Part shown: piece by piece, positions 1-64,000 of the stretch
Layout of the letters: each line of letters starts with the position of its first letter
How positions within the stretch are numbered: position 1 is the stretch's first letter
Source of the DNA: Beijerinckiaceae bacterium
GTDB lineage: Bacteria; Pseudomonadota; Alphaproteobacteria; Rhizobiales; Beijerinckiaceae
Length of the DNA stretch: 64,000 nucleotides
Direction of reading: 5' to 3'
NCBI GenBank assembly: GCA_027531565.1
Contig: JAPZSB010000007.1
Coordinates: 310,001-374,000, forward strand
Translations under genes and position numbers: made by a program
Notes under the pieces: generated by a model
Databases searched by the model: none
The model's input: the letters and a program-made list of their open reading frames with translations, nothing else
Told to the model about the DNA's origin: nothing

Positions 1-201
1 GACCGCATCTCCATCCTCGCGCTCGGCCATGCCCGGCTGATGATTATCGGCGGGGATGCGATGGATGGCCGGCGGCATATCTGGTGGAATTTCGTCTCCT
101 CGCGGAAGGAACGGATCGACCAGGCCAAGGCCGACTGGGCCGCGGGCCGATTCGACAGCGTGCCGGGCGAGAGCGAATTCATCCCGCTGCCCAAGGCCTG
201 A
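1..201 (+). CDS. Pirin-family protein, C-terminal end (gene cut by window edge)
   Basis: Only the last 66 residues are present, reading in frame from base 1 to the TGA at 199-201. The residues [19 protein letters not shown] followed by a short tail ending in ESEFIPLP match the C-terminal cupin end of bacterial pirin-like proteins, which are often quercetin 2,3-dioxygenase-like or redox-sensing bicupins. The metal-binding N-terminal cupin lies outside the window, so activity cannot be judged. The gene ends 67 bp before the preferred dxs start and there is no obvious terminator between them. Confidence 0.8.
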
Positions 202-213
202 GGCCTCTGCTCA

Positions 214-241
214 TTGACGTTCGGCCGCAACCCGATAGATG
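214..241 (+). promoter_or_regulatory. Candidate sigma70-type promoter of dxs
   Basis: TTGACG at 214-219 is followed after 16 bases by TAGATG at 236-241. The -10 match is weak. If this promoter is used, transcription starts near 248. That is downstream of the ATG at 239 but upstream of the ribosome binding site GGAGG at 257-261, so it favours the TTG start at 269. This is inference from sequence only. Confidence 0.3.
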
Positions 242-268
242 AGGCGGCTGACAAACGGAGGCTTTCCC

Positions 269-2182
269 TTGGCGGTTGACACCCCCCTGCTGGACACGAT
301 CACGACGCCGGAGGATCTGCGCCGGCTGGACCAGAGCCAGCTGCGGCAGGTTGCCGACGAGTTGCGGGCGGAAACGATCGATGCCGTCTCGGTGACGGGC
401 GGGCATCTCGGCGCGGGCCTCGGCGTGGTCGAACTGACAGTGGCGCTGCACCATGTCTTCGACACACCGCGCGACCGCCTGATCTGGGATGTCGGGCACC
501 AGGCCTATCCGCACAAGATCCTGACCGGCCGGCGCGACCGGATCCGCACCCTGCGGCAGGGTGGTGGCCTTTCCGGCTTCACCAAGCGCGCCGAGAGCGA
601 GTTTGACCCGTTCGGCGCGGCGCATTCCTCGACCTCGATTTCCGCCGGCCTCGGCATGGCCGTCGCGCGGGATCTCGCCGGTGGCAACAATCATGTCATT
701 GCCGTGATCGGCGACGGCGCGATGTCGGCCGGCATGGCCTACGAGGCGATGAACAATGCCGGGGCGATGCATTCGCGGCTGATCGTCATCCTCAACGACA
801 ACGACATGTCGATCGCGCCGCCGGTGGGGGCGATGTCGGCCTATCTGGCCCGGCTGGTTTCCGGCCGGACCTACCGTTCGTTGCGGGAGGTGGCGAAGCA
901 GCTCGCGCAGAGGTTGCCTAAATTCTTCTATGACAAGGCCCGGAAGACCGAGGAATTCGGCCGCGGCTTCTGGACCGGTGGCACCCTGTTCGAGGAGCTC
1001 GGCTTCTATTATGTCGGGCCGATCGACGGGCATAATCTCGACCACCTGCTCCCGGTCCTGCGGAATGTCCGCGACAGCGATACCGGGCCAGTGCTGATCC
1101 ATGTCGTGACGCAGAAGGGCAAGGGCTATGCCCCGGCGGAAGCCAGCGCCGACAAGTATCACGGTGTGGTGAAGTTCGATGTCATCACCGGCAAGCAGGC
1201 CAAGCCGCCGTCGAATGCGCCGAGCTACACCAAGGTCTTTGCCCAGAGCCTCATCCGCGAGGCCGAGCACGACGACAGGGTGGTGGCGATCACTGCGGCG
1301 ATGCCTTCCGGCACCGGGCTTGACCTGTTCGGCGAGGCTTTCCCGCAGCGGACCTTCGATGTCGGCATTGCCGAGCAGCATGCGGTGACCTTTGCTGCCG
1401 GCCTCGCCACGGAAGGCTACAAGCCGTTCTGCGCCATCTATTCCACCTTCCTCCAGCGCGGCTACGACCAGCTGGTGCATGATGTGGCGATCCAGAACCT
1501 GCCGGTGCGCTTCGCCATGGACCGCGCCGGGCTGGTCGGGGCCGACGGGCCGACCCATGCCGGCGCGTTCGATCTCGCCTATCTGTGCTGCCTGCCGAAC
1601 ATGGTGGTGATGGCGGCGGCGGACGAGGCTGAACTCTGCCACATGGTGGCGACGGCCGTGGCCCATGATTCCGGCCCGATCGCCTTCCGCTATCCGCGCG
1701 GCGAGGGTGTCGGCGTGGAAATGCCCGAAAGGGGCGAGATCCTTCCCATCGGCAGGGGCCGGATGATCCGCAAGGGCAGCCAGATCGCGCTGCTCTCGCT
1801 GGGCACCCGCCTGCAGGAGGCCCTGCTGGCGGCGGACGAGCTGGAAAAGCTCGGCCTGTCGACGACCGTTGCGGATGCGCGCTTCGCCAAGCCGATCGAT
1901 ACCGACATGGTGCGGGCGCTCGCCCGCGACCATGCCGTTCTGGTGACGATCGAGGAGGGCTCGGTCGGCGGATTCGGCGCGCAGGTGGCGCAGTTCCTCT
2001 CGGATGAGGGCCTGCTCGACGGGGCTTTGCGCTTCCGTTCGATGGTCCTGCCGGATGTCTACCAGGATCACGACAAGCCCGAGAAGATGTATGCCGAAGC
2101 GGGGCTGGATGCGAAAGGCATCGTGGCCAAGGTGCGGGACGCCCTGGGCCGGGAAGGCGCCGGCGCGGCCGTGCGGGCCTAG
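269..2182 (+). CDS. dxs: 1-deoxy-D-xylulose-5-phosphate synthase
   Basis: This thiamine-diphosphate enzyme condenses pyruvate and glyceraldehyde 3-phosphate, the first step of the MEP isoprenoid pathway, in the cytoplasm. The 637-residue product has the normal family length. It shows the ThDP/Mg motif [16 protein letters not shown] near residues 148-163, the catalytic Glu in [13 protein letters not shown], and the transketolase-C signature [15 protein letters not shown]. An in-frame ATG exists at 239, but GGAGG at 257-261 sits 7 bases before TTG 269, so TTG is the preferred start. ispE (near 24 kb) and a polyprenyl synthase (near 23 kb) in the same window belong to the same overall route. Confidence 0.95.
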
Positions 2183-2223
2183 GACGGCTTTCTCGAATCA
2201 ACGCACCGGGTTAGGTCTTGGCC

Positions 2224-2913
2224 ATGGCCGAGACCGATCTCTACCGCCCGATCAAGCTGTTCCTCGAACGGCAGGGCTATGCCGTGAAGGGCGAGGTCCG
2301 CGATTGCGACATCGTTGCCGTGCGCGGCGACGAGGCCCCCGTCATCGTCGAGATGAAGACCGGCTTCTCGCTGCCGCTGCTGCTGCAGGGCGTTGACCGG
2401 CAGGCGATGAGCGATGCGGTCTATCTCGCCTTCGGGCCGCCGAAACGGCGCCAGCGGGGCGATATCGTGAAATTGTGCCGGAGGCTCGGTCTCGGCGTGC
2501 TGGTGGTGACCGGCGATTTCGTCGAGCCCCTGGCCGACCCCCTGCCCTACCAACCCCGCCGCGACGCCCGGCGCAGGACGCTGCTCCTGAAGGAATTCGC
2601 GCAACGCGTCGGCGATCCGAATATCGGCGGCAGCACACGGCAGCCGCGGATGACGGCCTACCGTCAGGATGCGCTGCGGCTGGCCGGGCTGCTGGCCGGG
2701 GCCGGGGCGATGCGGGTGGCGGTGCTGCGCGAACGGACCGGTGTGGCCCGTGCGGCGGCGATCCTGCAGGACAATGTCTATGGCTGGTTCCAGCGCGAGA
2801 GCCGGGGCATCTACGGGCTTTCGCCAAAAGGCGCCGGCGCGCTCGACCAGTTTGCCGGAACGCTGGCCGCCCTGACCGGGAGCGCCAGCGCGCCCCCGGC
2901 CGGAACCGGCTGA
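2224..2913 (+). CDS. DUF2161 family protein, PD-(D/E)XK-like putative phosphodiesterase/nuclease
   Basis: The 229-residue protein begins ETDLYRPIKLFLERQGY and continues with a D...(E)xK arrangement (DCDIVAVRGDE, then VIVEMKTGF), as in the restriction-endonuclease-like fold assigned to DUF2161. The C-terminal third looks like a small winged-helix-type domain (RVAVLRERTGVARAAAILQ...). No substrate is known for the family. It follows dxs by 41 bp on the same strand and could be co-transcribed. A TTG at 2218 is an alternative start. It converges on the superoxide dismutase gene with only 8 bp between the stops. Confidence 0.75.
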   Translation: MAETDLYRPIKLFLERQGYAVKGEVRDCDIVAVRGDEAPVIVEMKTGFSLPLLLQGVDRQAMSDAVYLAFGPPKRRQRGDIVKLCRRLGLGVLVVTGDFVEPLADPLPYQPRRDARRRTLLLKEFAQRVGDPNIGGSTRQPRMTAYRQDALRLAGLLAGAGAMRVAVLRERTGVARAAAILQDNVYGWFQRESRGIYGLSPKGAGALDQFAGTLAALTGSASAPPAGTG

Positions 2914-2921
2914 GCCGGCGG

Positions 2922-3656
2922 TCAGATCGCCAGCGTGCCGGCCTTGGCGGCGGCATAGCGCTCGCCGATCTTCGACCAGTTGGCGACGTTCCACCAGGTG
3001 TTGAGGTAATCGGCGCGGCGGTTCTGGTACTTCAGGTAGTAGGCATGCTCCCAGACATCATTGCCGAAGAGCGGCATCAGGCCGTCCATCATCGGGTTGT
3101 CCTGGCCGGGCTTGCTGGTCAGGGCCAGCTTGCCGTCCTTGTTGACGGTGACGAAAACCCAGCCCGAGCCGAAGACGCGGCCGCCGGCGGCGTTGAAATC
3201 GGCCTTCATCTTGTCGAAACCGCCGAGATCGCGATCGATCGCGGCCTTCAGGTCGCCCGCCGGTTCCTTCGCGCCGCCCGGCGTCATGATTTCCCAGAAC
3301 ATGGTGTGGTTGGCATGACCGCCGAGGCTGTTCTTCGCGCCCATGCGGATCGCTTCCGGCAGTTCCTGCCACTTCGCCAGAAGCTGGCTGACCGGCGTGG
3401 AGCCGATCATCGCGTGGTCCTTGGCGAAGTTGTTGAGGTTGGTGATGAAGGCGCCGTGATGGCGCTGCGAATGGATTTCCATCGTCATCGCATCGATATG
3501 CGGCTCGAGGGCGTTGTAGGCATAGCCGAGTTTCGGCGTCACGAAGGGTCCGGCCGCAGGTGCGGCGGCCTGGGCATAGACGCGATGCGTCGCCGGCAGC
3601 GTGAGCGCGACAGCGGAGCCGGCAAGGAAGAAGCGGCGCGAAAGGTTCGAATTCAT
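2922..3656 (-). CDS. Fe/Mn superoxide dismutase with Tat-type signal peptide
   Basis: It dismutates superoxide to hydrogen peroxide and oxygen. The 244-residue protein starts MNSNLSRRFFLAGSAVAL: a twin-arginine SRRFFL, a hydrophobic stretch, and probable cleavage after VYAQA, so it should be exported folded to the periplasm. The SOD ligands are visible: a His in IHSQRHHGAF, a His in GHANHTMFW, and the Asp and His of DVWEHAYYLKYQNRR. The start was chosen because GGAGA lies just upstream on the minus strand and the signal peptide begins there. The open frame extends 40 codons further upstream without family similarity. Metal preference (Fe or Mn) is not decided here. Confidence 0.93.
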   Translation of the reverse strand: MNSNLSRRFFLAGSAVALTLPATHRVYAQAAAPAAGPFVTPKLGYAYNALEPHIDAMTMEIHSQRHHGAFITNLNNFAKDHAMIGSTPVSQLLAKWQELPEAIRMGAKNSLGGHANHTMFWEIMTPGGAKEPAGDLKAAIDRDLGGFDKMKADFNAAGGRVFGSGWVFVTVNKDGKLALTSKPGQDNPMMDGLMPLFGNDVWEHAYYLKYQNRRADYLNTWWNVANWSKIGERYAAAKAGTLAI

Positions 3657-3774
3657 TGTCTCTCTCCAGAAAATGGACCGGAGAATCCGTGTGCGGCACC
3701 GGGCCGTTCCCGAATTCCCTTGTCCTGTTACCCACGGGGACGCATACCGGATGCCGAACGAGGCACTCTTTTTC

Positions 3775-4506
3775 ATGACCCGGCAGCGGATCGATCATTT
3801 GCTTGTTGAAAAGGGATTTTTCGCCACCCGGAGCCTCGCCCGCGCGGCCATCGAGGCCGGGCTGGTCATGGCCGATGGCAAACGTGTCGACAAACCCTCC
3901 CGGCTTTTCGATGGCTCGGTCAGCCTTTCCGCCGAGCGCCCCTTTGCTACCGTATCCCGCGCCGGAGAGAAACTGCGCGCGGGGCTTGCCGCTTCCCCGT
4001 TTGACCCGACGGGGCTGGTCGCGCTCGATCTCGGCGCCTCGACCGGCGGCTTCACCGACCTGCTGCTCCAGGGCGGCGCCCGGAGGGTCTATGCCGTCGA
4101 TGTAGGCCATGGCCAGTTGCACCCGCGACTGGCGGCGGATCCGCGCGTGGTCAATCTCGAGGGGCTGGATGCCCGGCAGGTGAGCGAGGCCGAGATTCCG
4201 GAGGATGTCGACCTGCTGGTGGCGGACCTGTCGTTCATCGGGCTGGCCAAGGCGATCCCTGCGGGGCTGGCGCGGCTGCGGGCCGGTGGCGGGCTGATCG
4301 TGCTCATCAAGCCGCAATTCGAGGCCGGGCCCGGCGCCGGCAAGCACGGCGTGATCCGCGATCCGGCCGTACACCAGCGCGTGCTGGCGGAGGTGGAAGC
4401 CGCCCTGTCGCAACTCGGCGTCGAGGTGCTCGCCACGCTGCCCTCGCCGATCACCGGCGGGGATGGCAACCAGGAATTCCTGCTGATCGGACGGAAATCA
4501 CCATGA
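3775..4506 (+). CDS. tlyA: TlyA family rRNA 2'-O-methyltransferase / putative hemolysin A
   Basis: The protein has an N-terminal S4 RNA-binding domain (RQRIDHLLVEKGFFATRSLARAAIEAG, residues 2-28 and beyond) and an FtsJ-like SAM domain with the motif LDLGASTGGFTDLLLQGGA and ADLSFIGL. Family members 2'-O-methylate 16S and sometimes 23S rRNA. The start at 3775 gives the usual TlyA N-terminus. An ATG at 3751 is possible and the frame is open further upstream. Its TGA overlaps the next ATG (ATGA at 4503-4506), so it is translationally coupled to another RNA methyltransferase gene. It is divergent from sod. Confidence 0.92.
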   Translation: MTRQRIDHLLVEKGFFATRSLARAAIEAGLVMADGKRVDKPSRLFDGSVSLSAERPFATVSRAGEKLRAGLAASPFDPTGLVALDLGASTGGFTDLLLQGGARRVYAVDVGHGQLHPRLAADPRVVNLEGLDARQVSEAEIPEDVDLLVADLSFIGLAKAIPAGLARLRAGGGLIVLIKPQFEAGPGAGKHGVIRDPAVHQRVLAEVEAALSQLGVEVLATLPSPITGGDGNQEFLLIGRKSP

Positions 4507-5753
4507 AGGAAGCCCACCTCGTCGTGGAGCGGATCGGCAATCGCGGCGATGGCATCGCCCTGCATGAGGGCGTGAGCTATCCGCTGCCCTATGCGCTGCC
4601 CGGCGAGACCGTGCGCGCCATGGTGGGCGAGGGCCGCGCGGATGTGCTGGCGATCGAGCCGTCCAGCCCCGAGCGGGTGGCTCCGCATTGCCGGCATTTC
4701 GGCCAATGCGGCGGCTGCGCCCTCCAGCATTGGGCGGCCGTGCCGGTCGCGGAATGGAAGCGCAACCGCATCCGGCAGGCGCTGGAGCGCGTGCGGATCG
4801 AGACGGATATCGCGCCGACGCGGGACGCCCATGGCGCCGGGCGGCGCCGCGTCACGCTGCATATCCGCCGCCACGAGGGGCCGGAGGGCCCCGTCTTGCA
4901 GGCCGGCTTCATGAAAGCGCGCAGCCACCAGCTGGTCGATCTCGATTCCTGCCCGCTTCTGGTGCCGGCTCTGGCCCCGGTGCCCGATCTCGCGCGGCGG
5001 ATCGGGCATGTCCTGCGCGGGTTCAACAAGCCGCTCGACCTGCAGGCGACCGCCAGCCTCGACGGGCTCGACCTTGACCTCCGCGGCTCCGGCCCGCTGC
5101 CCGAAGCGTTGCGGCAGAAGCTGGTCGGCCTCGCCATGGAGACGGGCCTCGCCCGGCTGACCCTGCATGGCGAGAGGCTGATCGAACCGCGCCCGCCACG
5201 GGTGGCGATGGTCGACCAGCCGGGCATGACGATGTTCGTGCCGCCGGGCTCCTTCCTGCAGGCCACCGCGGAAGCCGAGGCCGAGCTGGCGGCGCTGGCG
5301 GGCAGCCTGCTCGCCGGCACGAAGCACCTTGCGGAACTGTTCTGCGGGCTGGGCCCGTTCGGGCTGCGGCTGGCGCGCCAGATGAAAGTCACTGCCTTTG
5401 ATTCCGACCGGCCCGCCATCGAGGCCTTCCAGCGTTCGATCCGGGCCAATCCCGGGGGCAAGCCGGCTGTGGCCGAGGCGCGCGACCTCTTCCGGCGACC
5501 GCTTTTCGCGCCGGAACTCAAGCCCTTCGATGCCGTTTTGCTGGATCCGCCCCGGCAGGGTGCCGAGGCGCAGATCCGCGAGATCGCCAAGTCGCGGCTC
5601 GGCCGGGTGGCCTATGTGTCCTGCGATCCGGAAAGCTTCGCCCGCGATGCCCAGGTGCTGGTGGCGGCGGGGTTCCGGCTCACCGGCGTCACGCCGGTCG
5701 ACCAGTTCCGGCATTCGCCGCATGTGGAGCTGGTGGCGGGGTTCGCGCGGTAG
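4503..5753 (+). CDS. TrmA/RlmD-type RNA (uracil-5-)-methyltransferase with Fe-S cluster motif
   Basis: This 416-residue enzyme probably forms m5U in 23S rRNA or tRNA. An N-terminal TRAM-like segment is followed by the cluster cysteines in CRHFGQCGGCALQHW plus a later Cys in DLDSCPLL. A Rossmann SAM domain (LAELFCGLGPFGLRLA), the DPPRQG motif, and the catalytic nucleophile Cys in YVSCDPESFARD come next, with a terminal HVELV. These features separate the family from other methyltransferases but do not give the exact target uridine. It overlaps tlyA by 4 bp, so the two form an RNA-modification operon. Confidence 0.9.
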   Translation: MKEAHLVVERIGNRGDGIALHEGVSYPLPYALPGETVRAMVGEGRADVLAIEPSSPERVAPHCRHFGQCGGCALQHWAAVPVAEWKRNRIRQALERVRIETDIAPTRDAHGAGRRRVTLHIRRHEGPEGPVLQAGFMKARSHQLVDLDSCPLLVPALAPVPDLARRIGHVLRGFNKPLDLQATASLDGLDLDLRGSGPLPEALRQKLVGLAMETGLARLTLHGERLIEPRPPRVAMVDQPGMTMFVPPGSFLQATAEAEAELAALAGSLLAGTKHLAELFCGLGPFGLRLARQMKVTAFDSDRPAIEAFQRSIRANPGGKPAVAEARDLFRRPLFAPELKPFDAVLLDPPRQGAEAQIREIAKSRLGRVAYVSCDPESFARDAQVLVAAGFRLTGVTPVDQFRHSPHVELVAGFAR

Positions 5754-5760
5754 CGTCGGG

Positions 5761-5997
5761 TCAATCGCCGCCGCCGCCCCCATCGCCGCCGCCGCCATCG
5801 CCGTCGGTGGCGCGGCTGTTGCCCCGCACCGCCAGGTCGCCCGAGGGGGAGTCACCGCCAGACCCGCCGCTGCCATTTTCGCGGCGGTCACGCCGTTCTT
5901 TCTCGCGCCAGCGCTCTCTCCAGGGCCTGCTGAGGACCCAGAGCATATAGATGCCGAAGCCGGAACATACGATAATGATCAGGATGTTATCGGTCAT
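5761..5997 (-). CDS. Small single-pass membrane protein with Gly/Asp-rich tail, unknown function
   Basis: The 78-residue product has one N-terminal transmembrane helix (ILIIIVCSGFGIYMLWVLS), then a highly charged Arg/Glu-rich segment (RPWRERWREKERRDRREN), then a Gly/Ser/Asp-rich low-complexity tail ending in alternating Gly and Asp. I do not recognise a family. It could be a real small membrane protein with a cytoplasmic basic patch. It is last in a run of minus-strand genes, 51 bp after the HMCES-like gene, and ends 7 bp from the convergent RNA methyltransferase stop. Confidence 0.55.
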   Translation of the reverse strand: MTDNILIIIVCSGFGIYMLWVLSRPWRERWREKERRDRRENGSGGSGGDSPSGDLAVRGNSRATDGDGGGGDGGGGGD

Positions 5998-6048
5998 GGT
6001 CGGGGTTTAGAGGTCTCCGTCCCTCTCGGTGGGACACGCCATTTCCGT

Positions 6049-6699
6049 TTACAGAAAGCCACCCGGCTCGTCAGCCCCCACCTTGGCAATCGGCACCAGT
6101 TCGAGCGCATCATCCGCCAGCGGCCGCATCATCGCCTCGACAGCCTCGCGCGGCGTCTCGGCCGAGAGCCAGGAATCGAAAGCCGCCGGTTCGAGGATGA
6201 CCGGCATCCGGTCATGGATCGCCGCGATCGTGGCATTGGCCGAGATGGTCAGGATGGCGGCCGTTTCCAGTTCGGAGCCGTTCGGGCTCTGCCAGCTTTC
6301 CCAGATGCCGCCGAGCGCCAGCGGGCCCTGCATCGGGCGACGGATGAGATAGGGCTGCTTCTTTCGGCCCTTCTCGTCCAGCTTGTGCCATTCGTAGAAG
6401 GCATCGGCGAGAAAGACGCAGCGCCGCCGCCGGATGGCATTGCGGAAGGAGGGCTTCTCGAACGCCGTCTCGGCCCGCGCATTGATCAGCAGCGGGAATT
6501 CCTTCTCGTCCTTGACGAAGCCGGGAATGAAGCCCCAGCGCACGAGCGCGAAGCGGCGCTCGCCCTGTTCGAGCCGCAGGATCGCCACCGGCTGGGTGGG
6601 GCGGATATCGCTGCGGGGCGGAAAATTCGGCTGGTCGCGATAGCCGAAATAGGCCCGCACGGCTTCCGGAGGCAGCGTCAGGGCGAAGCGGCCACACAT
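6049..6699 (-). CDS. SOS response-associated peptidase, HMCES/YedK family
   Basis: The family shields abasic sites in single-stranded DNA by a thiazolidine crosslink through Cys2. The protein starts MCGRFAL, so Cys2 is exposed after Met removal. The other active-site elements are the Asn in INARAET, the Glu in ADAFYEWHK, and the MPVIL segment. The length of 216 residues is normal. No LexA box was seen directly upstream. It starts 10 bp after corA ends, so it is probably read from the same transcript. Confidence 0.9.
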   Translation of the reverse strand: MCGRFALTLPPEAVRAYFGYRDQPNFPPRSDIRPTQPVAILRLEQGERRFALVRWGFIPGFVKDEKEFPLLINARAETAFEKPSFRNAIRRRRCVFLADAFYEWHKLDEKGRKKQPYLIRRPMQGPLALGGIWESWQSPNGSELETAAILTISANATIAAIHDRMPVILEPAAFDSWLSAETPREAVEAMMRPLADDALELVPIAKVGADEPGGFL

Positions 6700-6709
6700 G
6701 GCATTGGCC

Positions 6710-7723
6710 TCAAAGCCAGCGCTTGATCTTGAAGAAGAAATAGGTGCAGACCGCCGACAGCACCATCAACCCGAGGGCCATCGGATAGCCGAACTGCCAT
6801 TCCAGCTCGGGCATGTTCTTGAAGTTCATGCCATAGGACGAGGCGATCAGCGTCGGCGGAAGGAAAACGACCGCGGCCACCGAGAAGATCTTGATGATCT
6901 TGTTCTGCTCGAGGCTGACAAGGCCGAGAACCGCGTCGAGCAGGAACTGGATCTTGTTCGACAGGAAGGTGGCGTGGTCCTCGAGCGACTGGAGGTCGCG
7001 CAGGGTGGTGCGGACTTCCGCGCGGAGGCCATCCGGCAGGGTGGCGCCGGCCGTATTCGCGCTGAGGAAGAGCAGCATGCGCTCGATCGAGACCAGGCTC
7101 TCGCGCACCTTGGAGATGCGGGTGCCTTCCATCCCCATCGTCTGCAACGTGGCGCGGAAGGTCTCGACATCGGCGCGCCGCGTCGCATTCGCATCGAAGA
7201 CGGCCGAGGAAGCCTCGTCGATCCGCTCGCCGGTCAGGCGGAGGATCTCGGCCGCGCGGTCGATCACCGTCTCGAAAAGCGCGATCAGCACGTGGTCGCC
7301 CGAGGGCGTGCCCGCGCCGGGGCGGCCCATCCGGTTGATGAACATCTGGAAGGAGCGCGGCTCGTCATAGCGGACGGTGACGAGCGTATGGTCCTTCAGG
7401 ATGAAGGAAATCGGCGCAAGCGTGGGGCTCTCCGTGCCGGACTGGCAGAGGATGCGCGCGGACATGTAGCGCACGCCGTTCTCGACATAGAGCACCTCGG
7501 AGGGCTCGATGTTGCGGGTTTCCTCGCGCGTCGGAATCTCGATGCCGAGCGCGAGTTCCACCCGCCGGTCTTCCTCGCGCGTCGGCTCGATCAGGTCGAT
7601 CCACACGGCATCGGGCGGCACGGCATCACCGGTCGACAGCGAACGGCGCTCGAAGCTGCAGCGCTCCTCGCGGCGGCGAACCGGATCGGCTTCGGTTCCC
7701 TGCGGGAGATGGATGATGATCAT
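6710..7723 (-). CDS. corA: CorA-family magnesium/divalent cation transporter
   Basis: The 337-residue protein has a large cytoplasmic N-terminal alpha/beta and coiled-coil domain. Two C-terminal transmembrane helices are separated by the pore signature YGMNF (in ASSYGMNFKNMPE), and the protein ends in a basic stretch FFFKIKRWL, as in CorA. Mg2+ or Co2+ uptake is the usual role, but some relatives export Zn2+, so substrate is inferred. The gene lies 87 bp downstream of the SDR gene and 10 bp upstream of the HMCES-like gene on the same strand. Confidence 0.9.
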   Translation of the reverse strand: MIIIHLPQGTEADPVRRREERCSFERRSLSTGDAVPPDAVWIDLIEPTREEDRRVELALGIEIPTREETRNIEPSEVLYVENGVRYMSARILCQSGTESPTLAPISFILKDHTLVTVRYDEPRSFQMFINRMGRPGAGTPSGDHVLIALFETVIDRAAEILRLTGERIDEASSAVFDANATRRADVETFRATLQTMGMEGTRISKVRESLVSIERMLLFLSANTAGATLPDGLRAEVRTTLRDLQSLEDHATFLSNKIQFLLDAVLGLVSLEQNKIIKIFSVAAVVFLPPTLIASSYGMNFKNMPELEWQFGYPMALGLMVLSAVCTYFFFKIKRWL

Positions 7724-7810
7724 GCCGGCCCCCGCCTCTTGCTGCCGTCTCCGCCGCTATCCAGCCGATCCGGAGGCCGGAGGCAAGGGGGAATCGTGCG
7801 CCGTTCCCGC

Positions 7811-8698
7811 TTATTTCAGCGGGCCGTAGGTGGCTCCGGCGGGCGGCGGGATATCGTCGGGAACGAAGAAATCCGGCGCAAGGGGCTGGGTCGGATCGAC
7901 GCGGTAACGGTCGAAATCCGTCACGCCCTCGCCGGCGAGGAACGTGTCATCGATGATGAAATTGCCGGTGAAGCTGCGGGCATCCTTGGTGAGGATGACA
8001 TGGGCCGCATCGGCGAGGATGTCCGGCGAGCGGCTGGAGCGCATCAGCGCATCGCCGCCGAGGATGTTCTTCACGGCCGCCGTGGCAATGGTGGTGCGCG
8101 GCCAGAGCGCGTTGACCCCGATCTTGCCGCGCGTCTCGCCGGCCAGGCCCAGCACGACAAGGCTCATGCCGAACTTGGCCATGGAATAGCCGGTATGGCC
8201 GGCAAACCATTTCGTCTTCATGTCGAGCGGCGGCGAGAGCATCAGGATATGCGGGTTCGACGCCTTGGCGAGGTAGGGCAAGGCCGAGCGCGACACGAGA
8301 TAGGTGCCGCGCGCATTGATCTGGTGCATCAGGTCGAAGCGCTTCATCTCCAGAGCCGCGACCGGCGCGAGATTGATGGCGCTGGCATTGTTGATGACGA
8401 TGTCGATCCCGCCGAAATGCTGCGCCGCCTTGGCCATCGCGGCCTCGACCGCCGCATCCTCGCGGATGTCGAGCTGGAGCGGCAGGGCCTTGCCACCGGC
8501 CTTCTCGATCTCTTCCGCGGCCGTGAAGATCGTGCCTTCGAGCTTCGGATGCGCTTCCGCCGTCTTGGCGGCGACGACGATATTCGCGCCGTCTGCCGCC
8601 GCGCGGAGGGCGATGGCAAGCCCGATGCCCCGCGAGGCCCCGGTGATGAAGAGGGTCTTGCCCTGCAGGCTGGTGGTGGTCATGGCGTCGGTTTTCAC
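7811..8698 (-). CDS. Short-chain dehydrogenase/reductase, HSDL2-like
   Basis: The Rossmann motif TGASRGIG is near residue 20, NNASAI follows, and the catalytic YSMAK holds the Tyr and Lys. The segment after the core (FLAGEGVTDFDRYRV...PDFFVPDD) is the pattern of hydroxysteroid-dehydrogenase-like 2 SDRs. NAD(P) oxidation of a 3-hydroxyacyl or related substrate fits the neighbours but is inference. The GTG start at 8698 has a GGGGA sequence 5 bases upstream. An ATG 5 codons later lacks one. It lies 14 bp after the enoyl-CoA hydratase gene and probably forms an operon with it and the acyl-CoA dehydrogenase. Confidence 0.88.
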   Translation of the reverse strand: MKTDAMTTTSLQGKTLFITGASRGIGLAIALRAAADGANIVVAAKTAEAHPKLEGTIFTAAEEIEKAGGKALPLQLDIREDAAVEAAMAKAAQHFGGIDIVINNASAINLAPVAALEMKRFDLMHQINARGTYLVSRSALPYLAKASNPHILMLSPPLDMKTKWFAGHTGYSMAKFGMSLVVLGLAGETRGKIGVNALWPRTTIATAAVKNILGGDALMRSSRSPDILADAAHVILTKDARSFTGNFIIDDTFLAGEGVTDFDRYRVDPTQPLAPDFFVPDDIPPPAGATYGPLK

Positions 8699-8712
8699 GG
8701 CAATCCCCGCTT

Positions 8713-9465
8713 TCAGGATTTCGGTTTGGACAGGAAGGCCTCGAAGGCGGCGCGCGCCTCGGCGGAGCCCAGCCTCTCGGCGAAGGCCGCAGCCTCCTCA
8801 TCGATCCGCGCCAGAAGCGGCGCCGGATCGCCCCGCATCAGACGGCGGGAAATGGCAACGGCCTCGCGCGGCTTGGCGGCGATGCGCGCCGCGACGGCAA
8901 GAGCCTCGGCCTCGAGATCGCCGCTGGCGACGATCCTGTTCACCAGCCCGGTCTCGCGGGCGCGGGCCGCATCGAAGCGCTCGCCCATGACCAGCATCTC
9001 GAAGGCGAGACGCTGGCCCATGAGCTGCGGCACGATCAGGCTCGACCCGGCTTCGGGGACGAGAGCGAGATCGACGAAGGGCGTAGCGAAGACCGCGCGC
9101 TCCGAGGCAAGCGCATAGTCGCAATGGAGGATCATCGTGGTTCCGATGCCGATGGCCCCGCCATCGACCGCCGCCACCAGCGGTTTCCGGTTGGCGACCA
9201 GCGCCCTGAGGAAGGCGAGGATCGGGCCGCCGAGGCTGCCGCTCATCGCGAAGCCGATGAAGTCCTTGATGTCGTTGCCGGCACAGAAAATGCCCGGCTG
9301 GCCGAGGATCAGGATGGCACCGATGCCGGCATCCGCATTGGCCGCTTCGATCGCCTCGGTCAGGGCGGAATACATCGCACCGGTCAGGGCGTTCTTCTTC
9401 TCGGCCCGGTTGAGGGTGAGCACGAGGACGGCGCCCTCGCGGCGCACAAGCACGGGATCGGACAT
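8713..9465 (-). CDS. Enoyl-CoA hydratase/isomerase family protein
   Basis: This crotonase-fold protein of 250 residues hydrates or isomerises enoyl-CoA thioesters in beta-oxidation-like pathways. It shows the oxyanion-hole segments FCAGNDIKDF and AAVDGGAIGIGTTMILHCDYALA, and the downstream LVPEAGSS that carries the acidic residue in many homologues. Substrate chain length cannot be read from sequence. It is separated by 9 bp from the upstream acyl-CoA dehydrogenase and 14 bp from the downstream SDR gene, so a single three-step acyl-CoA operon is likely. Confidence 0.9.
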   Translation of the reverse strand: MSDPVLVRREGAVLVLTLNRAEKKNALTGAMYSALTEAIEAANADAGIGAILILGQPGIFCAGNDIKDFIGFAMSGSLGGPILAFLRALVANRKPLVAAVDGGAIGIGTTMILHCDYALASERAVFATPFVDLALVPEAGSSLIVPQLMGQRLAFEMLVMGERFDAARARETGLVNRIVASGDLEAEALAVAARIAAKPREAVAISRRLMRGDPAPLLARIDEEAAAFAERLGSAEARAAFEAFLSKPKS

Positions 9466-9474
9466 GGCGAACTC

Positions 9475-11262
9475 CTATTCGGCGGCGCTGGCAAAGGCCG
9501 AGGTGATCGATTCGGCCCCCTCGACCACCGTGGTCTCGAGGCCCTCGGCGCCGACAGCGAGATTCTCGGCAAAGAAGCGGGCATCGCGGATGCGGGATTC
9601 GTGCCGCGGATCCGTCTCGCCGGCATGGCGTGCGGCGGCGGCGGCCATGGCTTCGTCGGCAAGGAAGGCGCCGCCGGCCGCAAGCGCGAAGAGGCGCAGA
9701 TAGGGCGTCGCGCCGGCCAGAGCCGCGTTCGGATTGCCCTTGAGCGCGGCGAGCATGAAACCGGTGGCACGTTCCAGCGCATCGACGGCACGGTCGATCC
9801 GGCTGCCGATGGCGTTGAGCGCCGGATCGTTGAAGGCGCGGGCGCGTTCGGCCGAGGCCCGGTAGCCGGCGATCATCGCAGCGACACGCTTCCCGTCCGA
9901 GAGCGGCAGCTTCCGGGTGACGAGGTCAATCGCCTGGATCCCGTTGGTGCCCTCGTAGATCGCGAGGATGCGGGCATCGCGGTAATGCTGGGCGGCACCG
10001 GTCTCTTCGACGAAGCCCATGCCGCCATGGATCTGGACGCCGAGCGAGGCGACCTCGATTCCGATATCGGTGGCGAAGGCCTTGGCCACCGGCGTGAGCA
10101 TCGAGGCTTCCTCATGCGCGATACGGCGGGCCTCTTCGTCCTCCAGCCGGTGATGCCGGTCGAGGCCCGCCGCCGTGGCGAAGCACAACGCCCGGGCCGC
10201 CGCGATCTTGGCGCGCATCTCCATCAGCATGCGCTTGATATCCGGGTGCTCGATGATCGGCGAGGCGGCCGGCGCCCCGACAGCGCGGCCCTGCTTGCGG
10301 TCACGCGCGTAGGACAGCGCCTGCTGGTAGGCGCGGTCGGCAATCGCGACGCCCTGCACACCGACGCCGAGGCGGGCATTGTTCATCATCGTGAACATGC
10401 AGGCGAGGCCCTTGTTCTCCTCGCCGATGAGATATCCTACAGCGCCACCGGCATCGCCGAAGATCATCGTGGCGGTGGGCGAGGCATGGATGCCGAGCTT
10501 GTGCTCCAGCGCGTGGCAGCGCAGGTCATTGCGGGCGCCGAGGCTGCCATCCGCGTTGACGAGGAATTTCGGCACGAGGAACAGCGAGATGCCGCGCGTG
10601 CCGGCCGGCGCATCCGGCAGTCGGGCAAGGACGAGATGGATGATGTTCTCCGTCATCTCGTGGTCGCCATAGGTGATGAAGATCTTCTGCCCGAAGATCC
10701 GGTAGCTGCCATCCGCGGCCCGTTCGGCACGGCTGGTCAGCAGGTTGAGATCCGAGCCGGCCTGCGGCTCGGTCAGGTTCATCGTGCCGGTCCATTCGCC
10801 GGCAATGAGCTTCGGCAGGTAGGTCTGCTTGAGATGGTCCGTGCCATGGGCGGTCAGCGCCTCGACGGCGCCGACGGTGAGAAGCGGGTTCAGCGCGAAG
10901 GCCATGTTGGCGGCATTCCAGATTTCGCTGCAGGCCACGCTGAGCAGCGTCGGCAGGCCCTGCCCGCCGAATTCCGGATCGGCCGCGAGGCTGGCCCAGC
11001 CGCCGGCGGCCCAATCGGCATAGGCTTCGGCGAAGCCGGCCGGCATCCGGACCGTGCCGTCGACAAGGCGGGCCATCTCCTTGTCGCCCACCCGGTTGAG
11101 CGGCGCGAGCCGGCCCTCGGCGAACTTGGCGGCCTCGTCGAGAATGGCCTCTGCCACGCCATCGGCGAGATCGGCATAGAGCCCCGAGGCGATGCCCTGC
11201 TCGAGCCCGGCCACGTGCCGCATGGCGAACAGGATATCCTCGACTGGCGCGCGATAGGTCAT
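9475..11262 (-). CDS. Acyl-CoA dehydrogenase, long DmdC-like subfamily
   Basis: The FAD flavoprotein oxidises acyl-CoA to enoyl-CoA and hands electrons to ETF. At 595 residues it is longer than classic acyl-CoA dehydrogenases and has the extra C-terminal domain of the DmdC/AcdA group. Motifs seen are the FAD/substrate loop NLTEPQAGSDL and the catalytic-base region IYEGTNGIQAIDLVTRKL. DmdC proper acts on methylmercaptopropionyl-CoA, but the subfamily is broad, so that substrate is not claimed. It is the first gene of the minus-strand unit, and an 18-bp palindrome lies 98 bp upstream (11360-11377), nearly identical to one at the ETF-QO promoter. Confidence 0.92.
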   Translation of the reverse strand: MTYRAPVEDILFAMRHVAGLEQGIASGLYADLADGVAEAILDEAAKFAEGRLAPLNRVGDKEMARLVDGTVRMPAGFAEAYADWAAGGWASLAADPEFGGQGLPTLLSVACSEIWNAANMAFALNPLLTVGAVEALTAHGTDHLKQTYLPKLIAGEWTGTMNLTEPQAGSDLNLLTSRAERAADGSYRIFGQKIFITYGDHEMTENIIHLVLARLPDAPAGTRGISLFLVPKFLVNADGSLGARNDLRCHALEHKLGIHASPTATMIFGDAGGAVGYLIGEENKGLACMFTMMNNARLGVGVQGVAIADRAYQQALSYARDRKQGRAVGAPAASPIIEHPDIKRMLMEMRAKIAAARALCFATAAGLDRHHRLEDEEARRIAHEEASMLTPVAKAFATDIGIEVASLGVQIHGGMGFVEETGAAQHYRDARILAIYEGTNGIQAIDLVTRKLPLSDGKRVAAMIAGYRASAERARAFNDPALNAIGSRIDRAVDALERATGFMLAALKGNPNAALAGATPYLRLFALAAGGAFLADEAMAAAAARHAGETDPRHESRIRDARFFAENLAVGAEGLETTVVEGAESITSAFASAAE

Positions 11263-11359
11263 GGCCTCTCTCCCCGATTCAGGCCGTTACCCGGCCCCGT
11301 TCCGTGCTGGCAAAGGTCTAGCAAGCCTCCCCGATGGAAGGAAGCGGCCGCCTCCGATT

Positions 11360-11377
11360 TAGTTCATATATAAACTA
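11360..11377. promoter_or_regulatory. 18-bp palindromic operator candidate, acyl-CoA dehydrogenase operon
   Basis: TAGTTCATATATAAACTA is a near-perfect dyad (8 of 9 pairs). It differs at one base from the palindrome at 29193-29210 upstream of ETF-ubiquinone oxidoreductase. It sits in an AT-rich island in the 243-bp divergent gap between the acyl-CoA dehydrogenase and sua5 genes. Both linked genes act in acyl-CoA oxidation, so a TetR- or GntR-type fatty-acid regulator is likely, but the protein is not identified in this window. Confidence 0.6.
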
Positions 11378-11505
11378 TCTGGTTTCGGCCTGGATGGCAA
11401 GGCCCTCCTGCCCCGCTGCCTTTATGTGTCCGGCGCGGGCGGCGCAGTCAGGTGGCCGACAAAGAGATGTTGCAGAGCCGAGGCAATCTGCCCCAAAGAT
11501 GTCCC

Positions 11506-12531
11506 ATGCATTCGCTGACCGAGACGACCGAATTCCTGACCGACCGGCCGGACGATCTGGCCCGCGCGGGAGCGATGCTCGCAGCGGGCGACCTTGTCGC
11601 GTTCCCGACCGAGACCGTCTACGGCCTCGGCGCGGATGCCACGAACCCGGAGGCCATCGCACGGCTCTATGCTGCCAAGGGACGCCCGAGATTCAACCCG
11701 CTGATCGCCCATGTCGCCAGCCGGGAGCAGGCGCTGGCGCTCGGCGACTTTCCGCCCGAAGCGGAGGCGCTGGCGGAGGCGTTCTGGCCCGGCCCGCTGA
11801 CGCTGGTCGTGCCCGCCCGTGCCGGAGGGCCGGTCTGTGAACTGGCCCGGGCCGGCCTCGATTCGGTGGCGATCCGGGTTCCCGACCACCCGGTCGCGCG
11901 CGCGGTTCTCGCTGCAGCCGATCGGCCGATCGCCGCGCCGAGCGCCAACCGCTCGGGCCATGTCTCGGCAAGCGATGCCCGCCATGTCGCCGAGGACCTG
12001 TCGGGCCGGATCGCGGCCATCGTCGATGGCGGGGCGACGCCGATCGGCGTCGAATCGACGATTGTCGGCTGCCTCGGCGGCATGGTCACGCTGCTCCGCC
12101 CCGGCGGCATCCCGCGCGAGGCCATCGAGACCCGGCTTGGCCGGCCGCTCGACACCGCCCCGGCCGATGCCAGCCAGCCTCTCGCGCCGGGCCGGCTGAG
12201 TTCGCATTACGCACCCCGGCACGGCGTGCGACTTAACGCCACAGCCCTGCACCCCGGCGAGGCCTATCTCGGTTTCGGCCCCGCCAAAGCGGGCGGTGCC
12301 GAGCCGGTGGCAGTGCTCAACCTGTCCCGATCGGGCGATCTCGCCGAGGCGGCATCTCGCCTGTATGGCTGTCTGCGACAGCTGGATTCGGTGCCCAGCG
12401 CCGGAATCGCGGTCGCGCCGCTTCCGGCCACCGGTCTCGGCGAGGCAATCCAGGACCGGCTGCTGCGCGCGGCCGCCCCGCGGGAAAGCGTCCTTCCCAC
12501 AGGACAGGAAGCCCTTGCCAAAGGTGATTGA
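11506..12531 (+). CDS. sua5: Sua5-type L-threonylcarbamoyladenylate synthase
   Basis: It makes threonylcarbamoyl-AMP from threonine, bicarbonate and ATP for the universal t6A37 modification of ANN-decoding tRNAs. Residues 1-200 form the YrdC fold, with PTETVYGLG, KGRPRFNPL and PSANRSG motifs. The remainder is the C-terminal Sua5 domain (LSSHYAPRHGV...) that distinguishes Sua5 from short TsaC. The start at 11506 (MHSLTETTE) gives 341 residues. An in-frame codon at 11452 would add 18 atypical residues. It is divergent from the acyl-CoA dehydrogenase operon. Confidence 0.93.
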   Translation: MHSLTETTEFLTDRPDDLARAGAMLAAGDLVAFPTETVYGLGADATNPEAIARLYAAKGRPRFNPLIAHVASREQALALGDFPPEAEALAEAFWPGPLTLVVPARAGGPVCELARAGLDSVAIRVPDHPVARAVLAAADRPIAAPSANRSGHVSASDARHVAEDLSGRIAAIVDGGATPIGVESTIVGCLGGMVTLLRPGGIPREAIETRLGRPLDTAPADASQPLAPGRLSSHYAPRHGVRLNATALHPGEAYLGFGPAKAGGAEPVAVLNLSRSGDLAEAASRLYGCLRQLDSVPSAGIAVAPLPATGLGEAIQDRLLRAAAPRESVLPTGQEALAKGD

Positions 12532-12540
12532 AACATGCGG

Positions 12541-12575
12541 AGATACTTTCAGATACAGTATACCGAATACAATAT
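12541..12575 (+). promoter_or_regulatory. AT-rich leader with repeated GATAC-like words upstream of lysR-type gene
   Basis: In the 54-bp gap between sua5 and the LysR gene, GATAC occurs at 12542 and 12552, the palindrome GTATAC at 12558-12563 and GAATAC at 12565-12570, roughly one helical turn apart. This is much more AT-rich than the surroundings. An autoregulatory or promoter role is plausible because LysR regulators bind T-N11-A-type dyads at their own promoters, but no exact dyad is established. Confidence 0.3.
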
Positions 12576-12585
12576 GTGATCCGAC

Positions 12586-13515
12586 ATGCAGCCACTCGCC
12601 TGGGATGATTTCCGCCTCGTCCGCGCCATTGCCGACCACCGTTCCCTCGGCGGCGCGGCGGAGGCCCTCGGTGTCAACAACTCGACGGTCTTCCGGCGGC
12701 TGAACGCGCTCGAGGAGCATCTTGGCGTGCGGATTTTCGAGCGCGCCCGCTCCGGCTACCTGCTGACTTCCGCCGGCGAGGAGATGGTGGCTCTGGCCAG
12801 CCGGATGGCCGAATCGATCCTCGAATTCGAACGCCGCATCGCGGGGCAGGATGTCCGGCCCTCCGGCGAGCTGCGCGTCACGACGACGGACACGATCTTC
12901 TCGCATCTTGTCTCGCCGATCTTCTGCGCCTTCCGGCAGCGCTATCCCGAAATCACGCTCGATTTCGTGATCGACAACCGCGCCCTGAACCTCTCGCGGC
13001 GGGATGCCGATGTCGCGATCCGGGCCTCGGTCGATCCACCGCCTTCGCTGGTCGGGCGGCGCGTCGCCACGATCGGCTGGGGCTGCTATGCCGGCAGGGC
13101 CTTTGTCGCCGAGCAGAAGCCGGATCTCGCCCAGCCCGAGAGCCTCCTGCGCAAGCCGGCCCGCTGGGTGGGCCTCGGCGATCCGATCAGCATGACGGCC
13201 GGCGGGCGCTGGATTTCCGGGCAGGTGCCGCCGGAATGCGTGGTGGTGAAGGTCAACATGGTCTCCACCCTCGCCAGCGCGGCGCAGGCGGGACTCGGCA
13301 TGACGACCCTGCCCTGCTTCATCGGCGACCAGTTGCCGGATCTCGTGCGGATCCACTCGCTCCGCATTTCCTCGGATACCGGGCTGTGGGTATTGACCCA
13401 TCCCGACCTGAAGAAGGCCGCGCGGGTGCGGGCCTTCCTCGAGTTTTTCGGTGCGGAGCTGACGAAGCGCCGTCGCCTGATCGAGGGCGACGACATCGCC
13501 AACCCGCCGGCCTGA
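12586..13515 (+). CDS. LysR-family transcriptional regulator
   Basis: The 309-residue protein has a winged helix-turn-helix at residues 4-64 (WDDFRLVRAIADHRSLGGAAEALGVNNSTVFRRLNALEE pattern) and a LysR substrate-binding domain beginning near residue 90. It lies 54 bp downstream of sua5 behind an AT-rich leader, so it probably has its own promoter. It meets the MFS transporter gene tail to tail with the stops abutting at 13515/13516. Its target and effector are unknown. The transporter is only a neighbour by convergence, so regulation of it is not implied. Confidence 0.9.
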   Translation: MQPLAWDDFRLVRAIADHRSLGGAAEALGVNNSTVFRRLNALEEHLGVRIFERARSGYLLTSAGEEMVALASRMAESILEFERRIAGQDVRPSGELRVTTTDTIFSHLVSPIFCAFRQRYPEITLDFVIDNRALNLSRRDADVAIRASVDPPPSLVGRRVATIGWGCYAGRAFVAEQKPDLAQPESLLRKPARWVGLGDPISMTAGGRWISGQVPPECVVVKVNMVSTLASAAQAGLGMTTLPCFIGDQLPDLVRIHSLRISSDTGLWVLTHPDLKKAARVRAFLEFFGAELTKRRRLIEGDDIANPPA

Positions 13516-14796
13516 TCAGGCCGGCTTCGGTTCGAGGCGCATCGGCGCGGCGCGCTCCGAGATCGGCAGGTTGATGACCGCCGAGGCCAGACCAAGCCCG
13601 ACCGAGAGCCACCAGACCACATCATAGCTGCCCGTCCGCTCGAACAGGAGCCCGCCCAGCCAGACGCCGAGGAAGGCGCCGACCTGATGCGAGAAGAAGG
13701 CGAAGCCGTAGAGCATCGCCATGTAGCGCGGGCCGAACATGATCGAGACAAGGGCAGCGGTGGGCGGCACGGTCGAGAGCCAGAGCAGTCCCGTGAAGGC
13801 ACCGAAAGTCAGCGCCGAGAGAACCCCCACCGTCGTGACGATGCCGAAAACGCTGACCGGCTGCGCCACGAAGGGAATCGAGAGCAGGAGACCGATCGTC
13901 ACGACCGAGCGGGCCAGATAGATCGCGGCGAGGATCCAGCGCTTGGGCATGCGGTTGCCGAGCCAGCCGGCCGAAAGCGAGCCGACAATGTTGAAGATGC
14001 CGACCAAAGCCAGCGTCCAGCCGCCGACTTCCGGCGGCAGGCCGATATCCTTGAAATAGGATGGCAGATGCACGGTGATGAAGGCGAGCTGGAAGCCGCA
14101 GGTGAAGAAGCCGAGCACCAGCAGCACATAGGAACGGTGCCGGAAGGCCTGGTTCAGCGCCTGCTTGACCGACTGGTTGTCCACGCTCGGCACCGCATTG
14201 GCGGCCGCCTGCTTCTGCGGCGGGGTGGCGATGGCCAAAGCCAGCGGCAGGACCAGCATCGTCAGGCCGGCGAAGATCAGCAGCGCATTCTGCCAGCCGT
14301 AATCGCGGATCAGCGCCACGCCGAGCGGCGAGAACAGGAACTGGCCGAAGGAGCCGGCGGCCGTGCCGGCGCCGAAGGCCATCGAGCGCTTCTCCGGCGG
14401 CAGCAGCTTGCCGAACGCGGCGAGAACAAGGTTGAAGGACGAGCCAGCCAGGCCGAACCCGATCAGCACGCCGGCCGTGAGATTCAGCGTCAGCGGATCG
14501 CCCGCGACGGTCATCAGCGCGAGGCCCGCCGCATAGAGGCTCGCGCCGACCCAGAGCACGCGGAGCGTGCCGAAACGATCGGCGATGGCGCCCATGAAGG
14601 GCTGGCCGACGCCCCAGAGCAGGTTCTGGATCGCGAGGGCCATCGCGAAGACATCGCGGCCCCAGCCGTTGGTGGAGATGATCGGCTGCTGGAAGAAGCC
14701 CATCGTGGCGCGCGGCCCGAAGGTGAGCATCGAACAGGCACAGCCGGCAAGGATGATCAGACCCGGCGCAAGCGCGCGGGAAGCGGTGGCATTCAT
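13516..14796 (-). CDS. Major facilitator superfamily transporter
   Basis: The 426-residue polytopic protein has about 12 hydrophobic helices in two six-helix halves split by a charged loop near residues 200-225 (TPPQKQAAANAVPSVDNQSVKQAL). The MFS loop-2/3 signature is seen as GAIADRFGTLRVLWVG. Overall pattern and N-terminus (FGPRATMGFFQQPI) resemble the monocarboxylate/oxalate-formate type MFS group, so an organic-anion substrate is a guess. The upstream gap of 336 bp holds two palindromic repeats rather than a clear promoter. Confidence 0.85.
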   Translation of the reverse strand: MNATASRALAPGLIILAGCACSMLTFGPRATMGFFQQPIISTNGWGRDVFAMALAIQNLLWGVGQPFMGAIADRFGTLRVLWVGASLYAAGLALMTVAGDPLTLNLTAGVLIGFGLAGSSFNLVLAAFGKLLPPEKRSMAFGAGTAAGSFGQFLFSPLGVALIRDYGWQNALLIFAGLTMLVLPLALAIATPPQKQAAANAVPSVDNQSVKQALNQAFRHRSYVLLVLGFFTCGFQLAFITVHLPSYFKDIGLPPEVGGWTLALVGIFNIVGSLSAGWLGNRMPKRWILAAIYLARSVVTIGLLLSIPFVAQPVSVFGIVTTVGVLSALTFGAFTGLLWLSTVPPTAALVSIMFGPRYMAMLYGFAFFSHQVGAFLGVWLGGLLFERTGSYDVVWWLSVGLGLASAVINLPISERAAPMRLEPKPA

Positions 14797-14949
14797 GGGA
14801 AATCTCCAAGGTTGACCGGAGCCTAGGCGAGTTTTCCCGGCTTGGCGAGACTGTCGCTTTGCCTGAATGCGTCAAGATCACGCCAAAATGGCAGGAGGGC
14901 TGACCGAATGGCGGCATCGGGGATTCCCTGTACCCGCCGATGGGGCTGT

Positions 14950-15004
14950 GCCCCTCACCCGCCGACGCTCCGCATCGTCGGCCTCTCCCCCGAGGGGAGA
15001 GGCG
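14950..15004 (+). repeat. Intergenic palindromic repeat, copy 1
   Basis: The unit reads CCCCTCACCC, then a hairpin with arms GCCGACG (14961-14967) and CGTCGGC, then a perfect 9-bp stem CCTCTCCCC/GGGGAGAGG (14982-15002) with loop CGA. This is the widespread alphaproteobacterial intergenic palindrome that starts CCCTCACCC and ends in a CTCTCCCC hairpin. The whole gap 14797-15132 contains this copy, copy 2, and otherwise nothing that I recognise as a gene. Confidence 0.65.
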
Positions 15005-15058
15005 GGAGCGCGCTGGAGCGGTCGGTCGCGTGAAGAAAGAAGCGAACACGGCGGCGAG

Positions 15059-15124
15059 CGCCCCCTCGCCCCGCTTGCGGGGAGAGGGAAGCCGAGGGCA
15101 AGGCCCGAGGCAGGGTGAGGGGCG
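15059..15124 (-). repeat. Intergenic palindromic repeat, copy 2 (inverted)
   Basis: Read on the minus strand it starts GCCCCTCACCCTG and ends with an inner hairpin CCCCGC/GCGGGG (15069-15080 region), so it is the same family as copy 1 in opposite orientation about 100 bp away. The outer arms CGCCCCCTCGCC and GGGTGAGGGGCG also pair. It lies 8 bp downstream of the glyS stop codon. It lacks a T tract, so it is not a standard intrinsic terminator, though it could protect mRNA 3' ends. Confidence 0.6.
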
Positions 15125-15132
15125 GCCGGGCC

Positions 15133-17388
15133 TTACCCCGCGATGCGGCTGAAATCCGCGACCTGCCGCGTCACGCGGCGCAGCGTGGCGAGCAAGGCGA
15201 GGCGGTTGCGGCGGATGGCCGGGTCCTCGGCATTGACCATGACCGCCTCGAAGAAGGCATCGACCGGGCCGCGAAGCGCCGCCATGGCGCGCATCGCCGC
15301 CTCGAAATCGGCCTTGTCGAGCGCGATGCCCGCCGCCTCGCCGGCTTTCGACAGCGCCTCGAGCAGGGCCTTCTCGCTGGCCTCGCGGCAGAGGGCAGGG
15401 TCGGCGGCGGCCTCGAAGGCGCCCTCGCCATCCTTCTTCTCCTCGGCACGGAGGATATTCGCCGCGCGCTTGAAGCCGGCGAGCAGGGACTTGCCGTCCT
15501 CGGTTTCGAGGAAACGGCCGAGGGCGTTCACGCGCTGGACGACGAGGAGGAGGTCGTCGTTGGATTGGCCGTTTCCGAGCACGGCATCGACGAGATCATG
15601 CCGCGCACCCTGGTCGCGGAGCATGACCTTCAGGCGATCATGGAAGAAGGCTGCTAAATCTTCGATTTGGGAAATGTAGTGATCGACTTGGTCACTAGCC
15701 AGATTTTCTGGGAAACGGCTCCGCTCTAGGTCTGACCAGACTTTTCCGATACCCCGCCTCGATAAGCCTGCATCGCTTAGCTGCTCAATAGTGGGAATCA
15801 AACGGTCAAGTTGGGCGTGCTTTACGTCATCCATTGCCCTGACATGGGCAGGAATGCTGGTATGGATGATTTCGAGGCTGATCCCATTCTCCACCAACAA
15901 CCGGATCACCCCCAACGCTGCCCTTCGCAACGCATAGGGGTCCTTGCTGCCGGTGGGCTTTTCATCAATCGCCCAGAACCCGACCAGCGTATCGAGCTTG
16001 TCCGCCAGTGCGACGGTGACGGAAACCGGGTCCTTCGGTACGGAATCGCCCGGGCCGACCGGCTTGTAATGCTCCTCGCAGGCGGCGGCGACCGAGGGGT
16101 CGAGCCCGATCTGGCCGGCATAGATGCGGCCCATGAAGCCCTGCACTTCCGGGAATTCGCCAACCACCTCGGTCTGCAGGTCGAGCTTGCAGATGCGGGC
16201 GGCGAGATCGACCTTCTCCGGGTCTGCGCCGGTGACGGCACAGAGTTCCTTCGCCAGCGCGCGGATGCGCTCGATCCGGTGCCACTGGCTGCCGAGCTTC
16301 TCGTGGAAGGTAACGTTGCGGAAGCGCTCCAGCCGAGCGAAGCCCGTATCCTCGCGCCAGACCTTCCTGTCCGTCTCCCAGAAGAATTTCGCATCCGACA
16401 GGCGGGCGCGGATCACGCGCTCGTTGCCGGCGATGATCGTGGCGCCGCCATCCTTCGCCTCGATATTCGAGACGAGCAGGAAGCGGTTGGCGAGCGTGCC
16501 GTCGGGCTTCCGCAGCACGAAGCATTTCTGGTTGGCGCGGATCGTGGCGCGGATGACCTCGCCCGGCACGTCGAGGAAGGCGTCCTCGAAGCTGCCCATC
16601 AGCACGACAGGCCATTCGACAAGGCCAGCGACCTCCTCGAGCAGGCCCTCGTCCTCGACCACTTCGAGCCCCTGCGCGAAAGCAAGGTTGCGGGCATCCT
16701 GCCGGATCATCTCCTTGCGGCGGGCGGGATCAAGCACGACCTTCGCCGCCTCGAGCTTCGCGACATAATCGTCGAAGCGCTTCACGCGGATTTCCGCCGG
16801 CGCCATGAAGCGATGGCCGCAGGTGATGTTGCCGGCCTTCAGGCCATCGACCTCGAAGGGAACGATCTCCGGCTCCTCGGTCTCGGCGCCGAAGGTGGCG
16901 ACGATGCCACGGAGCGGCCGCACCCAGCGGAGCGAGGACGAGGAGGTGCTGGCCGCGCCCCAGCGCATGCTCTTGGGCCAGGGGAAGGCGCGGATCGTCG
17001 CCGGCAGGATCTCGGCCAAGAGGTCGAGCGTGGGGCGGCCGGGCTTCTCGATCACCGCGACATAGAATTCGCCCTTCTTCGGATCGCTCTCGATCTTCGC
17101 CTGATCGAGCGAGGCGAGCCCCGCCGATTTCAGGAAGCCCTGGATCGCGCCCTCGGGCGAGCCGACGCGCGGGCCCTTGCGCTCCTCGCGCGTATCGGGC
17201 TGGCGGGCCGGCAGGCCGACGACATGCAGGGCCAGCCGGCGCGGCGTCGCGAAGGCCTTCGCGCCCTCATAGGTCACGCCCGCCGCCACGAGGGCATCGG
17301 TCACGAGGCGCCTGAGATCCTCCGAAGCCTGCTTCTGCATGCGGGCCGGGATTTCCTCGGAGAAGAGTTCAAACAGAAGATCGGGCAT
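15133..17388 (-). CDS. glyS: Glycine--tRNA ligase beta subunit
   Basis: This is the beta chain of the alpha2beta2 glycyl-tRNA synthetase, 751 residues, starting [18 protein letters not shown] as in the family. The frame is open 32 codons further upstream but into the neighbouring gene. The HD-like and anticodon-binding parts are intact ([33 protein letters not shown]). Residues of roughly 517-577, just before [12 protein letters not shown], are encoded by a tract of about 50% GC with codons such as CTA, TTA, AGT and ACT that are rare around it. This looks like a variable insert in the linker. glyQ is on the same strand but three small genes lie between. Confidence 0.95.
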
Positions 17389-17392
17389 GGGC

Positions 17393-17881
17393 TCAATTCT
17401 TGGCAATTCGCGAGTCAGGGAAGAGTAACGGCTGAGATCTTCTTGCGTGCTCGCTGCATCCTTCTTCCCATGGAAATTTTCCATTCACAGGATCGGGCAA
17501 GACGCATTGCACGATGGGGAACACCTTGCGGTCATAGTACCAATCTGTCCATGTCAGATGCTGCAACGCTGCCGTCTGATCCAGATTATCGAAGAAGATG
17601 ACGGGCCAATTGCCAACGAACCCTTCGTATCGTTCGCCGGGCAGGAAGCTTTCGCCTGCTGCAACGCGGTCGCCGTATTCGTTGACAAGAAAGTGTCCGA
17701 TATCGGAGGGCAGGCCAAAAACGATGATCTCAGGCTTTCCGGTTCGCCGGAAAATGCCACAGGAGTAGTGGAACATCGGCTCGGTTTCAGGGTCATCCGG
17801 ATGAATGATCCTGACAACCCAGCCGAATTTCTCGACATCATCGAGAAATTTCTGGTCAGCCGGGTTGGATGCAACGGGCAT
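17393..17881 (-). CDS. DUF4262 domain protein, probably acquired
   Basis: The 162-residue protein contains [21 protein letters not shown] followed by [20 protein letters not shown], the typical start of DUF4262, and keeps the Trp/Asp-rich C-terminal half. Function of the family is unknown. GC in its first bases on the plus strand is about 50-55%, below neighbouring genes. It ends 4 bp before glyS and starts 8 bp after the CDGSH gene ends, inside what is usually the compact glyQ-glyS unit. Late insertion into an existing operon is inferred. Confidence 0.75.
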
Positions 17882-17889
17882 GGATCAGA

Positions 17890-18132
17890 TCAGAGCTTGT
17901 TATGGCTGCCGTCGCAGAGCGGCGACTTGCCGGTCTGCTTGCAGGTGCAGAAGAACGCCTTGCGGTCGGTATCGGCCGTCCATTTCATCGGGCTGAATTT
18001 GCCCTCGGCATTGTGGGAGCCGTCGCAGAAGGGCTGCTTCTTCGACTGGCCGCAGGTGCACCACCAGTAATCCTTGCCCTTTTCCACCTCGACGGGGATG
18101 GGCGCCGTTCCAGCAACATGCGGTTTTGTCAT
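17890..18132 (-). CDS. CDGSH iron-sulfur domain protein (two motifs)
   Basis: The 80-residue protein carries two zf-CDGSH motifs, CTCGQSKKQPFCDGSH and CTCKQTGKSPLCDGSH. Each offers the 3-Cys/1-His ligands for a 2Fe-2S cluster, as in type 2 (tandem) CDGSH proteins. Redox or iron-sulfur transfer is the usual proposal. The start was chosen at MTKPHVAG because GAGGGA precedes it. The open frame upstream encodes no family sequence. It is 41 bp downstream of a small exported protein gene and 8 bp upstream of the DUF4262 gene. Confidence 0.9.
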   Translation of the reverse strand: MTKPHVAGTAPIPVEVEKGKDYWWCTCGQSKKQPFCDGSHNAEGKFSPMKWTADTDRKAFFCTCKQTGKSPLCDGSHNKL

Positions 18133-18173
18133 GGTGTTCCCTCGTGCGAAGCCGGAACAAGCCGGCGATCGGT

Positions 18174-18650
18174 TCAATTCCCTCTGGCGCCGGCAATGAG
18201 CATGGCGGACCACCGCCAGCCATCCACCGTCGCGGGGTTGACGATATCGTCGATCCGCCAGGCGTTGTTTTCCTGCACAAGCTCGAAAACCAGCGTCTGC
18301 TCGGGCTGTTCCTTGAAGATGCGCATCCGGACCGAGACGCGAGCCTTCCCGGCCGACGGGCTTTCGGTGGAAAATTTGAGTGTTTCGCGGAAATTGTCGT
18401 CGGAATCCTGCGAATTTGTCGTCGGATCGAAATCGAGGCCGGAAACCGGCTCGTTCAACCGCCGCGAGGTCCGGATTGCCGCGGCATAGAGCTTCCGCAG
18501 CCGCGCGGAATAGGGCCGCTGGGCATCCTTGATTTTCGGGTCATAGACCTGCCGCACCACCGCCACCGGATCGGCCGGGGTGGCTTGCGCGAAAGCGGGG
18601 GCGGCCGCGAGGCCGGCCAGCAGGGAGAGGGTGAAACCGCGACGGTTCAT
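18174..18650 (-). CDS. Exported protein, DUF3828/NTF2-like, unknown function
   Basis: The 158-residue product has a Sec-like signal ([23 protein letters not shown]) with cleavage predicted after AFA or FAQA. The mature part ends with [18 protein letters not shown], a pattern seen in DUF3828 and NTF2-like periplasmic proteins. No catalytic residues are evident. Its ATG overlaps the glyQ stop by 4 bp (18647-18650), so it is translationally coupled to glyQ, an arrangement that makes it a fixed member of the glyQ operon. Confidence 0.75.
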
Positions 18651-19585
18651 GCCGCACCCCCCGCTTCGGTCTTCACCCAGGCGGCGCCGCAGGCCTTGGC
18701 CAGTTCGCGCACGCGGAGGATGTAGCTCTGGCGCTCGGTGACCGAGATCACGCCGCGCGCATCGAGCAGGTTGAAGGCGTGGCTGGCCTTGATGCACTGG
18801 TCATAGGCGGGCAGGACCTGCCGGTGGCGCTGGCCCTCGCCGCCTTCGCCCGCGGCCAGCAGGGCGCGGCATTCCGCCTCGGCTTCGGCGAAGTTGCGGA
18901 ACAGCTTCTCCGTATTCGCATACTCGAAATTGTGCCGGGAATATTCCTCCTCGGCCTGCCGGAAGACATCGCCGTAGGTGACCTTCGCCTCGCCCTCGAG
19001 GCCGTTGAAATTCAGCTCGAAGCCGTTGTCCACGCCCTGCAGATACATGGCGAGGCGCTCGAGCCCGTAAGTCAGCTCGCCCGCGACCGGCGCGCATTCC
19101 TGCCCGGCCACCTGCTGGAAATAGGTGAACTGGCTGACTTCCATCCCGTCGCACCAGCATTCCCAGCCAAGGCCCCAGGCGCCGAGAGTCGGGCTTTCCC
19201 AGTCATCCTCGACGAAGCGCAGGTCATGCAGGGCCGGGTCGATGCCGATGGCGTAGAGGCTTTCGAGATACAGCTCCTGCAGGTTCGGCGGCGACGGCTT
19301 CAGGATGACCTGGAACTGGTAGTAATGCTGGAACCGGTTCGGGTTCTCGCCGTAGCGGCCATCCTTCGGTCGGCGCGAGGGCTGGACATAGGCCGCATTC
19401 CACGGCCGGGGGCCGAGCGCGCGCAGGGTCGTGGCCGGGTGGAAGGTGCCCGCGCCGACTTCCATGTCATAGGGCTGCAGGATGACGCAGCCCTTTTCCG
19501 CCCAGAAGCGCTGGAGCGTCAGGATCAGGCCCTGGAAGGAACGGTCGGGGCGAAGGGCATCTAGCCCATGCGGAAATGCGGTCAC
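18647..19585 (-). CDS. glyQ: Glycine--tRNA ligase alpha subunit
   Basis: This class II aminoacyl-tRNA synthetase alpha chain of 312 residues, with beta (glyS), charges tRNA-Gly. Family sequence runs from [17 protein letters not shown] through [35 protein letters not shown] and the [10 protein letters not shown] motif near the active site. It leads the minus-strand unit glyQ - exported protein - CDGSH - DUF4262 - glyS. The 33-bp gap upstream ends at the edge of a 271-bp mobile-element-like sequence, so its promoter may lie within or beyond that element. Confidence 0.97.
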
Positions 19586-19618
19586 GGCGGATCTTCCCGG
19601 AAAAGGCGTCGGTTTCCC

Positions 19619-19889
19619 CTAGGACGTAAACTCACAAATCGGAGCGATTTTGATGGCCTTGCGGTTTGAAAATGGGCGGAAGCGGCTCGCAGCCCTGACG
19701 TCCGTCAGGGCAAGAGACGATTTCGGTCCAGTTTTGAACCCCAAGGCCACCGAAGGCGCGGCAAATCCGGGCCAGACCTTCCGTCCTGATCCTTGCAAGC
19801 CCGACGGCTTCCTGCGGATCAGGCCAGAAGCTCTGTTCTCCGGATTTCCTCGCGTCAAAACGCGCCCGATCTATGCGTTTACGTCCTAG
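19619..19889. mobile_element. MITE-like element with 35-bp inverted ends and two internal hairpins
   Basis: The ends CTAGGACGTAAAC (19619-19631) and GTTTACGTCCTAG (19877-19889) are exact inverses. Similarity continues to 35 bp with 27 matches. Inside are two long imperfect hairpins: A at 19654-19749 (outer arms TGGCCTT/AAGGCCA, tip GCCCTGAC/GTCAGGGC at 19692-19711) and B at 19756-19854 (AAATCCGG/CCGGATTT, CCTGATCC/GGATCAGG). Folded, the element gives a three-way junction. CTAG at both ends with TA as possible target duplication fits IS630/Tc1-mariner-type insertion. No transposase is encoded. Two antiparallel 79-codon open frames in it are symmetry by-products. Confidence 0.7.
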
Positions 19890-19940
19890 CCGAGCGCGCG
19901 GGCGGCTCGCAAGCCCCTTCGGCGCGGCAGGGGAGGGTTA

Positions 19941-19960
19941 ACAGGGCGTGAAAGCCCTGT
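19941..19960 (+). other. Small perfect hairpin upstream of the secreted-protein pair
   Basis: ACAGGGC GTGAAA GCCCTGT forms a 7-bp perfect stem with a 6-base loop. It marks the beginning of the leader block that recurs before the second gene, although the stem itself is not conserved there. No T tract follows. The rest of the gap 19890-20054 holds the duplicated leader and nothing else recognised. Confidence 0.4.
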
Positions 19961-20054
19961 GCGCGACCGCACCGCCGCCCGACACGGAAGACGGCATTGT
20001 CCCGGTCATGGCGCTTCCCCCCGGCGCCCCAACCCGAGACCAAGGAGACTTCCG
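19946..20054 (+). repeat. Tandem-duplicated leader, copy 1
   Basis: The block beginning GCGTGA and running to the start codon at 20055 aligns with 20396-20502. Shared pieces are CCTGTGCGC..ACCGCAC, TCCCGGTCATGGCGCT, CCGAGACC and the ribosome binding site. Together with the signal-peptide region that follows, it shows that the duplication included regulatory sequence. The 16-base core TCCCGGTCATGGCGCT is the best conserved part and may be a regulatory site. Confidence 0.6.
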
Positions 20055-20390
20055 ATGACCACCACCACCCTCGCCTCCCCGATGCAGAAGACCCGCCGGG
20101 CCAGCATGCTTGCCCTCGCCCTTTCCCTCTCCGCCGGCACGGTCGCCGGCATGTTCGGCATCGCCGCGTTCACCGCGGGCCCGGCCCAGGCCCAGTCCGC
20201 CGGCAATGGCGGCGGCGGCGCCAGCACGGGCGGCGGCGGTGCCGGAGCCAACCCGATGGCGGTCGGCGCAGCCGAGCCGAATGCGGTCGCCGAGCGGCAG
20301 CGCCCCGCACGGACCAGCTGCGAAGGCAGCGCGGGCCAGGTCAACACGACCAAGTGCCGCTTCGTCCTCCGCTCGACGCCGCGCGGCTGA
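20055..20390 (+). CDS. Small secreted Gly-rich protein, truncated tandem paralogue
   Basis: The 111-residue product has a signal peptide almost identical to that of the next gene (SMLALALSLSAGTVAGMFGIAA, cleavage near AQAQS), then a Gly-rich linker, then SCEGSAGQ...TKCR...RSTPRG. AAGGAG at 20042-20047 sits 7 bases before the ATG. It aligns with the downstream paralogue to RS-PR and then stops, and the duplicated leader of the second gene begins six bases later. It therefore lacks the paralogue's last 30 or so residues, including two Cys. Function unknown, periplasmic or extracellular. Confidence 0.75.
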   Translation: MTTTTLASPMQKTRRASMLALALSLSAGTVAGMFGIAAFTAGPAQAQSAGNGGGGASTGGGGAGANPMAVGAAEPNAVAERQRPARTSCEGSAGQVNTTKCRFVLRSTPRG

Positions 20391-20395
20391 GCCAA

Positions 20396-20502
20396 GCGTG
20401 AGGCCTGTGCGCAACCGCACTGCCGGAAGAGCCTGACCGGGGCATGGTCCCGGTCATGGCGCTCCCCCGGCGCTCCCCATTCCGAGACCCCGGAGAACTC
20501 CC
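20396..20502 (+). repeat. Tandem-duplicated leader, copy 2
   Basis: This block starts GCGTGAGGCCTGTGCGC six bases after the first gene's stop and runs to the ATG at 20503. It carries the same TCCCGGTCATGGCGCT core, CCGAGACC and a GGAG ribosome binding site as copy 1. The spacing from block start to ATG is 107 bases against 109 in copy 1, so architecture is preserved. Confidence 0.6.
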
Positions 20503-20988
20503 ATGACCAAGTTTTCGCACACCAAGACCACCACTTTCCGCAAGGCCAGCCGCTTCAGCATGCTGGCGCTCGCCCTCTCTCTTTCCGCCGGCACGGTTGC
20601 CGGCATGTTCGGCATCGCGGCCCTCACCTCCGGCCCGGCCCTGGCACAGGCCGCCAGCGTTGGCGGCGGTGGCGGCCCCGGCGGCAATGGTGGCAATGGC
20701 GGCCCCGGCGGCAATGGCGGAGCGGGCGCAAGCCCGATGGCTGCCAATCCGATTGCCGCGTTCAACCCGGCGCCGCCGAACAGGGAGCCGAATCGCGGAC
20801 GCGACCGGCCGGCCGGTGACAACTGCAATGGCAGCGCTGAAATGCTTGAAACGCAGAAATGCCGCTACAACCAGCGCTCGGCGCCGCGGATCGTCCGGAT
20901 CAACGGCTTCAGCAACTGCGCGATCATCCAGCAGGTGCCCAATCCCCATGGCGGGCCGGCAGAGTTCTATTGTGTGAAGCCGATGTGA
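20503..20988 (+). CDS. Small secreted Gly-rich protein, full-length tandem paralogue
   Basis: The 161-residue product has a signal peptide (FSMLALALSLSAGTVAGMFGIAAL, cleavage near ALAQA). A low-complexity Gly/Asn segment (residues about 52-80), a Pro/Arg-rich linker and a C-terminal Cys-containing region (DNCNGSAEM...TQKCR, GFSNCAIIQQ, EFYCVKPM) follow. The four Cys in the mature part could form two disulfides. It is about 64-66% similar by eye to the first copy across the shared part. No known family was recognised. A hairpin at 21002-21038 probably ends the transcript. Confidence 0.75.
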   Translation: MTKFSHTKTTTFRKASRFSMLALALSLSAGTVAGMFGIAALTSGPALAQAASVGGGGGPGGNGGNGGPGGNGGAGASPMAANPIAAFNPAPPNREPNRGRDRPAGDNCNGSAEMLETQKCRYNQRSAPRIVRINGFSNCAIIQQVPNPHGGPAEFYCVKPM

Positions 20989-21001
20989 CGCTGGCCTTCG
21001 A

Positions 21002-21038
21002 GGCCTGAAAGGCCGGCCCCGTGCCGGTCTTTCAGGCC
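21002..21038 (+). terminator. Probable terminator after the secreted-protein pair
   Basis: A 15-bp stem with one mismatch (GGCCTGAAAGGCCGG at 21002-21016 against CCGGTCTTTCAGGCC at 21024-21038) is followed by a T-rich but interrupted run (GGGTTTGTTTC). It lies 13 bp after the stop of the second paralogue and before the next gene's ribosome binding site. Confidence 0.5.
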
Positions 21039-21107
21039 CATGGGTTTGTTTCACGACCGTTCATGTTCGATCGGTACGCTCATTCCGGGCGACCCAAGGA
21101 GAGCACC

Positions 21108-21428
21108 ATGACCCGTTCTTCCCCCATGATCCTCGCTGCCCTGTTCGCAGCGATCCTCGGCCTGACCGGCCTCGCTCCGGCCCGCGCGGCCGGCATTCCG
21201 TCCGGCCCGGCCCTGACCCTGGATGCCCAGTCCAAGGCGCAGACCAGCCCCGTCTACCATCACCGCCGCCATTACCGGCCGTATCGCCACATCCATCGTC
21301 GGCACTACTACCGGCCCTATTACTACCGCCCGGCGCCGATCCATTACCGTCGCTGCGTCACCCGGCCGCGCGTGGTCTGGACGCCCTATGGCTATGTCCG
21401 GCGCTGGGTCCGCGTCTGCCGGTACTGA
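21108..21428 (+). CDS. Small secreted His/Tyr/Arg-rich protein
   Basis: The 106-residue protein has a signal peptide (MILAALFAAILGLTGLAPARAAG) and a mature part dominated by His, Tyr, Arg and Pro (repeated HRRHY, YRPYYYRP), with two Cys near the end (YRRCVTRP and VRVCRY). Such short basic aromatic proteins are common in alphaproteobacteria and are annotated as hypothetical. Metal or cell-wall binding is possible but not shown. AAGGAGAG precedes the ATG. A clean hairpin at 21451-21474 ends the gene. Confidence 0.75.
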   Translation: MTRSSPMILAALFAAILGLTGLAPARAAGIPSGPALTLDAQSKAQTSPVYHHRRHYRPYRHIHRRHYYRPYYYRPAPIHYRRCVTRPRVVWTPYGYVRRWVRVCRY

Positions 21429-21450
21429 GGTCCGGCCCGATCCATCCCCC

Positions 21451-21482
21451 ACCGGGCGGCGCAAGCCGCCCGGTTTCCGTTG
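21451..21482 (+). terminator. Intrinsic-terminator-like hairpin
   Basis: A perfect 10-bp stem ACCGGGCGGC/GCCGCCCGGT (21451-21460, 21465-21474) with GCAA loop is followed by TTCCGTTG on the plus strand. It lies in the 62-bp gap between the convergent His/Tyr-rich protein gene and the TrmN6-like gene. Confidence 0.55.
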
Positions 21483-21490
21483 CGCGGCGC

Positions 21491-22252
21491 TCATTCCTGC
21501 TCCGGCCGCATCGGCAGCAGGGCATGGCCATCATGGAGCGCAGCGGAGAGGTCAGTCGGGCGATCGCCCTCGAACAGGATCACCGGGGGCAGGATGGTCA
21601 GCCCCTGCCGCGACCCTTTCTTTCCTGAAACCAGCACGCGATGGGCCGGCTCCGGTGCCCGGGGATGGACGAAGCGGAACGCCAGGCGGCCGAAACGGCG
21701 CGCCATCGCCGCCAGAACATCGCCCAAGGCGTCCGCCCGATGGATCATCACGATCTCGCCCCCCGGCGCGAGCACCGTTGCGGCATTGCGCAGCCAGCCA
21801 TCGAGATCGCCGTCCAGCTGATGGGCCGCGCGCCGCACGGGGTCCGGCGAGGGGCGCCCGCGCCCCGGGGTGAAGTAGGGCGGATTGGTCAGGACGAGGT
21901 CGAACGCTTCCCGCAGGTCTTTCTCGCGGCCGAGGGCGAAGGCATCTGCCTCGCGGCAGGAAACACGGTCCGTGAGGCCGTTGGCGGTGATGTTGTGCCG
22001 GGCCAGGGCGGCCATCGCCGGGTCGCGCTCCAGCAGGACGACGCGCGCCTCGGAACGCCCCTTCGCGACCTGGAGCCCGACCAGCCCGGTCGAGGCACCG
22101 AGATCGAGGATGTGCCGCGCCCCGGGCGGTGCTGTTGCCGCCAGAAGAACGGCATCCGTTCCGGCGCGGTGGCCCCGCGCCGGCTGGCGCAGGAGGAGCG
22201 AGCCCCGGAAAAGCCGGTCGTCGGTGGTGTCGCTCTCCCCGTTCGCACCCAA
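21491..22252 (-). CDS. TrmN6-like SAM-dependent methyltransferase
   Basis: The 253-residue Rossmann methyltransferase has motif I LDLGASTGLVGLQVA, motif II LLERDP and the N6-adenine/amino signature NPPYF followed by TPGRGR. It resembles tRNA1(Val) (A37)-N6 methyltransferases, which open with a DRLFRGSLLLRQP-like segment. The tRNA target is inferred from the family. It is transcribed divergently from the polyprenyl diphosphate synthase gene, the arrangement seen in several alphaproteobacteria. It ends 17 bp from a convergent hairpin. Confidence 0.85.
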   Translation of the reverse strand: MGANGESDTTDDRLFRGSLLLRQPARGHRAGTDAVLLAATAPPGARHILDLGASTGLVGLQVAKGRSEARVVLLERDPAMAALARHNITANGLTDRVSCREADAFALGREKDLREAFDLVLTNPPYFTPGRGRPSPDPVRRAAHQLDGDLDGWLRNAATVLAPGGEIVMIHRADALGDVLAAMARRFGRLAFRFVHPRAPEPAHRVLVSGKKGSRQGLTILPPVILFEGDRPTDLSAALHDGHALLPMRPEQE

Positions 22253-22372
22253 TGCCGCATCTCCCTTGCCCGCCGGCGGCCACGCCTCACGTTGTATTTG
22301 GTTTTCTTCGCGTGGCGGCGTATGGAAAGCAATCGGGCACAGGGCCTTGGACGGAATTCAGAGGTTGGGATC

Positions 22373-23386
22373 GTGGGCGTCGTCGTTTCCTTCGGAGAGA
22401 AGCCAAGAGGCGAGACAATCGACCGGCTGGTCGGCTTGCTGAAAGACGACATGGCACGCGTCAACGAGACGATCCTCGCGCGGACCGGCTCCGACGTGAT
22501 GATGATCCCCGAAGTGGCGCAGCATCTGATTTCCTCCGGTGGAAAGCGGCTCCGGCCGATGCTGACCCTCGCCACGGCACAGCTCGCCCGCTATTCCGGG
22601 CACGGCCATATCAAGCTTGCCGCCTCGGTCGAGTTCATGCACACGGCGACGCTGCTTCATGACGACGTCGTGGACGAGAGCGACCTGCGCCGCGGCAAGC
22701 CTTCCGCGCGCAAGGTCTGGGGCAACGAGGCCAGCGTGCTCGTCGGGGATTTCCTGCTCGGCCAGGCCTTCAAGATGATGGTCGAGGTCGGCTCGCTCCA
22801 GTGCCTCGACGTGCTCTCGACCGCCGCCGCCGTGATCGCCGAAGGCGAAGTCATGCAGCTCGCGGCTGCCAAGAACACCGCGACGACCGAGGATGAGTAT
22901 CTCTCGGTCATCCGCGCCAAGACAGCCGCCTTGTTCGCCGCTGCGGCCGAAGTCGGCCCCATCCTCGCCGGCGCGGACCAGACGGCGCAGAAGGCCTGCC
23001 GTTCCTACGGGCTCAATCTCGGCATCGCCTTCCAGCTGATCGATGACGCGCTCGACTATGGCGGCACGGCAAGCAAGCTCGGCAAGAATGTCGGTGACGA
23101 TTTCCGCGAGGGCAAGATCACGTTGCCCGTGGTGCTCGCCTTCCGGCGTGGCTCGGATGACGAGCGGGCCTTCTGGCGCGAGGCGCTGGAAGAGGGTGCG
23201 CATGACGATGTGGCACTCGGCCGCGCGATCGAGTTGCTGAAGAAGCACCGGGCGCTGGAAGACACGGTCGAGCGGGCCCGCCATTACGCCGCCATGGCCA
23301 AGGACGGTCTTGCGCTGTTCCCGGCCTCGCCGATGCGCGACGCGCTGGATGAGGTTGTCGATTTCTGCGTGAACCGGGCGCATTGA
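22373..23386 (+). CDS. ispB: Polyprenyl (octaprenyl/decaprenyl) diphosphate synthase
   Basis: This trans-prenyltransferase makes the long isoprenoid tail of ubiquinone. Both aspartate-rich motifs are present: LLHDDVVDESD and LIDDALDY. The GGKRLRP motif also occurs. A GTG at 22373 preceded by GAGG at 22361-22364 gives the family-typical N-terminus (GVVVSFGEKPR) and 337 residues. An ATG at 22322 would add 17 residues. Chain length is not determined from sequence. The product supplies quinone used by the ETF-QO and oxidases in this window. Confidence 0.92.
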   Translation: MGVVVSFGEKPRGETIDRLVGLLKDDMARVNETILARTGSDVMMIPEVAQHLISSGGKRLRPMLTLATAQLARYSGHGHIKLAASVEFMHTATLLHDDVVDESDLRRGKPSARKVWGNEASVLVGDFLLGQAFKMMVEVGSLQCLDVLSTAAAVIAEGEVMQLAAAKNTATTEDEYLSVIRAKTAALFAAAAEVGPILAGADQTAQKACRSYGLNLGIAFQLIDDALDYGGTASKLGKNVGDDFREGKITLPVVLAFRRGSDDERAFWREALEEGAHDDVALGRAIELLKKHRALEDTVERARHYAAMAKDGLALFPASPMRDALDEVVDFCVNRAH

Positions 23387-23419
23387 CGCCCGGCGCCGCT
23401 CAGGGCGCGGCCCCAGGTC

Positions 23420-23938
23420 TCAGGGCAGCCCCCATTCGGCCGGATCCACGAAGAACAGGTCCGTATCGTCGGGCCGCGCGCCGGCTGCCGTCAGCATGGC
23501 ATGAACCTGCCCGCGATGATGCGTCTGGTGGTTGAAGAAATGCGCCACCAGCGCCCAGTTCGGACGCGAGACCTCGCGTCCTGCCGCCCCGGACATCCAG
23601 CTCTGCGACGCCGCCAGCCATTCCGCCTGCACCGTGCCGGCCCAGTCGAGAATCTCCGCGTCAAGCGCCACCCGTGCTGCCCGGTAATCCGCCCAGTCGG
23701 CGAACAGCGTCGCGGATAGCCGGTTGGGCAGAGGCGGTTTCGGCCGCCCGATGAACCGGTGCATCCAGACCGAATCGCCCCAGACAACGTGGTTCAGCGT
23801 ACCGAAGATGCTGCCGAAAAAGGCGCCGCGATCCAGCCGGCGTGCGGCCTCGTCGAGACTGTCCGCCGCCGTCACGAGGGACCGGTTCTGCCAGGCATTG
23901 TACCGCGCCATCAGGCGGACATGGTCGGGGCTGATCAC
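23420..23938 (-). CDS. DinB family protein
   Basis: The 172-residue four-helix protein of the DinB/YfiT-like metal-binding superfamily has His at LNHVVWGD and an HFFNHQTHHRGQVH segment, which together make the three-His metal site. Family members include thiol-dependent transferases, and the exact role is unknown. It converges with ispB (33-bp gap) and sits only 3 bp from ispE on the same strand, so co-transcription with ispE is likely. Confidence 0.9.
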   Translation of the reverse strand: MISPDHVRLMARYNAWQNRSLVTAADSLDEAARRLDRGAFFGSIFGTLNHVVWGDSVWMHRFIGRPKPPLPNRLSATLFADWADYRAARVALDAEILDWAGTVQAEWLAASQSWMSGAAGREVSRPNWALVAHFFNHQTHHRGQVHAMLTAAGARPDDTDLFFVDPAEWGLP

Positions 23939-23941
23939 GCG

Positions 23942-24844
23942 TCAGCCCCCCATCGGTGCGCGGGTCACGATGTCCCATCCGGGCAGGCGGAGCGTGGTCG
24001 AGGATACCCACCAGCCGGGGTTCCGGGCGGCAATCTCGTGCGCGGCGGCGTTGCGGGCATGGGCGTTCGAGAAAATGGCGTAGCAGGTCGCCCCCGATCC
24101 GGACATCCGCGCCAGCCAGCAGCCAGCCTGCCGCCGCAGCGAATCGAGCACCTCGGTGACCGTCGGCACCAACGCCTCGGCAATGGGCTGGAGATCGTTC
24201 CGCGTCTGCGAGGCCAGGAAATGCAACGGCTGCAGCGGCAGTTTCTCGTAGGAAACCGGTGGCCTCTCGTGGCGCTGGCCGGGCTGGAGCCCCAGCTGCC
24301 GGAAAATCTCGGCGGTCTCGACCCCGATCCCGGGATTGACCAGCAGGACCGGCGCCGGCTCACTGGCAAGGGGCGGGCCGAGTTCATGGCCGATGCCGGA
24401 TATCAGCCGCGTTTTCCGGTCGAGGCAGGCCGGCACATCGGCGCCCAGCATGGCGGCGCAATCGACGAGGCGCGGATCGGAGAACGGTATGTCGTTCGCC
24501 CGGGCCAGCAGACGCAGGGCCGCAGCGGCATCGGCCGAGCCGCCCCCGATCCCCGAGGCAACCGGCAGGGCCTTGACCAGCACGAAACGCCCCATGCGGC
24601 CCGGGCCGACATGCGCGACAAAGGATCGCGCCGCGCGCAGGACAAGATTGTCTTCGGCCACGGCAAGGGAACCGGCAAAGGGCCCCTCGATCGTGAGACC
24701 CAGCGGCTGGCCGGGAAGGAGATGCAGTTCGTCGCCGTGATCGGCAAAGGCGACGAGGCTTTCCAGCAGGTGATAGCCATCCGGCCGACGGCCGAGGACA
24801 TGAAGGAACAGGTTGACCTTCGCCAGCGCGAATTCGGTCAGCAT
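23942..24844 (-). CDS. ispE: 4-diphosphocytidyl-2-C-methyl-D-erythritol kinase
   Basis: This GHMP kinase phosphorylates CDP-methylerythritol with ATP, the fourth step of the MEP pathway that dxs begins. At 300 residues it has the N-terminal AKVNLFLHVLGRRPDGYH, the ATP-binding glycine-rich PVASGIGGGSADAAAALR, and a C-terminal MSGSGATCYAIF motif. It is 18 bp downstream of the TPR protein gene and 3 bp upstream of dinB-like gene on the minus strand. Confidence 0.95.
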   Translation of the reverse strand: MLTEFALAKVNLFLHVLGRRPDGYHLLESLVAFADHGDELHLLPGQPLGLTIEGPFAGSLAVAEDNLVLRAARSFVAHVGPGRMGRFVLVKALPVASGIGGGSADAAAALRLLARANDIPFSDPRLVDCAAMLGADVPACLDRKTRLISGIGHELGPPLASEPAPVLLVNPGIGVETAEIFRQLGLQPGQRHERPPVSYEKLPLQPLHFLASQTRNDLQPIAEALVPTVTEVLDSLRRQAGCWLARMSGSGATCYAIFSNAHARNAAAHEIAARNPGWWVSSTTLRLPGWDIVTRAPMGG

Positions 24845-24862
24845 CGGGTTGCCCTGCCCCGC

Positions 24863-26701
24863 TCAGCCGCCATTCGGCTTCGGCGTGGCCGCATTGGCCG
24901 CCGGGCCTTCCTCCAGCCCGGTTTCGAGCTTCCGGCGGATCTTCTCCGCCTCCTCCGGCTCCGGGTTCAGGCCGAGCGCCTGTTCCCATTTGAACCGCGC
25001 CTCGCGCTTGCGGCCGACTTTCCAGTAGGCATCGCCGAGATGGTCGTTGATCGTCGGATCGCCCGCCTTGAGCAGGACGGCGCGCTCGAGTTCCCGCACG
25101 GCATCCTCGTAGCGGCCGAGACGATAGAAGGCCCAGCCCAGCGAGTCGACGATGGCGCCGTCACCGGGCGAGAAGGACACGGCCTCGCGCAGCATGTCGA
25201 ACGATTTCTCGATGTTCATGCGCATGTCGACCCAGGAATAGGCGAGATAGTTCAGCACCTGCGCGCGCTCGACCCGCTCGCGCGGGGTCCGCGGCCTGGC
25301 CGGAAGGAGATCCAGCGCGGCGAGGAAATCCGGCTCCGCCTTTTCCCATTGCTTCGACCGCTCATAGCCGATGGCGCGGCCGAAAAAGAGCGGCCAGTGA
25401 CGCTGCTCGACCTTGGGCAAGGCGGCGATGGCGGCGCTGTAGACCTCGACCGATTCCGTCCAGCGCTTCTTCACCCGCAGGATCGTACCCAATGTGTCGG
25501 CGGATTCCATATCGCCGGGATTGCGCGCGAGCAATTCGCGCAGGACCGCAATCGCCTCGTCGGTCCGTTCCATGCGCTCGAGCGCGCTGGCCCGGCCGAT
25601 CGCCGCACGATTGGCGAGGACGGACGTGGCGGGGATGGTCTCGTAGAGCTGGGCCGCGCGGGCATATTGCCGCATCTGCTCGAAGAATTCGGCCAGCGTG
25701 GTCGCGATCACCTCGTCCTTCGGCGAGAGGTAGCGCGCCATCTGAAGGTAGATCACGGCCGACATCGGATCACGGGCAGCGGAACCGACCGCGCCGAGCC
25801 CGTAGAACACTTCCGCCGTGCCCTCGGAGATCGACCCGGCCAGCGGCGGCAGCTGCTCGCCCTTCGCGAGCAAGGCGGCCTGCCGGTCGAGGTAGGGCTG
25901 GTTCGGGTTGCGCTGCTGCCAGGCCTCGATCACCTTCGCGGCCTCGGCGATCTTGCCCCGGCGCGAGAGGATGCGGGCATAGGCATCGACCACGCGGAGG
26001 ATGTTGGAATCGGCCTTGTAGGCGCTTTCAAGCCGGGCCTCGGCCTCACCGAAGCGCTTCGCGGATTCGGCAATCAACCCCGCGAAGAAATCGCGGTAGC
26101 CGCGCAGCTCGTTATCCTTGAAGCGATCGACGGATTGCAGCGCGCCATTGATCTCGCCAAGTCCGGCCATGGCCCAGGAGCGCAGAAGCGAGATGGTCAG
26201 ATCGGCCTCGCGGACCGTGCCGCCGGCGCGCTCGAAACTCGACTTCGCGCGCTCGTACTGGCGGCTGCGGAGGGCCCGGACGCCGAGGGCGACATGGGCC
26301 AGCGCGTTGGACTTGTCCCGCTGGATGGCGCGCTCGGCCAGCCGGAACGCCTCGTCCATGTTGCCATCGACGAGTTCGGCCAGGAAGGCCTGGTCGATCA
26401 GCCCGGCATTGCGCGGATCGGCGCGAAGGGCTTCCCGGAAGAAAGCGGCCGCGGCCGCCGTATCCCGTTCCGTATTGGCGACGACGCCGGCAAGGAACGC
26501 GCCCGACGCGCCGAGGCCGGGCGTCACGCGTTCCTGAGCGGCGGACTGAACCCGTTCCTGTGTGGCTGGGGCGGCCTGCGCAGCCGGAAGCCCCAGCATC
26601 AGCGCAAGCGCAACACCGAGGCGGCGCAGCCCTGCCTGCCGTTCCGTGCGGGAAGACACGCTGGCGCTGAAAGACAAACGGGCGCTGTTCCTGCAATCCA
26701 T
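24863..26701 (-). CDS. Large exported tetratricopeptide-repeat protein
   Basis: The 612-residue protein carries a signal-like segment after a longer basic N-terminus (LRRLGVALALMLGLPAAQAAPA, residues about 25-46). The remainder is made almost wholly of TPR helices, for example RDTAAAAAFFREALRADPRNA, ALEDA-type pairs, and near the C-terminus WAFYRLGRYEDAVRELERAV and HLGDAYWKVGRKREA. Such proteins scaffold envelope or secretion complexes. It heads the unit TPR-ispE-dinB on the minus strand. The 258-bp upstream gap (26702-26959, divergent from thioredoxin) contains no gene that I recognise. Confidence 0.85.
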   Translation of the reverse strand: MDCRNSARLSFSASVSSRTERQAGLRRLGVALALMLGLPAAQAAPATQERVQSAAQERVTPGLGASGAFLAGVVANTERDTAAAAAFFREALRADPRNAGLIDQAFLAELVDGNMDEAFRLAERAIQRDKSNALAHVALGVRALRSRQYERAKSSFERAGGTVREADLTISLLRSWAMAGLGEINGALQSVDRFKDNELRGYRDFFAGLIAESAKRFGEAEARLESAYKADSNILRVVDAYARILSRRGKIAEAAKVIEAWQQRNPNQPYLDRQAALLAKGEQLPPLAGSISEGTAEVFYGLGAVGSAARDPMSAVIYLQMARYLSPKDEVIATTLAEFFEQMRQYARAAQLYETIPATSVLANRAAIGRASALERMERTDEAIAVLRELLARNPGDMESADTLGTILRVKKRWTESVEVYSAAIAALPKVEQRHWPLFFGRAIGYERSKQWEKAEPDFLAALDLLPARPRTPRERVERAQVLNYLAYSWVDMRMNIEKSFDMLREAVSFSPGDGAIVDSLGWAFYRLGRYEDAVRELERAVLLKAGDPTINDHLGDAYWKVGRKREARFKWEQALGLNPEPEEAEKIRRKLETGLEEGPAANAATPKPNGG

Positions 26702-26959
26702 CCGGTCGTGCCAATCCTGTTTCTTGCCGAGTCGCGGCCCTGAACATCCTTTCGGTTAGCACCGAAACAAGGCTTCAGAAAGGCCCAATTGCCAGCCATC
26801 ACATGGGAAGCCGCCCACGTTGCGGCAGGGACGGAGCACGGGAATGTGATCACGCCGTGCCCGCTCGTGATGTGACTTCCCCTGCGGCACCATGCACAGG
26901 ATTGCAGCGCCAGATCCGTGCAGCCGCCTGCATGGTCCATCGTACCGAGGAGAATTCCG

Positions 26960-27382
26960 ATGTTCCGTCCGTCCCTGCTCTCGCGGCGTCATATGCTGGC
27001 TGCCGGGCTGGCCGCTTCCGCCCTTGTCGCCGCGCCGGCCCTCGCCGTTACGCTGGCGACGGGTTTCTCGGCCTACAAGAAGGAAACCTTCGACGCCGCG
27101 CTGAAGGGCACGAAGCCGGTTCTCGTCCATGTCCATGCCGATTGGTGCCCGACCTGCAAGCGCCAGCAGGTGGTATTCAACGAGCTGGCCAAAACGCCGG
27201 AATTCGGCAAGCTCGTCGCCTTCACGGTGGATTTCGACATGGATGGCGAGTTCAAGGCCACCCACAACGTGCGCAACCAGTCGGTGATCCTCGTTTTCAA
27301 GGGCGGCAAGGAAGTGGCCCGCTCCGGCGGCGTCACCGACAAGGCGCAGATCGCGGCGCTTGTCGCCGAAGCGGCGAAGTAA
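26960..27382 (+). CDS. Thioredoxin-family protein with Tat-like signal
   Basis: The 140-residue protein has a thioredoxin fold. The active site WCPTC lies in VHADWCPTCKRQQ (about residues 57-69), and the cis-Pro region is unusual: QSVILVFKGGKEV has Val-Ile where many have Thr-Pro. The N-terminus LLSRRHMLAAGLAASALVAAPALA is a twin-arginine-type signal. GAGGAG precedes the ATG. It probably acts in periplasmic thiol redox. It converges on the ETF-QO gene. Confidence 0.88.
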   Translation: MFRPSLLSRRHMLAAGLAASALVAAPALAVTLATGFSAYKKETFDAALKGTKPVLVHVHADWCPTCKRQQVVFNELAKTPEFGKLVAFTVDFDMDGEFKATHNVRNQSVILVFKGGKEVARSGGVTDKAQIAALVAEAAK

Positions 27383-27467
27383 GCCGGAGCCGGCACCGCA
27401 TCCGCCGCAATCCGTCTCGGGAGGCCGATTCCCCGCGACGGACCGGAACACCCCGGAGGACGGTGCG

Positions 27468-29144
27468 TCACATGTTCGGATAGGTCGGCCCGCCGCCGCC
27501 TTCCGGTGCGATCCAGTTGATGTTCTGCGACGGATCCTTGATGTCGCAGGTCTTGCAGTGGACGCAGTTCTGCGCGTTGATCACGAAGCGCGGATCGGTC
27601 TTCGCGGCCTCGTCGCCATAGACCACCTCGTACACGCCGGCCGGGCAATAGAGCCGCGCCGGCTCGCCATAGACCGGAAGGTTCCGGGCAATCGGCACGG
27701 CGGCATCCTTCAGCGTCAGGTGGATCGGCTGGTCTTCCTCGTGGTTGGTTCCGGACAGGAAAACCGACGACAGCTTGTCGAAGGAGATCACGCCATCCGG
27801 CTTCGGATAGGTGATCGGCGTCACCTCGGCCAGCGGCTTCAGCGAGGCGGCGTCGGTCTTGCCATGCTTCAGCGTGCCGAAAGGCGAGACGCCGAACAGC
27901 TCGTTGCACCACATGTCGACGGCGCCCAGCGGCACGCCGATCCAGGTACCGAATTTCGACCAGAGCGGCTTCACGTTGCGGACCTTCTTCAGGTCCTTGC
28001 CGATCTCGCTCGACCGCCAGGCCTGCTCGTAGGCCAGCAGTTCATCGCCCGCACGGCCTTCGGCCAGCGCCTCGGCAATCGTATCCGCCGCGAGCATGCC
28101 CGAGAGCATGGCGTTATGGCTGCCCTTGATGCGCGGCACATTGACGAAGCCTGCCGAGCAGCCCACCAGCGCGCCGCCGGGGAAGCAGAGTTTCGGCACG
28201 CTCTGCCAGCCGCCCTCGGTGATGGCGCGTGCGCCGTAGGAGAGGCGCTTGCCGCCTTCCAGCACCTCGCGGATCATCGGATGCTGCTTGAAGCGCTGGA
28301 ACTCGTCGAAGGGAGAGAGCGTCGGGTTCTGGTAGTTCAGATGGACGACGAAGCCGATCGAGACGAGGTTGTCGTCGAAATGGTAGAGGAAAGAACCGCC
28401 GCCGGTCTTCGAATCCAGCGGCCAACCGAAGGAATGCTGGACGAGGCCGGGCTGGTGCTTGGCCGGATCGATCTGCCAGAGTTCCTTCAGGCCGATGCCG
28501 AATTTCGGGACATCGCGTCCCTCATCGAGGCCGAACCGGGCGATGAGCTGCTTCGAGAGATGGCCACGCACCCCTTCCGCGAAGAGCGTGTACTTGCCCA
28601 TCAGCGCCATGCCGCGGGTAAAGCTGTCCTTCATCCCGCCGGCGCGGCTGACGCCCATATCGCCCGTGGCAATGCCGATCACGGCGCCCGCTTCGTTGTA
28701 GAGCACTTCCTGCGCCGCGAAGCCGGGATAGATCTCGACGCCGAGGGCCTCCGCCTTCGTGGCGAGCCAGCGGCAGAGATTGCCCAGCGAGATCACGTAA
28801 TTGCCGTGGTTATCCAGCAGCTTCGGCATCGCGATATTCGGCAGCCGGATGCCACCGGCCGGGCCGAGGAAATAGAAGCGGTCATCGACAACCGGCGTCT
28901 TCACCGGGCAATCGGGATCGTCGCGCCAGCCGGGGATCAGCTTGTCCAGCCCGACCGGATCGATCACTGCGCCGGAGAGGATATGCGCGCCGACTTCGGA
29001 GCCTTTCTCGACGAGGACAACCGAAATCTCCTCGCCCCGTTCGGCAGCGGCCTGTTTCAGCCGGATCGCCGTGGAAAGCCCGGCCGGGCCGCCACCGACG
29101 ATGACGACATCATATTCCATCGCGTCGCGTTCCGGCAGTTCCAT
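27468..29144 (-). CDS. Electron transfer flavoprotein-ubiquinone oxidoreductase
   Basis: This inner-membrane-associated FAD/4Fe-4S enzyme moves electrons from ETF to ubiquinone, linking acyl-CoA and amino-acid dehydrogenases to the respiratory chain. The 558-residue protein has an N-terminal Rossmann [18 protein letters not shown]. At the C-terminus it has ferredoxin-like cysteines in [11 protein letters not shown] and [20 protein letters not shown]. It is monocistronic. Its promoter region carries the 18-bp palindrome at 29193-29210, the partner of the one before the acyl-CoA dehydrogenase operon. Confidence 0.96.
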
Positions 29145-29188
29145 CGCGTCCCTCGTTCGTTCCCGGGTTCAATCGAATCCGCCTGCCC

Positions 29189-29217
29189 TGAATAGTTCAT
29201 ATGTAAACTAAATTCAA
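29189..29217 (-). promoter_or_regulatory. Promoter of ETF-QO gene with palindrome between -35 and -10
   Basis: On the minus strand TTGAAT (29217-29212) and TATTCA (29194-29189) are 17 bases apart. Nearly all of the spacer is the operator-like palindrome TAGTTCATATGTAAACTA at 29193-29210 (plus-strand reading). A protein bound there would block RNA polymerase directly. The implied transcript begins about 37 nt before the ATG at 29144. The palindrome matches the acyl-CoA dehydrogenase site at 17 of 18 bases. Confidence 0.5.
29193..29210. promoter_or_regulatory. 18-bp palindromic operator candidate, ETF-QO gene
   Basis: TAGTTCATATGTAAACTA has a dyad with 7 of 9 pairs and is identical to the site at 11360-11377 except for one base. 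It lies 49 bp before the ETF-QO start in a divergent gap that also faces the uracil-DNA glycosylase gene. I saw no third copy in this window. Confidence 0.6.
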
Positions 29218-29366
29218 GACCGGCTTGTCGCCCTGCCCTCCGGTGGCTAGTTTCAGGGTCGGGAATGACGTCCCGAGCCCGGCACGGTGCCGGAGGCGCC
29301 TCTTTCTGGCGTCGGGATGGCCGAATTGCAAGCTGGAAGCATCCGGGAAAGGACCGCGCCTTGGCG

Positions 29367-30179
29367 ATGACCGAACCGCACTCGCCGCGCCGGATCCTCG
29401 AATTCCTTGCTGCGGCCGGGGTGGACATGGTTGTCGGCGACGAGCCGGTGAACCGGCTGCAGCCGCCACCTGCCGTGCCGGAACGCGAGGCCGAGGCCCA
29501 CCCGGCCCGCCCGGCCCCCGCCAATGCGGCGCCCCCTCCATCCTCCCCGGCGATCCGCGCGGCACCGCCTGCACCGGATGATGCGATCATGCAGGCCCGC
29601 CTGCAGGCGCGCTCGGCCACCTCCCTCGAGGAACTGGCCACCATCATGGCGGCGTTTGACGGATGCGCGCTCAAGGCGACGGCTTCGCGGCTCGTCTTCG
29701 CCGATGGCAATCCGAAGGCGCGCGTCATGATCATCGGCGAGGCGCCGGGCCGCGAGGAAGACGAGACCGGCAAGCCCTTCGTGGGCCGCGCCGGGCAGTT
29801 GCTGGACAAGATGCTGAAGGCGATCGGGCTTGACCGCAACGGCGTCTACATCGCCAATGTCGTGCCGTGGCGCCCGCCCGGCAACCGGACGCCGACCCCG
29901 CAGGAAGTGGCGATCTGCCTCCCCTTCATCCATCGCCAGATCGAACTGGCCGGGCCGGAATTCCTGCTGACGATGGGGGCCCCGGCGACGCAGAACCTCA
30001 CCGGGCGGCGCGATGGCATCCTCCGCCTGCGCGGCCAATGGTTCGACGTGGAGGTCGCGGAACGGAAAATCCCGACACTGGCGACGCTGCATCCGGCCTA
30101 TCTGCTGCGGCAGCCTGGCCAGAAGGCGCTGGCCTGGCGCGACCTCCGGGCCCTCAGGGCGCGGCTTGCGGCGGAATGA
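29367..30179 (+). CDS. Family-4-type uracil-DNA glycosylase
   Basis: It removes uracil from DNA. The C-terminal 190 residues show the family-4 motifs [15 protein letters not shown], the uracil pocket [15 protein letters not shown], and [16 protein letters not shown]. The N-terminal about 70 residues are a proline/alanine-rich linker ([16 protein letters not shown] region) after a short conserved start. Family-4 enzymes carry a 4Fe-4S cluster; here the first pair is reduced to a single Cys in FDGCALK, as in many alphaproteobacterial relatives. A TTG at 29361, 7 bases after GGAAAGGA, is an alternative start. It is divergent from ETF-QO. Confidence 0.9.
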
Positions 30180-30265
30180 CGCCGGAGGCCGGGCCGGAAA
30201 AAAGGCGATTTTGTTCCCGGGCCCGGCTTGGTATCAGTGGTCCCATCGTGCGGGAGGAGTGAACC

Positions 30266-31174
30266 ATGCGTCTCGATGACATCCAGGAATCCGCCAATGT
30301 CGAGGATCGCCGCGGCGACAGCGGCGGCGGGATGCTGGGCGGGGGGTTTCCCGGCGGACGCGGCAGCCTCGGCTTCGGCACCATCGCCATCCTGACGCTG
30401 ATCGGCTGGGCGCTCGGGATCAACCCCGCGATCCTGATCGGCGGGGCGGAGATGATCTCGGGCGGGAGCGGCGGGCAGGTCGTGCAGCGCCAGCAGAACG
30501 CACCGCCGCGCTCGTCCTCGCCGCAGGAGGAGCAGCTCCGGGTGTTCGTGGCGCGGGTGCTCAAGACGAACGAGGATGTCTGGCAGCAGGTGCTGCCGCA
30601 GCAGCGCGGCGTGCCGTTCAAGCCAGCGCCGCTGGTGATCTTCCGCGGCGCGACGCGCTCGGCCTGTGGCGGGGCGCAATCGGCGATGGGGCCGTTCTAC
30701 TGCCCCGCCGATACGCGCATCTATCTCGACATGAGCTTCTTCGAGGAGATGCGCACCAAGATGCGGGCTGGCGGTGACTTCGCCTATGCCTATGTGATCG
30801 CGCATGAAATGGGCCACCATATCGAGAACCTGCTCGGCATCCTGCCGCGCGTCCAGCAGGCCCAGCAACGGCTTTCGCGCCGGGAGGCGAACCAGCTTTC
30901 GGTGCGGGTGGAGCTGATGGCGGATTGCCTCGCCGGGGTCTGGGCGCATCATGCCAACCAGCGCTGGCGGATCCTCGAGCAGGGCGATCTCGAGGAGGCG
31001 ATGAATGCGGCGGCGGCCATCGGGGATGACAAGCTCCAGAAGCAGGCGCAGGGCTATGTCGTGCCGGACAGTTTCACCCACGGCACGTCGGAGCAGCGCG
31101 TCCGCTGGCTGCAGCAAGGGCTGCGGACCGGCCAGGTCGCGGCCTGCGACACGTTCAACACGCGGGCGCTCTGA
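30266..31174 (+). CDS. Neutral zinc metallopeptidase (YpfJ-like)
   Basis: The 302-residue protein has one predicted transmembrane stretch (LGFGTIAILTLIGWALG..., about residues 32-60) after a Gly-rich start, and the zinc motif HEMGHHIENLLG. A further acidic ligand could be in MADCLAG. The YpfJ/KPN_02809 family is uncharacterised biochemically. GGGAGGAG precedes the ATG. It is 2 bp upstream of moaB, so an operon with moaB and a cytochrome c gene is likely. Confidence 0.92.
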   Translation: MRLDDIQESANVEDRRGDSGGGMLGGGFPGGRGSLGFGTIAILTLIGWALGINPAILIGGAEMISGGSGGQVVQRQQNAPPRSSSPQEEQLRVFVARVLKTNEDVWQQVLPQQRGVPFKPAPLVIFRGATRSACGGAQSAMGPFYCPADTRIYLDMSFFEEMRTKMRAGGDFAYAYVIAHEMGHHIENLLGILPRVQQAQQRLSRREANQLSVRVELMADCLAGVWAHHANQRWRILEQGDLEEAMNAAAAIGDDKLQKQAQGYVVPDSFTHGTSEQRVRWLQQGLRTGQVAACDTFNTRAL

Positions 31175-31176
31175 TC

Positions 31177-31746
31177 ATGTCGATGTCCCGTCTCGACGAG
31201 AGCAAGGCCTTCATCCCGCTCAATATCGCGGTGCTGACGGTCTCGGATACGCGCACGCTGGCGGATGACAAATCCGGCGATACGCTGGTCGGGCGGCTCG
31301 AGGCCGCCGGTCACCGGCTGGCCGACCGCGCCATCGTGCCGGATGACGTGGAGGCGATCCGCGCGCGGATACGCGTCTGGATCGCCGACAAGGGCGTCGA
31401 CGTGGTCATCACCACCGGCGGCACCGGCTTCACCGGCCGGGATGTGACGCCAGAGGCGGTCGAACCGCTTTTCGAGAAAAGGATGGACGGGTTCTCGGTG
31501 CTGTTCCACCACATCTCGATCCCGAAGATCGGCACCTCGACCATCCAGTCCCGGGCGACAGCGGGCGTTGCGGGCGCGACCTACATTTTCTGCCTGCCCG
31601 GCTCGCCCGGCGCCTGCAGGGATGCCTGGGACGGAATTCTCGCGGCGCAGCTCGACTACCGGCACCAGCCGTGCAATTTCGTCGAGATCATGCCCCGGCT
31701 CGACGAGCATTTGCGCCGCGTCAAGGCGCAGGGCGCCACGGTCTGA
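31177..31746 (+). CDS. moaB: Molybdenum cofactor biosynthesis protein B
   Basis: This MoaB/MogA-fold protein of 189 residues takes part in adenylylation of molybdopterin for Mo insertion. Signature parts are VLTVSDTRTLADDKSGD, the VVITTGGTGFTGRDVTPEA motif and LPGSPGAC. It starts 2 bp after the metallopeptidase stop. No other moa/moe gene is in the window, so the functional link with its neighbours is not clear. Confidence 0.93.
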   Translation: MSMSRLDESKAFIPLNIAVLTVSDTRTLADDKSGDTLVGRLEAAGHRLADRAIVPDDVEAIRARIRVWIADKGVDVVITTGGTGFTGRDVTPEAVEPLFEKRMDGFSVLFHHISIPKIGTSTIQSRATAGVAGATYIFCLPGSPGACRDAWDGILAAQLDYRHQPCNFVEIMPRLDEHLRRVKAQGATV

Positions 31747-31758
31747 GAGGATGCGCGG

Positions 31759-32049
31759 ATGAAAACCCGATTGATCCTGCTGGCCCTGCTCGCCAGTTCC
31801 GGTGCGGTGGCGCAGCAGCCGAACCGCCAGCTCATTCTCGAATGCATGGCCTGCCATGGCGATGACGGCATCGCCAAGGACAAGGACGTGCCGCATCTGG
31901 CGGGGCAGAATTACGAATACCTGCTGAAACAGATGCGGGACTTCCGGGCCGGCCGGCGGCCGCACAAGGAAATGCGCGTCATGAGCCGCCTGATGGATGA
32001 TCAGGAAATGCAGGAAATCGCCGATTTCTATGCCCGCCTGCCCCGATAG
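31759..32049 (+). CDS. Small monoheme c-type cytochrome
   Basis: The 96-residue protein has a signal peptide (RLILLALLASSGAVAQ), one heme-attachment motif CMACH, and a downstream Met-containing segment (EMRVMSRLMDD) that can supply the axial ligand, followed by YARLPR. It is a periplasmic electron carrier of the c553/cytochrome c class-I type. It lies 12 bp after moaB and ends 9 bp from the convergent gene's stop. Confidence 0.92.
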   Translation: MKTRLILLALLASSGAVAQQPNRQLILECMACHGDDGIAKDKDVPHLAGQNYEYLLKQMRDFRAGRRPHKEMRVMSRLMDDQEMQEIADFYARLPR

Positions 32050-32058
32050 GACGGGCGT

Positions 32059-32601
32059 TCAGCGCAGTTCCACCCGGGTGACCGACGCCTTGAGGCGGAC
32101 CAGCTCGGCGCCGAACCGCACCGAATAGGGATCGAGCTTGGCCAGCGCGATATCCCGCGCGCGGCTCGGCGGCAGCAGCAGGGCCGCATTGCGGCTCGGC
32201 CGCCCGCCCATCGTGCGGACCCCCTCGATCAGCCCGTCGAACAGGCCGCCCATGCCGCCGCCAAGCGCCGGCTGCGACATGGCCGGCCGCGCCCCGAGAG
32301 CGGGCAGGATATCCGCCAGGACCGGCCAGAAATCCGGGCCAAGCAGCAGGCCGGTATCCAGCACAAGCAGGCCGGAACCGGGGGCCAGCGTGGCCGCGCG
32401 GGCAAAGCCCTCCGGCCAGCTTTCGGCGGTGACGATCCGGCAGCCGGCCGCATCGGCGATCGAATCCAGATCCTCGGTGGACTGGCGGCAGATCAGCATC
32501 GCATTGCCGACCAGCCCCTCGACCACGCCCCTGACCAACGGGCCCAACGTTGCCGTCAGGGCAAGCGGTTCGGGACGCACATCGATGACAGCCGTGAGCA
32601 T
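32059..32601 (-). CDS. Hypothetical protein, weakly resembling a glycosyltransferase-2 N-terminal half
   Basis: The 180-residue product has a beta/alpha pattern (MLTAVIDVRPEPLALTATL, GCRIVTAESWPEGFARAA, LLVLDTGLLLGPDFW) that recalls the GT-A nucleotide-binding fold, but no DXD and no second half are visible, so catalysis is unlikely. I do not assign a family. The frame is open 46 codons further upstream, but residues from 32601 on give the plausible start. It is divergent from the radical SAM gene across a 152-bp gap that holds the LexA box. Confidence 0.5.
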   Translation of the reverse strand: MLTAVIDVRPEPLALTATLGPLVRGVVEGLVGNAMLICRQSTEDLDSIADAAGCRIVTAESWPEGFARAATLAPGSGLLVLDTGLLLGPDFWPVLADILPALGARPAMSQPALGGGMGGLFDGLIEGVRTMGGRPSRNAALLLPPSRARDIALAKLDPYSVRFGAELVRLKASVTRVELR

Positions 32602-32720
32602 GGAGCCTTTCCGGACCGGCGCGCAGGACAGGTTTGCCGCCATCATTATTGTGCAGCGCAGCAAGCCATTTGGCAAGAGGGCGCAGACCTGCCGGAAGGC
32701 TTGACTCCCCGTTGCCAATT

Positions 32721-32735
32721 GTTCACTTTCCGTTC
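32721..32735 (+). promoter_or_regulatory. LexA-type SOS box (GTTC-N7-GTTC)
   Basis: GTTC at 32721-32724 and GTTC at 32732-32735 are separated by exactly 7 bases. GTTC-N7-GTTC is the established LexA operator in alphaproteobacteria. It ends 18 bases before the ATG of the radical SAM gene and overlaps the region where its promoter and leader must be. The divergent minus-strand gene starts 120 bases away. One box seen by eye in 64 kb is suggestive but not proof. Confidence 0.6.
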
Positions 32736-32753
32736 TCATATCAGGAGTGAATG

Positions 32754-33884
32754 ATGAACGGTTGCGACCCTCGCCATCCCGCCGAGGCCGAGCGGATCAA
32801 GCGCGTGGAAACCCCTTTGGCCCGCGCGCATGAGCGCGGCCGCGGCACAGTGACCAATGCCGGCGGGCGTTACGAGAAGCAGCAGCGCGAGGCGTTCGAT
32901 GACGGCTGGCACGAGGACGAGGCCCTGCCTCCCTTCCGCACCGAGACGACGATGGAACGGGCGGTCTCGGTCATCACCCGGAACGATTCGCCCGACCTGT
33001 CGTTCGACCGCTCGATCAACCCCTATCGCGGCTGCGAGCATGGCTGCTCCTATTGCTATGCCCGGCCCAGCCACGCCTATCTCGGGCTGTCTCCGGGGCT
33101 GGATTTCGAATCGCGCCTCTTCGCCAAGCCCAATGCAGCGGAATTGCTGGAGCGCGAACTGGCCCATCCCCGCTATCAGCCGCGCGAGATCGCGCTGGGG
33201 ACGAATACCGATCCCTACCAGCCGATCGAGCGTCATTACCGGATCACCCGGCAGATCCTCGAGGTGCTGTCCCGGACGCAGCATCCGGTGACGATCGTGA
33301 CCAAGAACGCGATGGTGGTGCGCGATCTCGACCTGCTCGCCCCCATGGCGGCGAAAGGGCTGGCGCGGGTGGCCCTGTCGGTGACCACGCTGGACGGTAC
33401 GTTGGCCCGGAAGATGGAGCCCCGCGCCTCGACGCCGGCGAGGCGGCTCGACGCGCTGCGCCGGCTTTCCGCCGCCGGCATTCCCACGGCGATCCTCGCC
33501 TCGCCGGTCATTCCGGCGATCAACGACCATGAGATCGAGGCCATTCTGGAAGCGGGCGCCGCGGCCGGTGTCGAGGAGGCCAACTACATCCTGATCCGGC
33601 TGCCGCTCGAACTGCGCGAACTGTTCCGCGAATGGCTGCTGGTGCATTATCCGGGCAAGCTCCGGCATGTGCTCAGCCTCGTCCAGGCGATGCGATCCGG
33701 CGCGGATTATGATTCACGATTCGGGACACGGCAGACGGGAACCGGGCCCTATGCCGACCTGCTCGCCAAGCGGTTCCGCATGGCCTGCCAGCGGCTGGGG
33801 ATCCGGCGGCGGCATTCCTCGCGGCTGCGGACGGATCTCTTCACACCGCCGGTCCTTCCCGGCGCGCAGATGTCGCTGTTCTGA
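32754..33884 (+). CDS. PA0069/Rv2578c-family radical SAM protein
   Basis: The 376-residue protein has the radical SAM cluster motif CEHGCSYCYARP (near residue 97) within a TIM-barrel. Its N-terminal extension of about 60 residues has R..V..GRGTVTNAGGRY. The family is distantly related to spore photoproduct lyase, and its chemistry is unknown. CAGGAG at 32742-32747 favours ATG 32754 over the ATG at 32751. A LexA-like box lies immediately upstream, which would place it in the SOS regulon and suggests a DNA-damage role. Confidence 0.9.
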   Translation: MNGCDPRHPAEAERIKRVETPLARAHERGRGTVTNAGGRYEKQQREAFDDGWHEDEALPPFRTETTMERAVSVITRNDSPDLSFDRSINPYRGCEHGCSYCYARPSHAYLGLSPGLDFESRLFAKPNAAELLERELAHPRYQPREIALGTNTDPYQPIERHYRITRQILEVLSRTQHPVTIVTKNAMVVRDLDLLAPMAAKGLARVALSVTTLDGTLARKMEPRASTPARRLDALRRLSAAGIPTAILASPVIPAINDHEIEAILEAGAAAGVEEANYILIRLPLELRELFREWLLVHYPGKLRHVLSLVQAMRSGADYDSRFGTRQTGTGPYADLLAKRFRMACQRLGIRRRHSSRLRTDLFTPPVLPGAQMSLF

Positions 33885-33889
33885 GAGCG

Positions 33890-34348
33890 TCAGAGCGGCC
33901 GGACGAATAGGACCCGTAGCAGCAGCGACGTGGCGATGACGGCCAGCAACAGCATGCCCAGCCGGTAGAGCAGGCCGCGCCAGTTCACCTTGTCAGGCTG
34001 GTCCGGCATCAGCATGGGCGGCCCGCCGAACACCGCCATCCAGCGCAGCCTGCGGCGCGGCGCCGGTTCGGGCGGTTTCGTCGGCGGGGGGCCAAGCCGG
34101 CGGAGGGCGTCCTCGCGATAGGCAGCGAGGCGGGCCGGCGTGGTTTCCGAGATGAGAAAGGCCTGTTCGGCCTCCGCCGAGGGCGCTGTGCCGGTCCGCC
34201 GGGTGAATTCCGACCGGAAGGCAATCAGCGCCCGGCGATGCAACGCATAGGCGACAAGCCCGGCCGGATCGGCTTCCCCGGGCGCGAACCGCGCGAGAAT
34301 CGCGGCCTCGTCGAGGCTTTCCACATCACCGGGGGGCGTTTCACTCAT
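33890..34348 (-). CDS. Hypothetical tail-anchored membrane protein
   Basis: The 152-residue protein has an acidic N-terminus (SETPPGDVESLDEAA), an Arg-rich middle, and a single C-terminal hydrophobic helix (LLYRLGMLLLAVIATSLLLRVLFV) with a positive tail, so it is probably tail-anchored in the inner membrane. No family recognised. It is convergent with the radical SAM gene (5 bp) and divergent from rnhB. The start MSETPPGD was chosen because upstream residues look non-coding. Confidence 0.55.
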   Translation of the reverse strand: MSETPPGDVESLDEAAILARFAPGEADPAGLVAYALHRRALIAFRSEFTRRTGTAPSAEAEQAFLISETTPARLAAYREDALRRLGPPPTKPPEPAPRRRLRWMAVFGGPPMLMPDQPDKVNWRGLLYRLGMLLLAVIATSLLLRVLFVRPL

Positions 34349-34413
34349 GGTCGGGCTTGAACCTCGCTGTGTCCCGGCTAGGACATATAGCCACAAACCG
34401 GGCGCAAGGCATC

Positions 34414-35028
34414 ATGGCCGACGAGATTCCCCAATCCTCTGCATGGCGCAAGGCAGGGCTGACGCGGATCGCCGGCGTTGACGAGGTCGGTCGCGGCCCG
34501 CTGGCCGGGCCGGTCGTGGCGGCGGCCGTCATCCTGCCGGCCGGGAGGATTCCACCGGGCCTCGCCGATTCGAAGGCGCTCTCCGCCGCGCGCCGGGGGG
34601 TTCTGGCGGAGGCGCTGTTCGCCTCGGCCGAGATCGGCCTCGCCACGGTCCTGCCGGCGGAGATCGACCGGCTCAACATCCATGGCGCAACCCTGCTGGC
34701 CATGGCGCGGGCGCTGGCGGCCCTGCCCCGCCCGGCCGAGGCGGCCCTCGTCGATGGCAGGTTCACACCGCCGGGGCTCGCCATTCCCACCGCAGCGGTG
34801 ATCGGCGGCGATGCCCGCGTGGCAGCCATCTCCGCTGCCTCGATCATCGCCAAGGTCACCCGTGACGCGATGATGCGCGAGGCGGAGCGGCGTTACCCCG
34901 GCTATGGCTTCGACCGTCATGCCGGCTACCCGGCACCGGCGCACAAGGCAGCGCTCGCCCGGCTGGGCCTGTGCCGGCTGCACCGGCTGTCCTACGCGCC
35001 CTGCCGCGCCCTGACCGGCGGATCCTGA
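34414..35028 (+). CDS. rnhB: Ribonuclease HII
   Basis: It cleaves RNA of RNA-DNA hybrids and single ribonucleotides in DNA. The 204-residue protein has GVDEVGRGPLAGPVV (the Asp-Glu pair), ALVDGRF, and KVTRDAMM, giving the DEDD-type acidic set, followed by the usual YPGYGFDRHAGYPAPAHK. Genome-maintenance context: ccrM and mutY follow. The 112-bp gap to ccrM contains a GANTC site. Confidence 0.95.
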   Translation: MADEIPQSSAWRKAGLTRIAGVDEVGRGPLAGPVVAAAVILPAGRIPPGLADSKALSAARRGVLAEALFASAEIGLATVLPAEIDRLNIHGATLLAMARALAALPRPAEAALVDGRFTPPGLAIPTAAVIGGDARVAAISAASIIAKVTRDAMMREAERRYPGYGFDRHAGYPAPAHKAALARLGLCRLHRLSYAPCRALTGGS

Positions 35029-35064
35029 GAGCCACCAGCCATCCCAAAAAGGGACAGGCAGCGT

Positions 35065-35069
35065 GAATC
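35065..35069. promoter_or_regulatory. GANTC methylation site upstream of ccrM
   Basis: GAATC at 35065-35069 lies 72 bases before the ccrM start, and another GATTC is at 35257-35261 inside the gene. In Caulobacter, GANTC sites in the ccrM leader let the enzyme repress its own transcription by methylation. Here only the presence of the site is seen. A CtrA box was not found. Confidence 0.4.
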
Positions 35070-35077
35070 CCCCGTAA

Positions 35078-36319
<1,242 letters not shown>

Positions 36320-36324
36320 GCGGA

Positions 36325-37383
36325 TCAGACCGCCTCGATCACCTTGCGGAACAGGGTGGGCAGCGGCTCGCCCGGAAGGTCGGCCCCGGCCACCCAGCGC
36401 AGGCCGGGCGGCGCCGGGATCTCGCCGGACAGGCGGGCCTCGGCCACGATCAGCCGCAATTCGAAATGGGTGAAGACATGGATGACGGGCGCATTGCGCC
36501 GCGTCCACTCGGCCTGAACGGGCGGGGATTCCGGCGGCGCGGTCTCGGCCCAGCCGGAATTGGGGATCTCGGCCATGCCCGCCAGCAGGCCCTTCGCCGG
36601 CCGCGTGCCCAGCAGGATCCGACCCGCGCCGTCCCGCACGAGATAGGCCGTGCCATGACGGATCGCCTTGCCCTTCCGGGCCGGCTTGACCGGAAAGGCG
36701 GTGGCACGCCCCTCCGCCGCCGCCTTGCATCCGGCGCGGAGCGGGCAGAGCAGGCAATCCGGGTTGCGGGGCCGGCAGATGCCGGATCCGAGATCCATCA
36801 GCGCCTGCGCAAAGTCACCCGGCCGGGCCGGCGGCACCATCGGGCGCAACGCGGCGGCGATCTCGACCCTGGCGCGCGGCAGTGGCGTCTCGATCGCCTC
36901 CAGCCGCGCGATGACGCGCTCGATATTGCCGTCGATCACCACGGCCGGCTCCCCGAAGGCGATGGCGGCAATCGCCGCGGCGGTGTAGGCGCCGATTCCC
37001 GGCAGGGCGCGCAATCCCTCTTCCGTTTCCGGAAAGGCCGCACCGGGGCGGGCAGCGACGACCCGAGCGCAGGCGATCAGGTTCCGGGCGCGGGCGTAAT
37101 AGCCGAGGCCCGCCCAGGCGGAGAGCACGGCCTGATCCTCGGCCGCCGCAAGGGCGCGTATATCCGGCCAGAGCGCGAGAAACTTCGCGAAATAGGGTTT
37201 CACCGTCTCGACGGTTGTCTGCTGGAGCATGATCTCGGACAGCCAGACATGGTACGGGTCCGGCCGCTCGCCGGGCCCGGCGCGCCAGGGCAGGACGCGG
37301 CGGTGGCGGTCATACCAGTCGAGCAGGGCGAGACTCCGCGGATCGGCGGGCCCGTCTGTCCGTGATCGGCGTGGCGCGGCCAC
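36325..37383 (-). CDS. mutY: A/G-specific adenine glycosylase
   Basis: It excises adenine opposite 8-oxoguanine. The 352-residue protein has the HhH motif LPGIGAYTAAAI, the catalytic Asp in VIDGNIERV, the 4Fe-4S ligands CRPRNPDCLLCPLRAGC (C-x6-C-x2-C-x5-C), and a C-terminal NUDIX-like domain for 8-oxoG recognition. It is divergent from the DUF721 gene, an arrangement conserved with dsbA-like and smc in alphaproteobacteria. It ends 5 bp from the ccrM stop. Confidence 0.96.
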   Translation of the reverse strand: MAAPRRSRTDGPADPRSLALLDWYDRHRRVLPWRAGPGERPDPYHVWLSEIMLQQTTVETVKPYFAKFLALWPDIRALAAAEDQAVLSAWAGLGYYARARNLIACARVVAARPGAAFPETEEGLRALPGIGAYTAAAIAAIAFGEPAVVIDGNIERVIARLEAIETPLPRARVEIAAALRPMVPPARPGDFAQALMDLGSGICRPRNPDCLLCPLRAGCKAAAEGRATAFPVKPARKGKAIRHGTAYLVRDGAGRILLGTRPAKGLLAGMAEIPNSGWAETAPPESPPVQAEWTRRNAPVIHVFTHFELRLIVAEARLSGEIPAPPGLRWVAGADLPGEPLPTLFRKVIEAV

Positions 37384-37453
37384 CTCTGTCTCCCTTGCGT
37401 CATCCGGCCGGCCTCTTGGTCTGCCGGAGCGAACCCGCTACGATCCTCCCCGT

Positions 37454-37483
37454 CTTGTGGCGGCTTCCGCTGCCGCCAACAAG
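37454..37483 (+). other. Hairpin in mutY-DUF721 intergenic region
   Basis: CTTGTGGCGGC (37454-37464) pairs with GCCGCCAACAAG (37472-37483) with one bulged A. It lies about 50 bases before the DUF721 ATG in the divergent 149-bp gap. No T tract follows, so it could act in the leader, but no regulatory role is established. Confidence 0.35.
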
Positions 37484-37532
37484 CCGGCAGAACCGCGCAG
37501 CCCGCCGGCGCCCCCAACCGATTGTGGAGAAG

Positions 37533-38126
37533 ATGAGCCAGGACAGCCCGCAGAGAAAGCCGCGCCGCAAGGGGCCTGCCCGACTCTCCGACCTGGTGCC
37601 GGGCACGATCGAGCCGGCCCTGCGGCAGCGCGGCTTCGCGACCTCGGCGATCCTGACCGAATGGCGCGAGATTGTCGGGCCGCGCCTCGCCGAGTGGACC
37701 CGGCCGCTGGAGATCCGCTGGCCGCGCCGGACCGAGATCGACGCACCGGCCGGAAAGAACACCAGCGACAAGGCCGAACGGGCCCGCCGGGCGACGCTGA
37801 TCGTCGCCTGCCCCGGCGCCTTCGCGCTCGATGTGCAGATGGCCTCCGCCGGCCTGATCGAGGCGGTGAACCGCCGGCTCGGCTTCGGCTGCATCGGGGC
37901 CATCGTGGTGCACCAGATGCCGAAGGCGCCGGCGCCCGCCCCGCCCCGCTCACGACAACTTGATCCGGCCCTCGTCGCCCGCATGGAACAGGGGCTCGGG
38001 CGGATCGAGGCCGAGGATCTGCGCCATGCGCTGGCCGTTCTGGGCGCGGGAATCACGCGGAAAGCGGAGGAGATGGCCAGCCAGCCGCCGGAAGCGGCCA
38101 CAGTTCCGGCACAAAAGCCGCGCTAG
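37533..38126 (+). CDS. DUF721 family protein, DciA-like helicase-loader candidate
   Basis: The 197-residue basic protein has the DUF721 domain (LVPGTIEPALRQRGFATSAILTEWREIVGPRLAEWTRP...) that aligns with DciA, the DnaB helicase loader of bacteria lacking DnaC. The C-terminal about 60 residues are extended and Pro/Arg-rich. Function as helicase loader is inferred from fold family. It lies divergent from mutY and upstream of dsbA-like and smc in the common alphaproteobacterial order. Confidence 0.8.
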   Translation: MSQDSPQRKPRRKGPARLSDLVPGTIEPALRQRGFATSAILTEWREIVGPRLAEWTRPLEIRWPRRTEIDAPAGKNTSDKAERARRATLIVACPGAFALDVQMASAGLIEAVNRRLGFGCIGAIVVHQMPKAPAPAPPRSRQLDPALVARMEQGLGRIEAEDLRHALAVLGAGITRKAEEMASQPPEAATVPAQKPR

Positions 38127-38253
38127 AACCGGGTGATCCTGCAGCCATGCGGAGAAGCGGGGCTTGCCTTGCGGCGCGGCTTGGAACAAATGGCGGGCAG
38201 GTTTCGAGTTTTCGCGCGGCCGGACGCCGCGCCCTGCCACGGGATTTGTCACC

Positions 38254-38904
38254 ATGAGCCAGCCCTTCCTTCCTGCCAACCGCCGGACCGTGATGCGCTC
38301 TGCCGCGTTGGCCCTCGGGATCGCCGTCCTGCCCGCCGCTGCGCTCGCGCAGGGCAAGACGCCGGATGCCCTTCTCCAGGCCGGCCCGCTGGGCGACAAG
38401 GTGCTCGGCCGCGACGACGCGCCGGTGACCATCATCGAATATGCCTCGCTGACCTGCGGGCATTGCGCGAATTTCCACAACCGGACCTTTCCGGCGCTGA
38501 AGGAAAAGTACATCGATACCGGCAAGGTCCGGCTGATTTTCCGCGAGTTCCCGCTCGATCCGCTTTCGACTGCCGCCTCGATGATGGCCCGCTGCTCCAG
38601 CGAGCAGCGCTATTTCCCGCTGGTCTCGGTGCTGTTCCAGCAATTGCCGAACTGGGCCGGCTCGGACAAGCCGCTCGATGCCCTTCTGGCCATTGCCCGG
38701 CAGGCCGGTTTCACACAGGAAAGCTTCGAGGCCTGCTTGAAAAACCAGTCGGTTTATGACGGCCTGAATGCTGCGAAGAAGCGGGGCGCGGAAGTGCATG
38801 GCGTCAATTCCACGCCGACCTTCTTCATCAACGGTCAGGTCCGCCGCGGTGACATGAGCATCGAGGAACTGGACAAGCTGCTGGAACCCTTGCTGAAACC
38901 ATAA
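38254..38904 (+). CDS. DsbA-family thioredoxin-like disulfide oxidoreductase
   Basis: The 216-residue protein has an N-terminal signal (RRTVMRSAALALGIAVLPAAALAQG) and the active site CGHC in YASLTCGHCANFHN, with STPTFFING as the cis-Pro loop. Proteins of this type oxidise or isomerise cysteines in the periplasm. Its GC-rich upstream gap (38127-38253) has no visible promoter, and it starts 127 bp after the DUF721 gene. It ends 48 bp before smc, so co-transcription with smc is possible. Confidence 0.92.
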   Translation: MSQPFLPANRRTVMRSAALALGIAVLPAAALAQGKTPDALLQAGPLGDKVLGRDDAPVTIIEYASLTCGHCANFHNRTFPALKEKYIDTGKVRLIFREFPLDPLSTAASMMARCSSEQRYFPLVSVLFQQLPNWAGSDKPLDALLAIARQAGFTQESFEACLKNQSVYDGLNAAKKRGAEVHGVNSTPTFFINGQVRRGDMSIEELDKLLEPLLKP

Positions 38905-38952
38905 GCCGCAGCGGTTTTCCGCCGGCCGGAACCGAAACGGAGGCGGGACAGG

Positions 38953-41900
38953 GTGAAGTTCGAACGGCTCCGCCTTGCGGGTTTCAAGACCTTCGTCGAT
39001 CCCACCGACGTGCTGATCGCGCCCGGGCTGACCGGCGTGGTCGGCCCGAATGGCTGCGGCAAGTCGAACCTTGTCGAGGCGTTGCGCTGGGTGATGGGCG
39101 AGACCTCCTCCAGGTCGCTGCGCGGCGGCGGGATGGACGACGTGATCTTCGCCGGCTCCGGCAACCGGCCCGAGCGGAACCATGCCGAAGTCTCGATCCG
39201 GCTGAGCGACCCGCCGTCGGACCTGCCCGGCTTCCTTGCCGGCGCCGACCAGATCGAGATCTCGCGCAAGATCGTCCGCGAACAGGGCTCGACCTACCGG
39301 ATGAACGGCCGCGAGGTCCGCGCGCGGGATGTGCAGATCCTGTTCGCCGATGCCGCCAGCGGCGCGCGCTCGCCGTCCATGGTGCGGCAGGGGCAGATCG
39401 GGGAACTCATCGCCGCCAAGCCGCAGCACCGCCGCCGCATCCTCGAGGATGCCGCCGGCATTGCCGGGCTGCATGCCCGCCGGCATGAAGCCGAGTTGCG
39501 GCTGCGGCAGGCCGAGGAGAACCTGACGCGCACCGAGGATGTGCTCGGCCAGCTTGACCGGCAAATGACCGATCTTCGCCGCCAGGCCAAGGGTGCGGAG
39601 CGCTACCGGCTGTTTTCGGCCGAGATCCGGGAACTGGAATTGCTCCTGCTGGCCGAAGGATTGGCCGAGGCCGAAGCCGAAATGGCCCGGCTGAGGCAAG
39701 CGCACGAAGCCTCCGTGCGGGCCATCGCCACGGCGATGACGACCCAGGGCGAGGCGGAACGGGGCCGTGCCGTCGCCCAGCATGAACTGGACCAGGCCCG
39801 CCGCACGGCCGGGCTCGCGCAGGCAGCCTTGCAGCAGGATCTCGTCCAGCGCGAGACGCTGGACAGCGAGATCCGGCAGGTCGAGGCCCGGCTGGCCGAA
39901 CTGGCGGCACGCCAGCGCGATTCGGAGAAGGATGTCGACGCCGCACGGAATGTGCTGGCGGATGCCGATGGCGCTATCGCGAAACTGGCTGCCGAGCAGG
40001 ACAGCCTTGCAGCGGCGCTGGCCGTCGATGAAGCGACGGCCGGGGATGACCGTCTCCGGCTTGACCAGGCTGCCGCTGCCCGGCTTCAGGCCGAGGCGGA
40101 TCTGGCCGCGTTGCAGTTGGAACTGGCCGAGGCGCAGGCCGGCCGCCGGGCTGCCGACCAGCGGATCCTCGAGGCCCGGCAGGATCTTGCCCGGCTCGAT
40201 GCCGCCATGGAACAGGCGCGCGCCGCCCTTGCCCTGGCGGAACGGGATGCGGGCGCGCTGGCGGAGGTCGACCGGCTGCAGGCAGCCTCGGAGGCCGCAG
40301 GCGCGGCGTTCGCGGCCGCGCAGGCCGCGCTGGACGAAGCCGAGCGGCGGGCGCATCAGGCACGTGGCGAGGAACAGGCCGTCCGCCCCCGCCTCGCGGA
40401 GGCGGAGCGCGTTTCCCAGCGGCTCGACACGGAAGCCCGGACCATCCGCAAACTGGTTGACCAGACCGAACCCGGCCTCTGGACGCCGGTGATCGATCTT
40501 GTCGCGGTGCAGGCGGGCTACGAAACCGCGCTGGCCGCCGCCCTCGGCGAGGATCTCGAGGCCGCGATCGAGACCGGCGCGACCCGGCACTGGGACGGCG
40601 CGGCGCGGGAAGACACGTTGCCGGCACTCCCCGATGGCGTGATGCCCGCCCTGTCGGTGGTCGAGGCGCCCGCCGTGCTGCATCCGCGCCTCTCGCAGAT
40701 CGGCATCGTCACCCGCGAGGATGGGCATCGCCTGCGCGCCCATCTGCGCCAGGGTCAACGGCTTGTCTCGCGCGAGGGCGATCTCTGGCGCTGGGACGGG
40801 TTCGTGGCCCGTGCCGAAGCACCAAGCGCCGCCGCCCGCCGGCTGGCCGAGCGCAACCGGCTGGCCGAGGTCGAGGCGCAGGCCAACGAAGCGCGGACGA
40901 AGCGGGACGCGATCCGGGCCGAGATCGATCGCCTGTCGCTGGCGACCCGGAAGACACAGGACGCCGAGATGCAGGCCCGCGAGGCCTTGCGCCGCGCCGG
41001 GCAGGCGCGCGAGCAGGCCCAGGCGGAATGGCAGCGCGCCCTCCGCCGGACGGAAGAAGTGCGGATCCGGCTGGAAACAGCCCGGGCGCGGCTGGCTGCG
41101 CTCGAACCGGACCGGCAGGCGGCCACGACCCGGCTGGCCGAGCGGGAAGCCGCCCGGGCGGCGCTCGGCGACGCACCGCAGGGCGAAGCCGGGCTGGCAC
41201 CCTTGCGGGAGACGGTCGATGCCCTCCGGCAGGCGGAGCGCGAGGCGACGCAGGCGCAGGCCGCGCGGCAGGCCCGCATTGCCGGCCAGAGGAGCCGGAT
41301 CGAACAGCTGGCACGCGATCGCGCCGCCTGGGACGAGCGGATCGAGCGGGCACGCCGGTCCGAGATCGACCAGGCCGAACGCCTTGCCCGGCTCCGGGCC
41401 GAGGCCGAGGCGCTGGATGGCCTGCCGGCCACTCTGGCCGCGAAGCGCCGAGGCATCGCTCTCCAGATCGAGACCCGCGAATCGGATCTCCGCACGGCGC
41501 AGGATGCCCTTGCCCTCGCCGAGGCGCGGGACCGCTCCGCCGACGAGGCCGCCCGGCAGGCCATGGCGGCGCTGGCGGATACGCGCGAGGCCAGTGCCCG
41601 GCTGCAGGTCCAGCATGAATCCGCCGTCGCCCGCCATCGCCAGATGATTCAGGCCGTCGAGGAGAAGCTCGATGCACCGCTGTCCGAGCTTCCTGCCCGG
41701 CTGGCCGCGCTCGCCGTGGCGAAGAAGGCGGAGCCGGCGCAGATGGAGGCCCGGCTCACCGACCTGCGGCAGGATCGTGACCGGCTGGGTGCGGTCAATC
41801 TCCGCGCCGATCTCGAATTGCAGGAGATCGAGGCCGAACGCAGCGGGCTGGCCCGCGAACGCGAGGATGTGATGGAGGCGATCCGGAAATTCCGGCGCGC

Positions 41901-42411
41901 CATCGACACGCTCAACAGCGAGGGCCGGCAACGGCTGCGCGCGGCGTTCGACAGCGTCAACGCGCAGTTCCAGAAGCTGTTCGGCCGGCTGTTCGGCGGC
42001 GGCACGGCGGAATTGCAGCTGATCGAGGCGGATGATCCGCTGGAGGCGGGGCTGGAGATCATCGCCAAGCCGCCGGGGAAGAAGCCGCAATTGCTGTCGC
42101 TGCTTTCCGGGGGCGAGCAGGCGCTGACGGCGACGGCTTTGATCTTCGCCGTGTTCCTGACCAATCCCGCGCCGATCTGCGTGCTCGACGAGGTCGATGC
42201 CCCGCTGGACGATTCGAATGTCGAGCGGCTCTGCGACCTGCTGCATGACATGGCGCGCGACACCGCGACCCGGTTCCTGGTGATTACCCACAACCCGATC
42301 TCGATGGCGCGGATGGACCGGCTCTATGGTGTCACCATGGTCGAACGCGGTGTCAGCCAGCTGGTTTCCGTGGATCTGGCCGAAGCGGAACGGCTGGCCG
42401 AGGCGGTTTGA
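38953..42411 (+). CDS. smc: Chromosome segregation protein SMC
   Basis: The 1152-residue SMC ATPase of the condensin ring has Walker A GPNGCGKSN near residues 33-41. Two long coiled-coil arms rich in Ala/Glu/Arg/Gln surround a hinge around residues 500-620 (TPVIDLVAVQAGYETALAAALG). The C-terminal head has the ABC signature LLSGGEQALTATAL and Walker B ICVLDEVDAPLDDSN. GTG start. It acts with ScpA/ScpB in chromosome organisation, but these are not in the window. A hairpin at 42448-42485 with a short T run ends the gene. The very long minus-strand open frame opposite it is a GC-codon shadow. Confidence 0.97.
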   Translation: MKFERLRLAGFKTFVDPTDVLIAPGLTGVVGPNGCGKSNLVEALRWVMGETSSRSLRGGGMDDVIFAGSGNRPERNHAEVSIRLSDPPSDLPGFLAGADQIEISRKIVREQGSTYRMNGREVRARDVQILFADAASGARSPSMVRQGQIGELIAAKPQHRRRILEDAAGIAGLHARRHEAELRLRQAEENLTRTEDVLGQLDRQMTDLRRQAKGAERYRLFSAEIRELELLLLAEGLAEAEAEMARLRQAHEASVRAIATAMTTQGEAERGRAVAQHELDQARRTAGLAQAALQQDLVQRETLDSEIRQVEARLAELAARQRDSEKDVDAARNVLADADGAIAKLAAEQDSLAAALAVDEATAGDDRLRLDQAAAARLQAEADLAALQLELAEAQAGRRAADQRILEARQDLARLDAAMEQARAALALAERDAGALAEVDRLQAASEAAGAAFAAAQAALDEAERRAHQARGEEQAVRPRLAEAERVSQRLDTEARTIRKLVDQTEPGLWTPVIDLVAVQAGYETALAAALGEDLEAAIETGATRHWDGAAREDTLPALPDGVMPALSVVEAPAVLHPRLSQIGIVTREDGHRLRAHLRQGQRLVSREGDLWRWDGFVARAEAPSAAARRLAERNRLAEVEAQANEARTKRDAIRAEIDRLSLATRKTQDAEMQAREALRRAGQAREQAQAEWQRALRRTEEVRIRLETARARLAALEPDRQAATTRLAEREAARAALGDAPQGEAGLAPLRETVDALRQAEREATQAQAARQARIAGQRSRIEQLARDRAAWDERIERARRSEIDQAERLARLRAEAEALDGLPATLAAKRRGIALQIETRESDLRTAQDALALAEARDRSADEAARQAMAALADTREASARLQVQHESAVARHRQMIQAVEEKLDAPLSELPARLAALAVAKKAEPAQMEARLTDLRQDRDRLGAVNLRADLELQEIEAERSGLAREREDVMEAIRKFRRAIDTLNSEGRQRLRAAFDSVNAQFQKLFGRLFGGGTAELQLIEADDPLEAGLEIIAKPPGKKPQLLSLLSGGEQALTATALIFAVFLTNPAPICVLDEVDAPLDDSNVERLCDLLHDMARDTATRFLVITHNPISMARMDRLYGVTMVERGVSQLVSVDLAEAERLAEAV

Positions 42412-42447
42412 CCGCCCGGAAAGCCGAATTTCTGCTGCATTGCGGCA

Positions 42448-42494
42448 ACAGGCTGCCCGGCATGCCATGCTTCGGGCAGCCCTGTGACTTTTCA
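42448..42494 (+). terminator. Probable terminator after smc
   Basis: ACAGGCTGCCCG (42448-42459) pairs with CGGGCAGCCCTGT (42473-42485) with one bulged C, followed by GACTTTTC. It lies about 37 bases after the smc stop and just before the -35 box of the atp unit. Confidence 0.55.
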
Positions 42495-42508
42495 GCCGAT
42501 CTGGCGGC

Positions 42509-42537
42509 TTGACACTGGCATTCGCGCCTGATTAACA
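42509..42537 (+). promoter_or_regulatory. Candidate promoter of the F0 ATP synthase operon
   Basis: The consensus -35 TTGACA is at 42509-42514. After 17 bases TTAACA at 42532-42537 is a weak -10. It is positioned just beyond the smc terminator and about 100 bases before the atpI-like start codon. The rest of the gap to 42638 holds nothing else recognised. Confidence 0.4.
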
Positions 42538-42638
42538 CCCCGGCAACGTGGCGGAACGGGAAACTGTTTCGTTGCGCGGCTGCGCCTAGGCTTTCTTCGG
42601 AAAATCGGGGCGTTTCCCTCAGAGGGTGATGTCGCACC

Positions 42639-43016
42639 ATGCCGGATCCGGAACCTGACGTGCCCAAGCCGGGCTCCAAGGCTTCCTCGCCGGGCGGTGA
42701 GATGGAGTCGCTCCGGTCACGATTGGATGCGCTGAAGGCGCAGCGCGAGGGCGAGAGCACTCGCGGTGGTCTGTTCGGCCGGCCATCGTCGAAGGGGTCC
42801 GACAACGGCGCTTTCGCCAAGGCGATGCGTGCCACGTCGGAACTGGCGGCGGGCGTGATCGTCGGGGGCGGTATCGGGTATCTGCTCGACCGGCAATTCG
42901 GGACCCTGCCGATCTTTCTGATCATCTTCCTGATGGTCGGCATGGCAGCGGGGTTTCTCAACCTCTACAAGCTCGGCATGCGCCGCACCGACGGCACGGA
43001 CGGGCCAAGGACGTGA
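42639..43016 (+). CDS. atpI: AtpZ/AtpI-type ATP synthase assembly protein
   Basis: The 125-residue protein has a hydrophilic N-terminus and two transmembrane helices (VIVGGGIGYLLDRQFGTLP and FLIIFLMVGMAAGFLNLY), as in AtpI/AtpZ proteins that help assemble the c-ring and handle Mg/Ca. It is first in the F0 operon, 42 bp before atpB. Family assignment rests on position and the two-helix GxGxG pattern. Confidence 0.85.
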   Translation: MPDPEPDVPKPGSKASSPGGEMESLRSRLDALKAQREGESTRGGLFGRPSSKGSDNGAFAKAMRATSELAAGVIVGGGIGYLLDRQFGTLPIFLIIFLMVGMAAGFLNLYKLGMRRTDGTDGPRT

Positions 43017-43058
43017 ATGGAACGCCGATCCCTCGGCAGATGACAAGGACGACGACAC

Positions 43059-43817
43059 GTGGCGCAACCGGGCACGATTGATCCGATCCATCAGTTCGAA
43101 ATCCAGAAGCTCGTCCCGATCAACCTGTTCGGGTTCGACATGTCCTTCACCAATTCGGCCCTGTGGATGGTCATTGCCGTTTCGGTAACGACATTCGTCA
43201 TGGTCTATGGCAGCGCCTCGCGCTCGATTGTTCCCGGGCGCCTGCAGAGCCTGGCCGAGATGGCCTATGAATTCGTCGCCAACACGCTGACCGGCGTGAC
43301 CGGCCGCGAAGGGATGAAGTTCTTCCCGTTCGTGTTCTCGCTCTTCATGTTTGTCTTTGCGGCCAACATGCTCGGCATGATTCCGGGCTCCTTCACCACG
43401 ACCAGCCACATCATCGTCACCGCCGCCTTCGCGATGCTGGTGATCACGGTGGTGCTGGTGGCCGGCATTGTCGGCCATGGCTCCCATTTCTTCGGCCTGT
43501 TCGTGCCGTCGGGCGTGCCCGGCTGGCTGCTGCCCTTCATGGTGCTGATCGAAGTCGTGTCCTTCGTGTCGCGTCCGATCAGCCTTTCGCTCCGTCTTTT
43601 CGGCAACATGCTTGCCGGCCATATCGCGCTCAAGGTGTTCGGTGCCTTCGTGGCCGCTCTCCTCGGAGCGGGTGCAGCGGGAATCCTCGCGCCGCTGCCC
43701 CTGCTGCTGGCGGTTGCGCTGACGGCGCTGGAATTCCTTGTGGCCTTCCTGCAGGCCTATGTCTTCACGATCCTCACCTGCGTCTATCTCAACGATGCGC
43801 TGCACCCGGGACACTGA
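43059..43817 (+). CDS. atpB: F0F1 ATP synthase subunit a
   Basis: This 252-residue membrane protein forms the proton half-channels. The essential Arg is in [19 protein letters not shown], with [29 protein letters not shown]-terminal helices. The GTG start at 43059 follows AAGGA at 43045-43049. The order atpI-atpB-atpE-atpF2-atpF, without F1 genes, is typical for this group. Confidence 0.96.
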
Positions 43818-43878
43818 CCCGCAGACATCTTGCTGAAGGCTTTCCGCTTTTACATCCATCCCAACCAGGAGAAATTCG

Positions 43879-44118
43879 ATGGAACTCGCTGCTGCCTCCG
43901 CTCTCGCCAAGTTTATCGGCGCCGGCCTCGCCTGCCTTGGCATGGGCCTCGCTGCCATCGGCGTCGGCAACATCTTCGGCAACTTCCTCTCGGGCGCCCT
44001 GCGCAACCCGTCGGCGGCTGATGGCCAGTTCGGCCGCGCCTTCATCGGTGCCGCGCTTGCCGAAGGTCTTGGCATCTTCTGCTTCGTCGTCGCGCTGGTC
44101 CTGCTCTTCGTCGTCTGA
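43879..44118 (+). CDS. atpE: F0F1 ATP synthase subunit c
   Basis: The 79-residue two-helix hairpin has the Gly-rich first helix ([21 protein letters not shown]), the polar loop ARG-type [10 protein letters not shown], and the proton-carrying Glu in [22 protein letters not shown] precedes the ATG. The copy number in the ring cannot be read from sequence. Confidence 0.97.
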
Positions 44119-44224
44119 CGATGCCGGCCGGCCTGCCGGCCTGCCACCACGAAACGGGATGGCGAACCCGCCATCCCCGGCCCGGATCACTCCGGGTCCG
44201 CCGTTCCCACCCAAGGAGCGTTCG

Positions 44225-44785
44225 ATGCGCCGATTTCTAGCCTCTGCCCTCGTCCTGTCGTCGGCGCTCCCCGCGTTTGCCGCAGAGTCCAAGGGCGGAT
44301 TCCCGCCTTTCAACGCGACCACCTTCGCCGGTCAGCTGTTCTGGCTCGCGTTGACCTTCGGCACGCTCTATCTGCTGATGAGCCGCGTCGCGCTGCCGCG
44401 CGTCGGGGCCATTCTGTCCGAGCGCGAGGCCACGATCGAATCCTCGCTGGCCCAGGCCTCGAAGGCTCAGGCTGCGGCGGAAGCCGAGGCGCAGGGCCTC
44501 GAGCAGGCGCTGGCCAAGGCGAAGGCAAATGCCCAGGCCATCGCCCAGGAGGCCCGCACCAAGAGCGCGCGGGAGATCGACGCCAAGCGCAGCGCTGTCG
44601 AGAAGGATCTCGCCGCGAAGATGGTCGCCGCCGAGGCGAGCATCAACGAAACCAAGGCGAAGGCCATGGCGAATGTCGAGGACATTGCCAAGGACGCTGT
44701 CTCGGCGATCGTCGAGCAGCTTGCCGGCAAGGCCCCCACGGCTGCTGCCGTGACCAAGGCCATCAATGCCGCCCGCGGCGAATGA
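44225..44785 (+). CDS. atpF2: F0F1 ATP synthase subunit b'
   Basis: The 186-residue protein has an N-terminal signal-like segment (MRRFLASALVLSSALPAFAAE) and then the b' membrane helix (FAGQLFWLALTFGTLYLLMSRVALPRVG), followed by a long alpha-helical stalk. Two different b-type subunits form the peripheral stalk in alphaproteobacteria and photosynthetic bacteria. AAGGAG precedes the ATG. It is 12 bp before atpF. Confidence 0.92.
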   Translation: MRRFLASALVLSSALPAFAAESKGGFPPFNATTFAGQLFWLALTFGTLYLLMSRVALPRVGAILSEREATIESSLAQASKAQAAAEAEAQGLEQALAKAKANAQAIAQEARTKSAREIDAKRSAVEKDLAAKMVAAEASINETKAKAMANVEDIAKDAVSAIVEQLAGKAPTAAAVTKAINAARGE

Positions 44786-44797
44786 GGAGTCGGAGCC

Positions 44798-45265
44798 ATG
44801 ACCGCTGAATTCTGGGTTGCCGCTTCCTTCTTCATCTTCCTGGGGATCCTCGGCTATTTCGGGGTCCATACGAAGATCCTCGGCGCACTCGACGCCCGGG
44901 GTGCCCGGATCAAGGCGCAGCTCGACGAAGCCGAGAAGCTTCGCAACGAGGCCGCTGCCCTGCTGAAGAGCTATGAAGCCAAACGCGTGGCTGCCGAGCA
45001 GGAAGCTGCCGGCATCGTCTCTGCCGCGCAGGACGAGGCCAGGCGTCTGGAAGCCGAAGCGAAGACCAAGCTCGAGGATTTCGTGAAGCGCCGGACCGAG
45101 CAGGCCGAGCTCAAGATCCAGCATGCAGAGAGCCAGGCCATGGCCGAGGTCCGGTCGGCTGCGGTCGATCTCGCGACCAAGGCTGCGGCGCAGATCCTGA
45201 GTGCGGCGAAGGGCGACGATGCCTTTGCTGCCGGCCTCGAGGATGTGAAGAAGCGTCTCAACTGA
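44798..45265 (+). CDS. atpF: F0F1 ATP synthase subunit b
   Basis: The 155-residue stalk subunit has one N-terminal helix (FWVAASFFIFLGILGYFGVHTKILGALDARG) and a long alanine/glutamate-rich coiled helix. It pairs with b' in the peripheral stalk. It is the last gene of the F0 operon, 25 bases before a strong intrinsic terminator. Confidence 0.94.
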   Translation: MTAEFWVAASFFIFLGILGYFGVHTKILGALDARGARIKAQLDEAEKLRNEAAALLKSYEAKRVAAEQEAAGIVSAAQDEARRLEAEAKTKLEDFVKRRTEQAELKIQHAESQAMAEVRSAAVDLATKAAAQILSAAKGDDAFAAGLEDVKKRLN

Positions 45266-45290
45266 CGCCTCTCTGCCCTGCCGATGGTTC

Positions 45291-45317
45291 AAGGCCGCCC
45301 CCGAGGCGGCCTTTTTC
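45291..45317 (+). terminator. Intrinsic terminator of the F0 operon
   Basis: AAGGCCGCC (45291-45299) pairs with GGCGGCCTT across a CCCGA-type loop and is followed directly by TTTTTCTTG. The stem and T run give a canonical rho-independent terminator. Confidence 0.85.
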
Positions 45318-45380
45318 TTGTGCTTCGGGCCGCCATGCGGCACTGTGTCCCGGGGATTGGCGGATTCCAGGAGAACGACC

Positions 45381-46193
45381 ATGCGATCATCCTCGATTGT
45401 CGCCGCCAGCCTTGTTTCATCCCTTGCCGCCATCCTGCTGACCGTTGCCCCCGCCGCGGCCGAGGAGTGGGTGGCCATTCCCGGCCGCGGCGGGGTGAGC
45501 CTCAAGGCCCTGATGCTCAAGCCCGAAGGCGCGGGTCCCTTCCCCGCCATCGTCGCGCTGCATGGCTGTGGCGGCCTTGGTAGCCCGCGCGAGACGGTCA
45601 GCGCCCGCCACAGGGACTGGGGCGCCCGCCTGCAGGCGGCAGGCTTCGTGGTTGTCTTCCCCGAGAGTTTCGCGTCCCGGGGGCTCGGTTCGCAATGCAA
45701 TGTCCGCGACCGCGATGTGCGCTCGAAGGACCGCGCATACGATGCCTTCGCGACGGCCGAATGGCTGGCCGCACGGCCGGATGTGCAGCGGAACCGGATC
45801 GGCCTGCTCGGCTGGTCGAATGGCGGGACGACCGTTCTGAGCGCCGTCCGGGATATCCGCCGGCCCAAAGGCGTGGATTTCCGCACCGCGGTGGCCTTCT
45901 ATCCCGGCTGCCGGACCATGGCCAAGCAGGACTTCCGCCCGAGGCTGCCGATCACCATCCTGCACGGGCTCGCGGATAACTGGACACCGGCGGCGCCGTG
46001 CCAGGCCCTGCCGGGCGTGACCTTCGTCGGCTACCCGGATGCGCATCACGATTTCGATTATCCGAACATGCCGCTGAGGACGCGAAAGGCTGCGTTCTCC
46101 GCAGATGGCAGCGGCGTGGTCACGATCGGCACCAACCCGGCCGCACGCGAGGCAGCGATCAGCCGCGCGATGGGGATCTTCCGGGGCATGTGA
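45381..46193 (+). CDS. Exported dienelactone-hydrolase-family alpha/beta hydrolase
   Basis: The 270-residue protein has a signal peptide (SSSIVAASLVSSLAAILLTVAPAAAEE) and an alpha/beta-hydrolase fold. The nucleophile is Ser in GWSNGG, Asp in GLADNWTP, and His in PDAHHDFDYP (several His). The oxyanion region is ALHGCGG. CAGGAGA precedes the ATG. The substrate is unknown. It stands alone between the F0 operon terminator and the convergent gcv operon. Confidence 0.88.
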   Translation: MRSSSIVAASLVSSLAAILLTVAPAAAEEWVAIPGRGGVSLKALMLKPEGAGPFPAIVALHGCGGLGSPRETVSARHRDWGARLQAAGFVVVFPESFASRGLGSQCNVRDRDVRSKDRAYDAFATAEWLAARPDVQRNRIGLLGWSNGGTTVLSAVRDIRRPKGVDFRTAVAFYPGCRTMAKQDFRPRLPITILHGLADNWTPAAPCQALPGVTFVGYPDAHHDFDYPNMPLRTRKAAFSADGSGVVTIGTNPAAREAAISRAMGIFRGM

Positions 46194-46224
46194 GCCGCCC
46201 GGGAAGCAGTCGCCCCGAAGGACC

Positions 46225-46248
46225 AGAGCCGGGCACAGGCCCGGCTCT
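46225..46248. terminator. Bidirectional hairpin between hydrolase and gcvPB
   Basis: AGAGCCGGG (46225-46233) and CCCGGCTCT (46240-46248) are perfectly complementary, followed by CGAATGTTCCTTATT on the plus strand. It lies in the 65-bp convergent gap and may serve either gene. Confidence 0.5.
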
Positions 46249-46258
46249 CGAATGTTCC

Positions 46259-47833
46259 TTATTCTGCCGCCTGCTGGATCGGCTGCGGCGGCGTCCAGCG
46301 CAGGATCGGGTTGCGCGCGGCGCGGGTTTCGTCAAGGCGGCGGCGCGGCGCATGATACGGCGCGGCCGAGAACCGCTCGGTCTCACCCCGTTTCGCCCGC
46401 AAAGCGAGGTCGCGCAGCGTCATGATGAAGAGGTCGAGCGAGGCGCGGCTTTCGCTCTCGGTCGGCTCGATCAGCATGGCGCCATGGACGACAAGCGGGA
46501 AATACATCGTCATCGGGTGATAGCCCTCGTCGATCATCGCCTTGGCGAAATCGAGCGTGGTGACGCCGGTATCCTTCAGCCAGCTGTCATCGAAAAGGGC
46601 TTCGTGCATCGAGGGATGATCCGGGAAGGGCAAGGACATCAGGTCCTCGAGGCCGGCGCGGATGTAGTTGGCGTTGAGCACGGCATCTTCCGAGGCCTGC
46701 TTCATGCCGTCCGAGCCATGGCTGAGCATGTAGGCGAGGGCCCGCACATACATGCCCATCTGGCCATGGAAGGCGGTGACGCGGCCGAAGGCCTGCACAT
46801 CGCCGGCCTGGTCCGCCGTCTCGACCAGCGCATAATGGCTGCCATCCCGGCGAATGAAGGGCAGCGGAGCAAAGCGGGCCAGCCGGTCGGACAGGACGAC
46901 GGGACCGGCTCCGGGGCCGCCGCCGCCATGCGGGGTGGAGAAGGTCTTGTGCAGGTTGATATGCATCGCATCGATGCCGAGATCGCCCGGACGGGCCTTG
47001 CCGACGATGGCGTTGAAATTCGCGCCGTCGCAGTAGAAATAGGCGCCGGCATCGTGCATCGCCCTGGCAATCTCGACGATCTGCGGCTCGAAGATGCCGC
47101 AGGTATTCGGATTGGTCAGCATGATCGCCGCGACATCCGGGCCGAGAAGGGCCTGCACATCCTCGACATGGACGGTGCCATCGGCGCGGGCGGGAACCGG
47201 CTTGACGACGAAGCCGATCAGCGCCGCCGTGGCCGGGTTGGTGCCATGGGCGGATTCCGGCACGAGCACGACGTTGCGGATTGCTCCCTCGCCCTTGGCG
47301 TCAATCGCCGCCTTGATGGCCATCATCCCGGCGAGCTCACCATGGGCACCGGCCTTCGGCGACATCGCCACGGCCGAGGTTCCGGTGAGGACCATGAGCC
47401 AATGGGCAAGCTGGTCGATCAGTTCGAGCGCGCCCTGCACGGTGGATTGCGGCTGGAGCGGGTGGATATCCGCGAAACCGGGCAGCCGAGCCATCTTCTC
47501 GTTGAGGCGCGGATTGTGCTTCATCGTGCAGGAACCGAGCGGGAAGAGCCCGGTATCGATGCCGTAATTCTTCTGGCTGAGCCGCACGAAGTGCCGCATC
47601 GTCTCCGGCTCCGAAAGCCCGACCAGCCCGATATCGCCCCTGCGCTCCAGCCCGCCGAGACGCGGCGTGAAGGAGGCGGGCTCATCGAGATCGACGCCCG
47701 TGCAATCGGCCCGGCCGATCTCGAACAGCAGGGCTTCCTCGATCTGCAGGGCCTGGTTGCCGGTGAAGGTGGGATGGGCGGAGCCGGTGGCCTCGCCGGC
47801 GGCGGTGGGACGTCCCTGGTTGTTGAGCATCAC
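46259..47833 (-). CDS. gcvPB: Glycine dehydrogenase (decarboxylating) subunit 2
   Basis: This is half of the two-gene P-protein of the glycine cleavage system, 524 residues. It decarboxylates glycine using pyridoxal phosphate. The PLP Lys lies in [18 protein letters not shown]. The 4-bp overlap with gcvPA (ATGA at 47830-47833) shows translational coupling. It is last in the minus-strand operon gcvT-gcvH-osmC-gcvPA-gcvPB. Confidence 0.96.
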
Positions 47834-49170
47834 AGCACCTCCTTCAGGGCAGCCACGAAGGCTGCGCGGTCATCATCGGAATTCACCTCGGTCGAGGCGA
47901 CGAGGATCAGGTCATCGAGGCCGGCTTCCGGCGCGAGGCGCGAATAGGGCACGCCGCCGAGCACGCCCTTGCCGGCGAGCTTTTCCACCACATCCGCCGC
48001 CTTGCCCGGCACACGGAGGGTGAATTCGTTGAAGAAGGCCTTGTTGAGGATGCTGACCCCCTTCACACCGGCGAGGGCATCGGCCAGCTTCACGGCGTTG
48101 GCATGGTTGATCCGGGCCAGCCGCTTCAGCCCGGCCTCGCCGAGCAGGGTCATGTGGATGGTGAAGGCGAGGCAGCACAGACCCGAATTGGTGCAGATAT
48201 TCGACGTCGCCTTGTCGCGCCGGATATGCTGCTCGCGGGTGGAGAGCGTGAGGACGAAGCCGCGCTGGCCCTCGGCATCGACGGTCTCGCCGCAGAGGCG
48301 GCCCGGCATCTGCCGGACATATTTCTGCTTGGCCGCAAAGAGGCCGACATAGGGTCCGCCGAAATTCAGCGCATTGCCGATCGACTGGCCCTCGCCCACC
48401 ACGATATCGGCGCCCATCGCACCGGGGGATTCGATCAGGCCCAGCGAAACCGCCTCGGTGAAGACGGCGATCAGCAGCGCGCCCTTGGCCTGCGCCGCGG
48501 CGGCAATCGGCCGGAGATCGCGGATATTGCCGAAGACATCCGGGTTCTGGACGACCACGCAGGACGTCTCGCCATCGATCAGCGCGATCAGGTCCTCATC
48601 CGCCAGCGGGCTGGCCGGGGCCGAAACGACGGAATCGCTGGCCATGTGCGAGAGCGTGCGCACCACATCGGCGTAATGCGGATGCAGCCCGCCCGAGAGC
48701 ACCGCCTTGCGGCGCTTCGTGATGCGATGCGCCATCAGCACGGCCTCGCCGGTGCCGGTCGAGCCGTCATACATCGAGGCATTGGCCACTTCCATGCCGG
48801 TCAGCAGGGCGACCTGGGTCTGGAACTCGAACAGGTATTGCAGGGTGCCCTGCGCGATTTCCGGCTGGTAGGGCGTGTAGCTGGTGAGGAATTCCGAGCG
48901 CTGGATCAGGTGGTCCACCGTGGCGGGAACGTGATGCTTGTAGGCGCCGGCCCCGACAAAGAACGGGACCGACGAGGCAGGAACGTTTTTCGCCGCGAGG
49001 CGGCCGAGCTGACGTTCGACCTCCAGTTCGCCCTTCCGGCGCGGCAGGTCGACCGGCGCTTTCAGCAGCTTGTCGGCGGGAATGTCGGCGAAGAGGGCGT
49101 CGATATCCTTGACGCCGATCCGGGCCAGCATGGCCGTCCTGTCAGCATCCGAAAGGGGAAGATAGCGCAT
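47830..49170 (-). CDS. gcvPA: Glycine dehydrogenase (decarboxylating) subunit 1
   Basis: The 446-residue N-terminal subunit of the split P-protein begins [20 protein letters not shown], with [18 protein letters not shown] and [12 protein letters not shown] segments typical of the family. It is 81 bp downstream of the osmC-like gene. Confidence 0.96.
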
Positions 49171-49251
49171 GGTCGGGGCTTTCCTGCTCTTTTGTTCCTG
49201 TCGTGTCGCGTGGTCCTCAGGCGAGCCGGCATCGGCTTCGCCTGAGGATGC

Positions 49252-49728
49252 TCAGGCATAAATCGGGTCCGTAGGGATCAGTTCGACATCCGCGCGCAGG
49301 GAATTGGCGATGTAGCATTCCTCATGCGCACGGTGGTGCAGTCGGTCGATGGTTTCCGCATCGGGCCTCTTCTCGCCGGAAAAGGTGATGACCGGCTTCA
49401 GCGCGACATGGCTGATATACAGCTTGCCGCGTTCGTTCTTCGTCATGGTGCCGACGGCATCGTCGATATAGGAATCGACGCGGAAGCCCTTCAGCGCGCA
49501 GAAGGCGAGGAAGAACAGCATGTGGCAGCTCGAGACCGAGGCCACGAGCGCCTCTTCCGGATCCACCGCATCCGCCTTCGAATACAGCGGCACCGAGGAC
49601 GGCGCCGACGACCCGGGCACCGAGATGCCGCCGTCAAAGGTCCAGAGATGGCCGCGTGAGTATTTGTTGTCGGTGAAGGGCTCGTCGCCGCGCGACCAGC
49701 TGACCTTTGCGATATATTCATGGGCCAT
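49252..49728 (-). CDS. OsmC-family peroxiredoxin-like protein inside the gcv operon
   Basis: The 158-residue OsmC/Ohr-fold protein has both redox Cys positions in the usual context: SSCHMLFFLAFCALKGF (Cys near residues 67 and 78) and CYIANSL near residue 138. OsmC-type proteins reduce organic hydroperoxides, using dihydrolipoamide-linked or thioredoxin electrons. Its place between gcvH and gcvPA, same strand (36 bp and 81 bp gaps), makes it part of the riboswitch-controlled unit. Use of lipoyl reducing power is inference. Confidence 0.85.
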   Translation of the reverse strand: MAHEYIAKVSWSRGDEPFTDNKYSRGHLWTFDGGISVPGSSAPSSVPLYSKADAVDPEEALVASVSSCHMLFFLAFCALKGFRVDSYIDDAVGTMTKNERGKLYISHVALKPVITFSGEKRPDAETIDRLHHRAHEECYIANSLRADVELIPTDPIYA

Positions 49729-49764
49729 TCTGAAAACTCCTTGCTGAAAAAAGACCGGAAAAAA

Positions 49765-50133
49765 TCAGGCGCCGATCATCGCCTTGTAGGCCGCCTCATC
49801 CATGAGGCCGGCAAGCTCGCCCTTGTCGGCAAGGCGGATCTTCATGAACCAGCCCTTGCCTTCGGGATCCTCGTTGATGGTGGCCGGGCTGTCCGGGAGG
49901 CCGTCATTCACGGCAACGACCTCGCCCGAAACCGGGGCATAGACATCCGAGGCGGCCTTGACGCTCTCGACCACGGCAGCCTCGCCGCCGGCCTTCACGG
50001 CCTTGCCGACTTCCGGCAGCTCGACGAAGACGACATCGCCGAGCTGGCTCTGCGCGTAATCGGTGATGCCGACAATACCGGTATCGCCTTCGACGCGGAC
50101 ATATTCGTGATCCTTGGTGTAGTAGGTCGTCAT
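49765..50133 (-). CDS. gcvH: Glycine cleavage system H protein
   Basis: The 122-residue lipoyl carrier shuttles the aminomethyl group between P, T and L proteins. The lipoylated Lys is in [18 protein letters not shown]. It is 21 bp downstream of gcvT. Confidence 0.96.
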
Positions 50134-50154
50134 ATCGGTCTCCCCCGGATGCGG

Positions 50155-51288
50155 TTAGCGGAAATAGCGGTGCGGAACGAACGGCATCGGCGCGATGCGC
50201 GCCGGCAGTTCCTTGCCCCGGACAATCAGCGTGACCGGGGTGCCGGGTGCGGCGAACGCCGTCTCGACATAGCCCATGGCCACCGGGCCGTTGACGCTGG
50301 GGCCGAAGCCGCCGGACGTGACGGTGCCGATACGGCGGCCATCAGCCATGATCTCGGTGCCTTCGCGCGCCGGCTGGCGACCCTCGGGCAGCAGGCCGAC
50401 GCGCAGTCGCGCCGGGCCTGCGGCCAGTTCGCGCCGGATGCGATCCGCGCCCGGGAAGCCGCCCTGCTCGCGCCGGCGCTTCTGGATCGACCATTTCAGG
50501 TCAGCCTCGATCGGCGAGGTCGTGGTGTCGATGTCATGGCCGTAGAGGCAAAGCCCGGCCTCAAGCCGCAGCGAATCCCGCGCGCCGAGGCCGATCGGGC
50601 GGACGCGCGGATCCTTCAGCAGGCGATCACAGAAGGCGACGACATCCTTCGCGGGGATGGAGATCTCGACTCCGTCCTCGCCGGTATAGCCGGAACGCGA
50701 GATATGGAGCCAGACACCGTCAAGCTGGGCCGCGTGATAGGCCATGAACGGCACGGTCCGGATGGCCGGAACCATCGTGGCGATCACCTCGACGGCCTCG
50801 GGGCCCTGCAGCGCGATCAGCGCGAGATCCTGCTCGACGCGGAGCGACACGCCGGCCGGGAGATGCGCCGCGATATGGGCGTAGTCGGCATCCTTGCAGC
50901 CGGCATTGACGACGAGATAGGCCCAGCCCTCATGCCCTTCATAGGCCGAGCGGGTGATCATCAGGTCGTCGAGGATGCCGCCATCGGGGGCAAGAAGCTG
51001 CGAATAGCGCTGCTGGCCGGGCTTGAGGTTCAGGATATCCGCCGGGACGAGGGTCTCGAGGGCGGCGGCGGTCTTCTCCCAGCTGTCGGAATGGACGAAG
51101 CACTGACCCATATGGGAGACATCGAACAGGCCGGCATGGGCACGCGTCCAGAGATGCTCGGTCAGGATGCCATCCTTGTACTGGACGGGCATGGAATATC
51201 CGGCGAACGGCACCATGCGGGCGCCCTGCGCGACATGCCAGGCATCGAGGGGCGTATATTTCAGGTCGCCTGCAGCGGTTTCAGCCAT
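50155..51288 (-). CDS. gcvT: Glycine cleavage system aminomethyltransferase
   Basis: T protein, 377 residues, transfers the methylene group to tetrahydrofolate. Conserved sequence includes FAGYSMPVQY, FDVSHMGQ, YTGEDGVEISI and the C-terminal GGFGPSVNGPVAMGYV. The start at 51288 (MAETAAGD) was chosen after GAGAGAA. The frame is open 26 codons further upstream through the end of the leader. It is led by a glycine riboswitch (51354-51526). Confidence 0.95.
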   Translation of the reverse strand: MAETAAGDLKYTPLDAWHVAQGARMVPFAGYSMPVQYKDGILTEHLWTRAHAGLFDVSHMGQCFVHSDSWEKTAAALETLVPADILNLKPGQQRYSQLLAPDGGILDDLMITRSAYEGHEGWAYLVVNAGCKDADYAHIAAHLPAGVSLRVEQDLALIALQGPEAVEVIATMVPAIRTVPFMAYHAAQLDGVWLHISRSGYTGEDGVEISIPAKDVVAFCDRLLKDPRVRPIGLGARDSLRLEAGLCLYGHDIDTTTSPIEADLKWSIQKRRREQGGFPGADRIRRELAAGPARLRVGLLPEGRQPAREGTEIMADGRRIGTVTSGGFGPSVNGPVAMGYVETAFAAPGTPVTLIVRGKELPARIAPMPFVPHRYFR

Positions 51289-51330
51289 TTCTCTCGCCGG
51301 CTCGCGCCGCCTCCGTGACAAGGATGCATG

Positions 51331-51348
51331 CCGTTCCGGGTGGAACGG
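51331..51348 (-). other. Hairpin between glycine riboswitch and gcvT
   Basis: CCGTTCC (51331-51337) and GGAACGG (51342-51348) form a perfect 7-bp stem with a 4-base loop, directly downstream of aptamer 2 on the transcript. It has no T run, so it may take part in the riboswitch expression platform through access to the gcvT ribosome binding site, not by termination. Confidence 0.4.
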
Positions 51349-51353
51349 TGCTG

Positions 51354-51526
51354 CCCCCTCTGTCACGGAACCTGAGAGATTTCGCCGCGCCGCGGCTTAC
51401 TCCGTCGGTGGAGGGATGTGCCCTCGCTTTCCAGAGCGGCTTTTCTCGCGCGGTCCTTCTGCCTGAGCGTTTCCGGGGCGGTTGCGCCTTCGGCGGCGGG
51501 CGAACCCGCTCTCTCCCGCGCGGGAG
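51354..51526 (-). ncRNA. Tandem glycine riboswitch
   Basis: On the minus strand the first aptamer has GGGAGAGAG (51517-51509), CCGAAGG (51493-51487) and GCTCAGGCAGAAGGAC. The second has GCTCTGG, ACCGACGGAG and CTCTCAGGT (51378-51370) and ends ACAGAGGGGG. These are the invariant pieces of two consecutive gcvT-type aptamers, separated by a short linker, located before gcvT. Glycine binding normally turns on the glycine cleavage genes. Small open frames crossing this region are not genes. Confidence 0.93.
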
Positions 51527-51541
51527 ATGGCCATACGCGCT

Positions 51542-51569
51542 GACGTAGCGCTTTTGGTGCGCAAGTCAA
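51542..51569 (-). promoter_or_regulatory. Candidate promoter of the gcv operon
   Basis: TTGACT (51569-51564) and TACGTC (51547-51542) are 16 bases apart on the minus strand. The -35 overlaps the stop codon (51566-51568) of the upstream lipoprotein gene, so the promoter is squeezed between that gene and the riboswitch. The -10 is weak. Confidence 0.4.
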
Positions 51570-52177
51570 TTGCGGCGTTGACGACGCGCCCCGGTTTGGC
51601 GAGCCCCCTGTGGATCAAGGCCGATCAGCACGGAATACTGCTCGGCCGGATCGGCCGCCGTGATCGGGACGGAGATCGAATCATCCACCGTGACGAAGGC
51701 TGCCTGGCTGTCGCTGGCCGGGATCGTCACCGCAACGGGGACGAGCCGGGTCGACAGCGTCTGGCCATTGCCGCGGACGGCAACGCGGACAGGAATGGTG
51801 TAATTGCCGGGCCGCCCGGCCTCGCCCAGCAGGACGCGGCCCTGGATGCCGACCTTGATCCGCATCATGTTGCCTTCCTGGCGGCATTCCCGGGCGAGAT
51901 CCTCGATCGCGGCCTGGTAGGCGACGCCCCGGGCCTGCGTGGCATCTCCGGTGCGATAGGCAGCCGTGCCGTCGAGGATGCTGGCCGACGGGCAGCCGAG
52001 CTCGCGTACCTCTTCCTTCTGTTCCGGCAGCTTTGTGCCCCCGAGAAAGATCCGCTCGGTCACACGGCGCTCGGTTGCGCTGGGTTCATTGCCCGACGAG
52101 GTGCTCTGGCAGGCGGCCAGGGCCATACCGAGGCCGGCAAGAAGGGCAAGACGGACAGACACGGCACCAACGCTCAC
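51566..52177 (-). CDS. Putative lipoprotein of unknown function
   Basis: The 203-residue protein has a lipoprotein signal with lipobox LAAC (in GLGMALAACQSTSSG). The mature region has two further Cys (GCPSASILD, ECRQEG) and beta-rich sequence (RIKVGIQGRVLLGEAGRPGNY, IPVRVAVRGNG). I do not recognise the family. It is 10 bp downstream of the IalB gene on the same strand. Its 3' end overlaps the gcv promoter region. Confidence 0.7.
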   Translation of the reverse strand: MSVGAVSVRLALLAGLGMALAACQSTSSGNEPSATERRVTERIFLGGTKLPEQKEEVRELGCPSASILDGTAAYRTGDATQARGVAYQAAIEDLARECRQEGNMMRIKVGIQGRVLLGEAGRPGNYTIPVRVAVRGNGQTLSTRLVPVAVTIPASDSQAAFVTVDDSISVPITAADPAEQYSVLIGLDPQGARQTGARRQRRN

Positions 52178-52187
52178 GGCACAATCC

Positions 52188-52742
52188 TCACTGAAGCTGC
52201 GCGAAACCCTGCTCGAACCCCGAAAGCGTCACGGGAAGGCCGCGGCCTTCTTCCGGCGTCAGGAACACGGCGAAGAGCGCGACCTTGCCCTTCTTGAACC
52301 CGTCGATCAAGGCATTGTCCATGTCGACCTCGGCGACACAGCCACTTTCGAGGCAGCGGACGAAGCCGGTCGAGCCGATATCGCGTTCGTCGATCTTGAG
52401 GCCGAGGCCCCGTGGCAGCAGGATGCCAAGCGGCGCGATCACGCGGAGGACAGGGCGCCGGACGGCCGGGGCTGCCGGGTCGCGCCGGCGGGCCTCGGCC
52501 GTGGCCGCGCTGTCCTCGACGCGCAGGATCACCACCGCGAGGTTGAGATCGGATTGGTCCAGCACGTTCTGGATTAGGATGCATTGCTCGGGCCCGGCGG
52601 GGTTCGGCCGGTCACACCGGTACTGCCAGTCACCGAATTTCTGCTTCAGCGTGCCCTGGGCCGCGGCCGGCAGGACGAGACCGGCCGCGAGAAGCAGCCA
52701 GGAGACGACAGGAACCAGCGCCATCTTCGCCGAAATATGCAC
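52188..52742 (-). CDS. Invasion-associated locus B (IalB) family protein
   Basis: The 184-residue protein has a signal peptide (ALVPVVSWLLLAAGLVLPAAAQ) and then the IalB pattern FGDWQYRCD...QCILIQ, with a further Cys pair (FVRCLESGCVAEV) likely disulfide-bonded. IalB proteins are periplasmic or outer-membrane-associated. They are named after a Bartonella locus but are widespread in free-living alphaproteobacteria, so no virulence role is implied. It is divergent from the cox cluster. Confidence 0.9.
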   Translation of the reverse strand: MHISAKMALVPVVSWLLLAAGLVLPAAAQGTLKQKFGDWQYRCDRPNPAGPEQCILIQNVLDQSDLNLAVVILRVEDSAATAEARRRDPAAPAVRRPVLRVIAPLGILLPRGLGLKIDERDIGSTGFVRCLESGCVAEVDMDNALIDGFKKGKVALFAVFLTPEEGRGLPVTLSGFEQGFAQLQ

Positions 52743-53088
52743 GTCGGATCGCTCCCGGACTCTTTTCTAAAGGCTGTGATTGGCCTAACAGAGAGGATGG
52801 TCCTGTCAAGGAAGGTGAAGGCTTTCCGACAGGCTCGCCCGCCCGCAGACCCTTTCGCTTCGCCGAAACGGCGGCGGAACGGCCGAAGCCGGGCAGGATC
52901 GAGGACAGAACAAGGCGGCGATGCGGCAAGCTAACGCTTGCATAGAGAGGCGCTTTGTGAAAAGTGGAACGCATCTCATATGCTCTTTTTCGCATGTGAC
53001 TTGCGATGTTAAGGCCGGGTTGACCGATTTCCGGGCACATGCAGCCCGAAGCCGGATTCCGGTGGCACAAGGGGGAGTGGCACTCGCC
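52743..53088. other. 346-bp divergent gap upstream of ctaC, with promoter candidate
   Basis: No gene was recognised here. TTGTGA (52955-52960) and CATATG (52977-52982) are 16 bases apart and could be a sigma70-like promoter, giving a leader of about 100 bases to the ctaC start. Its AT-rich part (52921-53040) contrasts with its surroundings. An upstream in-frame extension of ctaC from 52921 has no family similarity and was not used. Confidence 0.35.
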
Positions 53089-53985
53089 ATGACAATGACT
53101 TCGATTCGCCGGTCCGTCGGAGCGGCAGCCGTATGGATGGCTGCAGCGATGGGCACCGCCTCTTCGGCCTGGGCCCAGGATGGATACGGCCAGGCCGTGC
53201 CGTGGCAGCTCGACCTGCAGAAGGCGGCCACGCCGGTCGCCGAGTTCATCCACAGCTTCCATACCGGCCTGCTCGTGACCATCACGGTGATCACGCTGTT
53301 CGTGCTCGCCCTGCTGATCTATGTCGCGGTGAAGTTCAACGAGAAGGCCAATCCGAACCCCTCCAAGACCACGCATCATGTCGGTCTCGAAGTGGCCTGG
53401 ACGCTCATTCCGGTCCTCATCCTCGTGGTGATCGCCATCCCGTCCTTCCGGCTGCTCAAGCAGCAGGTGGTTCCTCCGCAGGCCGATCTCACGATCAAGG
53501 CCACGGGTCATGCGTGGTACTGGCGCTTCGAATATCCGAAGGATGCCGGCGGATTCGAGTTCGAGGCCCGCATGATGACCGATGACGACATCAAGGATGC
53601 CGTCGCGAAGGGCAAGGGCAAGAAGGAAGACTTCCCGCGGCTGCTCGCCGTCGACAATGAAGTCGTCGTTCCGGTGAACAAGAACGTGATCGTGCAGGTA
53701 ACGGCGGCCGATGTGCTGCACGCGCTGGCCATGCCGTCCTTCGGGATCAAGGTCGACGCCGTGCCGGGCCGCCTGAACCAGACGTGGTTCCGCGCGACGC
53801 GCGAAGGCATCTATTACGGCCAGTGTTCCGAGCTCTGCGGCAAGGACCATGCCTTCATGCCGCTGGCAATCCGCGTGGTCTCGGAAGAGAAATACGCGGC
53901 CTGGCTCGCGGATGCGAAGAAGAAGTTCGCCGTTGTCGGCGATGCGCCGCGCCAGACGGCGCAGAATGAAGTTCCCGCGCGCTGA
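53089..53985 (+). CDS. ctaC: Cytochrome c oxidase subunit II
   Basis: The 298-residue CuA subunit of aa3-type oxidase has an N-terminal signal ([26 protein letters not shown]), two transmembrane helices ([23 protein letters not shown] and [16 protein letters not shown]), and the periplasmic cupredoxin domain. The CuA ligands lie in VLHALAMPS and [20 protein letters not shown] precedes the start. It opens the cluster ctaC-ctaD-ctaB-small protein-ctaG-ctaE. Confidence 0.96.
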
Positions 53986-54020
53986 TCCTTCCGCGCGAAC
54001 CGTCCCTTCGACAGGAGTTT

Positions 54021-55640
54021 ATGGCAATGGCTCACGCTCACGCTGCCGATGACCATTCACACGACATGCCGACCGGCTGGGTCCGCTATGTCTATTCGAC
54101 CAACCACAAGGACATCGGCACGCTCTACCTGATCTTCGCGATCATGGCGGGGCTGATCGGCGGCTTCCTCTCGGTCGCCATGCGCATGGAACTGCAGGAG
54201 CCCGGCCTCCAGTATTTCTCCAACCCGCACACGTTCAACGTGTTCGTGACCGGCCATGGCCTGATCATGATCTTCTTCATGGTCATGCCCGCGCTGATCG
54301 GCGGCTTCGCCAACTGGTTCGTGCCGATCATGATCGGCGCGCCGGACATGGCCTTCCCGCGCATGAACAACATCTCGTTCTGGCTGCTGCCGGCCGCGTT
54401 CGGCCTGCTCCTGATCTCGATGTTCGTCGAAGGCCCGCCCGGTGCCAACGGCGTCGGCGGCGGCTGGACGATCTATCCGCCGCTCTCGACCTCGGGCCAG
54501 CCCGGCCCGGCGATGGATTTCGCGATCCTGTCGCTGCACATTGCCGGTGCCTCGTCGATCCTCGGTGCGATCAACTTCATCACGACGATCTTCAACATGC
54601 GCGCCCCGGGCATGACGCTGCACAAGATGCCGCTCTTCGCCTGGGCGGTGCTGGTGACGGCCTTCCTGCTCGTGCTGTCGCTGCCGGTTCTTGCCGGGGG
54701 CATCACCATGCTGCTGACGGACCGCAATTTCGGCACGACCTTCTTCGCGCCGGAAGGTGGCGGTGACCCGATCCTGTTCCAGCATCTGTTCTGGTTCTTC
54801 GGCCATCCGGAAGTCTACATCCTGATCCTGCCGGCCTTCGGCATCGTCAGCCACATTGTCGCGACCTTCTCCAAGAAGCCGGTCTTCGGCTATCTCGGGA
54901 TGGCCTATGCGATGGTGGCGATCGGCTTCGTGGGCTTCATCGTGTGGGCGCACCACATGTACACCACGGGCATCAGCCTCGCCGCGCAGCAGTATTTCGT
55001 GGCGGCAACGATGGTGATCGCCGTGCCGACAGGCGTGAAGATCTTCTCCTGGATCGCGACGATGTGGGGTGGCTCGATCCAGTTCCGTCCGCCGATGGTC
55101 TGGGCGATCGGGTTCATCTTCCTGTTCACCGTCGGCGGCGTGACCGGCGTGGTTCTCGCCAATGCCGGTGTCGACCGCGTCCTGCATGACACGTACTACG
55201 TGGTGGCGCATTTCCACTACGTGCTGTCGCTCGGCGCCGTCTTTGCGATCTTCGCGGGCTGGTATTACTGGTTCCCGAAGATGTTCGGCTATGTCATCCC
55301 GGACTGGATCGGCAACCTGCATTTCGCGATCGCCTTCGTCGGCGCGAACGTGCTGTTCTTCCCGCAGCACTTCCTGGGCCTTGCCGGCATGCCGCGCCGC
55401 TATGTCGACTATCCGGATGCCTATGCCGGCTGGAACTACATCTCGTCGCTCGGCTCCTACATCTTCGCCGTCGGCCTGATCGTCTTCTTCTACGGGATCT
55501 GGTACGCCTTCTCGAAGAAGATCAAGGCGGGCGACAATCCGTGGGGCGAAGGCGCGACCACGCTGGAATGGACCCTGTCCTCCCCGCCGCCCTTCCACCA
55601 GTTCGAGACGCTGCCGCGCATCACCGGCAACAATCACTGA
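54021..55640 (+). CDS. ctaD: Cytochrome c oxidase subunit I
   Basis: The 539-residue 12-helix core subunit holds heme a and the heme a3-CuB centre, where oxygen is reduced. CuB ligands and the Tyr crosslink region are in [16 protein letters not shown] and [10 protein letters not shown]. The heme ligand His pair is in [16 protein letters not shown] at 54014-54017 is 3 bases from ATG 54021 and 9 from ATG 54027. Either start is possible. It follows ctaC by 35 bp. Confidence 0.97.
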
Positions 55641-55646
55641 TCCGCA

Positions 55647-55676
55647 TTCCGGAGGCCGGGCAACCGGCCTCCGGAA
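55647..55676 (+). other. 13-bp perfect hairpin with GCAA loop after ctaD
   Basis: TTCCGGAGGCCGG (55647-55659) and CCGGCCTCCGGAA (55664-55676) pair perfectly with a GCAA tetraloop. No T run follows. It sits 7 bases after the ctaD stop, before the 126-bp gap to ctaB, and may define or protect the 3' end of the ctaC-ctaD transcript. Confidence 0.55.
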
Positions 55677-55766
55677 CGCTATCGGCAAGGGGCCCGCGGG
55701 CCCGTTCCCGATGGCGTCCGGCCACACGGCCGGCGGTCCCGTTCCCGACGAACACAGGACGATTGC

Positions 55767-56714
55767 GTGAGTGACCTTGGTGCAGACCTCCGGCGCGAGA
55801 CGCTGATCTCGAATGCCGATCCGCTGGATTTCCTGTCGCTGCTGAAACCGCGGGTGATGTCGCTCGTCGTCTTCACGGCTCTGGTCGGCATGGTGCTGGC
55901 ACCTGGCGCGATCCACCCGGTGATCGGCCTGATCGCCGTCTTCGCGATTGCCGTCGGCGCCGGCGCCTCGGGCGCGCTCAACATGTGGTATGATGCCGAT
56001 ATCGACGCCGTGATGGGCCGGACGGCCAAGCGGCCGATTCCCTCCGGGCGCGTCCAGCCGGGCGAGGCGCTGAGCTTCGGGATGATTCTCTCGGTGCTCT
56101 CGGTGATGGTGCTCGGACTGGCAACAAACTGGGTCGCCGGCGGCCTGCTGGCCTTCACGATCTTCTTCTACGTCGTGATCTACACGATGGGCCTGAAGCG
56201 CCGCACCGCGCAGAACATCGTCATCGGCGGTGCCGCCGGGGCCCTTCCCCCGGTTGTCGGCTGGGCCGCCGTGACCGGCGGCGTGGCGATCGAGCCGATG
56301 ATCCTGTTCTCGATCATCTTCCTCTGGACGCCGCCGCATTTCTGGGCGCTGGCCATCGTCCGCAAGGATGATTATGCCCGCGCGGGCGTGCCGATGCTCC
56401 CCAATGTCGCGAGCGACCGGAACACCCGGCTGCAGATCCTGCTCTATTCGCTGCTGCTGATCCCGTTCGGCGTGGCGCCCTTCTTCATGGGCTTCGGTGG
56501 CTGGCTTTACGGGGCAACCGCCCTTGTCGGCGGCGTGATGATGGTCTGGTGGTCCGTGGGCATCCTGCGCGCCGATGACGAAGGCAAGCTGAAAAAGGCC
56601 TGCTGGTCGCTGTTCGGCGGGTCGATCCTCTATCTCTTCGCGGTCTTCGCGGCGCTGCTGCTCGAATGGGCCGGCGGCCTTGCCTGGACCCTGCTGCGCG
56701 GGAGCCTCGCATGA
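55767..56714 (+). CDS. ctaB: Protoheme IX farnesyltransferase
   Basis: This polytopic UbiA-family prenyltransferase converts protoheme IX to heme O on the way to heme A. At 315 residues it shows the aspartate motif [15 protein letters not shown] followed by [10 protein letters not shown], and a second acidic motif later. GTG start at 55767. It overlaps the next small gene by 4 bp (ATGA). Confidence 0.95.
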
Positions 56715-56878
56715 GTGCGCCGCAGGAAACCGAGGGGCTGCGCCTGACCGACGAGGAAAAGGCCCGCCGCGCGCGGCGGAACAAGGCCATCGGCCTCGGC
56801 GTGGCTGGCCTGTGCCTGCTGTTCTACGTGATCACCGTTTTCAAGATGGGACCCTCGATTCTTTCCAGGCCGATGTGA
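56711..56878 (+). CDS. Small membrane protein of the cox cluster (CoxF-like)
   Basis: The 55-residue protein has a charged N-terminus ([15 protein letters not shown]) and one transmembrane helix ([21 protein letters not shown]). Short proteins of this type sit between ctaB and ctaG in alphaproteobacteria and may be cox assembly factors. Overlap with ctaB and a 1-bp gap to ctaG support co-translation. Confidence 0.75.
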
Positions 56879-56879
56879 C

Positions 56880-57512
56880 ATGACCGAACGTCCGCTTCCC
56901 GCCCCTGTCGTTATCGATCCCGCCCGCAACCGCCGGGTGGCCGCCTATGTCGTGACCGGTTTCTGCGTGATGCTCGGCGCCTCCTTCGCGGCGGTGCCGC
57001 TCTACGACCTGTTCTGCCGGGTGACCGGCTATGGCGGGACCACGATGGTGGCGACCCGCGCGCCGGACCGGGTGAGCGAGCGCGTATTCACGATCCGGTT
57101 CGATGCGAATGTCGCCGCCGGCCTGAACTGGCGCTTCGAGCCGGAAGTGCCGGAGATCACGATCCGGGCCGGCGAGGTCAAGACCGTCAGCTATACGCTG
57201 CGCAATCCCGGCCAGCAGCCGACGACCGGCATTGCCAGCTATAACGTGACGCCGGACCAGACGGGCGCCTATTTCAACAAGATCGCCTGCTTCTGCTTCA
57301 CCGAGCAGACGCTGCAGCCGGGCGAGGCACGGACCGAGGAAGTGGTGTTCTTTGTGGATCCCGAGATCTCGAAGAACCGCGAACTCGACAGCATCCGAAC
57401 GATCACCTTGTCTTACACGTTTTTTCCGTCCAAGAACCCGGCCAAGCCTGTGGCCGATGCTGGACAGCTGACGGCACCGCCCGCTCCGGCGGGTGGCACC
57501 GTATCGAAATAG
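56880..57512 (+). CDS. ctaG: Cytochrome c oxidase assembly protein CtaG/Cox11
   Basis: This copper chaperone delivers Cu to the CuB site. The 210-residue protein has one N-terminal transmembrane helix, then the periplasmic Cox11 domain with the Cys pair in CFCFTEQT (residue near 138-141), PLYDLFCRVTGYGG and the C-terminal SYTFFPS. It starts 1 bp after the small CoxF-like gene. Confidence 0.95.
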   Translation: MTERPLPAPVVIDPARNRRVAAYVVTGFCVMLGASFAAVPLYDLFCRVTGYGGTTMVATRAPDRVSERVFTIRFDANVAAGLNWRFEPEVPEITIRAGEVKTVSYTLRNPGQQPTTGIASYNVTPDQTGAYFNKIACFCFTEQTLQPGEARTEEVVFFVDPEISKNRELDSIRTITLSYTFFPSKNPAKPVADAGQLTAPPAPAGGTVSK

Positions 57513-57530
57513 GAAGGGGGGCCCGTTTCC

Positions 57531-58400
57531 ATGGCCAACGCACACGCCAAGAACCACGATTACCACATTCTTCCGCCGAGCCCCTGGCCCTTCATCGGGT
57601 CGGTTTCGGCCTTCATCTGCGCGGTCGGGGCCGTGATGTGGATGAAGAAGATGCCGATCGGGGGCCTCCAGGCCGGAAGCCTGCTCTTCTTCGCCGGGTT
57701 TATCGGCGTGCTGTACACGATGTTCGGCTGGTGGCGCGACGTGGTGAACGAGGCCGAGACGGGTGACCATACCCGCGTCGTGCAGATGCATCATCGCTAC
57801 GGCATGATCATGTTCATCGCCTCGGAAGTGATGTTCTTCGTGGCGTGGTTCTGGGCCTATTTCGACGTGGCGTTCTTCACAAACGAAGCCATCCAGTTCC
57901 AGCGCACCGAACTGACCGGCGGGCAATGGCCGCCCAAGGGCATCGCGGTGTTCAATCCGTGGGAGCTGCCGCTCTTCAACACGCTGATCCTGCTGACCTC
58001 GGGCACCACCGTCACCTGGGCGCATCATGCGATCGTTCATGGTGACCGCCAGGGCCTGCGCCAGGGGCTCTGGCTGACCGTCCTGCTCGGCGCGTTCTTC
58101 ACCCTGGTGCAGATGTATGAGTACAGCCATGCCGCCTTCAAGTTCTCGGGCCATATCTACGGCGCGACCTTCTTCATGGCGACCGGCTTCCATGGCTTCC
58201 ATGTTCTCGTCGGGACCATCTTCCTCGCTGTCTGCCTGATGCGCGTCTACAAGGGGCATTTCACGCCGAAGCAGCATCTCGGCTTTGAATTCGCGGCCTG
58301 GTACTGGCATTTCGTCGACGTGGTCTGGCTGTTCCTGTTCGCGGCGATCTATGTCTGGGGTTCGAACTGGGGCGCAGCGGCCGCCGCAGCGGCCCATTGA
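57531..58400 (+). CDS. ctaE: Cytochrome c oxidase subunit III
   Basis: The 289-residue seven-helix subunit starts with [12 protein letters not shown] and shows [27 protein letters not shown] and ends with [21 protein letters not shown]. It stabilises subunit I and its proton uptake. An intrinsic-terminator-like hairpin follows 11 bp after the stop. Confidence 0.96.
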
Positions 58401-58410
58401 TGCAAGACGG

Positions 58411-58435
58411 AGGGCGGCCACGAGCCGCCCTTTCC
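58411..58435 (+). terminator. Terminator-like hairpin after ctaE
   Basis: AGGGCGGC (58411-58418) pairs with GCCGCCCT (58424-58431) with loop CACGA, followed by TTCCGATT. The T content is moderate, so it may attenuate transcription into DUF983-surf1-thrC. Confidence 0.55.
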
Positions 58436-58452
58436 GATTCGAGGGATCGAAC

Positions 58453-58830
58453 ATGGCGTATCATGGCCCGGAAGCCGATCCGGTTTCGGCCGGACTTTCC
58501 GGACGCTGCCCGCGCTGCGGCGAGGGGCGCCTGTTCGAGGGCTTCCTCAACGTCCCGCCATCCTGCCGATCCTGCGGGCTGGATTACCGCTTTGCCGATT
58601 CCGGCGACGGCCCGGCCGTTTTCGTGATCCTGATCGCCGGCTTCCTTGTGGTTGGCCTGCTGCTCTGGACAGAGATCAGTTACGAGCCGCCGATCTGGGT
58701 CCATCTCGCGATCTTCCTGCCGATGACCCTGATCCTGTGCCTCGGCATGCTGCGCCCGCTCAAGGGCGTGATGATTGCCCTGCAATACCGCAACCGGGCC
58801 GAAGAGGGGCGGCTCTCGGACAAGCCATGA
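58453..58830 (+). CDS. DUF983 family membrane protein
   Basis: The 125-residue protein has two CxxC knuckles (GRCPRCGEG and PSCRSCGLD), suggesting a zinc ribbon, and then two transmembrane helices. DUF983 genes are often found in cytochrome oxidase clusters; their role is unknown. It overlaps surf1 by 4 bp. Confidence 0.88.
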   Translation: MAYHGPEADPVSAGLSGRCPRCGEGRLFEGFLNVPPSCRSCGLDYRFADSGDGPAVFVILIAGFLVVGLLLWTEISYEPPIWVHLAIFLPMTLILCLGMLRPLKGVMIALQYRNRAEEGRLSDKP

Positions 58831-59618
58831 GCCTGCGCGCCAAGGGGTTCCTTCTTTTCATCGCCGCGATCACGCTGTTCCAGGCCGGGCTCGGCTTCTG
58901 GCAATGGCAGCGCCTGGGCGAGAAGGAGGCATTTCTCGCCGGCATCGCCGCCGCCGCCAAGGCACCGCCGCGGCCGCTGGGGGAGGCCCGTCTCTGGGAC
59001 CGCGTGACCGTGACAGGGCGCTTCGTCCACGAGCGCGCGAGCTATGTCCGCACGTCCCGACCCGAACCGAAGCCCGGCACCCAGCCCGGCCGCACGCTGC
59101 TGGGCAGCGGGTTCGGCGTGTTCGTGATGACGCCCTTCATCACCCGGCTCTGCGGCACGGATGGCAAGTGCACGCTGACCAATATCTACGTCAATCGCGG
59201 CTTCCTGCCGACGCGCGCCGATGGCCGGCTGCCTCCGTTCGACCGTCCGACCGAACCGGTCACGCTGACGGGCTTCCTGCGTCCGGGCGAGACGGCCGGC
59301 CTCTTCCCGCCGCACAATGATCCGCAGCGGCAGGTCTGGTTCTTCCGCAGCACGGACGAAATGGCCCGCCAGACCGGGCTCCCGGGTGCCGAGACCAGCG
59401 AGCTGGCCCGCACCAATTATGCCCGCTTCATCGACCTGCAGGCCGCTCCGGATTCCGTCGATCCACCGCATGGCGTCGAGGTCGAGGCGTTCCTTGCCGC
59501 CATTCCCAACAACCATTTCCAGTACGCGCTCACCTGGTGGGGCCTCGCCCTGACCAATGTCGTCGTCCTGACATTTTTTCTTGCATCGCGCCGCCGGCGC
59601 GGCACAAGTGCGCTCTGA
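58827..59618 (+). CDS. SURF1-family cytochrome oxidase assembly protein
   Basis: The 263-residue protein has N- and C-terminal transmembrane helices (GFLLFIAAITLFQAGLGFWQWQR and FQYALTWWGLALTNVVVLTFFL) bracketing a periplasmic loop, and the N-terminal GFWQWQRL motif of SURF1, which helps insert heme A. Translation is coupled to DUF983 through ATGA. Confidence 0.93.
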   Translation: MSLRAKGFLLFIAAITLFQAGLGFWQWQRLGEKEAFLAGIAAAAKAPPRPLGEARLWDRVTVTGRFVHERASYVRTSRPEPKPGTQPGRTLLGSGFGVFVMTPFITRLCGTDGKCTLTNIYVNRGFLPTRADGRLPPFDRPTEPVTLTGFLRPGETAGLFPPHNDPQRQVWFFRSTDEMARQTGLPGAETSELARTNYARFIDLQAAPDSVDPPHGVEVEAFLAAIPNNHFQYALTWWGLALTNVVVLTFFLASRRRRGTSAL

Positions 59619-59644
59619 GTTTCTTCCCCTGCGGACAGCCTGCC

Positions 59645-61042
59645 ATGCGCTATATCTCCACCCGGGGCGAGGCCCCTGCCCTCACCTTCGCCGATTGCCT
59701 TCTGGCCGGCCTGGCCCGGGATGGCGGCCTCTACCTGCCGGAAACCTGGCCGAGCCTGAGCACCGACGAGATCGCCGCCTATGCCGGGCAGAGCTTCGAT
59801 GCCGTCGCCTTTGACGTGATCCGCCGGTTCACGGGCGGCACCATCCCCGATCCGGTGCTGCGGCAGGCGACACGGGAAGCCTATGCCACCTTCGCCCATC
59901 CGGCCGTGACGCCGCTGGCGCAGATCGGGCCGAACCAGTTCGTCCTCGAGCTGTTCCACGGCCCCACGCTGGCCTTCAAGGACGTGGCGATGCAGCTGCT
60001 GGCGCGGCTGATGGACCATGCGCTGGCCGGAACCGGCAAGCGGGCAACGATTGTCGGGGCCACGTCGGGCGATACCGGCGGCGCCGCCATCGAGGCGTTC
60101 AGGACCTCGAAACGTGCGGATGTCTTCGTGCTGTTCCCGGAGGGGCGCGTTTCCGATGTCCAGCGCCGGATGATGACGACGCCGACCGAGCTGCATCTGC
60201 ATGCGATCACCATTCCCGGCACCTTCGATGATTGCCAGGACCTGGTGAAGGCGCTGTTCAACCACCATGCCTTCCGGGATTCGGTGCAGCTTTCCGGCGT
60301 GAACTCGATCAACTGGGCGCGCGTGGTGGCGCAGGTCACCTATTACTTCGTGGCGGCGGTGGCGCTGGGCGCGCCGCACCGGAAGGTGGCCTTCACCGTG
60401 CCGACGGGGAATTTCGGCGATATCTTCGCCGGGTATGTCGCCCGGAAAATGGGACTGCCGATCGAGCAGCTGGTCATCGCGACCAATATCAACGACATCC
60501 TTGCCCGGACGCTCGAGACCGGGCGCTACGAGATGGCCGGCGTGGCGGCAACCTCCTCGCCGTCGATGGATATCCAGATTTCCTCGAATTTCGAGCGCCT
60601 GCTGTTCGAGGCCTCCGGCCGTGACGCTGCATCGGTCCGGCAGATGATGGCCAGCCTCAAGCAGGGCGGATCCTTCGCGCTGCCCGCCGACGTGCTGGCA
60701 GCGATCCGCGCGGATTTCTCCGCCTTCCGGGCGGACGAGGCCGAGGTGGCTGCCGCGATCCGCACCACGCGCGACGAAGCTGGCTATGTCGTCGATCCGC
60801 ATACTGCCACGGGCATCGTCGCGGCGGCCAAGGCAGGGATTGACCCCGCCGTGCCGATGGTGGTGCTGGCCACGGCCGCGCCGGCGAAATTCCCCGACAC
60901 GATGCAGGCGGTTGCCGGGATCGAAGCGCCCCTGCCGCCACGGCTGGGCCGGCTGATGACCGATCCGGAGCGGATGTCGCCGGTTCCCAATGACAGCGCG
61001 GCTCTCGAGGCCTTCATCCGGAGCCATCGACGGGATTCCTGA
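59645..61042 (+). CDS. thrC: Threonine synthase
   Basis: This PLP enzyme converts O-phosphohomoserine to threonine. The 465-residue protein has the PLP Lys in HGPTLAFKDVAMQ, GATSGDTGGAAIEAF and SINWARVVAQ motifs of the fold-type II (class I) threonine synthases. It is 26 bp after surf1, an association common in alphaproteobacteria. It is followed 2 bp later by a GNAT gene. Confidence 0.96.
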   Translation: MRYISTRGEAPALTFADCLLAGLARDGGLYLPETWPSLSTDEIAAYAGQSFDAVAFDVIRRFTGGTIPDPVLRQATREAYATFAHPAVTPLAQIGPNQFVLELFHGPTLAFKDVAMQLLARLMDHALAGTGKRATIVGATSGDTGGAAIEAFRTSKRADVFVLFPEGRVSDVQRRMMTTPTELHLHAITIPGTFDDCQDLVKALFNHHAFRDSVQLSGVNSINWARVVAQVTYYFVAAVALGAPHRKVAFTVPTGNFGDIFAGYVARKMGLPIEQLVIATNINDILARTLETGRYEMAGVAATSSPSMDIQISSNFERLLFEASGRDAASVRQMMASLKQGGSFALPADVLAAIRADFSAFRADEAEVAAAIRTTRDEAGYVVDPHTATGIVAAAKAGIDPAVPMVVLATAAPAKFPDTMQAVAGIEAPLPPRLGRLMTDPERMSPVPNDSAALEAFIRSHRRDS

Positions 61043-61044
61043 CC

Positions 61045-61644
61045 GTGATCGGATTTCTTGCCAGCCTGACCGGCGGAGTACCGCACGAGATCCTAACCCT
61101 GGAATCCGGTCCGCTGCGCCTGCGCCCGCCGCAGGCTGCAGACTACCCGTCCTGGGCCGAGCTGCGGCAGGCATCGCGGCCGTTCCTCCAGCCCTGGGAG
61201 CCGGCCTGGCCGGCTGATGACCTGACGCAGGCGGCCTTCCGCCGGCGCCTTGCCCGATACCGGCAGGAGATCCGCTCGGACAGCGCCTACCCGTTCTTCC
61301 TGGTTGACCGGCACAGCGAGGCGATCCTCGGCGGGATCACGCTCGCCAATGTCCGGCGAAGGGCCGCGCAATCGGCAACCCTCGGCTACTGGATGGGCGC
61401 ACCGCATGCGGGAAAGGGTCACATGACGGAAGCGGTGAAGGCGCTCACCCGCCATGCCTTCCTCCGGCTCGGCCTCGAACGGATCGAGGCGGCCTGCCTC
61501 CCGGACAATGCCGCCTCGGTGCGTGTTCTTGAAAAAGCCGGATTTCGCCGCGAGGGCTACGCGCGCGGATATCTTTCCATTGCGGGGGCGCGGCGCGACC
61601 ATGTGCTGTTCGCCCGGCTGAAATCGGATCCGATCCCAGAATAA
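61045..61644 (+). CDS. GNAT family N-acetyltransferase (RimJ-like)
   Basis: The 199-residue protein has the ribosomal-protein acetyltransferase pattern: LRPPQAADYPSWAEL, LGGITLANVRRR, YWMGAPHAGKGHMTEAV (acetyl-CoA loop, degenerate relative to R/Q-x-x-G-x-G/A) and NAASVRVLEKAGFRREG. GTG start at 61045, 2 bp after thrC. Alphaproteobacteria often have an M16 peptidase gene between these two; here none fits in the gap. Confidence 0.88.
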   Translation: MIGFLASLTGGVPHEILTLESGPLRLRPPQAADYPSWAELRQASRPFLQPWEPAWPADDLTQAAFRRRLARYRQEIRSDSAYPFFLVDRHSEAILGGITLANVRRRAAQSATLGYWMGAPHAGKGHMTEAVKALTRHAFLRLGLERIEAACLPDNAASVRVLEKAGFRREGYARGYLSIAGARRDHVLFARLKSDPIPE

Positions 61645-61813
61645 CCGGGGAATCCGCAGCTCCGCCCGCGCTCGTCGCTTGCCCCCCGGCAGGCGATGAT
61701 GTTTGAACAGGGAAACGATTGAAGGGCTTGCCTCAGGTGATCCGCACCGACATCCCAACCCTGCTGCCATCCGTGCCTCGGCCGGGCCGGCAGACCGTTT
61801 CCGCCTACCCGTG

Positions 61814-64000
61814 ATGCCGATGATCGCGTGGTTTCCTCCTGCGTCGCGTCCGTCCCGACGCTTCGGCCCGTGGGCAAGTCTCGTGCTGCTGGCCGGGCTG
61901 CTCCTTGCCGCTTCGGGCAGCGCCCACGCGCTGGAGGCGATCCGCGTGGTTCCGCAGGCCGAGGCGATCGATCTCCTGCCGGCCGTGCAGGCGCAGGAAT
62001 CCCGCGATGACCGGATCGAGATCCAGACCGCGCGGGATGCCAACGGCATTGTCCGCCGGATCGAGGTGCAGGCCCGTGAGCCCGGCTCGCGCCCGCGCTG
62101 GATCGCCTTCGCGCTGGCCAACGAAACCAACGAGCAGATCGAGCGGCTGCTGGTGGCGCCGCGATTCAAGATGGCGGGTTCCGGCGTCTTCTGGCCCGAT
62201 CTCGCCGCCTCGCGCATCGAGGCCATCACGGCCAGCCATGGCTACCGGCCGGAACGCGAGGAAGCGACCGAGGCCGATCTCTTCCTGATCACGCTGGATC
62301 CCGGCTCGGTCGTCACCTTCGTCGCCGAGCTGCGGGGCAACCGCCTGCCCGAACTGACCCTGTGGGATCCGGATTCCTACAAGGACAAGCTCAATTCGCT
62401 GACGCTTTATCGTGGCATCGTCACCGGAATCGCGGCGCTGCTCGCCATCTTCCTGACGATCGTGCTGGCCCTGCGCGCGGCGCTGATCTTCCCCGCGGCG
62501 GCGGCCCTTGCCTGGGCCGTGCTGGTCTATCTCGGCATCGATTTCGGCTTTGTCGGGCGGTTCTTCGGGGTGCGGCCGGAAATCGAGAACATCTATCGGG
62601 CCGGTGCCGAAGCGGTGCTGGGCGGCACGCTGCTCGTGTTCCTCTTCGCCTATCTCAACCTCAACCGCTGGCATGCGCGCTATGCCCATATCACCGTCGT
62701 CTGGCTGGTGCTGATCGGCGCGCTGATCGCGCTGGCCAGCATCGATCCGGCGGTGGCGGCGGGCATTGCACGAATCTCCATCGCCGCCATCGCGATCATC
62801 GGCTTCGTGCTTGTGCTGTTCCTGGCGCTCCAGCGCTATGACCGCGCCACGATGCTGGTTCCGACCTGGTTCCTGCTGCTGGTCTGGGTGATCGCGGCCG
62901 GCCTCGTGGTGAACGGCCAGATCGTCAATGACATTGCCACGCCGGCTCTGCTCGGCGGGCTGGTGCTGATCGTTCTGCTGATCGGCTTCACCGTGATGCA
63001 GAACGTCTTCACCTCCAGCGCGGTCGCCACCGGCGCCGTGCCGGATGCCGAGCGCAAGGCGCTGGCCTTCGTGGGCGGTGGCGACCTCGTTTTCGACTGG
63101 GATGTGAGCGATGACCATCTCCATGTCAGCCCGGATCTCGAGGCGCATCTCGGCCTCGAACGCGGCGAACTGGAGGGCCGGGCCTCGGCCATGCTGGACG
63201 TGATCCATCATGTCGACCGGGACCGCTACCGCACGATCCTCAATGCGCTGATCGAACAGCGCCGCGGCCGGATCGCGCAGGATCTCCGCCTCGTCGCGCG
63301 GGATGGGTCGGTGCTCTGGTATCGCCTGAAGGCGCGGCCGGTCGTCAACCGGGAGGGCGAGGTGGTCCGCGTCGTCGGCACGCTGACCGACGTGACCTCG
63401 ATCCATCTCGCGCAGGAGCGGCTGCTGCATGATGCGATCCATGACCACCTGACCGGCCTGCCCAATCGCCGGCTGCTGCTGGACCGGCTGGAATCGGCGC
63501 TGGTGGCGATGCGCTCCGCCGGGCCGGCGATGGTCAAGCCCAGCATGATCATCGTCGATGTCGACCGGTTCAAGCAGATCAACGAGCAGATCGGCTTCAA
63601 TGCGGGCGACATGGTGCTGCTGACGATTGCCCGTCGCCTCGCGCGCGTGGTCAAGGCCGGCGATACGCTGGCCCGGCTCGCGGGCGACAGTTTCGGCCTC
63701 GTCGTCGTGTCCGAGCAGGACCCGCAGCGGATCATGGCCCTGGCCGATCTGGTGCGGCGGGCCGTCTCCACGCCGATCACCCATGGCGAGCGGCAGATCT
63801 ACCTGACCGGCTCGGTCGGCATCGCCTTTGTCGATGATGCGACCATGGTGGATCGCGAGGCCTTCGTGCGGAATGCCGAACTCGCGGCGATCCATGCCAA
63901 GCGCACCGGGCGGGACCGGATCGAGGTCTATCGCGCGTCGATGCGTTCGACCCCGCAGGACAAGCTGACCCTCGCCGCCGATCTCCGGCGGGCCATCGAG
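61814..64000 (+). CDS. Membrane PAS-GGDEF-(EAL) protein, degenerate GGDEF, cut by window end
   Basis: The reading frame from ATG 61814 runs open to the end of the window, giving 729 residues. A signal or first helix, a periplasmic domain to about residue 195, and a block of about 7 transmembrane helices to about residue 400 come first. A PAS/PAC domain (about 415-530) follows, then a GGDEF-type domain. Its signature reads RLAGDSFGLV (near residue 621-630, bases about 63674-63703), so GGDEF is AGDSF and cyclase activity is unlikely. The last residues before the end resemble the EAL-domain lead-in. An in-frame ATG at 61820 is also possible. Confidence 0.88.
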   Translation, partial: MPMIAWFPPASRPSRRFGPWASLVLLAGLLLAASGSAHALEAIRVVPQAEAIDLLPAVQAQESRDDRIEIQTARDANGIVRRIEVQAREPGSRPRWIAFALANETNEQIERLLVAPRFKMAGSGVFWPDLAASRIEAITASHGYRPEREEATEADLFLITLDPGSVVTFVAELRGNRLPELTLWDPDSYKDKLNSLTLYRGIVTGIAALLAIFLTIVLALRAALIFPAAAALAWAVLVYLGIDFGFVGRFFGVRPEIENIYRAGAEAVLGGTLLVFLFAYLNLNRWHARYAHITVVWLVLIGALIALASIDPAVAAGIARISIAAIAIIGFVLVLFLALQRYDRATMLVPTWFLLLVWVIAAGLVVNGQIVNDIATPALLGGLVLIVLLIGFTVMQNVFTSSAVATGAVPDAERKALAFVGGGDLVFDWDVSDDHLHVSPDLEAHLGLERGELEGRASAMLDVIHHVDRDRYRTILNALIEQRRGRIAQDLRLVARDGSVLWYRLKARPVVNREGEVVRVVGTLTDVTSIHLAQERLLHDAIHDHLTGLPNRRLLLDRLESALVAMRSAGPAMVKPSMIIVDVDRFKQINEQIGFNAGDMVLLTIARRLARVVKAGDTLARLAGDSFGLVVVSEQDPQRIMALADLVRRAVSTPITHGERQIYLTGSVGIAFVDDATMVDREAFVRNAELAAIHAKRTGRDRIEVYRASMRSTPQDKLTLAADLRRAIE

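Follow-up and report, generated by a model that had tools for sequence, protein, structure and literature searches.

The palindrome described here is very probably the operator of a MarR-family dimer, MarR-A, which would repress a regulon for beta-oxidation and ETF-dependent electron transfer and would be relieved by a fatty acyl ligand; I put the probability of this reading at roughly 0.86. When fatty acids are absent, MarR-A would bind over the promoter and repress, and when they are present a long-chain acyl-CoA or a free fatty acid would release it. Upon release, more electrons would enter ETF and, in step, more would leave it for the quinone pool. I infer binding, repression and ligand release from the overlap of the palindrome with promoters, from the general behaviour of MarR proteins and from the example set by FadR, PsrA and FadP. 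Joint control of input and output makes sense because several acyl-CoA dehydrogenases are served by ETF and its membrane oxidoreductase, according to the available part of PMC8593149.

The window, a stretch of 64,000 nucleotides, corresponds to C13:310001-374000 of the source genome, which comprises 3.67 Mb in 13 contigs. It carries two near-identical palindromes of 18 bp, which read directly as TAGTTCATATATAAACTA at positions 11360-11377 and as TAGTTCATATGTAAACTA at positions 29193-29210. Both had been pointed out in a first-pass annotation, the positions of which proved exact, and their likeness had been judged improbable by chance. The shuffles bear this judgement out: when up to three mismatches are allowed, TAGTTTANNNNTAAACTA matches the window at these two places only, while in 100 dinucleotide shuffles of the window the mean number of matches was 0.01 and two were never reached. 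Both sites sit between divergent genes (Table 1). The first, which is also found before orthologous operons in relatives, is centred about 106 bp upstream of the ATG of the acyl-CoA dehydrogenase gene (11262, minus strand) and has a Sua5-type gene, so named from sequence reading, on its right. The gene order of the operon that it precedes, acd-ech-sdr, recurs in one relative (L052). The second is centred about 57 bp upstream of the ETF-QO ATG (29144, minus strand), with a gene of the uracil-DNA glycosylase superfamily (Pfam) on its right.

Table 1. Palindromes and genes of the source genome (G000). Locations with two dots are positions in the window; the others are contig positions.
Feature	Location	Strand	Basis or remark
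18-bp palindrome, putative operator before acyl-CoA dehydrogenase operon	11360..11377		Direct reading; minus-strand reading TAGTTTATATATGAACTA
18-bp palindrome, putative operator before ETF-QO gene	29193..29210		Direct reading; also before ETF-QO in relatives
Acyl-CoA dehydrogenase (acd), 595 aa, gene 1 of operon	9475..11262	-	ORF; Pfam acyl-CoA dehydrogenase domains
Enoyl-CoA hydratase/isomerase (ech), gene 2 of operon	8713..9465	-	Pfam ECH_1
Short-chain dehydrogenase (sdr), gene 3 of operon	7811..8698	-	Pfam adh_short
ETF-QO, 558 aa	27468..29144	-	ORF; name from sequence reading
MarR-A, 159 aa	G000:C13:286178-286657	+	Outside the window, about 23 kb to its left
Site before etfB-etfA-hbd	C3:24252
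Site before FadD-type long-chain acyl-CoA ligase gene	C12:670852
Site before acyl-CoA dehydrogenase-thiolase-FadJ/B operon (fadE-fadA-fadJ)	C13:601885
Site before small DUF2147 protein gene	C4:274971

Matches to the palindrome are not scattered over the source genome. A scan with TAGTTCATATGTAAACTA at up to three mismatches returned six places, some of which were matched on both strands; its reversed control matched nowhere. The six strong sites precede the acd operon, ETF-QO, etfB-etfA-hbd, fadD, fadE-fadA-fadJ and a DUF2147 gene. Hbd and the thiolase pass a curated NCBIfam cut-off; the names of EtfB, EtfA, FadD, the dehydrogenase and FadJ come from best matches that lie below theirs. The first-pass annotation had proposed that one regulator links the dehydrogenases that reduce ETF with ETF-QO, and the presence of the same site before etfBA, fadD and fadE-fadA-fadJ strongly supports this proposal, as do sites before the same kinds of genes in relatives. 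Sites stand before fadD, fadE/acd, fadA/fadJ and the etf genes, as in a fatty-acid degradation regulon; the predicted regulon comprises fatty-acid activation (fadD), beta-oxidation (fadE/acd, fadA, fadJ, ech and hbd) and ETF transfer (etfBA and ETF-QO). A seventh, weaker site, CAGTTTAGTCATGAACTA at C2:11195, was found with a looser pattern that gave 35 matches genome-wide against 68 for its reversed control. It is centred about 70-90 bp, depending on the start codon, before a DUF2780-like gene whose match is just below the Pfam cut-off. This site is probably real too, since three loci of relatives (L054, L058 and L062) likewise have a site followed by a gene of this kind.

The palindrome was then followed in 60 genomes of the family, the source genome included: 31 of them carry it at one mismatch or fewer, and reversed controls gave no match. 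Outside the source genome, 52 of 60 sites lie, by manual count, at beta-oxidation or ETF genes, namely 27 at a fadE-type operon, 14 at ETF-QO, 8 at the acd operon and one each at etfB, at fadD and at another acyl-CoA dehydrogenase gene. One site assigned to the acd operon (L107) was so counted though only ech and sdr genes follow it. The eight uncounted sites comprise the three at DUF2780-like genes mentioned above, one at a DUF2147 gene (L055), one at a phasin-like gene (L088), one at a zinc-type alcohol dehydrogenase gene (L093) and two unassigned ones, of which one has an unnamed ORF (L096) and the other has etfB 2.6 kb off (L071). The targets of sites in fetched loci were verified by tblastn; gene calls in these loci came from a simple codon-score script, which made some starts too long and called the AT-rich loci of genome G039 badly. 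The sites are kept in a close relative: G026, of the same genus, has fadE and acd sites at one mismatch or fewer and a weaker site before ETF-QO. G039, a genome of 2.3 Mb with 43-46% G+C around its sites, retains three, at fadE, etfB and acd.

When a species collection was scanned for exact copies of the 20-bp form ATAGTTYAYATRTRAACTAT, at least 118 loci were returned. Among the 118 matches listed, 86 are at fadE, ETF-QO, etfB or acd and come mainly from Methylobacterium, Methylorubrum, Microvirga, Bosea and unnamed Hyphomicrobiales; two more (L288 and L327) are cut off, with the expected neighbours, and 30 lie outside the group. Two Beijerinckiaceae MAG loci (L295 and L317) encode EtfB proteins 97-98% identical to that of the source genome, which therefore belongs near those MAGs. 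As judged from these comparisons, the palindromes mark a predicted beta-oxidation/ETF regulon of the Beijerinckiaceae in the broad sense. That they are a repeat arisen by chance, or a structural element that no regulator reads, is scarcely credible: their conservation at the same genes already refutes such a reading, and the chance rate of 0.01 per window and the silence of the reversed controls at one mismatch or fewer in 60 genomes point the same way.

The core of the palindrome is TAGTTYAYATRTRAACTA, often extended to AGATAGTTYAYATRTRAACTATCT. In an alignment of 49 oriented sites, six of them from the source genome, the core is accompanied by symmetrical A/T-rich flanks, and CTTG is favoured 15-18 bp upstream. 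Of the 89 sites listed from the species scan, 43 have a TTG whose first base is at -19 or -18 relative to the core, and the next commonest offset is found in 8. This spacing would place the -10 element inside the palindrome, and RNA polymerase would then be blocked by a protein bound there; the predicted operator often covers the -10 region of the promoter. The -35 spacing is hard to make out at the two window sites, where overlap with the -10 element is suggested by analogy with the aligned sites.

The first-pass annotation had noted that the window holds no regulator gene for the palindrome. None was found there, and the candidate favoured here, MarR-A, is encoded outside it. MarR-A matches the Pfam models MarR_2 (68.5 bits) and MarR (61.8 bits), both above cut-off, and shares 49-74% identity with the three other sequences of its alignment. 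Regulator genes were listed for MerR in the source genome, for TetR in seven genomes and for MarR and GntR in four. In G039, which is poor in regulators, four MarR proteins are reciprocal best matches of MarR proteins of the source genome, one of these being MarR-A, and two of the other three pairs I take to be LdtR-like and PetP-like. Of the MarR proteins of the source genome, MarR-A is the one that was profiled over the 60 genomes.

Orthologues of MarR-A (more than 180 bits) occur in 34 of the 60 genomes, two further genomes with homologues of only 84-90 bits being left uncounted. When sites at one mismatch or fewer are considered, 29 genomes have both site and MarR-A, 5 have MarR-A only, 2 have a site only and 24 have neither (Fisher p 1.1e-9). 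Sites with two mismatches were sought in the 29 genomes without a closer one, and adding those at beta-oxidation genes changes the four numbers to 34, 0, 3 and 23, respectively (Fisher p 1.1e-13). All five MarR-A genomes without closer sites have such two-mismatch sites, and all seven loci concerned lie before fadE or ETF-QO. At two mismatches the reversed control matches 5 of the 29 genomes, versus 8 for the motif, and it is therefore the place of a match, not its existence, that carries weight; in G021 and G028, two-mismatch matches lie at none of the genes tested. Sites at beta-oxidation genes occur in 3 of the 26 genomes without MarR-A, namely G023 and G043 (one mismatch or fewer) and G059 (two mismatches). 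Assembly gaps may explain the missing MarR-A in G023 (92% complete) and G059 (95%); G043, which is 98% complete, has sites and only a 90-bit homologue of MarR-A. Since the ETF-QO gene is kept in 24 of these 26 genomes, the joint absence of MarR-A and site does not reflect mere loss of the pathway.

The ETF-QO promoter (250 bp upstream of the gene) was examined with a weight matrix whose 44 training sites included none from ETF-QO. The examination covered 30 of the 34 MarR-A genomes, G000, G014, G037 and G052, all four already known to have a site there, being omitted, and 27 ETF-QO loci in the 24 genomes without MarR-A. Each of the 30 MarR-A genomes has one ETF-QO match, 66-89% identical. The palindrome precedes ETF-QO in 17 of these 30 and is missing there in 13, versus a single occurrence (G023) among the 24 genomes without MarR-A. 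On a tree of ETF-QO from 57 genomes, which leaves out G006 and G021 (no ETF-QO match) and G057 (match in two pieces), the site label requires 10 changes and the MarR-A label 13, gain and loss not being distinguishable. Independent pairs on supported branches gave about five changes in the same direction, none in opposite directions and two ties (sign test p 0.0625, the pairs being too few for a firmer result). These repeated parallel changes argue that the co-occurrence does not come from one clade. Across the genomes compared, the predicted sites, the beta-oxidation/ETF genes and MarR-A go together.

A real regulon whose palindrome is read by a TetR-family protein is distinctly improbable, though TetR proteins govern fatty-acid degradation in other proteobacteria, as reported in the accessible portion of PMC5343134. 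The best candidate in the source genome is L148, beside an mdh-sucC-like cluster (neighbours assigned by eye), and G039, the reduced genome that kept three sites, has two TetR matches, one of them related to L148. However, the L148-type TetR, the one TetR of the source genome that was profiled, tracks the sites loosely over the 60 genomes (32 with both, 13 with the TetR only, 5 with a site only and 10 with neither; p 0.014, or 0.14 with sites at one mismatch or fewer). Moreover, the L148 locus has no palindrome at up to four mismatches, and the TetR locus of G039 has two matches at four, one of which is inside the TetR gene itself. As a separate observation, G039 also encodes a weakly matching TetR-type protein (L164:1718-2428, on G039:C50) that matches none of the compared TetR loci; my guess is that it is COQ9-like.

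A LiuR-like MerR-family gene lies near the fadE operon in eight of the site loci from relatives and in six further loci, and its product could be imagined to read the palindrome. The source genome, however, has sites but no fadE-type MerR among its two MerR_1 matches, one of which is beside an IHF-like gene and the other beside a copper-type ATPase gene (neighbours assigned by eye). This MerR was set aside for that reason, and its being the reader of the palindrome is highly improbable. The MerR genes near fadE-fadA-fadJ in L057, L060, L066, L068, L086, L089, L092 and L110 perhaps provide a second, local layer of control, one that the source genome would lack.

Autoregulation is common in the MarR family. 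In 7 of the 30 genomes (out of 34) in which the MarR-A promoter was examined, the palindrome is present at two to four mismatches, with its centre 49-118 bp upstream of the start; shuffling each of these seven promoters 200 times never gave so good a match. The other 23 promoters have no palindrome, that of the source genome among them, where the best match within 150 bp has eight mismatches. In a comparison set, 2 of 82 other regulator loci have a match at up to four mismatches in 600 bp. The TetR or GntR regulator of which the first-pass annotation had thought, with the palindrome at its own promoter, has given way to a MarR protein as the best candidate, one whose promoter carries the palindrome in those seven genomes and not in the source genome.

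Distant genomes also associate the palindrome with MarR genes. Among the 30 listed perfect 20-bp palindromes from outside the group, 14 are at the start of a MarR-type gene, when about 0.3 would be expected (binomial 1e-20). Thirteen of these were found by script and one (L292) by reading of a fused ORF; in L325 the palindrome is found 22 bp into the longest ORF. Fifteen MarR-like ORFs in all lie near these listed palindromes, one of which (L300) was left uncounted, its palindrome being past the gene end. The two closest of the listed proteins, from a Candidatus Eremiobacterota MAG (L304) and a Chloroflexi MAG (L309), are 40% identical to MarR-A. Together with L248, they have the VTKGNxxGLxDRL stretch of MarR-A, which is absent from the other 14 MarR proteins of the source genome in the alignment (15 of its 31 MarR_2 matches, the 31 including other winged-helix proteins). 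By these gene contexts, the palindrome is a putative general MarR-type operator across phyla. Such generality, and the look-alike pairs just upstream of at least one other MarR gene of the source genome (C12:506306), would suit a reading in which another of its MarR proteins, or several jointly, bind the sites. This is improbable: among the four MarR proteins that are reciprocal best matches between G039 and the source genome, it is the recognition helix of MarR-A that matches those of the distant, palindrome-bearing L304, L309 and L248.

MarR-A as the repressor can be compared with known systems. In the part of a proteobacterial regulon survey that is available (PMC5343134), fatty-acid degradation is assigned to FadR (GntR family), PsrA (TetR) and FadP (TetR), FadP being unique to the betaproteobacteria among the classes studied. 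PsrA and FadP each place many fatty-acid degradation genes under one regulator, as proposed here for MarR-A, and FadR of the Enterobacteriales and Vibrionales likewise controls fatty-acid degradation genes (PMC5343134, same portion). PsrA and FadP are TetR proteins, however, and FadR is a GntR protein, whereas the candidate here belongs to the MarR family. The PsrA and FadP regulons include ETF genes, and their operator differs from the palindrome described here; FadR has an acyl-CoA ligand and again a different operator. FabT of streptococci, enterococci and lactococci is a MarR-family lipid regulator that is autoregulated, but it controls fatty-acid synthesis, with acyl-ACP as ligand, according to the accessible text of PMC13046290. 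MarR-A scores 32 bits on the FabT NCBIfam model, the cut-off of which is 200. Its best relative of solved structure is 3BOQ, a MarR-family protein (E 1.5e-18). CouR, a MarR protein with an acyl-CoA-type ligand, exerts local control of coumarate catabolism, and its PDB entry 6c28 is a weak sequence relative of MarR-A (E 7.1e-7).

A literature search, largely without access to subscription papers and regulon databases, returned no MarR-family regulator for beta-oxidation in this group; coverage being partial, such a regulator may have been described earlier. It is likely that MarR-A represents an undescribed master repressor of beta-oxidation and of the whole ETF path in a large alphaproteobacterial family, where it would take the place of the TetR and GntR proteins known from elsewhere and, in some members, reach phasin-like and DUF2780-like proteins. 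If so, a fatty-acid degradation regulator could be named for Methylobacterium, Microvirga, Bosea and their kin, and a MarR protein would be doing the job that falls to GntR and TetR proteins in the available part of the regulon survey (PMC5343134). ETF and ETF-QO would be put under one switch with the fad genes, with a defined candidate operator and protein, and the phasin-like and DUF2780-like members would link fat burning to carbon storage.

Several minor observations concern the outlying sites. A gene for a small DUF2780/DUF2267-like protein follows the palindrome in the source genome (L020:4232-4713) and in L054, L058 and L062, and a DUF2147-type gene does so in the source genome (L018:8041-8427) and in one relative (L055:3416-3796). 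In another relative a phasin-like gene (L088:3472-4025; Pfam match below cut-off) comes after the palindrome, which hints at a link with storage granules. The MarR gene at G000:C12:506306-506684 (L230, L010) is closely preceded by two look-alike palindromes in tandem, TTGTTCAGGATTGAACAA and ATGTTCAACATTGAACAA, which are likely its own operators. Finally, two adjacent palindromes, TGGTTCGACATCAAACTA and TAGTTTGATATCGAACTT, lie at G000:C9:35869-35906 (L021), with a MarR gene about 1.3 kb away.
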